Positions 1 to 40,229 of a stretch of 40,229 nt of DNA are shown here, one piece after another. Numbering within the stretch: the first letter of the stretch is position 1; each line of letters opens with the position of its first letter. Position numbers and translations under genes: made by a program. The notes beneath the pieces are model-generated. The model searched no databases. It was not told where the DNA came from and was given only the letters and a program-made list of their open reading frames with translations. This DNA comes from Armatimonadota bacterium (GTDB lineage: Bacteria > Armatimonadota > Armatimonadia > Armatimonadales > Armatimonadaceae): positions 1-40,229 of the forward strand of contig JACMJB010000166.1 of NCBI GenBank assembly GCA_014380815.1, in the 5' to 3' direction.

Positions 1-654
1 AGCGGCGCGGTGGCGCAGGCCATGCATCACGAACTCCAGCATGGACTTGACGCGGATCTCGATGCTGACACGGCAGCGGCTGTCCGTAGGGTGGCAGGCG
101 TTGATGTATGGCGGAAAAAAGGATGCGAACGCCATCTTCAGATTGCGGGCCGCGACTTCCGCATCGCCACCCGGGATAGTCAGATCGCCGCGCCGAACGC
201 CCTCTTCCAGCACGCGCGCCAGAAGCGCCATCTGGGCGTCCTGCTCGTTTTGTGCGCACTGCGCGATCTTCGGCTGCATCGTTTCATCCACCAGTTCGAT
301 CCCGTGGGCGGCACCCATACAGGCATCGTGGACCGAAAGAACCATCGCGAGCATCATCCGCCGCAGCTTCTCTTCCGGCGTCGCGAGCGATGCGGCAATC
401 GCCTGCATCTGCTCGGTGATATTGCGCTTGACTCCCTTGGCGATTGTCAGCAGAACGTCTTCTTTGCTGTCGAAATACAGATAGACCGTGCCCTTGCCGA
501 CCCCTGCATCCTGCGCGATCTCGTCAATAGTGGTCTTCTTGTAGCTGTAATGCAGAAACCGCGTTCTCGCCGCCTCCAGAATCGCGCGGCGGGTTTCGCA
601 GTCTCGCTCCGCGGTGGCTCCGGCTTCCTTCTGGTTATGATGAACGGCTGACAT
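1..654 (-). CDS. TetR/AcrR-family transcriptional regulator (partial, C-terminus cut by window edge)
   Basis: The ATG is at 654-652 and the frame stays open for 218 codons to base 1 without a stop, so the 3' end lies outside the window. Residues about 22-70 form the usual TetR N-terminal domain: RRAILEAARTRFLHYSYKKT, then a helix-turn-helix with TIDEIAQDAGVGKGTVYLYF followed by DSKEDVL. The rest is a helical ligand and dimer domain, rather rich in Cys, His and Met near its end. TetR proteins are dimeric repressors released by a small ligand. The gene is divergent from the steA-like gene and has its own promoter (703-730), with an inverted repeat over the start of transcription, which suggests autoregulation. 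Its ligand and whether it controls the steA side are unknown. Family call is secure; visible length is already near the family norm. Confidence 0.92.
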   Translation of the reverse strand, partial: MSAVHHNQKEAGATAERDCETRRAILEAARTRFLHYSYKKTTIDEIAQDAGVGKGTVYLYFDSKEDVLLTIAKGVKRNITEQMQAIAASLATPEEKLRRMMLAMVLSVHDACMGAAHGIELVDETMQPKIAQCAQNEQDAQMALLARVLEEGVRRGDLTIPGGDAEVAARNLKMAFASFFPPYINACHPTDSRCRVSIEIRVKSMLEFVMHGLRHRAA

Positions 655-676
655 GCGTTGTGGTTGCTTTCGTACT

Positions 677-703
677 TATGACCAAAAAACGATTTCAGTC
701 ATA
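677..703. promoter_or_regulatory. Candidate TetR operator (inverted repeat)
   Basis: Arms TATGAC (677-682) and GTCATA (698-703) are perfect complements separated by 15 bases. The repeat begins at the -10 box of the tetR promoter and covers the expected transcription start, a typical place for an autoregulatory operator. Only 6-bp arms, so the assignment rests mainly on position. Confidence 0.45.
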
Positions 704-730
704 TTGTATCTCATGCCGCGGGTTTGTCAA
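703..730 (-). promoter_or_regulatory. sigma70 promoter for the tetR-family gene
   Basis: On the minus strand a perfect -35 TTGACA (730-725) is followed after 16 bases by a -10 TACAAT (708-703). Expected leader is about 40 nt to the ATG at 654. Confidence 0.75.
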
Positions 731-773
731 GTTTTGCCAAGTTTCGTTTTGGCCTCTCTTCGGTCTCCCTTTT

Positions 774-802
774 TTGACACGCCGGAAAGGCAGGACTATA
801 AT
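774..802 (+). promoter_or_regulatory. Perfect-consensus sigma70 promoter for the steA-like gene
   Basis: TTGACA (774-779), a 17-base spacer and TATAAT (797-802): both hexamers and the spacing match the housekeeping consensus exactly. Transcription would start near 809, giving a leader of about 50 nt to the ATG at 862. Two CAAGTTT direct repeats (728-734, 738-744) lie 10 bases apart just upstream. Confidence 0.85.
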
Positions 803-861
803 GCTTCAACTCGCCGCCTGCAGGGAAATAACAGTCAGCGATTCGGCAGACGAGGAGCGCT

Positions 862-2121
862 ATGAGCGCGGCAGCGGCAAAGACGACCACGGCAAGAAAT
901 ACATCGGGCAAAGCGGCGGAGACAGTGGAAGCGACGGCTGCGAGCGGACCGGTCCGCCTGGGGCGCCGCACGAAAGAGCTGACCGCGAAGCTGCCCCCCG
1001 GCGCAATCGTGATTCTGGACCACGCCGACCTCGATACCGTCGCGGCGCGTGCTCTTGCACGCTGCAGGCCCGCCGCAGTCGTCAACAATCAACCGTTCGT
1101 TACGGGGCGTTACCCGAACCGGGGTCCCAGCCTGCTGCTGGAGGAGGGGATCCCGCTTTTTGACCTCGTCGGGAGCGAGCCGAGCACCCAAGCGGACCTT
1201 TTTACCCTGCTCTTCGATGGCGAATCCGTCCACATCGGCACTGATGGCACGATGCGGCGGCGAGAGAAGGACGAGGTGGTGGCGCAGCTTACGCCCCTGA
1301 CCCCGCTGGTGCTTGAGGAGAAGATGCAGGCCGCGAGGGCGAACCTCGACAGCGCCCTTTCCGACTTTGCCGAAAATACCCTGCACTACCTGCGCCGCGA
1401 CGAAGAACGGACACTGCTTCTCGATCCGGTGACCGTTCCGGATGTCCGCGCGGTCATTGCGGGGCGGCCTGTTCTTGTGGTGGTGCGCGGCGACAACTAC
1501 GAGGAGGACCTGCGACGGCTTTCGTCCTATCTGCGGGAGCAGAATCCGGTTGTGATCGCCGTGGACGGGGCGGCGGACGCCCTTCTGGCACTGGGGATCC
1601 GACCTCAAATTTTGCTTGGTGATATGGATTCTGTCAGCGATGCCGCACTCGGCTGTGGCGCGGAACTGATCGTCCACGCTTATTCCCGCCCTGTTGGCGG
1701 CGATCAGGCCACCCCGCTGGATGCGCCCGGCATGGCTCGCCTTCAAACGCTCGGACTGGCGGACGAGGCCAGACTGTTTCCGGTTGCGGGCACCAGCGAG
1801 GACGCTGCGCTGCTGCTGGCCTTTGAAAAGGGCGCGGACCTGATCGTGGCGGTCGGTACCCACACCAACCTGGAAGATTTTCTGGACAAAGGACGCGGCG
1901 GCATGGCCAGCACTTTTCTGGTACGCCTGAAAGTGGGAAGCCGCCTGGTGGACGCCCGCGGCGTTTCCCGGCTCTATACTGGGCGGCAGAAGACCGGGGG
2001 GATGTTCGGCTTTCTCGCGATCGCCGCCGCCTTCCCGGTGGTCGTTCTGCTGACGCAGACACCCTGGGGTCAGGTCGCGTGGCGCGCGGTCGCCGTCTGG
2101 CTTCGGCTGCGCCTTCCCTAG
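862..2121 (+). CDS. steA: SteA-like protein (putative cytokinetic ring protein, thiamine pyrophosphokinase fold)
   Basis: 419 residues. After a low-complexity Ala/Thr-rich start (1-29), the protein has the SteA layout: an N-terminal domain around residues 30-130, a charged helical stretch (150-185), a thiamine-pyrophosphokinase-like core with VIAVDGAADALLALGIRP and GDMDSVSD (about 231-260), a GGDQAT motif near 279, and a hydrophobic C-terminal helix (about 382-399), which would anchor it in the membrane with the bulk in the cytoplasm. In Corynebacterium, SteA works with SteB in cell separation and envelope integrity; that role is carried over by homology only. The partner family (MctB/SteB) is encoded at 4355, with an unrelated opposite-strand gene in between. 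Enzyme activity of the pyrophosphokinase-like fold has not been inferred. It could alternatively be described as a TPK-fold protein of unknown function. Confidence 0.82.
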   Translation: MSAAAAKTTTARNTSGKAAETVEATAASGPVRLGRRTKELTAKLPPGAIVILDHADLDTVAARALARCRPAAVVNNQPFVTGRYPNRGPSLLLEEGIPLFDLVGSEPSTQADLFTLLFDGESVHIGTDGTMRRREKDEVVAQLTPLTPLVLEEKMQAARANLDSALSDFAENTLHYLRRDEERTLLLDPVTVPDVRAVIAGRPVLVVVRGDNYEEDLRRLSSYLREQNPVVIAVDGAADALLALGIRPQILLGDMDSVSDAALGCGAELIVHAYSRPVGGDQATPLDAPGMARLQTLGLADEARLFPVAGTSEDAALLLAFEKGADLIVAVGTHTNLEDFLDKGRGGMASTFLVRLKVGSRLVDARGVSRLYTGRQKTGGMFGFLAIAAAFPVVVLLTQTPWGQVAWRAVAVWLRLRLP

Positions 2122-2140
2122 CCCGTGGCCTCCCGGTCTT

Positions 2141-4183
2141 TCACGAGGGCATCACGGAATAACCGACGTTGGTTGCATAGCCCAGCACGATCCAAAGGAC
2201 CGCGTTGATGACATCCCCCAGAATCAGGCCGAGGAACAGCGGCAGCGCACCCTGAAAGCCTTTCATCCCCCCGTAGCGCTGGATGATGGTCTTAAACAGC
2301 CAGCCCAGAAACGTCGAGAACCAGAGCACATTCATCGGGTAGGTGGAGGCGATCAGAAAACCGATGGGATGCAGGCCAAGGTTCATCCGGGCACGGGCCA
2401 GCAGCATCAGCAGCACCCCCCCGAGACCCGCGAAGATGTGAAGCGCATTCCCGATTGATCCCTGGTAGGGCAGTGCGGACGCCCCGGCAAGAAAACTGAT
2501 CGCCCGCGACGGCGCGTTCCGCATCCCCCAGCCGTCTTTCAGGCTGTCCCCACCGCCGCTGTAATACGGCAGCGCAATGGAGGTCGCGGCAGCGACCACC
2601 ACGCCGAGTCCCACCGAGACACACATCGCTCGAAACAGCAGACGCGGGTCGTAGGCGGCGGAATCTGCGGTCTTGGCTCCCATCAGCACCGATGCCGTCA
2701 TCATCTCGCGGGTATCGTAGATCAGCACATTCTCGAACTGTGTCACCGTGTAGAGCGGTCCGATCTTGAACGACGCGGTTCCGAAAAGCGGCGCGAGGAT
2801 CTCCAGTGTTCCGTATGGCTGCTGATCGAACAGCAACCCTGCCTGCGCGACGACCCACGAGATAACAGTGAACGCAAGCGTCACCATCAGTAATGACATC
2901 AGAGCATAGGCGATGGGCACCCCCGCCGCATAAAGCCATGCCCCAATGCCGAAGTAGCTTACCGCCAGCCCGATGATGGTTGCGCGGTAGGAGAACATCT
3001 CTTTGGAGTCGTCAATCGTGCTGGCAAGCGGTCCACCGATCGCTTTCTCCCAGACATTTCGGAAATGTCGCCGTCCCGTCCAGCAAGTCCAGGCAAGCAG
3101 GGCAAGACCGCCCCCGAACGCTTCCAGAGCGTGAAACTGCTTGCTCGTATATGCGGTGATCGGGCCGGGCGTTTCCCAGTTGTAGATGCCCGCCACCACA
3201 AGCTGTCCTTTGAAGAACAGGTAAAAGAACCACAGCGAAAAACAGACCTCCGAGGGCAGCAGGTAGGCCAGCCCGATTACCAGTGGGTAGAGCTTGGCGG
3301 GCAGCCCCCCCACGGCGTTCCACGGCGGCGAGGTGAGATATTGCCCCAGGTTCAGATCCGTGGTGATGTCCGGGATGCTGGGGTAGAGCAGGTGCAGTCC
3401 TTTGACCCCGTGCAGCACCGTGACCAGAAGCACCCCGGTCCAGAGCATCGGACTGCGCAGCAGATCGTTGAGGACCCGGCCCGGTTTCGGCTCCTCCGCG
3501 ATCAAGACCGGGAGCGTCACCAGCGGAAATGAAAACTTTTCGTTCTCGACCCACTGACGCCGCAGCAGATTCGCGAAGCAGAACGAAGCGGTAATAAAAA
3601 AGAGGACGAGAAGACCCCAGAAAAAGAGCGGTACCGCCCATGCGCCCCACGGCACCTGTTCCTGCCCCAGTGGGTAGCCACTGATGTAGGCGGTCGCGGC
3701 TTCTGCATCCGACAGGCGCAGCCAGGGCGGCGTACCGCCCCATACCTTCTGCTCCCAGTTGTTGGTGGCATTGGAGAGATACTGCGGCGCGGCGATATTG
3801 GGGATCAGGTAGCGCATCAGCCCCGACGACGGCAGGCCGGAGGCGACCAGGATCAGCGTCCAGATGGTCAGCAGTTCCGAGGATCGGAACGCCTTCGCGG
3901 GTACTGTCTTCCGAAGGACCCCGTTGACGAAAAACGCGAAGAAGAACAGCACGAACATCGCCCCGATGGGAAACTGATTCCCGGCGATAAAGGTGGCCCC
4001 GATCTTGAAATCGTTGTAGGGAGTCACTGCGCAGAAAAAGACCGCGAAAAGCAGGCCGATCAGGACCGCCCGGGCGCTCACTCCGCCGTGGACGGTGGGT
4101 TTTTCGGTGGTGGGAACGGCAGATGCCACGGAGGCGAAAGGGATGGCTTGGTTTGTGGCGGGGGAAGGCTCGCTTCGTTGCAA
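2141..4183 (-). CDS. DUF6785/DUF6784-type polytopic membrane protein
   Basis: 680 residues from the TTG start, with about 12-14 hydrophobic segments, among them ARAVLIGLLFAVFFCAVTP near the N-terminus, an FPIGAMFVLFFFAFFVNGVL helix, and further helices to the end. Conserved-looking polar stretches are PSSGLMRYLIPNI, NEKFSFPLVTLP and GQLVVAGIYNWE. The pattern matches the large membrane family annotated DUF6785 (N-terminal part) and DUF6784 (C-terminal part), common in Armatimonadota and Planctomycetota; its substrate is unknown, and a resemblance to oligopeptide-transporter-like proteins is only a guess. Start choice: an ATG at 4207 overlaps the -10 box TATAAT, so it would not be in the transcript. 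The in-frame TTG at 4183 has an AGGAG ribosome site nine bases upstream. The gene converges on steA with 19 bases between stops. Confidence 0.75.
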   Translation of the reverse strand: MQRSEPSPATNQAIPFASVASAVPTTEKPTVHGGVSARAVLIGLLFAVFFCAVTPYNDFKIGATFIAGNQFPIGAMFVLFFFAFFVNGVLRKTVPAKAFRSSELLTIWTLILVASGLPSSGLMRYLIPNIAAPQYLSNATNNWEQKVWGGTPPWLRLSDAEAATAYISGYPLGQEQVPWGAWAVPLFFWGLLVLFFITASFCFANLLRRQWVENEKFSFPLVTLPVLIAEEPKPGRVLNDLLRSPMLWTGVLLVTVLHGVKGLHLLYPSIPDITTDLNLGQYLTSPPWNAVGGLPAKLYPLVIGLAYLLPSEVCFSLWFFYLFFKGQLVVAGIYNWETPGPITAYTSKQFHALEAFGGGLALLAWTCWTGRRHFRNVWEKAIGGPLASTIDDSKEMFSYRATIIGLAVSYFGIGAWLYAAGVPIAYALMSLLMVTLAFTVISWVVAQAGLLFDQQPYGTLEILAPLFGTASFKIGPLYTVTQFENVLIYDTREMMTASVLMGAKTADSAAYDPRLLFRAMCVSVGLGVVVAAATSIALPYYSGGGDSLKDGWGMRNAPSRAISFLAGASALPYQGSIGNALHIFAGLGGVLLMLLARARMNLGLHPIGFLIASTYPMNVLWFSTFLGWLFKTIIQRYGGMKGFQGALPLFLGLILGDVINAVLWIVLGYATNVGYSVMPS

Positions 4184-4205
4184 CGGTTCTGGCTCCTGAC
4201 AGCCC

Positions 4206-4235
4206 ATTATAAGGACCGGAGGCACTCTCTGTCCA
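4206..4235 (-). promoter_or_regulatory. sigma70 promoter for the DUF6785-type gene
   Basis: Minus strand: -35 TGGACA (4235-4230), 18-base spacer, -10 TATAAT (4211-4206). Transcription should begin near 4199, just upstream of the AGGAG (4197-4193) and the TTG start at 4183. This promoter is what decides the start codon. Confidence 0.65.
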
Positions 4236-4273
4236 ATCGCCGCCCGCGGCTGGGGTGGCCTTTGGGCATCTGC

Positions 4274-4302
4274 TGGAGAAGCGGGCACGGATTTGCTACA
4301 AT
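4274..4302 (+). promoter_or_regulatory. Extended -10 promoter for the mctB-GT2-GT4 operon
   Basis: TGC immediately precedes a -10 TACAAT (4297-4302), and TGGAGA (4274-4279) sits 17 bases upstream as a weak -35. It fires away from the minus-strand promoter at 4206-4235, leaving a leader of about 45 nt before the ATG at 4355. Confidence 0.55.
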
Positions 4303-4354
4303 GGGACGGGGGGCTTACCAACCTCCTGCCGTTTTGGGGAGACCGACCCGTGAC

Positions 4355-5350
4355 ATGAACTCGGATATCCGCTACCACATCGCCTCGCTGGCAGCCGTGT
4401 TTCTCGCTCTTGGCATCGGTATCCTGGTCGGGACCGCATTTGTCGGCGCGCCGGTCGTGCAACGTCAGACAAGCCTGATCCGGCGCCTGGAGACCAATGT
4501 CGGCGACCTGCGGCGCGACACGGCGGCACGCGACAACACGGAGAGGGCACTTGCGGACCTCGTGCCGGGCATCCTTCACGGGAAACTGGCGGGACGCCGC
4601 ATACTGGTGGTCCAAACTGGCGGCTACCGGGACGCCACGGATGCCGCCGTGGAGGCTCTGCAGCAGGCCGGAGCCTCCACCGTCGCGCGGGCAATCCTGC
4701 CGACCGACACCTGGCGGCGCGAGATGAGCGCGGCGACCGCGGCGATCTCAGACGGAGATACGATCGCCGAGGCGGTCCGCGCCGAGGCACGGCAGCTTGC
4801 TCCCCTGCTGCTGCGCGGTGACCCCGGCGGGGTCTTCAGCGAGCCGCTGCAGCCGTACCGGGATCGGGGGCTGGTGGTCTCGGATACACCGCTGACCGGG
4901 GGACCATTCCGACTGATCGTGCTGGTGGGTGGGACTTCCCTCGCCGCTGCGCTGACTGGCGAGACGGACGATTCCGCGCTGCAGACGTTTCTTCGGCAGC
5001 GGGATACGCCCCTGATCGAGACGTGGGCGGCGCGCGGCGTGACCGTTGTCGGCGTGGAGCCGGTCGAGGCGGAAGTCTCGTTCCTGAGGCTTTACCAGAG
5101 CGCTGGTCTCTCCACCATTGATGCCATGGACCGAGCGGCCGGGAAGATTGCCCTGCCGTTCGCGCTTCTTGGAGAAAAGGGCAGCTACGGACTGCGCCCC
5201 GCCGCCGACCGCGCCCTACCCGCATCGCTGGAAACGCTTCGTCTTGCGCCGCCGCCCCCCTCCCCCGCCGCCCCTCCCCTTCCACGGGGTCCTGGCTCCC
5301 CGGTTCCCACCTCTCCGGTTCTTAGCTCTCCGGGTCCTGACACACTGTGA
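4355..5350 (+). CDS. mctB: MctB/SteB-like single-span envelope protein (copper transporter family)
   Basis: 331 residues. The ATG at 4355 is chosen over the upstream in-frame ATG at 4088 because it gives the family-typical start MNSDIRYHIASLAAVFLALG, a short polar N-terminus running into one transmembrane helix (about 9-32). A coiled-coil-like region follows (QRQTSLIRRLETNVGDLRRD), then an alpha/beta extracytoplasmic domain (about 80-290) and a Pro/Ser-rich tail made from a DNA tandem repeat. Family names differ: MctB in Mycobacterium (reported in copper handling) and SteB in Corynebacterium (partner of SteA in cell separation). Because steA is the neighbour, the SteB role seems the better working model. 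The stop overlaps the GTG of the next gene by four bases (GTGA), so translation is probably coupled. Confidence 0.78.
   Translation: MNSDIRYHIASLAAVFLALGIGILVGTAFVGAPVVQRQTSLIRRLETNVGDLRRDTAARDNTERALADLVPGILHGKLAGRRILVVQTGGYRDATDAAVEALQQAGASTVARAILPTDTWRREMSAATAAISDGDTIAEAVRAEARQLAPLLLRGDPGGVFSEPLQPYRDRGLVVSDTPLTGGPFRLIVLVGGTSLAAALTGETDDSALQTFLRQRDTPLIETWAARGVTVVGVEPVEAEVSFLRLYQSAGLSTIDAMDRAAGKIALPFALLGEKGSYGLRPAADRALPASLETLRLAPPPPSPAAPPLPRGPGSPVPTSPVLSSPGPDTL
5287..5346 (+). repeat. Four 15-bp degenerate tandem repeats in the 3' end of the mctB-like gene
   Basis: Units: GGGTCCTGGCTCCCC, GGTTCCCACCTCTCC, GGTTCTTAGCTCTCC and GGGTCCTGACACACT. Being 15 bases long they keep frame and encode pentapeptides GPGSP, VPTSP, VLSSP, GPDTL at the extreme C-terminus. 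The last unit runs up to the first base of the stop/start overlap with the downstream gene. Confidence 0.75.
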
Positions 5351-6081
5351 GCGCCGCAGATCAGGATCTTTCGGTCTCCGTCATCATTCCGGCCTACAAC
5401 GAAGCCGACCGGATCGCGTCCACCGTGACCGCCGCTCACCAACTGCCGGGAGTTCGCGAAGTTGTCGTCGTGGATGATGGCTCGTCCGATGCCACCGGTG
5501 ATGCGGCGGCGAGAATGGGCGCACGCGTCGTCTCCCTGACCCGAAATCGTGGAAAGGCACGAGCCATGGAGGCGGGCGCGGAGGCCGCTGCCTTCCCCCT
5601 CCTTCTTTTTTTGGACGCGGATCTGGGCGATACCGCCCGCGAGGCCGCCGTTCTTATCCCCCCGGTCCAGGCGGGCGAAGCGGATATGACGATCGCAGTG
5701 TTTCCCACCATTCCGGGGCGAGGCGGCGGGATGGGCCTGGTCGTTCGCCTTTCTCGCTGGGGGGTACAGCGTCTCACAGGGAGGCGACTCGACGCCCCGC
5801 TTTCCGGTCAGCGCTGCCTGCGCCGGGGGGTATTGGAGACGGCTCGCCCCCTTGCAAGCGGATTTGGAGTCGAGACGGCACTGGATATTGATGCTCTCCG
5901 CGCCGGGTGGGTGGTCCGCGAGATCTTGACTCGAATGGATCACCGCGTCACCGGGAATGATCTTCGCGCCCGCCTTCATCGCGCCCGCCAGCTCCGTGAT
6001 GTCGCGCGGGCGCTTTTGTCCCGCCTGCTTCACCGACCACGAACAAGACCGGGACATTCCTCGGTTTCAAGGGCATCTTGA
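5347..6081 (+). CDS. Family 2 glycosyltransferase (polyprenyl-phosphate sugar transferase type)
   Basis: 244 residues, GTG start overlapping the mctB stop by four bases. GT-A fold signature: LSVSVIIPAYNEADRIASTV at about 7-26, VVVVDDGSSDATGDAA, then LTRNRGKARAMEAG and the metal-binding FLDADLGD. SGQRCLRR and GFGVETALDIDALRAGW in the second half fit dolichyl/polyprenyl-phosphate-glucose or mannose synthase-like enzymes that act on the cytoplasmic face. No C-terminal membrane helices are present, only a basic tail (LLSRLLHRPR). In the operon it lies between an MctB/SteB-like envelope protein and a lipid-linked sugar-phosphate transferase, so it probably builds an envelope glycan or lipid carrier; the sugar cannot be read from sequence. 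Confidence 0.85.
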   Translation: MSAADQDLSVSVIIPAYNEADRIASTVTAAHQLPGVREVVVVDDGSSDATGDAAARMGARVVSLTRNRGKARAMEAGAEAAAFPLLLFLDADLGDTAREAAVLIPPVQAGEADMTIAVFPTIPGRGGGMGLVVRLSRWGVQRLTGRRLDAPLSGQRCLRRGVLETARPLASGFGVETALDIDALRAGWVVREILTRMDHRVTGNDLRARLHRARQLRDVARALLSRLLHRPRTRPGHSSVSRAS

Positions 6082-6935
6082 GCGCCCTTCTGCTGCTGCC
6101 AAGCCTCCTGCTGCTCGGCCTGGTGTCGGTGCTGCTTGCCTTCGCGCCGACGATCTCCCGTGCCCTCTGCCGATCTGGGGGTTTGGTCAGGCCGAACTTT
6201 CGCGGCAATCTCATCCCCGCCTCTACGGGCCTGACCTTCCTGCTGATCCTGATGCCGGTTTACGCCGCGCTGCTCTTCTGGCCTCTGTTTCGGCGCGATG
6301 CGGCTCTGTATCTTCTGGTGGTTACCTCATTTGGCCTGCTGGGTCTGGCGGACGACCGGTGGGGCAGCCGAACAGTCGGCGGCTTTCGAGGGCATCTGCG
6401 CTCACTGCTCACCCCGCACCCAACGACAGGCGCACTGAAACTGGTCGGAGGCGGCGGGGTCGCGTTGATCGCCTCCGCGGTGGTTCATGCCCCAGTTTCC
6501 CGCTCTCTGGTGGTGTTGCTCCTATTCTTCGCGGATGCCCTTCTGATCGCCCTTTGCGCGAATGCCCTGAATCTGCTGGATCTGCGGCCTGGTCGAGCAC
6601 AGTTCGGCTTCGCGCTCCTGCTGCTGCCTTCGCTGCTGACCGCCTTTCTGCACCAGGAGCCACAGGGAATCCTGCCATTTGGGGCTGGCATCGCCGCGCT
6701 TCGCGAGTGGCGCGCGGATTCCCGCGCGGACACGATGATGGGAGACACCGGGTCCAATCTACTGGGTGCGGCAGCGGGTTTAAGCGCGGTTCTCTTTTTG
6801 CCGCTGGGGGGACGCCTGCTGCTGCTGGTTCTGGTGATCGCGCTCAATACCGCCTCGGAACGGTTTTCCCTTACGCGGCTGATCGCGGAGTCGCCGGTCT
6901 TAAATTCACTGGATCGGCTCCTTGGAGCACGGTAA
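6078..6935 (+). CDS. MraY/WecA-like glycosyl-phosphoryl transferase (GT4 family membrane enzyme)
   Basis: 285 residues, TTG start overlapping the preceding stop (TTGA). Eight or nine hydrophobic helices. Family motifs: RPNFRGNLIPASTGLTFLL early, GLADDRWGSRTVGGFRGHL (the paired Asp of the catalytic cytoplasmic loop) around 93-111, NALNLLDLRPGRA around 171, and MMGDTGSNLLGA around 226. These enzymes transfer a sugar-1-phosphate from a UDP-sugar to undecaprenyl phosphate. It is shorter than typical MraY (about 320-360) and its motifs differ, so it is probably a paralogue in the SteA-associated cluster rather than the essential peptidoglycan enzyme. Three genes in tight overlap suggest fixed stoichiometry. 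Confidence 0.82.
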   Translation: MSALLLLPSLLLLGLVSVLLAFAPTISRALCRSGGLVRPNFRGNLIPASTGLTFLLILMPVYAALLFWPLFRRDAALYLLVVTSFGLLGLADDRWGSRTVGGFRGHLRSLLTPHPTTGALKLVGGGGVALIASAVVHAPVSRSLVVLLLFFADALLIALCANALNLLDLRPGRAQFGFALLLLPSLLTAFLHQEPQGILPFGAGIAALREWRADSRADTMMGDTGSNLLGAAAGLSAVLFLPLGGRLLLLVLVIALNTASERFSLTRLIAESPVLNSLDRLLGAR

Positions 6936-7259
6936 CACAGAGAGAAATTTCACTTCCTCGGTAAAGTGGGTAAAATGGTGTCAGCCGCAACTTTTTCAGG
7001 GTTCAATAGACAAATAGGTGAGTGAGGGGTCATGCTGTCCTTGAGAACAGATGGGCATCAATCCCCGCACCGTACACCACTGAGGTTTGTGAGCCTGGCA
7101 TTTCCGCAATGCCCTCCCGCGGAGAAGTATCAGCCCGGAACCAGGAAAAGTAGTGGAATGCTTCCCGGCCCGCGCCTGGCCGTGTCGGCCTCCGCACCGC
7201 GATGCCCGCGGTTTGTGCAGTTGGTTTTCATCAACACGAAGGCGCTAAAGAGGATTTTC
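6936..7259. other. 324-bp gap without a recognised gene
   Basis: An in-frame extension of the following DUF4870 gene back to an ATG at 7032 is open, but its product (Arg/Pro-rich) does not look like protein and the gene has a better start at 7260. No tRNA fold, strong promoter or T-tract terminator was recognised; a T-loop-like GGGTTCAATAG near 7000 lacks the rest of a tRNA. Confidence 0.5.
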
Positions 7260-7694
7260 ATGTCAAACGAGAACGAAACCACCGGGACATCGAGCAGTAT
7301 GCCGTCGTCCCCCCCAAGCAGTATGCCCTCCTCCGCTCCGATGTCCGCCTCCCTGTACGATACCCCCTCCGCAATGGCTTACGGACCGGACCCCGCCGAC
7401 GTGGAGAAGAACAAGGTCATGGCGATCATCGCCTACCTGGGGATTTTGTTTGTGGTCCCACTGCTTGCGGCGAAAGAGTCCCCCTTCGCGATGTATCACG
7501 CGAACCAAGGGCTGATGCTGTTCCTCTTTGGCGTCGTGGTTGGCGTTATCGGCATCATTCCTTTCGTGGGCTGGGTGGTTGCCATCGCCGGGGTAATCGC
7601 GCAGCTGGTGTTTCTGGTCATGGGTATCCTGAACGCGGCGAATGGTCAGATGAAGCCCCTGCCTCTCATCGGCGGCTACACGCTGCTCAAGTAA
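7260..7694 (+). CDS. DUF4870 family small membrane protein (Tic20-like)
   Basis: 144 residues from ATG 7260, which has an AGAGGAT ribosome site just upstream. A Ser/Thr/Pro/Met-rich soluble N-terminus (1-45) precedes VEKNKVMAIIAYLGILFVVP, a YHANQGLMLFLFGVVVG motif, and GIIPFVGWVVAIAGVIAQLV with VFLVMGILNAANGQMKPLP. Three to four membrane helices and the H-x-N-Q motif are standard for DUF4870 proteins, whose molecular role is not established. The next gene, another membrane protein with a similar low-complexity Ser-rich start, is separated by 108 bases that hold short repeats. Confidence 0.85.
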   Translation: MSNENETTGTSSSMPSSPPSSMPSSAPMSASLYDTPSAMAYGPDPADVEKNKVMAIIAYLGILFVVPLLAAKESPFAMYHANQGLMLFLFGVVVGVIGIIPFVGWVVAIAGVIAQLVFLVMGILNAANGQMKPLPLIGGYTLLK

Positions 7695-7700
7695 GACCCG

Positions 7701-7715
7701 CTACTGGTGCAGTAG
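7701..7715 (+). terminator. Small hairpin after the DUF4870 gene
   Basis: CTACTG, loop GTG, CAGTAG: a 6-bp perfect stem seven bases after the stop, followed by a second imperfect stem (CCTG...CAGG) but no clear T-tract. Could be a weak terminator or mRNA end protector. Confidence 0.25.
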
Positions 7716-7744
7716 GTCCTGCCGCAAGACAGGGCCTGTCGCTT

Positions 7745-7784
7745 GTTCGGTAGTTCAATGGTTCAGTGGTTGAGTGGTTCGCGG
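7745..7784 (+). repeat. Five 8-bp degenerate tandem repeats
   Basis: Units GTTCGGTA, GTTCAATG, GTTCAGTG, GTTGAGTG, GTTCGCGG follow one another without gaps between the DUF4870 gene and the next start at 7803. The CAGTGGT core across unit junctions also occurs in the 11-bp repeats at 35349-35392. Confidence 0.7.
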
Positions 7785-7802
7785 AAAACGGAGATTGGAT
7801 CT

Positions 7803-8669
7803 ATGTCGGTGTATGGAAGCGGCAGCAGCGGAGATTCGGCGAGCAGCAGCAGCGGTGCCTACGGCTATGCACCGGTTCCACTGCCGCCCAAAGTGCGCTT
7901 CGAATTGATCGGCGAATCCTGGAATCTGCTGACCAGACAACTGGGTACCTGGCTCGTCGCGGGTCTGGCATTCGTGCTGCCCGTTCTGGTTCTGGTGGGC
8001 ATCTTTTACGCCGTGATGTTCACCCAGATCTTGGCCATCAGTGCGCCGGGCAGAAGCGCACCGGACCCCGCCGAGATGCTTGGTTTCCAGGCGCGGGTCT
8101 ACGGACTAGCCCTGCCCATGGGAATTCTCGTTAGCGCACTGCAGGCGGTGGTCGTGGGTGGGATCGTCCGCATGGTCCTGCGACAGCACCGCGGCGAGAT
8201 GGTGGTTGCTGGGGATGTCCTCAAGATCGGGGATGTCGCGGGGCAGCTTTTAGTAGTCGGGATACTGCAGGGCCTCGCGGTGCAGATCGGAACGATGTTC
8301 TGCTATGTGCCCGGGTTTCTTCTGGGGGGACTGTTGCTGCTGGCAGTTCCCCTCGTGGTGGAGCGGCGGCTGAGTGCGGTAGAGGCGCTGCGCGAAAGCG
8401 CCCGCCTGTTGAAGCCGGACATGGTGAACGCCGCACTCTTCTATTTCGTGATTACGCTGCTCTACGGCTTGGGGGCAATGGTCTGCGGGATCGGGGTAGC
8501 GTTCACGTTTCCGCTTCTGCCGATTGCACTCGCTCTGGTCTACCGGGACTTTTTCCTCGGCGGGACGCCTGCGGGTTATCCAGGGGCGCCTTCCACGGGT
8601 GCCGCGAACCCCTGGACCGCCGGGCAGATGCCGCCTCCGCAGACGCCCCCTTCCTCGCCCGACCGTTAA
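7803..8669 (+). CDS. Polytopic membrane protein of unknown function
   Basis: 288 residues from ATG 7803 (GGAG nine bases upstream). A Ser/Gly-rich N-terminus (1-35) is followed by VRFELIGESWNLLTRQLGTW and about five or six membrane helices, with the motif VPLVVERRLSAVEALRESAR before the last pair. That motif and layout recall the broad group of DUF975, YIP1 and GDPD-membrane-domain proteins, but no specific family can be named. The C-terminus is Pro/Gly-rich (about 255-288). Low-complexity ends at both termini and the DUF4870 gene upstream suggest a small membrane-protein pair. No catalytic motif is visible. Confidence 0.7.
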   Translation: MSVYGSGSSGDSASSSSGAYGYAPVPLPPKVRFELIGESWNLLTRQLGTWLVAGLAFVLPVLVLVGIFYAVMFTQILAISAPGRSAPDPAEMLGFQARVYGLALPMGILVSALQAVVVGGIVRMVLRQHRGEMVVAGDVLKIGDVAGQLLVVGILQGLAVQIGTMFCYVPGFLLGGLLLLAVPLVVERRLSAVEALRESARLLKPDMVNAALFYFVITLLYGLGAMVCGIGVAFTFPLLPIALALVYRDFFLGGTPAGYPGAPSTGAANPWTAGQMPPPQTPPSSPDR

Positions 8670-8698
8670 ACGCCACTCGCGCGAAGAAGCGCAGGCGA

Positions 8699-8704
8699 TA
8701 CAAT
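8699..8704 (+). promoter_or_regulatory. -10-like box six bases upstream of the NlpC/P60 start
   Basis: TACAAT ends six bases before the ATG at 8711, so transcription from it would begin at or next to the start codon, giving a leaderless message. There is no convincing -35 and no TG extension, so confidence is limited. Confidence 0.35.
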
Positions 8705-8710
8705 AACGTC

Positions 8711-9601
8711 ATGACACTCTCCGCCCCGTCCGACCAGACGCCGCGACGCCTGGTGACGCACAACGTCGTGCATCTTCACTTGAAGCCGACCCGCAGTGCC
8801 GAAATGGTCTCGCAAACCCTGATCGGGCACAGCGTCACCGTGTTGGAGGAGCAGGAGGGCTGGGCACGTGTCCAGACCGACGACACATATCGTGGCTGGG
8901 CTGAAACGCGGTGGCTGTCGCCAGACCTCGGTGTGGCGGGACTGATCTCCGTGATCACCCCGTTCCTGGAAGTGCGCACGAAGCCGCAGGAAGACGCCCC
9001 TCTGGTCTCGCGGCTCTCCATCGGCTCGCGCATCGTGCCGGTGCAGCGGCTGGGGGAGGGTGACGGCTGGGATGGCTGGGCGACCGTCCACCTGCCCTCG
9101 GATCTTGCCGCGACCTACTACGCGCTTGCCGCCTCCTTTCCTCGCGAGATGCAGCACCGGGACTCGTTCCATCTGGGCACAAGGGCGGCGGAATGGGCGA
9201 CAAGCTTTTTGGGCACTCCATATCTCTGGGGCGGGTCGTCGTCGTTTGGGCTGGACTGCTCCGGCTTCGTGCAGCTTTGCTACCGTCTGGCAGGGATCAC
9301 GCTGCGGCGCGATGCGGACATTCAGCGCGAGGATCCCCGCTTCGAGCCAGTCGCCTTCGATTCGCTTCTGCCAGGCGATCTTGTCTTCTTCGGGAAGCCG
9401 GACCGTATCACCCATGTCGGTATGCACTCTGCGGGCAGGACCGGCGATGCCGGGACCTTTGTTCATTCCGCAGGGGGGGCTGGGGTGATCGTCAGCCCCT
9501 GGGGTGATCCGATGTATTCCCCCGGTTACGTGGATGCTCGCCGCCTTATTCCGGCCCGCGCATCGGAACCGGTCACGCGCCATGAGGCAGAGGACCGTTA
9601 G
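8711..9601 (+). CDS. NlpC/P60 (C40) peptidase with tandem SH3-like domains
   Basis: 296 residues. Two bacterial SH3-like modules (about 14-70, ending GWAETRWLS, and 78-130) precede an NlpC/P60 domain (about 155-280). The catalytic set is visible: Cys183 in GLDCSGFVQLCYRLAG, His235 in ITHVGMHS and His252 in FVHSAGG; LLPGDLVFFG is the usual family strand. Such enzymes cut gamma-D-glutamyl-diamino acid bonds in peptidoglycan peptides; the two-SH3 architecture resembles YkfC-type enzymes. There is no signal peptide from this start and no alternative upstream start codon was noticed, so either the enzyme is cytoplasmic (cell-wall recycling) or export uses another route. It heads a tight plus-strand group with YgfZ-like, anchored and deacetylase genes. 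Confidence 0.9.
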   Translation: MTLSAPSDQTPRRLVTHNVVHLHLKPTRSAEMVSQTLIGHSVTVLEEQEGWARVQTDDTYRGWAETRWLSPDLGVAGLISVITPFLEVRTKPQEDAPLVSRLSIGSRIVPVQRLGEGDGWDGWATVHLPSDLAATYYALAASFPREMQHRDSFHLGTRAAEWATSFLGTPYLWGGSSSFGLDCSGFVQLCYRLAGITLRRDADIQREDPRFEPVAFDSLLPGDLVFFGKPDRITHVGMHSAGRTGDAGTFVHSAGGAGVIVSPWGDPMYSPGYVDARRLIPARASEPVTRHEAEDR

Positions 9602-9613
9602 GAGATCCCCACC

Positions 9614-10663
9614 ATGAGTAGCACCGGTTTGCTTTCCGTGCCGCCGCTGTTTTATGTGGACCGCTCTGACCGGGGCCGCCTTCGCCTGACCGGTCGCGAC
9701 CGGCAGTCGTTTTTGCAGGGGATGGTCACCAACGATGTCGCGCGCCTGACGCCCGGAGAGGGCTGCTACGCGTTGCTGCTGGATGCCACCGGGCACGTTC
9801 TGGCGGATCTGCGGGTGCTCTGCCTGGACAATGCGCTGCTGCTGGACACCGAGCCGGGCATGGCATCGTTCGTCGCCGAGACACTGGAACGCTATCTCAT
9901 TATGGAGAAGTGCCGCATCACCGACATCAGCGACGAGACGATTCAGATACTTGTCGGTGGGTTCCGGGCGGTCAGCACCCTCGAAGCGCTCGCCGTGCCG
10001 GGGATCGCCGATTGGGCAGAAGGCGCGAACGGCGGCCTGGCCGCAGGCCACTCGGAGGCTTTTCCGGCGCGGGTCGCCGCCACCCGCCTTGCCTCGGTGC
10101 CGACGTTCGATGTCTACCTCGATTGCAGCGACCGGGAATCGCTGGTAGGCGCTCTCGCCGCGGCGAACGCCTCCATTTTGTCCGAAAGCCTGCTGGAGAG
10201 TCTGCGGATCGAGGCGGGCATTCCGCGCTTCGGGTTTGATATGGATAGCCGGGTCCTCGCCCCGGAAACCGGCCAGCGGAACCGGGCAATTAACTACCGG
10301 AAGGGCTGCTATATCGGTCAGGAGATCGTCGCCCGCATTGATTCACGGGGTCACACCAATCGCGCTCTGACAGGGTTTGTGCTGATGCCAGATGCCGTTT
10401 TGCCCTCCGCCGAGGTGCCCGTGGAGGCCGAAGGCCGCGAGGTCGGACGCATCACCTCGGCGGCTTTCTCGCCGACGCTTGGCACCCCGATCGCGCTTGG
10501 CTATCTGCGCCACGAGTTCCTGACTCCCGGAACAGCAGTCACCATCGCAGGGAGTGCGGCAACAGTCGCGGCTCTGCCCTTTGTCGCCACCACGGGGGAT
10601 GGAGCCGATGGGGATGGGTCCCCCGGGGCACCGGAAACGGCGGAAACGGCGGTCGCGGCTTGA
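9614..10663 (+). CDS. ygfZ: YgfZ/GcvT-family folate-binding protein
   Basis: 349 residues, AGGAG ribosome site nine bases upstream of the ATG. The diagnostic motif KGCYIGQEIVARIDSRGHTN lies at about 230-249, with the early LTGRDRQSFLQGMVTNDV typical of the GcvT fold. YgfZ binds tetrahydrofolate and supports assembly or repair of certain iron-sulfur enzymes, the Cys of KGC being its key residue. The last 25 residues are a Gly/Thr/Glu/Ala-rich tail not expected in the family. The stop overlaps the TTG start of the next gene (TTGA). Its place between a wall peptidase and an anchored protein gives no direct functional hint. Confidence 0.92.
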   Translation: MSSTGLLSVPPLFYVDRSDRGRLRLTGRDRQSFLQGMVTNDVARLTPGEGCYALLLDATGHVLADLRVLCLDNALLLDTEPGMASFVAETLERYLIMEKCRITDISDETIQILVGGFRAVSTLEALAVPGIADWAEGANGGLAAGHSEAFPARVAATRLASVPTFDVYLDCSDRESLVGALAAANASILSESLLESLRIEAGIPRFGFDMDSRVLAPETGQRNRAINYRKGCYIGQEIVARIDSRGHTNRALTGFVLMPDAVLPSAEVPVEAEGREVGRITSAAFSPTLGTPIALGYLRHEFLTPGTAVTIAGSAATVAALPFVATTGDGADGDGSPGAPETAETAVAA

Positions 10664-11175
10664 ACATCCGGGTCTTTGCCTGGATCGTGGGCGCTCTGGT
10701 CGTCACTATGCTGGGCTTCGGCATCTGGAAGCTAGCGAATCAGTGGGACTACGAGCGCATCGGGCAGTTCGACACACGCCGCAACAACATTACCGGCATG
10801 GTCGAGATCAAGGATGATGCGGGGCGATGGACCCCCTCGTTCAAGAACGACCGCTACGCGCCGGGTATCCCGGAGACGGACCTCAAGGGGATCCGTCTGA
10901 CGGATGGGGCCTGGGGAGCGGACGGTATCCTGACAGGCCGCGCCCGAAATCCCTCACCCAACAAAGCGGTCGTGGGCCGGGTCGGGTTCCTGGTCCGTAT
11001 CTACTACCCGGACGGACGCCGACTCAAGGACCGGACCCTTCGCGCGACCGTCAATTGGCCGGCCCAGTCGTCCACGGTCTTCATCATGGATACTAACCTG
11101 CCGACACCCGCCTCGAACCAGAAATGGACGCTGGATATGGTCACGGCTTACGACGCCGACGGTGGCTCGTCGTAA
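10660..11175 (+). CDS. Small membrane-anchored protein of unknown function
   Basis: 171 residues, TTG start overlapping the ygfZ stop by four bases. One N-terminal membrane helix (about 5-23: VFAWIVGALVVTMLGFGIW) and a soluble domain likely outside the cytoplasm. The domain has beta-strand character, with NPSPNKAVVGRVGFLVRIYY, a charged turn, then STVFIMDTNLPTP; this resembles FxLYD-type or other small Ig-like extracytoplasmic domains but is not a firm match. Co-translated with its neighbours by position. Confidence 0.7.
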   Translation: MNIRVFAWIVGALVVTMLGFGIWKLANQWDYERIGQFDTRRNNITGMVEIKDDAGRWTPSFKNDRYAPGIPETDLKGIRLTDGAWGADGILTGRARNPSPNKAVVGRVGFLVRIYYPDGRRLKDRTLRATVNWPAQSSTVFIMDTNLPTPASNQKWTLDMVTAYDADGGSS

Positions 11176-11193
11176 GGCAGCAAGGCAGCCACG

Positions 11194-11946
11194 ATGCTTC
11201 TCTCTCCCCCTCTGCCGTCGGTCGCCCCCGCCGCCCGCGCGCACGGACGCCGCCATGGCGTGACCCTGCTTGTCTGGCATGACATTGTTCCCTCGGACAA
11301 GCTGGTCTGGTTCGATACCACGGTTCGCGAATTCGATGCTCAGCTTGCGCGTCTCGCCCGCGCGGGCGCGGTGCCGATCTCCCTGGAGGCGCTGTATCGC
11401 TACCTGGCAGTCGGTTCGCCCCTTCCCCCACCCGGAGCGGTCGTACTGTGCTTCGACGATAATACGCAGGGCATTTACGACCATGCCTTTCCGAAGCTTG
11501 CCCGGCACGGATGGTCCTTCGCGGTTTCGGCCCATACCCGATACGTCGGCGTCAAAACGGGTAAAGCCCACTGCGGCTGGGACGAGCTGCGGACGATGGC
11601 GCGGGGCGGAGCGCAGATCGTCAGCCAGACCCATACCCACCCGCCGGACCTGCGCCTCCTCGGTGATGCTGCCCTGGCCCGCGAGATGACTGTTTCCCGC
11701 CAGATAATGACGCGGGAAATGGGCGCCCCCCCGCAGTTCCTTACCTACCCATCGGGGAAGTGGGATCGGCGGGTCGCCCTTGCCGGTGCATCGGCGGGGT
11801 ACCGACTTGGCCTGACCGAAGATCCGGGGATGGCGGAAGCGTCGCCGCACCAGATGGGCCTGCACCGGTACTCCACGCACAAACGCTTTGGGGAAGCGGC
11901 AGAAGCGGTATCCCGCTCCTCTCGCGGTCAGGCAGGGAGGACGTGA
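11194..11946 (+). CDS. Polysaccharide deacetylase family protein (altered metal motifs)
   Basis: 250 residues. A carbohydrate esterase 4-like NodB fold is seen: LLVWHDIVPSDKLVWFDT, AVVLCFDDNTQGIYDHAFP (about 82-100), IVSQTHTHPPDLRLLG (about 142-157) and FLTYPSGKWDRRV. Two motifs deviate: the usual FDDG is FDDN, and the HTxxH metal motif reads QTHTH, with Gln where the first His is expected, although an extra His sits inside. It may be active with a changed metal site or be a non-catalytic relative. No clear signal peptide. Last gene of the plus-strand group, converging on the FAD enzyme gene with 12 bases between stops, too short for a normal terminator. Confidence 0.8.
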   Translation: MLLSPPLPSVAPAARAHGRRHGVTLLVWHDIVPSDKLVWFDTTVREFDAQLARLARAGAVPISLEALYRYLAVGSPLPPPGAVVLCFDDNTQGIYDHAFPKLARHGWSFAVSAHTRYVGVKTGKAHCGWDELRTMARGGAQIVSQTHTHPPDLRLLGDAALAREMTVSRQIMTREMGAPPQFLTYPSGKWDRRVALAGASAGYRLGLTEDPGMAEASPHQMGLHRYSTHKRFGEAAEAVSRSSRGQAGRT

Positions 11947-11958
11947 GACAGTCAGCCC

Positions 11959-13236
11959 TCAGTCTGCGGATGCGAGAATCGCCGCCGCGCATTTTTCACC
12001 GCTGCGCATCGCGGCATTCAAGCTGCTGGCAGCGGTGAACTCTCCGGCAAGATACAGACCCGGCATCGTGGTCCGGTTCCCTGGGAGTGTCGGATAGATA
12101 CCGGGCGGCTGGGCAAACTGCCCGTACGGGATCCGGTAGAGCGCAAGGGGACGGTAGGTCTGCAGCGCGGAGAGCGCCTGACGGTCCCCGGCGAACATTC
12201 GCCGAAGATCCGACCGGGCGCGATCAAACAGCGTGGTATTGTCGCCATCCGGGACACCCAGAACGGACGCGGACAGCAGGTGCCGCCCGGCGGGAGCAAG
12301 GGTCGGGGCGACATTCGTGAGCTGGGCGGCGTTATTCACGAAGGCGTCCTGATTGGCGTGGAGTGCGACCTTGCGGCCTGCGAATACGGGCGCGTCTCCT
12401 GCGAAAAACAGACAGAGCGTTCCGACCTGACCGATAGGCACCGACTGCCCCGTCAAGCGTCCTGCCTCCGGCGCGGCGGTCGCCACCACCACGGCATCCG
12501 CGATCTTCGCTTCGACCCCACCGATCAGGACCCCGGTTACACGGCCTGCTCCATCACGCTTCAGCGCGGTGACCGGGTGGTTCAGATAGATGCTGCCCGC
12601 CGCCATCAGCTCCTCGCCAAGCTGCTCGGAGATCTGCCCGATACCCCGCGCCGGAACGACGGTTTCCCCCTCGGACAGCATCTTCCAGTCGAACTGAAAA
12701 GCCTTGGCACTGGTCTGCAGGCGGCTGTCCAGAAAGACACCTCCGAAGAACGGGCGGATAAAGTTGTCCAGATACCGTTCCGAAAAGCCCTTTCGACGCA
12801 GAAACGCCTCGGTGGTCTCATCACGGCCTGCCATGATCGCCTCCACCGATGTTCCGATCAGTTCGCGGGTCAGGATCGCGGTGCGGAGTTTGTCCACCAG
12901 CGGCACGATGTCCGTCAGCACGGCGGGGAAGAACGCGCCGGGGTCGCGCAGTGGATCGGAAAGGATCGCTCGTCGCGCGGCCTGCGCGATCAATGCGCCC
13001 GGCTCGAAACTTCTCAGGTCCAGGCGCGGGTAGTCGAGCTGTCGCTTTGCCGCCGGGTAGGCCGTGAACAGCACCTGGAATCCCCGATCCAGCGTGAAGC
13101 CGTCCACGACATCGGAGCGCACCCGCCCACCGACCGCGTCCGATGCCTCGAAAATGGCCACCTCATGGCCCGCCCGCAGCAGCGTCCGCCCGCAGACCAG
13201 GCCCGCCACGCCCGCCCCGACGATCAGGATCTTCAA
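11959..13236 (-). CDS. FAD-dependent amine oxidase/phytoene desaturase-like oxidoreductase
   Basis: 425 residues. Starts with a dinucleotide-binding fold: KILIVGAGVAGLVCGRTLL (GxGxxG at 7-12), Glu30 and EASDAVGGRVRSD, the typical FAD start of the protoporphyrinogen oxidase, carotenoid desaturase and monoamine oxidase superfamily. The C-terminal FAD motif is MPGLYLAGEFTAASSLNAAMRSGEKCAA. DGFTLDRGFQVL in the early part matches NAD(P)/FAD-dependent desaturase-like proteins of unknown substrate. Its ATG overlaps the stop of the upstream membrane protein (ATGA), so both are probably one transcript. A specific substrate cannot be read from sequence. Confidence 0.88.
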   Translation of the reverse strand: MKILIVGAGVAGLVCGRTLLRAGHEVAIFEASDAVGGRVRSDVVDGFTLDRGFQVLFTAYPAAKRQLDYPRLDLRSFEPGALIAQAARRAILSDPLRDPGAFFPAVLTDIVPLVDKLRTAILTRELIGTSVEAIMAGRDETTEAFLRRKGFSERYLDNFIRPFFGGVFLDSRLQTSAKAFQFDWKMLSEGETVVPARGIGQISEQLGEELMAAGSIYLNHPVTALKRDGAGRVTGVLIGGVEAKIADAVVVATAAPEAGRLTGQSVPIGQVGTLCLFFAGDAPVFAGRKVALHANQDAFVNNAAQLTNVAPTLAPAGRHLLSASVLGVPDGDNTTLFDRARSDLRRMFAGDRQALSALQTYRPLALYRIPYGQFAQPPGIYPTLPGNRTTMPGLYLAGEFTAASSLNAAMRSGEKCAAAILASAD

Positions 13237-13835
13237 CGCCGACGCCTATCCCACCACTCATACATCACTGCCCCCAGGGAGCTGACCGTCATCACGAACG
13301 CGGTCCCCGCAAAGCCATCAATCTGCGTCGTCAGCCATTCGCGGGTATCCTGGCCGTGCAGCACGATGCCCGTCACCCACAGCCCCGCTGTGAGTCCGCA
13401 GGCCCCGATCACAAACGGCAGTCGGCTGCTGACAAAACCACGCGGCAGCGGTTTTGCCTCCACCGAGATCGCGGGGTGGTCCCGCATTTCCTCGGCGCGG
13501 ACCTGGGGGGCAGGCGCCCCCGTCATCAGAAGCGCGGCCTCGCTCGCCTTTTCGAAATGCCCGAAGCGTTTTGCCTGATCGCTGATCTCCCGCAACGCTC
13601 TCAGACGAGACTTGCCGTCCCCCATCATCGCCGCGGCACGAAGCGCTTCCTCGTACAGTCCGCGTGAAAGGGCATCGCGCACCAGCGACAGGAACGTGCT
13701 GTCCCGCATGGTGCCGCTTCCGATCTGGCGCGTATTTTCCAGCGCGGTTTCATAGACCCCGTGCTGGATCGCGTCCCTCGCGACCGAGGCGAGCGCTGCG
13801 TCCCGTTCTTTGGAGATGATTGCAAGTTGCGGCAA
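13233..13835 (-). CDS. Helical-repeat protein with C-terminal membrane helices, unknown function
   Basis: 200 residues, TTG start with AAGG eleven bases upstream. The N-terminal 110 residues are alpha-helical with repeated patterns such as ALASVARDAIQHGVYETALE and LVRDALSRGLYEEALRAAAM, about 35 residues apart, resembling TPR or similar solenoid repeats. Two hydrophobic helices follow (about 137-158 and 173-192), and the C-terminus is basic (WWDRRRR). The stop overlaps the start of the FAD enzyme gene by four bases. A role in recruiting or assembling its partner at the membrane is a guess from topology and coupling. Confidence 0.7.
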   Translation of the reverse strand: MPQLAIISKERDAALASVARDAIQHGVYETALENTRQIGSGTMRDSTFLSLVRDALSRGLYEEALRAAAMMGDGKSRLRALREISDQAKRFGHFEKASEAALLMTGAPAPQVRAEEMRDHPAISVEAKPLPRGFVSSRLPFVIGACGLTAGLWVTGIVLHGQDTREWLTTQIDGFAGTAFVMTVSSLGAVMYEWWDRRRR

Positions 13836-13951
13836 GGCGCGGTCATCCTTTCTGGCGAGGGGTCGTCCGATTCACAGGGCGGGCAGCCGTGCTCCCCAGC
13901 CTCTATTATGCGGCAGGTTTGCCGGTTTGCGGATTCCTGCCCGCCATCCCA

Positions 13952-16513
13952 CTACGAAACGGTGAACGTCGAACCGTTTTGTCCCTTCGTGACCTCGATA
14001 CGCGTCTGGAAGCTTTCTTTCAGTTCATCAATGTGCGTGATGACCAGTATCAGGGCGAAGTCCTCGGAGATCGTCTGGATGGCATCCACGATGGCCTCTC
14101 GACCGCGTGGATCCTGGGTTCCGAAGCCCTCGTCAAGGATCAGAGTCTGCAGCGGGGCACCCGCCCGCCGGGCCAGCAGCTTGCTCAGCGCGACCCGAAG
14201 GGCAAAGTTGATGCGGAACGCCTCGCCGCCACTGTACATCTCATAAGGGCGTGTGCCAAGGTCGTCGCTAATCACAATGTCCAGCGTTTCGATGGGTCCG
14301 GAGGCGGTCTTGCTTTTCGCCTCGCGCTGCGTGACCAGGCGGATATGCATGGCGCCGTCGGTCATCTTTGCCAGGAGGCTATTGGCCTGTTCCTCGATCT
14401 CCGGCAATGCGTTCTCGATGATGAGCGCCTGGACCCCCTTCTTGCCGAATGCCCCGACCAGCTCTTTGTACTGGTCCTTTTCTTTGGCGGCGGCGAGGCG
14501 CGCTTCCAGCCAGCGGATGCGCTCCTCCTTCAGACGGACGCAGTTCTCCAGTTTGCCCGCGAACTGTCCCGCCTGACGCTCAGCCTCCCGCGCCGCTGCC
14601 TGAGCCTGGGAAAGCTGGGTCGAGACCGTGACCTGATCGCCCCTCAGGGCAGGCAGCGCGGCGGTGCGGGCACGGATGTCCGCGATCTGCCGTTGTGCCT
14701 TTTCCATCTGGCCCTCGCGCTTTGCCACCAGAGTATGAAGCTCGGTCACGCGCAGGGGTTCAGTCTCCAGCAGTTCGGCGGCCTGCTGCAAAAGCAACAG
14801 GTTTTTCTCGGTCTCGCGCAGCGTCTCCTGCTCGGAGCGAGCATCCGTCAACTGCTGCGCTACTCGCTCCAGCTTCTCGAGTCGGGCAGAGACCTGGACA
14901 AGACGCTCCTGCGGAGCGTGGGCAAAATCCCGTTCGGAAAGCTGACGCGCAAACCGGTCCAGACGGCGTTTCAGGTCGGGCAGCATCTTCGTGCGCTCGA
15001 TCAGACGAAGCTGTTCCTGCGATGCCTGCGCTTTTTGCGCTTCCAGCCGCGCGATGGCCCGCAGATCGCCCTGCGACTTTTCGGCATCGGCGCGGAACTG
15101 GTCCGATAATCGCTTGGCGTCGCGCCCCCCGGCGGTGATCTTGTCCTGAAGCGCGTCAAGGCGCTCGTGCTCCGTCTGAGCCTCCGCGATCGCGCGGGCG
15201 CGTTCGGCGGGCGGCAGTGGCTGACCACAGTAATCGCAAAGGGAGGCATCCGATTCTGCAAGGGCGTTCTGCCGCTTCAAAACGGCCTCGGCCTGGGCCT
15301 TCAGCGCACCGTACTCGGCCTTCAGGGCGACCACGCGCTCGTCAGCCGCACTCCGCTTCTCCTCCGCATCGGTGCGCCGCGCTTCCGCATTCCCGATCTC
15401 GGCGACCTGCTTCTCGATGCGGATTACCTCAGCATCGTAGCGGCCCAGTTCCTTCGCCTCACCCTCCAGCGTCTCTACGTCGCACTGAAGCCGGTATCGT
15501 TCCCGGTCCAGACGAACCTGTTCTTCGCGGATCTCGGTCTCCAGGCCGCGCGCCTCGCGCTCCAGGGCGACCGCCTCCTCGTACTGCGGCGTCAGTTCCT
15601 TGATCCTGCCACCAAGCGACACGAACCGGCTGTGCGCCGCCTCGATCTCCGCCCGGCGGTCGGTCATCAGAGTGGCGACCGCGATCCGCTTTTCCAGTTC
15701 GATGATGCTGCGCCGGTTCCGTTCCATCTCATCGAGGACTTCGCGGATGCGCTCCTCCAGGTCGGCGGCCTTCTGCTCATCGGACTCCATGCGCTCGATC
15801 TGCGCCAGAAACTTTTCATACTGCGCGCGCAGGTTCTCCGTTTCCGCGTGGATCTCGGTCAGTTTCTTCTGGGCAGCCTCCAGGGCGAGATAGTATCGGT
15901 CTTCGTTTTCGAGTTCCGCCTCGATCGTGCGAAGCGTCCGCTCCGCATCGAGTTCACGGTCCTCCGCCTCCTTGCGCTTCTCCTTGGCAAGCTCTTCGAG
16001 GCGTTCATAGCGTGACAGGTCCAGGATATCGGCGAGGACCTTCTTGCGATCGGTAACCGTCGCGCGGGCAAACTCGTCCGCGCGGCCCTGAGCAAGATAC
16101 CCCGATGCGAGAAAGGTCCGGTAGTCCATCCGCAGTAGATGCTCGATCTTGCTCTTGGTCTCGCGGGCGTTGGTGCCGGACAGGGAGCGCAGCGAACCGT
16201 CCTCCTGCCAGATTTGTAGCTCCCAGACCGCGCCACCACGCTTGCCGCGTTGACGCTTGACCCGGTATTTGTCCCCGCCGACAATGAAGTCGAGCAGAAC
16301 CGCGCAGTCATCGGCCCCCAGGCGCACGATGTCGTCTTCCGACGATGCCCGTGTCTCCCCAAACAGCGCCCAGGTCATCGCATCGAGCAGCGCGGTCTTT
16401 CCGTTGCCATTATCGCCGGAAAGACAGGCCAGGCGGACACCCGCAAGCTCCAGGGGCGGGACACCGGTCCCGTAGCTCATGAAGTTTTTAAGCTGGAGGC
16501 GAACGGGGATCAT
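13952..16513 (-). CDS. sbcC: SbcC/Rad50-type SMC ATPase
   Basis: 853 residues. Walker A GDNGNGKT at 33-40, Q-loop region near YLAQGRADEF, two long coiled coils flanking a zinc-hook CDYC at 426-429, ABC signature YSGGEAFRINFAL about 760-772 and Walker B LQTLILDEGFG about 788-798, then the D-loop and THIDEL. This is the complete Rad50/SbcC architecture; with SbcD it processes hairpins and blocked DNA ends. Ribosome site AGAGGGG lies about nine bases before the ATG. It follows sbcD by 60 bases on the same strand, the usual sbcDC order. Some relatives are annotated only as AAA family ATPase, but the hook and partner gene support SbcC. Confidence 0.95.
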   Translation of the reverse strand: MIPVRLQLKNFMSYGTGVPPLELAGVRLACLSGDNGNGKTALLDAMTWALFGETRASSEDDIVRLGADDCAVLLDFIVGGDKYRVKRQRGKRGGAVWELQIWQEDGSLRSLSGTNARETKSKIEHLLRMDYRTFLASGYLAQGRADEFARATVTDRKKVLADILDLSRYERLEELAKEKRKEAEDRELDAERTLRTIEAELENEDRYYLALEAAQKKLTEIHAETENLRAQYEKFLAQIERMESDEQKAADLEERIREVLDEMERNRRSIIELEKRIAVATLMTDRRAEIEAAHSRFVSLGGRIKELTPQYEEAVALEREARGLETEIREEQVRLDRERYRLQCDVETLEGEAKELGRYDAEVIRIEKQVAEIGNAEARRTDAEEKRSAADERVVALKAEYGALKAQAEAVLKRQNALAESDASLCDYCGQPLPPAERARAIAEAQTEHERLDALQDKITAGGRDAKRLSDQFRADAEKSQGDLRAIARLEAQKAQASQEQLRLIERTKMLPDLKRRLDRFARQLSERDFAHAPQERLVQVSARLEKLERVAQQLTDARSEQETLRETEKNLLLLQQAAELLETEPLRVTELHTLVAKREGQMEKAQRQIADIRARTAALPALRGDQVTVSTQLSQAQAAAREAERQAGQFAGKLENCVRLKEERIRWLEARLAAAKEKDQYKELVGAFGKKGVQALIIENALPEIEEQANSLLAKMTDGAMHIRLVTQREAKSKTASGPIETLDIVISDDLGTRPYEMYSGGEAFRINFALRVALSKLLARRAGAPLQTLILDEGFGTQDPRGREAIVDAIQTISEDFALILVITHIDELKESFQTRIEVTKGQNGSTFTVS

Positions 16514-16573
16514 CGGTTCAACCCCTCTGCCCTTGGTGGCGGTTGGAGCACTCCTCCGACGGGTGAATATGGC

Positions 16574-17845
16574 TCATCTCAGCACCTCCTCCTGCTCCAT
16601 CAGATCGAACAGGGGGCGGGCAGCGTGCATCAGGTCGTCCTTGCGCGGCTTCAGGCGCGGCTGATTGTCGAGATAGACGCCCAGCGCCTCCTCCGGCGAC
16701 AGCGCTTTTGCGAGGACCTGCGAGCGGACCAGGGCATCACCGGCGGGCATCTCGCGCTGCAGCGCGACAACAAGATGCGCGGGCGCGAGGGCTTTGCGCA
16801 CTTCGTCGGTCCGCACCAGTGCGGCCTTATCGGCGGGCACCTTGTAGGACACCTTGACAATCGCTCCCCCCATCGGATGGCGGTTGATCTCCTCCACGAT
16901 CGCTTTGGTTGGGTCGTCAGAATCGCCCGCGTCGGCCTCGATCGCCAGGAAGGGCCGTGTCTTCAGAGGCATATGGACCGGTTCCGCAAACCCCTTCGTG
17001 ATTTTGGCCACCACGAAGCCCTTGCTTTCGGCGCGCTCGCCAAAATCAATCCGGTCAATCGAGCCGCTATAGATCGCCGGGGGCTGCTTGCCTTTGTGCA
17101 GATCCTGGAACTTGTGGACATGCCCCATTGCCACGTAATCGAACGCGGGCAGCGCGACCTCGGCGACCGGCACCTTTGGCTCGTTTGGGTTCATCAAGAA
17201 GCCCTGAACTCCGACCCGTGCATCGTCAATGGTGAAGTGTCCGGTCAGAATCGCCAGGCAGTCCGGCTGCGCCGCGCAGGCCTTCGCAAGATCCGCGATG
17301 TAGTGGATATAGCGCTCGCGGATCAGGTGGGCTACCTCCTCAACCGTCTTGTTGCGCGTCTCGTCCTGGGCCAGCACCCGCGACCGCGTCAGATACGGCA
17401 TCCCCGCCACCAGAACATCGCCTCGGCGCGTTCCAATTGTCCGCACTTCCGGCTGAGAGAGGATCGTGACCCCCGCGCCGCCAAGAAGGCCATAGATCTC
17501 CAGCGCATGGGCACGTCCGCGCGTATTCGGAATATCATGGTTCCCGATCAGCAGCACGACGGGAACCCCGGCATCGGTCAGCCGCTTGAGGCATCCGGCG
17601 AATGCACGCTGATGGGTCTGGTTCGGATCGCGTGCTTTGTAGGCATCTCCGGCGAAGATCGCAAGGTCTACCTGCTGCTCAAGCGCCCGGTCCACCGCTT
17701 GGTTCAGCGCGAGTGTGAAATCTTCCAGCCGCGTGTTGAGGCCGGTTTCCGGGTTGAACTTTCCGTACGTCTCGACACCCAGATGGGCATCGGCGAAATG
17801 CATCAGGCGTACCTGCGGCGCGGGCGTGCCGGTCGGGGAAATCAT
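16574..17845 (-). CDS. sbcD: SbcD/Mre11-type DNA nuclease
   Basis: 423 residues. Calcineurin-like phosphoesterase motifs in order: FADAHLG (Asp19, His21), FAGDAYKARD (Asp67), LIGNHDIPN (101-104), a TGHFTI His near 203, and MGHVHKF (His242, His244). These are the metal ligands of Mre11/SbcD. A C-terminal extension (about 290-423) fits the capping and SbcC-binding region. The partner sbcC lies immediately downstream. The promoter at 17852-17860 puts the transcription start on the ATG itself, so the message is probably leaderless. Confidence 0.95.
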   Translation of the reverse strand: MISPTGTPAPQVRLMHFADAHLGVETYGKFNPETGLNTRLEDFTLALNQAVDRALEQQVDLAIFAGDAYKARDPNQTHQRAFAGCLKRLTDAGVPVVLLIGNHDIPNTRGRAHALEIYGLLGGAGVTILSQPEVRTIGTRRGDVLVAGMPYLTRSRVLAQDETRNKTVEEVAHLIRERYIHYIADLAKACAAQPDCLAILTGHFTIDDARVGVQGFLMNPNEPKVPVAEVALPAFDYVAMGHVHKFQDLHKGKQPPAIYSGSIDRIDFGERAESKGFVVAKITKGFAEPVHMPLKTRPFLAIEADAGDSDDPTKAIVEEINRHPMGGAIVKVSYKVPADKAALVRTDEVRKALAPAHLVVALQREMPAGDALVRSQVLAKALSPEEALGVYLDNQPRLKPRKDDLMHAARPLFDLMEQEEVLR

Positions 17846-17851
17846 GCCTTG

Positions 17852-17860
17852 ATTATAGCA
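17852..17860 (-). promoter_or_regulatory. Extended -10 promoter of sbcDC, leaderless geometry
   Basis: Minus strand reads TGCTATAAT, a perfect -10 with TG extension, ending seven bases before the ATG at 17845. The -35 region is poor. Transcription is expected to start at or within a base or two of the ATG. Confidence 0.65.
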
Positions 17861-17920
17861 CGCGCGGAGCGGGGCGTAGGGATTCCTGACCTTTCAGGAC
17901 GGGAAGCGGCAGGCCCATCC

Positions 17921-19462
17921 CTATTCCTTGTCTTCGCCCTTCAGGATCTTGTCCAGTCCCATGGGGAACAGGTTCGCACTGCTCTCGTTTCTGCCGATGT
18001 GCGACGGCCCCGCCGGGGTCGCCGACGATGGGATCGCTGCGCCGACCGCGATGGAGTCCCCCTCGCGCACGCCGCCGAGGTCATTTTGCGCCTCGCCGGG
18101 CAGGAAGCCGAGCACCTCTTCGCCGCCCTCCATATCCACGACTCCGGCCCCGCGAGACCCGCTGTACCAGCGCACCTGCCCGGTCGCCATCGCCGCGCCT
18201 CCCAGCTCCGGCGAGTTGCCATGAGAGGTGGCCTCTGAAACTGCTATACGCCCCTTGTTCGCCACCGCGGCATCCAGAATCTCGTGCATTCGGGCGACGA
18301 TGTTATCCCAGGTCTGCGCCTCGGCGTGACGCTCCCCCGCCGCCAGACGCGCGGTATTATCTTCCGCAAGCGCGGCCTCGCAGGCTAGAACGAACTCACC
18401 GGGCGTGTGGGCGATCCGTGCGGCATCGGCATAATTGTCCACGATGTCCTGGATCGGCGTTGAGACCACCGGACGGCGGGCGGCGTAATACTCCAGGGTC
18501 TTGGTCGGCGACAGATAGCGCGTGGCATCCGACAGCGCGAAGGGCACCAGAGTGACATCGGCGGCTTTCAGATAGCGTGGCAGGTCCTCATAGCCGCGCT
18601 GACCGGTGTAGTGGAGGTTCGGGCGGCGCAACAGATCCTCCTCAGTGATTTTGGCGAGTGGTCCGACCATCAAGACGCTCCACTCCGGGTGGGCATCGCA
18701 CACCGCGGCGAGATTTTCCCAGCCCATGCGCTCGTCAATCACGCCGTAGTAGAGCAGCACCGGATGCGACAGGTTCGCGGCATCGTCGGGAGCCGTTGTC
18801 GCGGGGTCCAGCGCCTTGCGAAAATGCTCGACATCCACGCCGGAATTGAACTGATAGACCTTGTCGGGATAGAGGTCTTTTCGCGCGGCATACATGGAGG
18901 GACCGCCGGTAAAGATAACGTCGGCAGCGGCCATCAGGTCGGATTCCTTCTGTTTCAGACCCTCCGGTGCACCTTTGAAGTTCGCCAGTTCGTCCATGCA
19001 GTCATAGACCACCGCGACCGGGTTGTACAGATTGCGTGAGGGAGCCGCCATCGGCGAGTAGATCCAGTGAACAATACGCCCCCAGTGCCCCGGATCTTTC
19101 TGCTGCAGCTGATGCACCAGCGTGTCCAGAAGCCGACGCCAGGCAGGGGCATTCAATTTATCCGTTTCCGCGTCCTGGACGGGATCGCCGACATGCGGGA
19201 GCAGCAGCGGCCTCGCGACCGTGAGGGTCTCACTGACATGAGTCAGCTGCAGGCGGGGCTGGTGGTCACTGTCCGTATCACCGGGAAGGGGCGCCGGATC
19301 TTCCAGAAACAGAATCGGGTGATGCTTCGACAGACGGTTCATCAGATGCTGAGGACGCTGCCAGACGAAATCCCATCGCAGGTGACAGTGGACGATAATC
19401 CCATAATCCTCCCCTTCGGCATCGGGGTGGGTGGCGCTGGTAGAATCCGTCGTTTCGCTCAT
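17921..19462 (-). CDS. GT-B glycosyltransferase with C-terminal cold-shock-like segment
   Basis: 513 residues; GGAG eight bases before the ATG. Residues about 20-400 are a GT4/GT1-type GT-B enzyme: HLRWDFVWQRPQHLMNRLSK at 27-46, VVYDCMDELANFKG, then NSGVDVEHFRKAL (206-218), LLYYGVIDERMGWENLAAVC, YLKAADVTLVPFALS and SPTKTLEYYAARRPVVSTPI (donor-nucleotide region). The N-terminal RPQHL motif is common in transferases of cell-surface glycans. After a linker, residues about 427-475 (GQVRWYSGSRGAGVV, EEVLGF, GGVREGDSIAV) resemble a cold-shock/OB fold, although the aromatic RNA-contact residues are largely lost. No signal peptide or membrane helix, so cytosolic. The fusion is unusual. Acceptor and sugar unknown. 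Confidence 0.85.
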   Translation of the reverse strand: MSETTDSTSATHPDAEGEDYGIIVHCHLRWDFVWQRPQHLMNRLSKHHPILFLEDPAPLPGDTDSDHQPRLQLTHVSETLTVARPLLLPHVGDPVQDAETDKLNAPAWRRLLDTLVHQLQQKDPGHWGRIVHWIYSPMAAPSRNLYNPVAVVYDCMDELANFKGAPEGLKQKESDLMAAADVIFTGGPSMYAARKDLYPDKVYQFNSGVDVEHFRKALDPATTAPDDAANLSHPVLLYYGVIDERMGWENLAAVCDAHPEWSVLMVGPLAKITEEDLLRRPNLHYTGQRGYEDLPRYLKAADVTLVPFALSDATRYLSPTKTLEYYAARRPVVSTPIQDIVDNYADAARIAHTPGEFVLACEAALAEDNTARLAAGERHAEAQTWDNIVARMHEILDAAVANKGRIAVSEATSHGNSPELGGAAMATGQVRWYSGSRGAGVVDMEGGEEVLGFLPGEAQNDLGGVREGDSIAVGAAIPSSATPAGPSHIGRNESSANLFPMGLDKILKGEDKE

Positions 19463-19541
19463 CAGTGTCTCCGCTATCGTGCGATCAAAGTAGGGTCAGT
19501 GCGCTGCCTGCGTTGTATCTGTCGTTCGTCCGCCACGATGA

Positions 19542-19565
19542 AGGGCAGGCTGCGATGCCTGCCCT
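19542..19565 (-). terminator. Hairpin between the 80-residue protein gene and the glycosyltransferase gene
   Basis: AGGGCAGGC, six-base loop TGCGAT, GCCTGCCCT: a perfect 9-bp GC-rich stem lying 34 bases after the upstream stop. On the minus strand it is followed by only two T residues, so it may be a weak terminator or attenuator before the glycosyltransferase gene. Confidence 0.4.
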
Positions 19566-19599
19566 CTGTCTTCCCTCCCGGGCAGAACACACAAACGGG

Positions 19600-19842
19600 T
19601 TACCCCGTTCCGCCAAGAGAGTCATTGGAGGGGCCGGAACTGCGGATGACATCCGAGCCTGCGATGTCACCGGAGTTTCCTTCGGGGGTCAATACCTCCT
19701 CGAAGTCCGCTTCGACGGGGCGGCGGATCATGTGGTTCAGCAGGCTTCGGTCCGCGCCTGTTTCGTCGGGAATCGGCTCGTTTCGGATGCTATCGGTACC
19801 CTGGGGAACGATCGGCGTTCCAGCGCGGGTGTCATCGGACAT
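19600..19842 (-). CDS. Small acidic protein of unknown function (80 residues)
   Basis: ATG at 19842 with a good AGGAAA ribosome site about eight bases upstream, preferred over an in-frame ATG at 19887. The product is acidic and hydrophilic: MSDDTRAGTPIVPQG at the start, ETGADRSLLNHMIRRP in the middle, VEADFEEVLTPEG and a Ser/Gly-rich end. No membrane segment, no Cys, no recognised domain; probably intrinsically disordered with one short helix. It sits between the LptD-like barrel gene and the glycosyltransferase gene on the same strand. Coding status rests on the ribosome site and on codon choice resembling neighbours, so it is plausible rather than certain. Confidence 0.55.
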   Translation of the reverse strand: MSDDTRAGTPIVPQGTDSIRNEPIPDETGADRSLLNHMIRRPVEADFEEVLTPEGNSGDIAGSDVIRSSGPSNDSLGGTG

Positions 19843-19979
19843 GATCGTTTTCCTGTAACCACCCAGGTGGGGTGTGAGTGTGAACAAGGGAGGTCTGCTG
19901 GCGGAGCCAGGCCTTCAGGGTTCCTTGCGGGATATACCCGCCCCCCTGACCGACCAAACCCCGGGCAGCGGCGAAACGG

Positions 19980-22193
19980 CTAGAAACGGACTCCGGCGAA
20001 GTCGAGTCGAACACGGCGTGCAGTGGTGGAATAATATAGCGCCACGTCGCGCCCGGCGATTCGGCGCACCAGCGCAAATTCCGAGTCGCGGTAGCCAAAG
20101 CCACCGTAGCGCGTTGCCGTGAAGGTGAATCGCCCCCGCCATGGCCCTCCAAGACCGAACAGGACGTTGCTGAAGACCGTCGTGTTCGGAACATCCAGTC
20201 CCTGTGAGGCATTCACCGAGAGGCTGAGCTTGGCCTCGTCGCCAAGCGACAGGTTCACGCCCGCTCGGTGCTTGCCGATCGCGGTGCCGAGTCCGTTGCT
20301 GAAACCCAGTCCGAGCGGTGTCTGGGCATAATCGTATGTCAGAGAGCCAGCGCCGAGCCGTCCGAAGGTGCGGTTGACCGCAGTGCTTCCCAGAAGCGTC
20401 ATGCCGCTGCCCTGACCGGTATATACCCTGCGATCCACGGCGCTGCCGCTGATGAACGCCTGCCCCACCGAGAGAGATTGGGTCAGGCTGACACTGGGCG
20501 CAAGGGCTATCGGGGCGGTGTTCAGGCGCAGGTTAGCGTTGTTGTTGACCAGAACTCCCTGTCGGTCCGACGAAAACCCGTAGAAGTTCTGGCGGCTGGT
20601 GCCCGCGCTCAGCGTGTAGCTCAGCCGCCGTTCCCGCAGAAACGGGCGTGGGTTCGTCTGCACGTAGAGCTGTCCCCGCAGGATTCCCCCCGCCCCGACA
20701 CGCTCTCCGGTGAACAGATTGTCGTAGCCGGGGGACCGGGAGGCGTAACCGACGGCATTCAGGGTAAAGGACTTAAAGCTGCGCGAGGCCTGACTGGTGA
20801 GAAAGAGATCACGGTTATTGGGGAAATCAACAAAAAGACTGCCGCGAGTGTCGCTGCCAAGGCGCTGCGCGTGGCGCAGACGCAGGCCCCAGTCCCCTTG
20901 TGCGAGATTATTGACCTCGACTGTGCCCTCAGCCCCGTTTCTCCCCGAGTACGACTGATCCAGGTCGGCCCGCCAGCCGGGACGGACCGAGTAAGCGGAG
21001 GACCCTACCTGCGCCCCGCGCCGCACATGCAGCGTCCCGATCCCCTGGGGCCGCACATCGTAATAAAGCGGCAGGTCCACGGAGACGCCCGTCGGACCCA
21101 GCCCGATGATCTGCTCGCGGAACAATTGCCCCTGCTGCAGTTCCATGACATGGTTCGGCACGGACAGCGTCTTCTCGCCATTGAGGTAGAAGGTCGCGCG
21201 AGCGAACCGTATCTGGCTGCCGGGGTTCAGCGAGAGGGACCGGGCGACGATCGCGACGTTCCCATCGGAAAGGTCTTTGAGCTGCCAGGTATCCCGCACC
21301 AGAGGCGGCGCGTTCTCCAGCGGCGGCGTGACCACCATCTCCCCGCCCAGCAGGCTGAGCTCGACAGCGAGCGAACGCCCCTCATCAAGGCGTTCCGCAA
21401 CCCCGGTCCCCTGCAGGAGATCATAGCGAAGCGCATTGAACGTCAGCGCTTCGCCCCCACCCTCCCGAACGGTGACATTCCCCTGGGCGCGGAGCAGGTT
21501 ACTTTTGACATCGAGCTGCAGCGAATCTGCGGTCACGGTGAAGGAGCGATAGGTGATCTTCGCGGGAGATTTTCCGCGCCTGCCATTGGCCTGAATCGTC
21601 TGGTAATCGGAGATGTAGCCGACATACGCGCCGTCAACTCGAACCCAGTTCGTACCGGTTTCAGAGGTCTCGGCATCGACGCTGAAGCGGATGGTGATAT
21701 TTGCGGGAGCCGCCTGCAGCCCAGATTCCAGGTTCACCGTGACGACCGCGGTGCCAGCGAGATCGGCGGCGGTCAGGAAGACGCTGGCAATCCCTGCCTG
21801 CGTCTCAACGACCGTATTTTCCAGGCGGCCCGCTGTCGCGGAAAAACGGACTCGGGTGCCGTCCGGGACCAGGACACCGTTCTCATCGCGGACCTGGGCG
21901 CGTAGCGCGGTCGTGCTGCGTCCATCGGCGCGCAGCAGGGTGCGCTCCGCGGTGATCTGGATCGTCGCCACCCCGGCAGCGGAAACCACCGGCGCAAGCA
22001 AAGTGCCGCCCACGGCGAGGCTGCCGACGACCGCGACAGCAGGGCGAAGCCGGAGCGAGGGGGCGGGGACCGCGACCGGCAAAGTGTCGCGACGGCGGGG
22101 ACTGCGGCGGTGAGAAACGGGGTGGTTCACGTCAGATTGATCGGGGTCGTGCGAGAAAACCATCGCAGGAGCGGTAACAGAGGGCGCTCCCAC
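19980..22193 (-). CDS. LptD/OstA-like outer-membrane barrel with N-terminal invasin-type Ig domain
   Basis: Up to 737 residues. Order: basic, Pro-rich N-terminus; hydrophobic signal-like stretch (about 50-73); a Big_1/invasin-like Ig domain (about 75-170: ERTLLRADGRSTTALRAQVR, GTRVRFSATAGRLE, GIASVFLTAAD); an OstA/LptA-like segment (about 215-345: TADSLQLDVKSNLLRAQGNV, LRYDLLQGTGVAE); then about 360 residues of alternating amphipathic strands ending RRVRLDFAGVRF. The terminal Phe preceded by alternating hydrophobics is the Bam-recognised outer-membrane signal. LptD inserts lipopolysaccharide in Gram-negatives; here an equivalent is inferred only from fold, and the Ig domain is not part of classical LptD. 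Start uncertain: the GTG at 22193 and ATG at 22163 both lack a ribosome site. Third partner of the envelope block, 53 bases after the small exported protein gene. Confidence 0.72.
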   Translation of the reverse strand: MGAPSVTAPAMVFSHDPDQSDVNHPVSHRRSPRRRDTLPVAVPAPSLRLRPAVAVVGSLAVGGTLLAPVVSAAGVATIQITAERTLLRADGRSTTALRAQVRDENGVLVPDGTRVRFSATAGRLENTVVETQAGIASVFLTAADLAGTAVVTVNLESGLQAAPANITIRFSVDAETSETGTNWVRVDGAYVGYISDYQTIQANGRRGKSPAKITYRSFTVTADSLQLDVKSNLLRAQGNVTVREGGGEALTFNALRYDLLQGTGVAERLDEGRSLAVELSLLGGEMVVTPPLENAPPLVRDTWQLKDLSDGNVAIVARSLSLNPGSQIRFARATFYLNGEKTLSVPNHVMELQQGQLFREQIIGLGPTGVSVDLPLYYDVRPQGIGTLHVRRGAQVGSSAYSVRPGWRADLDQSYSGRNGAEGTVEVNNLAQGDWGLRLRHAQRLGSDTRGSLFVDFPNNRDLFLTSQASRSFKSFTLNAVGYASRSPGYDNLFTGERVGAGGILRGQLYVQTNPRPFLRERRLSYTLSAGTSRQNFYGFSSDRQGVLVNNNANLRLNTAPIALAPSVSLTQSLSVGQAFISGSAVDRRVYTGQGSGMTLLGSTAVNRTFGRLGAGSLTYDYAQTPLGLGFSNGLGTAIGKHRAGVNLSLGDEAKLSLSVNASQGLDVPNTTVFSNVLFGLGGPWRGRFTFTATRYGGFGYRDSEFALVRRIAGRDVALYYSTTARRVRLDFAGVRF

Positions 22194-22246
22194 GATGAGG
22201 CGACGCAGAAGACGCAGAGGACGGGATCACCCGGCCTCCATATGGT

Positions 22247-22969
22247 CTACTTTTTCTTTTCGTTCTTCGTCGTTTTTGCCGCCTGAAGCTGGGCGACCTG
22301 CGGATAAAGATCCTGGAAGGTCTCCTCGGCAACCTGCGCGGACGCGCGAGCGAGCGCGGAGCCTTCCTGCCGGGGAACCGCAACGTCCGCAGGAGCCGCC
22401 CCGGTGGCGGGCTTCGCGACAGTGGCGAGCGGTGCGCCCTCATCTTCCACGGAGTTACGGAAGACATTCACGTTGAACGAGGCGGTGCGGCTCGCGGAGT
22501 CGTATTTGTAGTTGGTGACATCAATGGTCAGATACTCGGCGGCCCCCACGATCTGGGCGAAGCGCAGCGCCTTTCGGGTGTCATCGCCGGGACCCGCGGC
22601 GGCATCCTCCGCCTTCAGGCCCTCGGAGACCGCACGCTGGACGCTGGGAAGCCGTTTGTTATAGACCACCACCCCAATGTCCGCGCGCGACAAGTGTTCC
22701 CGGAATGCATTGGTCACGATGTCTTGTGCCTGCTTCTGGGCCACCGTGAGCTGCGGGGCAGTCGTAGTCGTGTCGCCCGCCACCGCTGCCGCGCCGGTAT
22801 TGATGGTCGCCGGAAAGACCAGAACATCACGCGGGATGATCACGGTCATCTTTCCGGGGGGGGAAGCCTGCTTCGCGGACACCGCGGCAGTCGCTAGTGT
22901 CAGGCACGACACCGCGGCAGCCGCACTCAGCGTCCCCGCGACCACGCGCTGCATAGGGTTTTTGTTCAT
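22247..22969 (-). CDS. Small exported protein of unknown function
   Basis: 240 residues from the ATG at 22969 (GAAGAG just upstream); an in-frame ATG at 22999 is less likely. Signal peptide MNKNPMQRVVAGTLSAAAAV and on to VSAKQA, cleavage near residue 32. The mature part has GKMTVIIPRDVLVFPATI, a helix with AQKQAQDIVTNAFREHLSRA, strands VVVYNKRLP and AAEYLTIDVTNYKYDSASRT, and a Lys-rich end (TTKNEKKK). No family recognised. The alternating helix and strand and the IGAAEYL-like strand loosely recall the CsgG/TolB-N type fold of its upstream neighbour, but this is weak. Exported, and probably co-transcribed with the CsgG-like gene upstream and the barrel gene downstream. Confidence 0.7.
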   Translation of the reverse strand: MNKNPMQRVVAGTLSAAAAVSCLTLATAAVSAKQASPPGKMTVIIPRDVLVFPATINTGAAAVAGDTTTTAPQLTVAQKQAQDIVTNAFREHLSRADIGVVVYNKRLPSVQRAVSEGLKAEDAAAGPGDDTRKALRFAQIVGAAEYLTIDVTNYKYDSASRTASFNVNVFRNSVEDEGAPLATVAKPATGAAPADVAVPRQEGSALARASAQVAEETFQDLYPQVAQLQAAKTTKNEKKK

Positions 22970-23042
22970 ATCTCTTCGTCTCACTTTTTTGGTTCGCACT
23001 GGTTGGGAGTCAAGTCGCTCTGAGATCCGGCTGCCGGAACCA

Positions 23043-23077
23043 ATTCAGGGAGCGGGACTGCTCCTCGCTCCCTGAAT
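23043..23077 (-). terminator. 12-bp stem hairpin between the CsgG-like and small exported protein genes
   Basis: ATTCAGGGAGCG pairs perfectly with CGCTCCCTGAAT across an 11-base loop, with no T-tract after it on the minus strand. Could be a partial terminator or an mRNA-stabilising element inside the operon. Confidence 0.4.
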
Positions 23078-23079
23078 AC

Positions 23080-23094
23080 TGCCTGTCTCAGGCA
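23080..23094 (-). repeat. Second small hairpin next to 23043-23077
   Basis: TGCCTG, loop TCT, CAGGCA. It lies 14 bases beyond the stop of the CsgG-like gene and directly precedes the 12-bp stem in the direction of transcription, making a tandem hairpin. Confidence 0.4.
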
Positions 23095-23108
23095 ACGAAC
23101 GGGCAGAG

Positions 23109-25214
23109 TTACCCGCCGGGTGCCGGTGGGGACTCCAGTACCTGGAAGGTCACTGGTTCGCTGTTGTAGACGTATCTGCCAGGATTCGGAACACCGATGG
23201 CCTTCGGTCCCGGGTTATCGGCCTGTCGCCGCGTGCCCACTCGAACGAAGATTGTGTCGTTCGTTCGGGCATTGGGGAAGCCAGGCTGCGCGTTGAGCCT
23301 GAAGGTACGAGAGGCTCCGCCAGCGTATGGAACGAAGAATTCGCTCGTCACGAACTTATTAGAGAAGGAGGGGTTGGTCGCAAACTCGACCACGTACGTA
23401 TCCGCACCCTGGGATGGGACGATCTGCACATTGACCCCGCCGAGGATCTGACCCTCGGCTGCCGCGCCGGTCGCGCCGGTCGCGCTGACGACAGCGACCC
23501 CTGGTCGCGAAAGCGGGGTGGCCTCGCCGCTGAGCGACGAATCATCCGGCGGGGATTCCCGGTACAGAAGGACCGTTCCATTGTTCGCATTGCCACCACC
23601 GCCGCCGCCGCCGCCACCACCAACGTTGCCACCACCGCCGCCACCGCCGCCAACACCACCGCCACCACCGCCAACACCACCGCCGCCGCCACCAATACCG
23701 CCGCCGCCACCACCAATACCGCCGCCGCCACCGCCATTGTTGCCCTGGCTCTGGCTCGGGTCAACTGCCTGGATCTGCTGGTATAGAGTGGTGACTTTGT
23801 AGGTTACCGGGGTTCCTACTGCCAGCGGGGTGATTGTCGCGATCACGTCGACCAGCTCCGTTGGCTGGTTGGGGCCGACGTTGTTCGTGTTACCCCCGGC
23901 GTTCCCTCCACCGTTGTTCGTTCCGGTATTAGTCGTGGTGGTTGTGCCGGAGTTTTGACCGGAGAAGTTGGTGCCGCCACCACCCGCGAATCCGATCTGC
24001 TGGTAGGTGAACGTCGTCGGGAGATCCGGGGAGTCAATAAAGATGCGGACTCCAGGGCTGACTTTAGCCACGATCTGGTTGTTCCGATAGACGTGATATT
24101 CAACGATGTTGTTGATCGGGATGCCGGAGCGGTCAGACCAGGTGATCTCCACCCTTCCCGCACTCGGATCGGCGGAGGCGGTCACCGAGTTTTCGACGTA
24201 CGCCCTTGCGGTTACGTTGTTGACAGCCCGCCCACTGACGCTGCTCTTGTTGCTGATCAAGAAGCTGGCGATAAGCACCGCCGCCGCGATTGCGATCACG
24301 GTGCCGACAATGCTCTTTCGGGGCTTTCGGGCAGGGGTATAGGTGTCAACGCTCGCTACGGGGGCGCTGCGGATGGTTCCCCCATAATCCACGCTGTAGC
24401 CGGGCAGCTTGAAGATCGCGACTGCCTGATCTTCCGGCCGGATACCCTTGCCGCGGTCAATCACCGTTGCGACGGAATCGGTTGCCGCGACGCTGGAGAT
24501 GCTGATCTTGCCGACCCGCTCCGACCCGCGCACGACAATCATCTCCTGACCGGTGGTCAGGCCATCGCGCTCGCCCCGGTTCAGGCGCACTTCGTTTCCA
24601 CTTAGAAGGATCGTCGCGGTGGGAAGCGTGTAGTTGTTGATGGTCTTGACCGCGTTGAAGGCGGCGTCGGACAGCGCCTGATTGATCAGCGTCTCGTCAT
24701 CGGTGTCCGCACCGGGGGGCGGGGGCGGCGAGAAGCCCGAGGCGATCGCGCCATTCGCCAGTTCACCGGTGATAACATCGGTCAGGCGCACGGAGACCGT
24801 GACCTTGGCCCGCTTGGGGCTTCCGCTTACGGAAACATCGGTGATGTCACCGGAAAGAACGCGGTCCACACCAAGGGCGTTGCCGAGCTTCTGGATACCG
24901 TTGTTGTTCAGCGGCAGGGTAAGCCCCAGGTCTGACAGCTGCTGATTCAGCTGCTGCCGTGGCGTCACATCGAAGCGGCCCGTACGGGTCATCTCGATCA
25001 CGACGGCGTCGGTGGCCTGGCGTCCCAGAATCCCGCTGGTCCTTACGGTCGGAAGGACTCCAAACTCCAGAGCGGCGACGGCGGGAAGCCGTGAAACCTG
25101 TGCCCGAGCGGCTTTTTGCTGGGCCGGGCCGAATACCAAAAGCGGAAGCACAAGCGCCATCACCAGCGACCAACTGATGCGCCGCCCATGTCCTCCGAAC
25201 ACCCATTGTCTCAA
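23109..25214 (-). CDS. CsgG-like exported protein with fibronectin-like and polyglycine regions
   Basis: 701 residues from a TTG at 25214, chosen because a strong GGAGG lies nine bases upstream and it gives a proper signal peptide (basic RRISWS, then LVMALVLPLLVFGP, cleavage after ARAQ). Residues about 43-165 are CsgG-like: LPAVAALEFG, VVIEMTRTGRFDVTPRQQLN, LGNALGVDRVLSGDITDVSV. Next comes a FlgT-like beta segment (200-275: LNRGERDGLTTGQEMIVVRG), a hydrophobic helix (302-320) flanked by KPRK, a fibronectin-III-like domain (345-410), a Gly/Asn/Thr region, the polyglycine tract (494-541) and a last beta domain (565-690). CsgG proteins form or assist outer-membrane export pores, but this one lacks the lipoprotein Cys. 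The internal helix after a signal peptide makes topology puzzling. Second gene in the envelope block, after the giant PD40 protein. Confidence 0.72.
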   Translation of the reverse strand: MRQWVFGGHGRRISWSLVMALVLPLLVFGPAQQKAARAQVSRLPAVAALEFGVLPTVRTSGILGRQATDAVVIEMTRTGRFDVTPRQQLNQQLSDLGLTLPLNNNGIQKLGNALGVDRVLSGDITDVSVSGSPKRAKVTVSVRLTDVITGELANGAIASGFSPPPPPGADTDDETLINQALSDAAFNAVKTINNYTLPTATILLSGNEVRLNRGERDGLTTGQEMIVVRGSERVGKISISSVAATDSVATVIDRGKGIRPEDQAVAIFKLPGYSVDYGGTIRSAPVASVDTYTPARKPRKSIVGTVIAIAAAVLIASFLISNKSSVSGRAVNNVTARAYVENSVTASADPSAGRVEITWSDRSGIPINNIVEYHVYRNNQIVAKVSPGVRIFIDSPDLPTTFTYQQIGFAGGGGTNFSGQNSGTTTTTNTGTNNGGGNAGGNTNNVGPNQPTELVDVIATITPLAVGTPVTYKVTTLYQQIQAVDPSQSQGNNGGGGGGIGGGGGGIGGGGGGVGGGGGGVGGGGGGGGNVGGGGGGGGGGNANNGTVLLYRESPPDDSSLSGEATPLSRPGVAVVSATGATGAAAEGQILGGVNVQIVPSQGADTYVVEFATNPSFSNKFVTSEFFVPYAGGASRTFRLNAQPGFPNARTNDTIFVRVGTRRQADNPGPKAIGVPNPGRYVYNSEPVTFQVLESPPAPGG
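23592..23735 (-). repeat. 21-bp minisatellite encoding polyglycine heptads
   Basis: Within the CsgG-like gene the DNA repeats a 7-codon unit encoding GGGGGG plus Ile or Val about four times, then longer Gly runs (8 and 10) broken by Asn-Val. Codons vary among GGT and GGC in a regular way, as expected of slipped-strand or unequal-exchange expansion. Length is a multiple of three in every unit, so frame is kept. Confidence 0.85.
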
Positions 25215-25350
25215 CGCGATTTTCCTCCATCCACAATCGTTGTGAGGTCGCTTCCCGCTAGCCTCTTCGGCAGCGTACTGCGAGCGCATCCTCCACGCGA
25301 ATTTCCGAGCAAAGTCCCAAACGAAGTCCGGTGCTGCTTCCAGACCACTG

Positions 25351-25362
25351 TTAATGCATTAA
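25351..25362. repeat. 12-bp perfect palindrome TTAATGCATTAA
   Basis: An AT-rich perfect palindrome in otherwise GC-rich sequence, 137 bases upstream of the CsgG-like start and inside a possible -10 region (TTTAAT). Could be a regulator site. Confidence 0.35.
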
Positions 25363-25381
25363 ATCCTTATTCACTTTCCCC

Positions 25382-25424
25382 GGGTCAAGACCCTCCCCCG
25401 CAGTGCGGGGGAGGGTCTTGACCC
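25382..25424. repeat. 43-nt perfect palindromic hairpin (21-bp stem)
   Basis: Two 21-base arms are exact complements around a single G at 25403; arms begin GGGTCAAGACCCTC and end with TCTTGACCC. It lies ten bases after the stop of the giant protein gene and before the CsgG-like gene. Without a T-tract it is not a textbook terminator, but such a stem would strongly fold in RNA and could terminate or protect the upstream message, or belong to a repeated palindrome family. The outer TTGACC could also serve as a -35 for the next gene. Confidence 0.8.
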
Positions 25425-25434
25425 AGGGTGTTGG

Positions 25435-28400
25435 TTACCGCACGGTGATGATCGGGACGCGGGTGCGTACCAGAGCGCCGGTGGTGGCGTCTCTTGCCGT
25501 CAGGGTAATGAAGTACGGCCCCGCCGCGAGATTCCCGCCATTCTCCGAGCGACCGTCCCAGACGAAGGCCGATTCACGGCTTGCCTGAGCGCGAGTCTGC
25601 ATTCGCCGAACAGTCCGTCCGCGCGGGTCCTGTACCTCGGCGGTCACATCCGCTTCCTGAGTCGCGGTGAAGGAGAAGCGGTATCCGTTCCCAGCGCCCC
25701 CCTGAGACCGACCCGGCACCCGGCTTGTCTTGACATTGGTCAGCGCAAGCGGTCGAGAGGCCGCCGGGTTGATCTCGATCCGGAAGTGCTGAGCCGAGCG
25801 TCCCTGCGGCTGGTACCGATAGGAAGACGCACCGTTCCGGAGCGATACTCGCTTGCCGGACTGTATGTCCACCAGCACCGGATCCAGGTTCCGGGGCAGC
25901 CGATTGACGTTGGGCCAGTAGAGCGTGACCTCCTGTTCGCTGGTGGTTTGAACGGTGAACTCCCACGTCTTCGCTTTGCCGCCACCGCTTGCTCGGATGT
26001 TGTCCGAGAAGCTGCTCGCCGAGCGTCCCCTTTCGTCGGTTCCGTCAATGGTGAGGTACAGGCTCTTGTCCTGGCTCATCATCGGAGGCTTGACCGTGTC
26101 GAATCCGGTATCGAAGCCGTCCTTCGCCCCCGGCGCGACCCCGACCGTGTTATCGGTGTCCACCAGATCACCCTGGCGGGCGGCGATCTGCAGACGCCAG
26201 TCGGAGAGGCCCTTGCTGGAAACGGAGCGGTGCAGACCACCCTGGCTTCGCGTTTTCAGGGCCGCCTGGGCCTTGCTGGCCTTCATCATCTCCGCGACCA
26301 TTGCCGCAGTCACCTTGCCGCTGCCCGCCGCCGCCGTCTGACCTGCCGCTCTCGTCGGCCCGGCTGCCGGATAGTTGAACTGCAGCGTCATCGGGACGTA
26401 GGACCGGAACCAGTATCCGAAGAATGGCAGAAGGGACTGCGTCTGCCGGTACTGAGAACCGTTGTTCGATCCGGTGAAGTCGAACACCACCTGCTGGACC
26501 ACGCCGTCGCTGACCGCCTGGGACAGAAGCACCTGGTTTTGAGTGACGCCGTTGGCGGTGTAGGAGAACGTGATGTCCGTGGTCAGATTCAGCGGAGTCG
26601 CCTGGACCGTGGACTGGGTAACGCTCCCGAACGGGTTTCCAAGGATATACCAGCCCGCCACCGGCAGTGTCTTGGAGAAGGTGTTCGAAGCCTCGCCTCG
26701 TCCTCCAAGCGCGATCCCTGTATCCCTTCCGAACCGGACGAAGTATCCGGTCCCCTGCAGGAACCGCAGATTTGCGTTATAAGTCGCGTCGGCAAGGAAT
26801 CGCTGACCGAACAGTTCGTATCCTGTCTGATCCTCTTTGTAGTTCGCGACCGTGAAGATATTGAAGATATCCACGTCCGGCTGATCTACCGTGCCGTCTT
26901 CGTTGTTGTCGTTCTCCGGGGCGAGGTTGAACACCTGGTACGGCGTCACACCGGAGTAGTCATTGGGCAGCGAGATCATCTGCAGCCCTGCCGGATACGT
27001 TTGGAGTGACCTTAGAACGAAGTTGATATTCCTCGTTTCCGTGGACTCGGTGACGGTGAAGATGGCGGACGGGTTGGGAGTACCAACCAGCGCCAGCGCA
27101 TCCGCCGCGTTGCCTGCCGGATTGAACCGCACCACTGCCACGTACTGACCGGCGGGAACCGCGGTGAACCGGTAGTTGAAGCGGTAGGCTGCGGCCCCGG
27201 TCCCCTCGGTGACTACCGCGGTTGTCGTCGCGGTCGGATTGCCGTTGGGATCATCCACCGGCGCACCGTTCACCACCGGGATCAGCGTGACCACGGCCCC
27301 GGTGATCGGGGTCGTGCCCGCCGAGCCGCCCGTTACCAGGCCGGAGACCTGGCCCGGGGCAAGCTGCCGGAGCACGATGTTCGGCGCGGTGAGCGTGCCT
27401 GCTCCACCGACCTGTATCTGCACGGTCGGCGGCGTCACCTGCTGGTACCCTGCACGAGTACCGGTCAGGATGTAGGTGCCCTCGGGGATGTCCGCCACTG
27501 GGGTTGCGGGCGCCGTGGCGACCGTTACCAGAGTGTAGTCACCGCTGGCGTTTGTCGGTGCCGCCGACTGGACCACGACCACTGCCGGAGTCGCGTTGAG
27601 CAGGACGCCCGTGACGGTCACCCCGGCAACCGGCTGTCCATCGGTATCCACAACCTTGCCAGCGACCGGCTGGGGCGAGGAGCCAAGGCGGAAGTCAATC
27701 TGGGCGGTCGCTCCTTCCCCGATATTCACCAGGTTGTTGACCACGGTGGTGCCGGGTCCAAGCGTGACTGCGGGCTGTGGCGGGACCGTGGTCACCCGCA
27801 CGTCCTTTGTGAACGTGTTGCTGACATCCGGGTTATCCACCAGCTGCCCATTACCGTCCACGATCTGCGACGGGTTCGCGATCACCACATAGTCCCCGAT
27901 GGGAAGCTGGGTCCCGAAGCTGTACTGACCCGGTGTCAGCACGACCCCTTCCACCGAAAGCGTGCCATCCGAGGTCTTGGCGGTGTAGCCGACCAGACGT
28001 GGTCCCGCGACCCCCGCATCGGTGCGGTAAGCAAGAACCGTGATGTTCGGGATCGGGGTGACGTTGTCCGAGCGGAAGACCCCACCGCTGTTACGACCGG
28101 TGGTGGGATTCTGGATGCCGGTCAGGCCACCCGGACCCGCCTTTCTCAGAACCAGGTTGACGTTGGAACGGGAGGCGCCGTGAAGTGTCTCGCCGGTGCT
28201 CTTCTGCGTGTAGAATCCGGCCCGGTAGCCGATCACCTGATAGAAACCGGGTTCCAGCCCCTGGATAGTCCAGTTACCGTTCCCATCCGAGTAACCTGTT
28301 CCCGCCGCTGGCTGGTTCTCGGCGGCACCGTCCCGAATCGCCCGAACCAGGGCGTCATTGACGGGGGAGCCGTTCTGGTCCAGAAGGCGGCCGGTGATGG

Positions 28401-31400
28401 TGCCGGAGCGGAAGGCACAGACGATGTTGTGCATCAGCTCCGCGCGGCGTCCGCGGTTTGAGACGAACTGCGTGGTGTTGTTTGGGATGGTGTAAGTGAA
28501 GTATCCGTTGCCGATAGCCTCGAACCCGAACGAGGCGAACGCGACTCTACCGCCTCCCGCGGAGGTGGACGACACCATACCTGCCCCACCCCCCAGGGAG
28601 AACTCCGTGGTCGCTCCAGCGAGCGGCGTGATCACATCCAGGTAGCCATTAAAGAATGGCAGCCCAGCCCGTGAGGAAGAGGCGGGTGAGGCATCCCCCC
28701 GAAGATCCTCAAACGGCAGCCGCTCCACGGTTGCGATCTCAAGTGCCTCGGACCCCAGGCGGGAGTAGGGCGAAGTGCCCTGTCCGTTCTGGATCACATA
28801 GGCATGTTGCGCCCCGGTGCCAAAGGGTTCCCCGTTGATCGGGGTGTTGCCGACCGCGGCGATGGTTGTCACGCCCCCGGCGGAGTCGTTGATAAACCCG
28901 GCTTTGAGTGTCTCGACGACGAAAGTGTTTGCCTGACCGTTTCCGGCCAGAGCGAACGCGATGTCCTGACCGGAGAGGAAGAGGCGCCCTCCCTGGTTGA
29001 CATAGTTCCGCAGATTGTCCTGGGTCTGCTGATCGGTGATACTGCCCGCTCCCGTGAACACGTTCGCTGTGAAAGGCGATGCCCAGACCACGATCCGGTT
29101 TGCCTGCAGGACGGTACGCGGGGTCGTTTCGAGAGCGGTGCCCTGGGCATTCAGGAACTGGTCCGGCGGCGAGGTGGATCGGACCGGCAGATAGTCTGTC
29201 AGCAGATTTGTCGGAACCGGGCCACGGCTCAGGACACGCCACATCGAGTAGCGCCCGACCGACGGAAGCGTCCTACCGTCAAACGGGGTGGCGTCCGATT
29301 CCAGGATCGAGTCAATGTAGGAGTTCACCCCCAGTGGGTTCGGGGTACCGATTCCGGCACCGCCATTTGCACCTGTCGGGCTGGGCAAGGTGAATTCGTC
29401 GCGCCCAAACGGTCCAAGTGTGTCCCATTGTCGCACTGTCGTGGAACCAGGGGCGAAAGGAGCAGGCTGACCGTCGGGATACCGCGAGTATTCCGGGTCC
29501 GTGTAGTACGACTCGACCCCGTACTGGATGTTGGGCAGGTTGTTCGTCCCTCGTCCAAAGGTCGCCCCTGGCTGTCCGAAACGGGCTTTGAAAAACTTCT
29601 GCCCGAGGGCGTAGTCCATCACTACCAGAACATCCACTGCCTGCGGAGAGAGCGAAGCCGCGGTGGAGAAGCCCCATACGTTGTCGTAGATGATCCAGTT
29701 GGAGCGGCCAGGCGCGAACGGGTTCGCCGCGGTGTCAAACAGGATTACGTCCATATACCAGTCGGACGCCTCGTCCGGAACCTTCCAGCTGGCGCCATAC
29801 AGGCGTCCGCCCGGCCCTCCGGGCAGCGGCTTCTGCTGATCGGTATCCGGGAGCAGCTCCAGCTTCAGCCAGACTCCTGGCGATCCGGTGGGGGCCGCAA
29901 TTGTCGGATAGGTGGCAAGGAAAGCGCCGCCGCTGAACGCCGGTATGTCGTCTTCGCCGGGTATCGGCAGGGGGCCGGTTCTATTCAGGCGGTTCCGCCG
30001 GTGGTTCAGATAACTGGTACGGTTTCCCGCATTGATGGCTTCCGCTTCGTACTCCCGTCCTACATTGCTTGGGTTCGGAAGGAAGGACTGCCCCGCCTGC
30101 CATTGGAAGGGCCGGAAGCCGCCGGTGGGAACCGGCTCATAATTGATAAAGGCGAAACGAGATTCGTCATCCCCATCGCTGGTCAGAGCGTCCTCAATGC
30201 CAGGATCGTACTCTTTGTGTTCCACACCGCCGCCGCCTTGCGCGAGGGACTGGTAGCGGGAGTTGGGGTTCTTGAACTGGATGTAAACCGAGTCAATGCC
30301 GGATTCCAGATCTTCCGCGCGGACCGTGAAGAAAACTTCCGTGCCTGGTGTCAGACCCTGATCCCGGTTGCGGATCGCGCTTGTCGGGGAGGAATCGTAG
30401 GCGGTGCCCGCGTTGATATGGACGATCTCACCCGTATCCGAGCCGCTGTCCCAGCGCAGCAAGGTCGGGGCGTTCAGGTCAATCAGCGTTGCGACAAACA
30501 GGTCGTGGATGCCTGATGTCTGCACAAAGCCGGTATCTCCGGGACTGCCGGTCGGGAAGTTCGCCTTGCGGAGTTCGCCGACACGGTCGGATTGAAACCC
30601 GATCCGCAGCGCGTTCAGCAGCGGTGGGAAGGTGGGATATTCATCATTGAAGGCACCGGTGTCGTCGGCGGTATCCAGCCGCAGCGCGAGGCTGGAGGCC
30701 GATTCCGCAAGAAGTGTCGCCGCCCCGGTTGCGGTGGCAGTCGCGATTTTATAGAAGACGTCGTAGGTCGGCGACGCGGCATAGGTGTTCGTCGTCGTAT
30801 TCAGCCTGCGGTTGGACGCATACGTGAGATAGTAGTTGCTGCCGTCGGGGTTCGAGAAGCTGTTCCGGTCCAGTCGCGACCAGGCAGGCTGGATGTTATC
30901 GAAATCATTGCCGCTGGCATTGCTGAAACTGAACAGGGTGATCGGATTCGTCGCGTTCTGACCCTGGCTGTCCACCGTGAAGATGTTGCGGCGCTGCTGC
31001 GGGGTGTTGGAGATCGCGGGGGTTCCCGCGCTGTACGTATTCGCGGAAGGGGTGGCGTTCGAGTCGAACGCGATGTATCTGCCGTCGGGGGAGACAGCGG
31101 GGTTCTGCTCGTCGGCGGTACCGTCCGTCAGCTGCCGTACCTCGAGCGTATTCAAGTCAACTGAGAACAGGTGAAAATTGGTTGGCGTTCCGCCTCCGCC
31201 AACGGCGGACAGGCGCGCGGCAAAGACGAGGCGCGAGGCTCCGGTAAATGCGGCTCGGCCCACCTCGACAAAGAAACGCCCGCCGATGATGGCCCTACGG
31301 TTTCCACGCGCTTCCTGCGGACCAGCGGTCGGGTCGTCCGGGTTGTAGGTCAGACTGATCAGGTTGTTTCCATCGGGAATGGACGGAATGAAAGAGCTAG

Positions 31401-32064
31401 GTACCCCCTCGACCGGATTCGACGGATTCAGGGCAACGTAGAGGTGGGAGTACGGTGACCGGGTGCCGTCCGCGAAGACGCGCCGCCGGGAGAAGGCGAT
31501 CCGGTTACCGGCTGTACTCAAGACAGGGAACAGGTAATCCGCATTTGCCTCATTGGTTAGCCGGATCGGGATTGTCGCTGTGGGGACAGTCCCCCCGGAG
31601 GGGTTCGAGGCGACGCGGTAAAGCTGGTAGCCATCGGAGGCGCCGGTTCCCTGGAAACTGGCATTGCCCGCAAAATAGAGCGCGGTCTCGTCCGCGGACC
31701 AGAAGGGGTGGATCTCATCGGAGGCGTTCTGGCGTGTTACGTTGACGACCTTTTCCGGCACATCGAAGCCGTTTTCGCCGCCAAGCTGGGCGCGGGTCTG
31801 CGAAGCCCCAGGGGTTTTACCGGCGTCCTTGTCGAAGCCGCGCACCCCAACAAGAGACCGCTGGGTGATACCGCGGGGCAGAAAACGGGTGGAACCAAGG
31901 CCGGGAAACTTGGTGGTCGGAACGCGGGGAGCCGCCCCCGCACGGGTCGCCTGGGCATAAACGGGCGCAAGACCCGCCGCACCGGGCAGAAAGAGCGCCG
32001 CGATGATGGCGGCGATAGCTGCGGCCTGGAGCCGCAGCCGGTGACTGATAAGCGCAAACTTCAA
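25435..32064 (-). CDS. Giant secreted PD40-propeller / carboxypeptidase-regulatory-like repeat protein
   Basis: 2209 residues from a TTG at 32064, preceded by GGAGG eleven bases upstream and giving a classical signal peptide (RLRLQAAAIAAIIAALFLPG, cleavage near VYAQ). An upstream ATG at 32235 lacks a ribosome site. Domains: TolB/PD40 beta-propeller (about 110-500: SADETALYFAGNAS, NRIAFSRRR, SPDGRYIAFDSNA, RIGFQSDR); Ig-like segment about 575-605; an amidotransferase-like fold (about 985-1060: RIVVWASPFTANVF, LRNYVNQGGRLFLSGQDIAF); three or four carboxypeptidase-regulatory-like modules (near 1220, 1325, 1465 and 1573: ITGRLLDQNGSPVNDALVRA, VAGKVVDTDGQPVAGVTVTG); and a FlgD-like Ig end (about 2110-2208: FVWDGRSENGGNLAAGPYFI). 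Likely a surface or periplasmic protein recognising or organising polymers; no hydrolase residues identified. First gene of the envelope block, with its own promoter at 32566. Confidence 0.75.
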   Translation of the reverse strand: MKFALISHRLRLQAAAIAAIIAALFLPGAAGLAPVYAQATRAGAAPRVPTTKFPGLGSTRFLPRGITQRSLVGVRGFDKDAGKTPGASQTRAQLGGENGFDVPEKVVNVTRQNASDEIHPFWSADETALYFAGNASFQGTGASDGYQLYRVASNPSGGTVPTATIPIRLTNEANADYLFPVLSTAGNRIAFSRRRVFADGTRSPYSHLYVALNPSNPVEGVPSSFIPSIPDGNNLISLTYNPDDPTAGPQEARGNRRAIIGGRFFVEVGRAAFTGASRLVFAARLSAVGGGGTPTNFHLFSVDLNTLEVRQLTDGTADEQNPAVSPDGRYIAFDSNATPSANTYSAGTPAISNTPQQRRNIFTVDSQGQNATNPITLFSFSNASGNDFDNIQPAWSRLDRNSFSNPDGSNYYLTYASNRRLNTTTNTYAASPTYDVFYKIATATATGAATLLAESASSLALRLDTADDTGAFNDEYPTFPPLLNALRIGFQSDRVGELRKANFPTGSPGDTGFVQTSGIHDLFVATLIDLNAPTLLRWDSGSDTGEIVHINAGTAYDSSPTSAIRNRDQGLTPGTEVFFTVRAEDLESGIDSVYIQFKNPNSRYQSLAQGGGGVEHKEYDPGIEDALTSDGDDESRFAFINYEPVPTGGFRPFQWQAGQSFLPNPSNVGREYEAEAINAGNRTSYLNHRRNRLNRTGPLPIPGEDDIPAFSGGAFLATYPTIAAPTGSPGVWLKLELLPDTDQQKPLPGGPGGRLYGASWKVPDEASDWYMDVILFDTAANPFAPGRSNWIIYDNVWGFSTAASLSPQAVDVLVVMDYALGQKFFKARFGQPGATFGRGTNNLPNIQYGVESYYTDPEYSRYPDGQPAPFAPGSTTVRQWDTLGPFGRDEFTLPSPTGANGGAGIGTPNPLGVNSYIDSILESDATPFDGRTLPSVGRYSMWRVLSRGPVPTNLLTDYLPVRSTSPPDQFLNAQGTALETTPRTVLQANRIVVWASPFTANVFTGAGSITDQQTQDNLRNYVNQGGRLFLSGQDIAFALAGNGQANTFVVETLKAGFINDSAGGVTTIAAVGNTPINGEPFGTGAQHAYVIQNGQGTSPYSRLGSEALEIATVERLPFEDLRGDASPASSSRAGLPFFNGYLDVITPLAGATTEFSLGGGAGMVSSTSAGGGRVAFASFGFEAIGNGYFTYTIPNNTTQFVSNRGRRAELMHNIVCAFRSGTITGRLLDQNGSPVNDALVRAIRDGAAENQPAAGTGYSDGNGNWTIQGLEPGFYQVIGYRAGFYTQKSTGETLHGASRSNVNLVLRKAGPGGLTGIQNPTTGRNSGGVFRSDNVTPIPNITVLAYRTDAGVAGPRLVGYTAKTSDGTLSVEGVVLTPGQYSFGTQLPIGDYVVIANPSQIVDGNGQLVDNPDVSNTFTKDVRVTTVPPQPAVTLGPGTTVVNNLVNIGEGATAQIDFRLGSSPQPVAGKVVDTDGQPVAGVTVTGVLLNATPAVVVVQSAAPTNASGDYTLVTVATAPATPVADIPEGTYILTGTRAGYQQVTPPTVQIQVGGAGTLTAPNIVLRQLAPGQVSGLVTGGSAGTTPITGAVVTLIPVVNGAPVDDPNGNPTATTTAVVTEGTGAAAYRFNYRFTAVPAGQYVAVVRFNPAGNAADALALVGTPNPSAIFTVTESTETRNINFVLRSLQTYPAGLQMISLPNDYSGVTPYQVFNLAPENDNNEDGTVDQPDVDIFNIFTVANYKEDQTGYELFGQRFLADATYNANLRFLQGTGYFVRFGRDTGIALGGRGEASNTFSKTLPVAGWYILGNPFGSVTQSTVQATPLNLTTDITFSYTANGVTQNQVLLSQAVSDGVVQQVVFDFTGSNNGSQYRQTQSLLPFFGYWFRSYVPMTLQFNYPAAGPTRAAGQTAAAGSGKVTAAMVAEMMKASKAQAALKTRSQGGLHRSVSSKGLSDWRLQIAARQGDLVDTDNTVGVAPGAKDGFDTGFDTVKPPMMSQDKSLYLTIDGTDERGRSASSFSDNIRASGGGKAKTWEFTVQTTSEQEVTLYWPNVNRLPRNLDPVLVDIQSGKRVSLRNGASSYRYQPQGRSAQHFRIEINPAASRPLALTNVKTSRVPGRSQGGAGNGYRFSFTATQEADVTAEVQDPRGRTVRRMQTRAQASRESAFVWDGRSENGGNLAAGPYFITLTARDATTGALVRTRVPIITVR

Positions 32065-32565
32065 AGCTGAACTGTCCTCCCCGGAAGGTTCGCGACACTG
32101 CGATAACGCGGTCCCGACTTCCCAACCTCTGTCGGCGGTTCGGTCTGCACCGCGGCCCCACAGCCACGAGCGAGCCGACCGCCTTGTCGCATGTCCATCC
32201 CTATCTTCTGGTTGCATGGTTGTCTCTGAGATCATTAAAATTCACAAACCGGGTTCCCGCTGTTTCCGCCGCGGGGCGCGGGAGTGCAGCAAAATCGGAC
32301 TCCGGGTTTTCAGTGGCGCTGGTTGCGAAAGAGGAGGATCGCGCTGCCTGACCGGGTCGCTGCAAAAATAGTTAAGTACAAGGGTATGACTGACTCGCCT
32401 GCCCGCCGTCTTCGGCGCCGGAAGGCGCTGCTTCGTTCCGTTAGAATAGGCAAGGACAAAAAATGTTTCGGTTTTGACGCAGCAGCGAGGGTGAAGTCGG
32501 AATAATCCGGGTATCGGTATAGCTTGGTCTCACGAATATTGCGCAGGCAGCCTCAAACCAGGCCG
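32065..32565 (-). other. Long 5' leader of the giant protein gene (about 0.5 kb, no recognised RNA element)
   Basis: From the promoter at 32566-32595 to the TTG start there are about 490 transcribed bases. A GC-rich stem (GCGCC at 32415-32419, loop GGAA, GGCGC at 32424-32428) and T-rich stretches are visible. I compared the text by eye with c-di-GMP and other common riboswitch cores and saw no match. The first 170 bases upstream of the TTG are also open in frame with it. Confidence 0.4.
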
Positions 32566-32595
32566 ATTATAGCACGGGTGGAATTTTTTCATCAA
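32566..32595 (-). promoter_or_regulatory. Extended -10 promoter facing the envelope block
   Basis: Minus strand: -35 TTGATG (32595-32590), 18-base spacer ending TGC, then perfect -10 TATAAT (32571-32566). The only minus-strand gene ahead is the giant PD40 protein gene. Confidence 0.65.
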
Positions 32596-32677
32596 GCCCC
32601 CTCGGAAGGGAGAATTCCCCGTACTATTGACCCCTGCCCTGAGGTTCTCCTTCCAGGCAGTGGCAAAAAACGCATTA

Positions 32678-33232
32678 TTATGGGATTTCCTGGGTCAGCT
32701 CCGCGTCCCCTTCGGCGTGTTCCCACTCAGACCAGGTTCGCCGCTCGAACGCCAGGTAGTCGCGCCACAGTTCCGGGGAGCCGTCCGGCACCTGGGGCAC
32801 CGCCTCGATGGGGCATGGCAGCCAGGGGGTATGCCCAAACAAGCGGCACACCGTGGGCCGCACGGGGTAGATCGAGCAGCGGCGGTTTTGGGTGTCTCGG
32901 TACCGGCAAAAGGTGACGGTCGCGCCCGTGTCTTCCGCGCCCGGCCAGGGGACCGTCTTCTCCTGATCGGCGACCCGCTGAACCTCCTCAGGCGCCTGAG
33001 CAGCAAGATAAGCCTCCACTGCTTCGCGCTCCGCGCGGCTGACCGTGAACCCGTCCATGCAGCGCAGCCCGCAGCCGTCGCAGCCGTCGCAGACCCCCAG
33101 CGCCATTCGAGCGGTCTGGGCATCGCGGCGTGCCACAAACTGCTCCCACGCCGCAATCGCGGCCGGCGCAGGGTCCGCCGCCGCACCCCTTGCGCTTTCC
33201 GGCCCGGATACCATATTTAAAAGTACGGACAA
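32678..33232 (-). CDS. YkgJ-family cysteine cluster protein
   Basis: 184 residues from a TTG at 33232 (GGGAGAG seven bases upstream); an ATG at 33214 is an alternative. Clustered Cys: CDGCDGCGLRC at about 48-58, then a C-x8-C-x9-C series (CRYRDTQNRRC, IYPVRPTVCRLFG) and a final WLPC. This matches the zinc- or iron-binding cysteine cluster family (YkgJ/CxxCxxCC-like), whose role is unsettled. The start is divergent from corA with only 50 bases between. Family assignment is good, function unknown. Confidence 0.85.
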   Translation of the reverse strand: MSVLLNMVSGPESARGAAADPAPAAIAAWEQFVARRDAQTARMALGVCDGCDGCGLRCMDGFTVSRAEREAVEAYLAAQAPEEVQRVADQEKTVPWPGAEDTGATVTFCRYRDTQNRRCSIYPVRPTVCRLFGHTPWLPCPIEAVPQVPDGSPELWRDYLAFERRTWSEWEHAEGDAELTQEIP

Positions 33233-33282
33233 ATCGAAACTCTCCCGTTTCCGACACCTTAAAGTATTGAGGATATTCGCGA

Positions 33283-34314
33283 ATGCTGACTGTTGATATA
33301 CGCCGGGGCGAACAGAAGTCCCAGCGCCATACGGATCTTGACTCGATTGGGGAGTGGCTGGACGACCCGCAGGCGCTGTTCTGGATAGATATGACGGACC
33401 CGACCGACACCGAGTGGGACACGATCGCGGCCCGGTTCAAATTCCATCCGCTCGCCCTGGAGGACGCCCGCCAGCGCAATCAGCGCCCCAAGCTCGATGC
33501 CTACGACGGCTACCTGTATCTTGCCCTGCGCGCGTGGATCGGCGAACAAAGCCCCTCCGACGACCGGGGCGATGCCACGCAGGAGGTAGACGTTTTCTTC
33601 GCGCCGCGTTACCTGATCACGATCCACGAAGGGGGCTGCGACCCGCTCAAAGAGGTCCGGCGCCGCTGGGATGCCCTGCCGACCCTGCCGTCTCCGCCCG
33701 GACAGGGAGCGCCGCAACGCACCTCTGCGCTGCTGCTGCACACGCTTCTGGACACAATCGTAGATGCGATGTTCCCCGTGATGGACCAGATTGACGAGGC
33801 AATTGACACCCTGGAAACGCAGGTCTATACCGTCTCCGTCGCGGCGACCGCGGCGGCGTCCTCCCGGGAGCCGCTGGAGCTGGCACCCGCACTGCGCTTC
33901 AAGAAAAAGCTTCTGCTTCTTCGTCAGACTGTCGCGCCGCTCCGGGACATCCTGAACGAGCTACTCCGCACCGGCGAGCCGCTGGTTCCCGGTGAAACGA
34001 CCGCATATTTTCAGGATGTCTACGACCATACGCTGCGCCTTCTGGAGCAGATTGACCTTCACCGGGATATTGTCGGCGGCGTGATGGACGCTGTGATGGC
34101 CCAGACCAACAATCGCCTGAATCAGGTCGTCAAAACACTGACGGTCTTCTCCACGATGTTGATGAGCGCGAGTCTGGTGGCGGGGATCTATGGGATGAAT
34201 TTCAAGTACATGCCCGAATTGGAGTGGCGCTATGGCTACTTCGGTGCGCTTGCCCTGATGCTGGGCATTATCGCCGCGCTCGCGCTGTATTTCAAGCGGA
34301 TCGGCTGGTTCTGA
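33283..34314 (+). CDS. corA: CorA family divalent metal ion transporter
   Basis: 343 residues. N-terminal cytoplasmic alpha/beta domain (LFWIDMTDPTDTEWDTIAA, FHPLALEDARQRNQRPKLD, YLYLALRA, YLITIHEGG), a long helical stalk, then two C-terminal membrane helices (about 282-303 and 317-336) with the signature GMN at 304-306 followed by FKYMPEL. The YGMN loop is the selectivity entrance of the pentameric Mg2+/Co2+ channel. Length and motif order are normal. GAGG lies about ten bases before the ATG. An 18-nt GC-rich inverted repeat (34313-34330) covers the space before the convergent gene at 34331. Confidence 0.95.
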   Translation: MLTVDIRRGEQKSQRHTDLDSIGEWLDDPQALFWIDMTDPTDTEWDTIAARFKFHPLALEDARQRNQRPKLDAYDGYLYLALRAWIGEQSPSDDRGDATQEVDVFFAPRYLITIHEGGCDPLKEVRRRWDALPTLPSPPGQGAPQRTSALLLHTLLDTIVDAMFPVMDQIDEAIDTLETQVYTVSVAATAAASSREPLELAPALRFKKKLLLLRQTVAPLRDILNELLRTGEPLVPGETTAYFQDVYDHTLRLLEQIDLHRDIVGGVMDAVMAQTNNRLNQVVKTLTVFSTMLMSASLVAGIYGMNFKYMPELEWRYGYFGALALMLGIIAALALYFKRIGWF

Positions 34315-34330
34315 GCGCAAGCGCCCGCTC

Positions 34331-34654
34331 TTAATGCCCCCGCTCGATGAACTGGTGCAGGCGGCGATAGATCGTGTCCGTCAGATGGTCAATCGCCGCT
34401 TCCCGGTCGCCCCCGAAATCCAGCGCGACGTATTCGCGGAACGTGTGCTCGATCTCGCCGATCCGGTAGGTGGCAAGCTCGCGCGGCAGTTTCAGCGCGC
34501 GGTTCGTCTTTTCGTCGGTGACGGTGACATGGGCCTCGAACCATTTGGCCTTGTCCAGCGCGCGAGCATCCCACCCGACCGCGATGATGTAGTCCGTTGC
34601 TCGGTCCACGGTGGTGTAGCGGCGCTTGATCTGTGTTAGGTGCCCGATCTCCAT
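34331..34654 (-). CDS. Small conserved-looking hypothetical protein (107 residues)
   Basis: The ATG lies one base after the stop of the SGNH hydrolase gene, so the two are co-translated. The product has alternating strands and helices: YIIAVGWDARALDKAKWFEA, HVTVTDEKTNRALKLPRELA, YRIGEIEHTFREYVALDFGG, ending in a helix DTIYRRLHQFIERGH. No signal, no membrane helix, no catalytic motif; family not recognised. Close coupling with the hydrolase is the only functional hint. Confidence 0.7.
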   Translation of the reverse strand: MEIGHLTQIKRRYTTVDRATDYIIAVGWDARALDKAKWFEAHVTVTDEKTNRALKLPRELATYRIGEIEHTFREYVALDFGGDREAAIDHLTDTIYRRLHQFIERGH

Positions 34655-34655
34655 C

Positions 34656-35321
34656 TTACCTGGCTCCTCCCGAGAAGAATCCCAGCGTTTTCAGCACCGC
34701 AGCCGCGAGCACGGCATCCCCAGCGGGGCGCAAATGGACCCCGTCGGAGGTCAGCGTCTTGCCCGGCTCGCCGCCCACGGTCGGCAGATTTGCCACCAGC
34801 GCCGTGTCCAGGTCGGTGTCGGTCGGGGCGATCAGCAGTCCGCGCGAGGCGGCGATTGCATGCACCGCGGCCCGGTAATCCCGAAGTGCGACATTGCCCG
34901 CGCTCGACAGGTCCTCTCCGATCACCGTCGGCGGCAGCAGGACCACGTTCGCGCCGGAGGCCACCAGCCGGTCCGTCAACTCCGCCAGGCCCTCGCGGTA
35001 CGTTCCCAGGGGAACCCCGCTTTTGCCGCCATCGTTCAGGCCGTGCCAGACATCATTGATCCCGACGCTCACAGTCACCCAGTCTGGACGGTGCGAAAGC
35101 ACGTCGCGATCCAGCCGGGCCAGAAGGTCCGGGATTTTGTTGCCGCCGATCCCGGCGTTCACGACCCGGATATTTCGGTCAGGGTAGGAAGCGGCAATCA
35201 GAGCAGCAATCATCGGGCAGTACCCAACGCTGTTCTGTGTGATCGAGTCGCCCAGGCAGACCAGGGTCTGATTCGGTCCGATTTTGAAGCCATCGGCGGG
35301 GGCGTTGGAAACAGTGCTCAT
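34656..35321 (-). CDS. SGNH/GDSL-type hydrolase
   Basis: 221 residues. Block I LVCLGDSITQNSVGY (catalytic Ser in GDS, about 21-35), block II Gly in NAGIGGNKI, block III VSVGINDVW (Asn) and block V SDGVHLRPAGDAVL (Asp, His): the full SGNH set. These are lipases or acyl-esterases acting on small esters, acyl-CoA or decorated glycans. No signal peptide, so cytoplasmic. The promoter at 35331-35359 sits right before it, giving a leader of only a few bases. It is co-transcribed with the 107-residue protein. Confidence 0.92.
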   Translation of the reverse strand: MSTVSNAPADGFKIGPNQTLVCLGDSITQNSVGYCPMIAALIAASYPDRNIRVVNAGIGGNKIPDLLARLDRDVLSHRPDWVTVSVGINDVWHGLNDGGKSGVPLGTYREGLAELTDRLVASGANVVLLPPTVIGEDLSSAGNVALRDYRAAVHAIAASRGLLIAPTDTDLDTALVANLPTVGGEPGKTLTSDGVHLRPAGDAVLAAAVLKTLGFFSGGAR

Positions 35322-35330
35322 CTCGCGCCG

Positions 35331-35359
35331 ATTGTAGCACGGTGGCCAGAGACGGTCAA
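35331..35359 (-). promoter_or_regulatory. sigma70 promoter of the SGNH hydrolase gene with nearly leaderless geometry
   Basis: Minus strand: -35 TTGACC (35359-35354), 17-base spacer ending TGC (extended -10), -10 TACAAT (35336-35331). The -10 ends nine bases before the ATG at 35321, so only about two to four leader bases are expected. Confidence 0.7.
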
Positions 35360-35392
35360 GCAGCGGTCAGGCAGTGGTCAGGCAGTGGTCAG
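35349..35392 (-). repeat. Four 11-bp tandem repeats leading into the SGNH promoter -35
   Basis: On the minus strand: CTGACCACTGC, CTGACCACTGC, CTGACCGCTGC, then the degenerate TTGACCGTCTC, whose TTGACC is the -35 box. The first unit overlaps the stop codon of the GGDEF-EAL gene. Eleven bases is close to one DNA turn, so units face the same side of the helix. Confidence 0.75.
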
Positions 35393-38094
35393 CGATTGGG
35401 ATCAGGGGCGTTCTTTGCCGTGGCGAGAACCGGGTACCGCCTGTCCCGCCGGGGCGTGGGCGTGGAGCGCCGGGCAAGTGCCAGGACCTCTGCCGCCGTG
35501 GTCGGCGGGCTGAAGAGATACCCCTGAAACCGCTCACAGCCCATCGAGGCAAGGGTGTTCCGCTGAAGTTCTGTCTCTACCCCCTCGGCGACCACCTCCA
35601 GACCGATGCCGTGCGCCATGCCGACCAGGTTTCGCACCACGATCTCGCTTTTGCGGTCCTCGACCAGATCCGTGATAAAGGAGCGGTCAATCTTCAGCAC
35701 ATCGAACGGGAACGTCCGCAGGTAGGAGAACGACGAGTATCCGGTCCCAAAATCGTCCACGGAAAGGCGGACCCCCAGCTTCTTCAGCGCGTTCAGGATC
35801 ATCAGCGCCTCTTTTTCCTGAAGCAGCGTACCTTCCGTCAGTTCCAGATCCAGGCAGTTCGCGGGCAGGCCGGTATCCCGCAGCGCGGCGGCGACCGCGT
35901 CAACCAGCCCACCCTGCTGAAACTGATGGGCTGAAAGGTTCACCGAGACCCGGAGTGGCACGCCATCGAGTTCCCAGCGCACGGCCTGCTGGCAGGCCTC
36001 GCGGAGCGCCCACTCGCCAATCCCCATAATCATTCCGGTCTCTTCCGCGATCTGGATAAACTGCAGGGGCGAGATCAGGCCAAGCTGCGGGCTGTCCCAG
36101 CGGATCAATGCCTCCGCCCCGACCATTCGCCCGGTTATCAGGTCCATCTGCGGCTGGTACAGCAGGAAGAATTCGCCCCGGTCCAGCGCGCGCCGCAGGT
36201 TTGTCTCCAGCACCAGGCGGTCGAGCGCGCGCGCCCCCATGGTCTCTGTGTAGACTCGGTAGCTGTCACGCCCCTGATCCTTGGCGCGGTACATCGCCGT
36301 ATCGGCCCGCTTCAGCAGCGTTTCGATGTCGGTCCCGTCCTGCGGCGCGATGCTAATCCCGATACTGGCTGTCGCATACATCTCATGACCGTCTATCAGA
36401 AAGGACGCATCCAGGGCATCCAGCAGCCGCTGGGCCACCGATGCAGTGGTGGACGTACAGATCTGCGCGTCCTCGATCTCCTCGTAGGGGATCAGAATCG
36501 CGAACTCGTCGCCCCCAATCCGGGCGATCATATCTTCGGCGCGAAGCTGCCCCTCCAGCCGCCGGGCGACCTCCTGCAGCAGCTTGTCTCCGACACCGTG
36601 ACCGAGCGTGTCGTTGATCTGCTTAAACCGGTCCAGATCGAAAAAGAGGATTCCCACGGTCGAACCCCGCTGGTCAGAAAGCGCCAGAGCCTCCGCAAGC
36701 TGATCCTGATACCGCAGGCGATTGGGGAGACCGGTCAGGGCATCATGGGTGGCCTGCCACCGGATCTGCTCCTCGGCCCGTTTGCGCTCCGTCACCTCAC
36801 GCTGGATCGAGATCCAGTGCGTCTGAAAGCCCGTCTCGTCAACGATTGGCCGGATATTCAGCTCCACCCAGAAGGTGGTTCCGTCGCGTCGGTAATTGAG
36901 TACCTCGGCCTGAGCCGGCTCGCGCGCCGCGCGTCGCTCCCGCAAGTAGGCAAGGACCCGGTTGTCGGTAAGCACCCCCTGGAGCATTCGGGGAGATTTC
37001 CCGACGATCTCGCTGCTTGCGTATCCGGTCATCCGCTCAAATGCCTGGTTGACGTACACCACTCGCGGTGACATGCCCTCCTCGGCCTGGGTGATCATGA
37101 TAACGTCGTTCGCACTCTGGACCGCTTGCGTCAGAAGCTGCCGCTCCGCATCGCTCCCCTTTCGGAGATGGATCTGTTCTCCCAGTTCGCGCCGCGCTTC
37201 CGCGAGGGCTTGCGCCTGCTCCCTCAGATCCGCTTGCAAGCGAACCTGTGTCGCCTCCAGAACCACCTGCGCTTTTTCCCGCTCCTGAAGCCGTGCGCTC
37301 ACAGTTTTACGCCAGAGAGCGAGCCGTCTCGCGGCGGGAAGTCCCATCGCCGCCGTCAGCAAACCTCCGGCTGCCGCCAGCGACAGGCACGCGATCAGCA
37401 CGACCTTCTGCCAAAGGTCAATTCGGGCGAGGCGCTGCCCCTGGGAGGCCGAAAGCTGCGAAAGCCCCCGGCTAAACGCGTCGGTCATTCCCACGTAACG
37501 ACCGTTCGAAAGAGCGGCGACGGCTGGCACACCCTGACCGGATGCCGCCAGCGCGAGTGTCTGTTTCTCCAGTGACAGGCAGGCCCACCCCGAAGCGATC
37601 ACCCCGGAGGCGGATAGCGCCGCCGGGGCGCCCTCCGAAGCGGCGGTGAGCTGTTTCAGGCTCTGAACAAACGCGGACGCGGCTTCGCGGTAGCGCGCGC
37701 CCCAGCGATCTCCACCCTCCGACCGTGCGGTCATTCGGGCAGCCAGGAGGCGGGAATCGTTCGAACGACTGACCAAAGCAGCGGCGCTGAGGATCGCCGC
37801 GCTGTCGGCACGTTCCCGCCCCGCCGCGACAAGCGACCAGAGCGCGCCGAGGCCCAGCAGGACCAGCAAAACGGAGGTGGCGCGGAGGGCGCGCACAAGC
37901 CGCTGAAGCGACCGACGAGACAGCGTCTCGAACTGCGGGGCAGTCAGGGAGGGGGAGACCGCAGCGATAACTGGGGCAACAAACGGGTCGGTTTCGGCGG
38001 ACGATGCGGCAGCGACCGCCGCCGCGGCGGCAGTCGTTTCCCCGGGAACAAGAGCGGAAAAGGCGATGGGGTCTGCGCGGTTACTGCGTGTCAC
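35389..38094 (-). CDS. Membrane PAS-GGDEF-EAL dual cyclic-di-GMP enzyme
   Basis: 901 residues, GTG start. Two membrane helices (about 72-92 and 230-252) enclose a helical sensor domain; then a coiled coil, a PAS domain (about 322-432: NDVIMITQ, VVYVNQAFERMTGY), GGDEF (about 445-615) with the intact active site GGDEF at 527-531, FFDLDRFKQIND, and an inhibitory RxxD site (Arg518-Asp521) exactly five residues upstream; then EAL (about 625-875) with Glu661 in EALIRW, NLSAHQF, LELTEGTLL, DDFGTGYSSFSYL, LKIDRSFI and AEGVETE. Both cyclase and phosphodiesterase sets look complete, so the output depends on sensing. The N-terminus is Ala-rich, with 60 unusual residues before the first helix. No second cyclic-di-GMP gene seen nearby. 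Confidence 0.95.
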   Translation of the reverse strand: MTRSNRADPIAFSALVPGETTAAAAAVAAASSAETDPFVAPVIAAVSPSLTAPQFETLSRRSLQRLVRALRATSVLLVLLGLGALWSLVAAGRERADSAAILSAAALVSRSNDSRLLAARMTARSEGGDRWGARYREAASAFVQSLKQLTAASEGAPAALSASGVIASGWACLSLEKQTLALAASGQGVPAVAALSNGRYVGMTDAFSRGLSQLSASQGQRLARIDLWQKVVLIACLSLAAAGGLLTAAMGLPAARRLALWRKTVSARLQEREKAQVVLEATQVRLQADLREQAQALAEARRELGEQIHLRKGSDAERQLLTQAVQSANDVIMITQAEEGMSPRVVYVNQAFERMTGYASSEIVGKSPRMLQGVLTDNRVLAYLRERRAAREPAQAEVLNYRRDGTTFWVELNIRPIVDETGFQTHWISIQREVTERKRAEEQIRWQATHDALTGLPNRLRYQDQLAEALALSDQRGSTVGILFFDLDRFKQINDTLGHGVGDKLLQEVARRLEGQLRAEDMIARIGGDEFAILIPYEEIEDAQICTSTTASVAQRLLDALDASFLIDGHEMYATASIGISIAPQDGTDIETLLKRADTAMYRAKDQGRDSYRVYTETMGARALDRLVLETNLRRALDRGEFFLLYQPQMDLITGRMVGAEALIRWDSPQLGLISPLQFIQIAEETGMIMGIGEWALREACQQAVRWELDGVPLRVSVNLSAHQFQQGGLVDAVAAALRDTGLPANCLDLELTEGTLLQEKEALMILNALKKLGVRLSVDDFGTGYSSFSYLRTFPFDVLKIDRSFITDLVEDRKSEIVVRNLVGMAHGIGLEVVAEGVETELQRNTLASMGCERFQGYLFSPPTTAAEVLALARRSTPTPRRDRRYPVLATAKNAPDPNR

Positions 38095-38272
38095 AGGATG
38101 AAACCATCTCGCCCTTCAGGCAATACCTCAAAGCATTAAAAGCAATGGGGAGGCGGCAGGGAGGCAACGGCGACGCCGGTCCCCTTTTCTATCGGTTTGC
38201 CACGAGTCAATCCTTATGTAGATAATTCCTTCAGGCGGCTGGGAATTTTCTTCTCCGTGGTATTTGTTCTGT

Positions 38273-38301
38273 TTGCCGCCCCTCCTTCGGCGGGGTATAA
38301 A
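38273..38301 (+). promoter_or_regulatory. sigma70-like promoter for mfd
   Basis: TTGCCG (38273-38278), 17-base spacer, TATAAA (38296-38301). The -35 and spacer carry an inverted repeat CCGCC (38276-38280) / GGCGG (38289-38293). Leader of about 20 nt to the ATG at 38328. Confidence 0.5.
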
Positions 38302-38327
38302 CAAAAGGCGCCGGGCAGGTCGAGGAG

Positions 38328-40229
38328 ATGCCAGCGGCGTGTTCACTACTGCCTATGACTTTTTCAACACTTTTGCCGCTCGCGGACGGATGGGAGACCC
38401 TGGCGCTGGTGCGGGATGCACTGCGGCGGGGCCGTCGGTCTGCCCAGATCGAAGGAATGCCGGTCGCCGCGAAGGGCTGGGTGCTCGCGCGGCTTCGGGA
38501 AGAAACGACGCCAAGTGCCGCTGGCGGCGGCCCGCCGATGCTGCTGGTGCTGACCTACACGGAGGAGCAGGCGCTTCGGCTTGCCGCTGACCTGCGCGAT
38601 TTTCTGCCGGAAGCGGCGGCACCGGCGGTGCGGGTCCTGCCGTCGTCGCTGCCCCTGCTGCTCGACGACGAAGAGAGTGGGCGGGATGTGGGCCGCGCGG
38701 GGCGTCGCCTTGCCGTGCTGACCGCGCTCGCCAACCATGAGCCGGTGACCGCTCTGGTCGCGCCGATAACAGCCCTGCTGCAAAAGACGCCGCCACCCGC
38801 CGCGGTCAAAAACCGGCGCGTCACGATCTCTGTAGGCGATACGCTGAACCTGGAGGTGATCGCTGCGCGACTGACCGCGTTTGGCTACAGCCGCGAGGAT
38901 CAGGTAAATCTGCCTGGCTCGTTCGCGCGCCGAGGCGACATTCTGGATGTCTTCCCCAGTGACGCCGAAACACCGGTCCGTATTGATTTGTTCGGCGATG
39001 ACGTGGAAACAATCCGCCTCTTCGACCGAGAGACCCAGATGAGTGCGGGCAAGATCGAATCCATCACGCTGGTTGCCGCCCACGAAGTCGCTTATACCCG
39101 CGAGACGATGGCGAAAGCCAGCGAGTCCGCCCGCAAACTGCTGGCCCGCCGACTCGCCGAGATGGCGAAGAAGCAGGCTGCGCAGGGCGTGGAGGATTCC
39201 ATCGTTCGAGAGCGGGTCGAGCGGCTGCGCGAGAGTGCGGAGGGCGACATCACCCGCCTTTCTCAGGCCGCCTATTTCGCGGGCATCGAGCGGTATCTGC
39301 CGCTTTTGCACCCTGATGCGGGCTGCGCCCTCGATTATCTCCCCACCGACGGCGGGGAGATCCTTGTCGTGCTCGATGAACCCGCACAGATGAAGTCCCA
39401 TACCGAGCGCGAGATCGAGGTCGTCACCAAAAATCTGGAAGGTCGTGCCGAACGAGGCGAGATTCTGCCGGTCACCGATCCGATCTGCGAATCCTTCGAG
39501 GAGGCGATCCTAGCCGCTGCCAAGGATCGCCCGACGCTGTTTCTGTCGCTGCTGGCTCGCTCGCTGGGATTTCTGCAGCCCGCCGCCGATTTTCACGCGT
39601 CGGGCGCGGCCCCTGCGGAGAGCTTTGCCGGGAAGCCCGCTGCCCTCGCGGATGCGATCGTCACTTATGTCAAGAACCGGGCGCGGGTCGTGATCGTGTC
39701 CGCACAGGCCCCTCGCGTCCGCACTCTGCTCCAGGATCGCGGCATCCACGAAGTCCCCTTAGGGCTTCTGGCCGCTTCCGCTTCCAACCAAGGTGGGGTC
39801 ACCCTTGTGGATGGCGTGCTGCGGGCCGGGTTCCGCCTGCCCGACGCCAGACTGATCGTCTTCACCGATACCGAGATCTTCGGGAGTGCCCAGGACAAGC
39901 TCAAAGGGCGCAAACGCGAGTTCCGCGATGGCATGCGGATCACTTCGCTGCTGGACTTGAAGGAGGGCGATTATGTCGTCCATATCCATCATGGGATCGG
40001 CATGTATCGCGGCCTGACCAAGATGACGGTTCAGGGTGTCGAAAAAGAGTATCTGCTGATCCAGTACGACGGCGGCGACAAACTGTATGTGCCGGTGGAT
40101 CAGGTGGACCGGGTCCAGAAATACATCGGGTCGGAGGGCGGCACGCCCAGTGTCAACAAGCTGGGCGGCCAGGAATGGGCGAAGACCACCGCCAAGGCGA
40201 AGCGGCAGGTCAAGGAGATGGCGGGGGAA
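38328..40229 (+). CDS. mfd: Transcription-repair coupling factor Mfd (partial, cut by window edge)
   Basis: 634 codons are open to the last base. Start is either the ATG at 38328 (AGG eight bases upstream) or the in-frame ATG at 38355, which lacks a ribosome site; the first is preferred. UvrB-homology region: LVLTYTEEQALRLAADLRDF, VLTALANHEPVTALVAPITALLQ, LPGSFARRGDILDVFPSDAE and VRIDLFGDDVETIRLFDRET (the UvrB-like 'GxFxxRGDIxDIF' signature). Near the end is the CarD-like RNA-polymerase-binding domain: LKEGDYVVHIHHGIGMYRGL, LIQYDGGDKLYVPVDQVDRV, then the linker leading to the translocase, which lies outside. Mfd releases stalled RNA polymerase and recruits UvrA. The region between (about 250-520) is more divergent. 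Identification is secure. Confidence 0.95.
   Translation, partial: MPAACSLLPMTFSTLLPLADGWETLALVRDALRRGRRSAQIEGMPVAAKGWVLARLREETTPSAAGGGPPMLLVLTYTEEQALRLAADLRDFLPEAAAPAVRVLPSSLPLLLDDEESGRDVGRAGRRLAVLTALANHEPVTALVAPITALLQKTPPPAAVKNRRVTISVGDTLNLEVIAARLTAFGYSREDQVNLPGSFARRGDILDVFPSDAETPVRIDLFGDDVETIRLFDRETQMSAGKIESITLVAAHEVAYTRETMAKASESARKLLARRLAEMAKKQAAQGVEDSIVRERVERLRESAEGDITRLSQAAYFAGIERYLPLLHPDAGCALDYLPTDGGEILVVLDEPAQMKSHTEREIEVVTKNLEGRAERGEILPVTDPICESFEEAILAAAKDRPTLFLSLLARSLGFLQPAADFHASGAAPAESFAGKPAALADAIVTYVKNRARVVIVSAQAPRVRTLLQDRGIHEVPLGLLAASASNQGGVTLVDGVLRAGFRLPDARLIVFTDTEIFGSAQDKLKGRKREFRDGMRITSLLDLKEGDYVVHIHHGIGMYRGLTKMTVQGVEKEYLLIQYDGGDKLYVPVDQVDRVQKYIGSEGGTPSVNKLGGQEWAKTTAKAKRQVKEMAGE

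Follow-up and report, generated by a model that had tools for sequence, protein, structure and literature searches.

The window, which here denotes the whole 40,229-nucleotide stretch of Armatimonadota DNA that was analysed, carries near its start the genes for SteA and MctB (SteB), the latter followed by a GT2 glycosyltransferase gene and the gene of an MraY-fold phospho-sugar transferase (PNPT). The features of the locus are:

862..2121, plus strand: steA, encoding a membrane-anchored SteA of 419 aa (NF040608, PF12555, partial TIGR01378)
2141..4246, minus strand: gene for a DUF6785/DUF6784 membrane protein (PF20581, 467 bits; PF20580, 88 bits)
4247..4354, no strand: intergenic region separating the divergently oriented DUF6785 and mctB genes, read from the sequence and the gene directions, presumably holding the promoter of the mctB-GT2-PNPT operon
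4355..5350, plus strand: mctB/steB, encoding an N-terminal transmembrane (TM) segment and an extracytoplasmic domain (PF11382, 120 bits)
5347..6081, plus strand: GT2 glycosyltransferase gene (PF00535, 84 bits)
6078..6935, plus strand: PNPT gene, a distinct family of the MraY/WecA superfamily (profile and fold match to MraY)

The first-pass annotation had placed a steA-like and an mctB-like gene on either side of one opposite-strand gene, a layout that is confirmed by the matches to NF040608, PF11382 and PF20581. It had also joined mctB to the GT2 gene and to an MraY/WecA-like gene through short overlaps, both of which are present in the sequence (GTGA at 5347-5350 between mctB and GT2, TTGA at 6078-6081 between GT2 and PNPT). 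The assignment to the SteA family likewise holds on profile search, the protein reaching 409 bits with the full-length equivalog model NF040608 (cut-off 150) over residues 28-416 of 419 and 32.7 bits with PF12555 (cut-off 26.4), the model of the C-terminal membrane segment. Hydropathy locates the C-terminal TM helix at approximately residues 379-397. SteA of the window is alignable to M. tuberculosis SteA (9hmy) across 325 residues and contains the motifs of a pocket resembling that of thiamine pyrophosphokinase (TPK), namely VRG, DGAADALL, GDMDSVS, GTSED and GTHTNLEDFLDKGRGGMAST; its score with the TPK model TIGR01378 is 33 bits over about 49 residues, below the cut-off of 76.4. MctB matches PF11382 over positions 3-306 of 306 and has a single N-terminal TM segment at approximately residues 12-30 (hydropathy), and the MctB profile matches the structures of MtSteB (9m9z/9hle) and CgSteB (8au6) at 1e-14 to 1e-15.

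DUF6785 proteins are common in Armatimonadota. A DUF6785 match is found at 0 of 80 Armatimonadota SteA loci, and in L034, which belongs to the same family as the window and is its nearest relative, steA and mctB are separated by a gap of 22 nt. Both observations indicate that the cassette was split in the window by a local insertion; judged from this gene order, the DUF6785 gene is not part of the conserved module and its insertion is local to the lineage of the window.

Conservation of the cassette and pairing of SteA with PNPT

At the 80 Armatimonadota SteA loci MctB adjoins SteA in 68, GT2 is present in 60, PNPT in 52 and all four genes in 51. Many of the incomplete loci stop at contig borders. 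A genome search anchored on PNPT only, using alignment A5 and the pattern NL[LF]DLRPGR and leaving SteA out of the choice of loci, gave a set of the best 80 loci, 74 of which have enough upstream sequence to be tested. Among these 74, SteA is found in 73, MctB in 72 and GT2 in 71, and the order steA-mctB-GT2-PNPT on one strand is kept in 70. Some loci (L159 and L196) have no GT2. The best 80 loci span Bacillota (Clostridia, Tissierellia and one member of Bacilli), Actinomycetota and Armatimonadota, and since the same gene order is seen again in three phyla the arrangement in the window is not due to chance. Whether the two glycosyl enzymes accompany SteA and MctB elsewhere, a point on which the initial proposal had been made to depend, is thus answered almost without exception in its favour.

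The same pairing is seen in whole genomes. Across 512 genomes of the three phyla, with SteA detected by NF040608 and PNPT by A5 at E <= 1e-20, 302 genomes have both, 14 have one of the two and 196 have neither. The genomes comprise Armatimonadota (92 with both, 5 with SteA only, 1 with PNPT only and 53 with neither), Clostridia-type Bacillota, the phylum of Thermoanaerobacterium (159, 2, 1 and 88, respectively), and Actinomycetota (51, 4, 1 and 55). The MCC of 0.91-0.97 across the three phyla and the Fisher values that were also computed are descriptive and not a proof, since the genomes are related and not phylogenetically independent. Both SteA-only genomes of Bacillota represent contig ends. 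The two genes are also absent together and kept together: Armatimonadota families are mixed for their presence, with SteA and PNPT missing jointly from G041 (family f1), G005 and G046 (f7) and G014 (f15), while in G062, G027 and G090 they lie distant from each other on a single contig and are both retained. The pairing of SteA with PNPT is near-obligate at the genome level, also when the genes are unlinked.

MctB is found in 160 of 250 Bacillota genomes by genome-wide search and is kept even at a distance from SteA, as in G268 (1.4 Mb away) and G264 (410 kb away). At 24 Bacillota loci there is space for one gene only between SteA and PNPT, which in the loci that were read is mostly GT2 alone; that SteB is dispensable there was considered and rejected, as the genome-wide search located MctB at another site in almost every one of them, the exceptions being G165 and G237 (short contigs). 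In G165 SteB is absent from the whole genome, SteA is without its TM segment and PNPT is retained. The stop codon ahead of the TM segment in G165 could also be a sequencing error. Two genomes of family f25 (G038 and G142) have neither SteB nor GT2 near the locus, and here again SteA is without the TM segment and PNPT is retained. That SteA is without its TM segment when SteB is missing or does not lie next to it fits the SteA/SteB transmembrane bundle that has been reported.

The genes recN and nadK upstream of the cassette form a neighbourhood common to different phyla, and the SteA tree broadly tracks the phyla, with L165, from a MAG labelled Actinobacteria, placed among Bacillota. Together these point to old vertical inheritance and not to recent transfer. 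SteA homologs were not found in IMG/VR contigs, nor was the cassette PNPT found on plasmids, and the SteA matches in the plasmid set are two mislabelled chromosomes.

The sugar enzymes and the nucleotide pocket of SteA

The window GT2 scores 83.8 bits with PF00535 (cut-off 23.3; 1.8e-23) and reaches no equivalog cut-off, and among solved structures it is closest to glucosyl-3-phosphoglycerate synthase, dolichyl-P-mannose synthase and ArnC. The window PNPT alone reaches 25.9 bits with PF00953, just under the gathering cut-off of 27, and the profile of its family matches MraY structures at 2e-7. An AlphaFold2 model of the protein (pLDDT 92, pTM 0.90) retrieves MraY 8cxr with Foldseek at 7e-5 and a probability of 1.00, as well as human DPAGT1, also at a probability of 1.00. 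The aspartate positions DD, NxxNxxD and GD of MraY are conserved in the module family, which carries NxxNLLDLRPGRA where MraY has NxxNxxDGxDGLA and which has no HHH motif at its C-terminus. The genome of the window encodes a separate true MraY (L117) and a second PNPT (L118). GT2 and PNPT are fused into one protein in several lineages, at six loci (L068, L099, L106, L155, L160 and L201); in the AlphaFold2 model of the L160 fusion the domains are confident, and its pTM of 0.56 and weak linker make it uninformative on domain docking. Near the PNPT of Actinomycetota loci there is a full MurJ gene (TIGR01695, 266.6 bits; cut-off 235.55) along with GT-B, second GT2 and PMT_2 (PMT-like) genes, and in the armatimonad L096 a MATE/MurJ-like exporter lies between GT2 and PNPT. 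As far as their families can be read, the MurJ, the extra glycosyltransferases, the PMT_2 protein and the exporter are components that a polyprenyl-linked saccharide pathway would be expected to have, and the enzyme travelling with SteA-SteB probably loads a sugar onto a membrane lipid.

A TPK-like nucleotide pocket has been found in SteA (PMC12977500). In an alignment of approximately 180 SteAs, in which a few loci are included twice, VRG, DGGADAL, GDMDS[VI][ST], GTSED and FLxKGRxGM are near-invariant. The pocket motifs are degenerate in all examined PNPT-minus actinobacterial SteAs, which are those of Tsukamurella, M. tuberculosis, C. glutamicum and four further genomes; for the three named taxa the absence of PNPT is presumed from the locus and from background knowledge, not from a genome search. 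These seven SteAs form one clade (SH-aLRT 100) nested within PNPT-plus Actinomycetota, and the correlation therefore amounts to a single evolutionary event. A strict coupling of pocket and PNPT is weakened by two Armatimonadota genomes without a PNPT match, G115 and G150 (loci L052 and L058), in which the pocket is intact. With PNPT lost and the pocket degenerate in one derived clade, the SteAs of the model organisms come from a lineage with a decayed pocket, and this degeneracy is a possible reason for the inconclusive results of nucleotide binding with M. tuberculosis SteA (PMC12977500).

Proposed function of the module and alternative explanations

SteAB is known as a regulator of cell separation in mycobacteria and corynebacteria, and was described in 2026 as largely restricted to Actinobacteria. 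In M. tuberculosis and C. glutamicum SteA is known to form a homodimer and to join SteB in a complex at the site of division (PMC12977500, PMC6705760). The RipA branch of the system, with binding of RipA, is known from Mycobacteriales (PMC12977500, PMC6705760), and mycobacterial SteA has also been reported to act without SteB via MtrAB (TapA/MtrAB; PMC12338722). The gene neighbourhoods suggest that the original task of SteA-SteB was tied to the building of the cell envelope, and it is proposed, as a moderately probable reading, that SteA, SteB/MctB, GT2 and the distinct MraY-fold PNPT constitute one ancient envelope module, with SteA as the sensor or user of a nucleotide or nucleotide-sugar from a lipid-linked glycan pathway, signalling outward via SteB. 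The PNPT would load a sugar-phosphate onto polyprenyl phosphate on the inner side of the membrane, and GT2, in Actinomycetota aided by further glycosyltransferases, may extend the lipid-linked sugar, which a MurJ/MATE-type flippase would export. Cytoplasmic SteA, held by its TM anchor, would read or use the nucleotide or nucleotide-sugar in its TPK-like pocket, and its state could be relayed to SteB by way of the SteA/SteB transmembrane bundle. The outer domain of SteB would control an envelope enzyme, which is RipA in Mycobacteriales and a putative target elsewhere. In the Mycobacteriales-type clade PNPT would have been lost and the pocket would have decayed, leaving the SteAB-RipA arm. The ancestral module of SteA-SteB plus a lipid-linked sugar pathway that had been put forward from the window is supported by the near-universal co-occurrence across phyla, with the enzymatic roles assigned from family and fold. 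A bolder version, which is tentative and carries less than even confidence, is that the three phyla share a conserved, unstudied polyprenyl-linked glycan pathway whose DLRPGR PNPT may not use UDP in the manner of MraY, that SteA is its dedicated nucleotide or nucleotide-sugar sensor or enzyme and that the well-studied mycobacterial SteAB-RipA system is a relic in which the pathway has been lost and the SteA pocket has decayed.

SteA might instead catalyse a step of the pathway, as a TPK-like diphosphokinase or nucleotide-sugar processing enzyme that makes or regenerates the PNPT substrate, with mycobacterial SteA as a pseudo-enzyme scaffold, which is considered unlikely. The thiamine diphosphokinase model is matched by 24 of 24 aligned armatimonad SteAs (best 2.5e-11), the PNPT-plus SteAs that were scored reach 33-41 bits with the TPK model versus 18-24 for the PNPT-minus ones, and DGGADAL...GDxDSxS and TSED, near-invariant in PNPT-plus SteAs, are lost in the PNPT-minus clade, all of which would suit catalysis. 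However, all of these scores remain far under the cut-off of 76.4 and span only about 50 residues, C. glutamicum SteA is stabilised by UDP and GDP and not by ADP or triphosphates in the study that looked at its pocket and identified no ligand (PMC12977500), and membrane anchoring and the complex with SteB are better suited to a sensor. It is more doubtful still that the operon serves co-expression only, with SteAB acting in cell separation and PNPT and GT2 making an unrelated surface polymer that is needed simultaneously. Housekeeping genes do lie nearby (recN, nadK, argR, NUDIX, xerD and pyrG), which makes adjacency alone weak evidence of a common function, but recN, nadK and xerD vary whereas SteA, MctB and PNPT are retained jointly also in genomes where they are unlinked, and the pocket has decayed in the single clade that lost PNPT.

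A role of MctB in copper transport across the outer membrane, with the module serving metal homeostasis, is barely credible. The idea draws on the Pfam name of PF11382, and it is at odds with the single N-terminal TM segment of MctB, its homology to the MtSteB and CgSteB structures and its partnership with sugar enzymes, no metal genes recurring among the nameable neighbours. The earlier view that copper is unlikely to be the core role is in line with structural work of 2026 on the M. tuberculosis proteins, which opposes a copper role (PMC12977500), so that this part is not new. A link to sporulation has been suggested from the spo0A neighbourhood (PMC12977500). Sporulation as the core role was rejected because the module is also present in Armatimonadota, Actinomycetota and Peptostreptococcus. 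Peptostreptococcus is not known to sporulate.

New beyond the first-pass annotation are the near-obligate pairing of unlinked genes, the degenerate pocket of the model organisms and the local DUF6785 insertion. The literature searched, which covered few subscription papers, contained no description of the four-gene module, nor of the PNPT/GT2 coupling across three phyla, the fusions or the decay of the pocket in the model clade. A cell-division pair familiar almost exclusively from M. tuberculosis and its relatives thus travels with an unstudied enzyme in three phyla. If the proposed envelope module is real, the place to look for the ligand of SteA is one particular lipid-linked sugar pathway, the SteAs of Clostridia and Armatimonadota with their intact pocket would be the better proteins for this search, and the PNPT family, which a large fraction of Clostridia and Armatimonadota possess, would gain a clear functional partner.

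Comparison with known systems

The SteA-SteB pairs of Mycobacteriales (Rv1697-Rv1698/MctB and Cg1603-Cg1604) belong to the same families as the window pair, have the same gene order and share the C-terminal TM segment of SteA and the N-terminal one of SteB. They differ in that the pair of the window is linked with GT2 and PNPT, and in the pocket, which reads GDPDQ/GSATD in M. tuberculosis and GNPTG/NSSTD in C. glutamicum versus the intact GDMDS and GTSED of the window. A further difference is that the RipA branch of Mycobacteriales is not visible beside the module, no RipA-like coiled-coil NlpC/P60 gene having been found adjoining it; four of the five NlpC/P60 proteins in the genome of the window were read by eye and none of the four has a coiled coil, and the NlpC/P60 gene at 8711-9601 was rejected as a partner since it has no coiled coil and is not syntenic (matches in 5 of 80 loci). 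SteA resembles TPK in the nucleotide half of the domain (DGGADAL...GDMDSVS), and is set apart from it by a SteA-specific N-terminal domain, a C-terminal motif, the TM segment and a score far under the TPK cut-off. The module PNPT is like MraY, WecA and DPAGT1 in its fold (probability 1.00, TM-score up to 0.66) and in the DD, NxxNxxD and GD positions, and unlike them it has DLRPGRA, has no HHH and is shorter (285 aa). The module GT2 shares the PF00535 GT-A fold family with the polyprenyl-phosphate/Und-PP-linked enzymes AglJ, DPMS and ArnC and with GpgS, from all of which it differs in being closely linked or fused to a PNPT.

Genes flanking the cassette in the window

Two further genes of the window lie near the cassette:
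1-655, minus strand, N-terminal part of a TetR-type regulator, from sequence reading (...LEAARTRFLHYSYKKTTIDEIAQDAGVGKGTVYLYF...)
8711-9601, plus strand, NlpC/P60 hydrolase with SH3 domains (PF00877, PF08239)
The TetR-type regulator gene is oriented divergently to steA. The NlpC/P60 gene is located close to the cassette, a synteny which is not kept among relatives, and a RipA-like coiled coil was not found in its protein.

Lineage-specific neighbours of GT2 and PNPT

The genes around GT2 and PNPT in the compared loci include:
L085:6586-7356 (-), rhomboid-domain gene between GT2 and PNPT
L120:12516-13631, DUF3866 gene (PF12982) after PNPT
L247:6264-8450, L245:3604-5880 (-) and L249:12651-14906, proteins of about 750 aa adjoining PNPT in Actinomycetota
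The rhomboid-domain gene separates GT2 from PNPT in L085 and its kin L083, L090 and L093, all of one Armatimonadota family (f18). DUF3866 is found in L120 and 53 non-armatimonad loci; it follows PNPT in most Bacillota loci and is present in the actinomycetotal L239 too. The proteins of about 750 aa have no Pfam match (L249) or neither a Pfam nor an NCBIfam match (L247, L245) and may serve the pathway as its ligase or polymerase, or as one of its surface components.

Record labels and SteA without a transmembrane helix

Locus L165 comes from a MAG titled Actinobacteria. Its SteA is Bacillota-like and its neighbours Bacillota/armatimonad-like, and the title may be mistaken. The PLSDB records NZ_CP154629.1 and NZ_LT559118.1 (2.6 and 11.9 Mb), labelled as plasmids, appear to be whole chromosomes. 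SteA lacks the C-terminal transmembrane helix in L203 (genome G038), L204 (G142) and G165, where MctB is absent or non-adjacent; in L203 PNPT immediately follows SteA.
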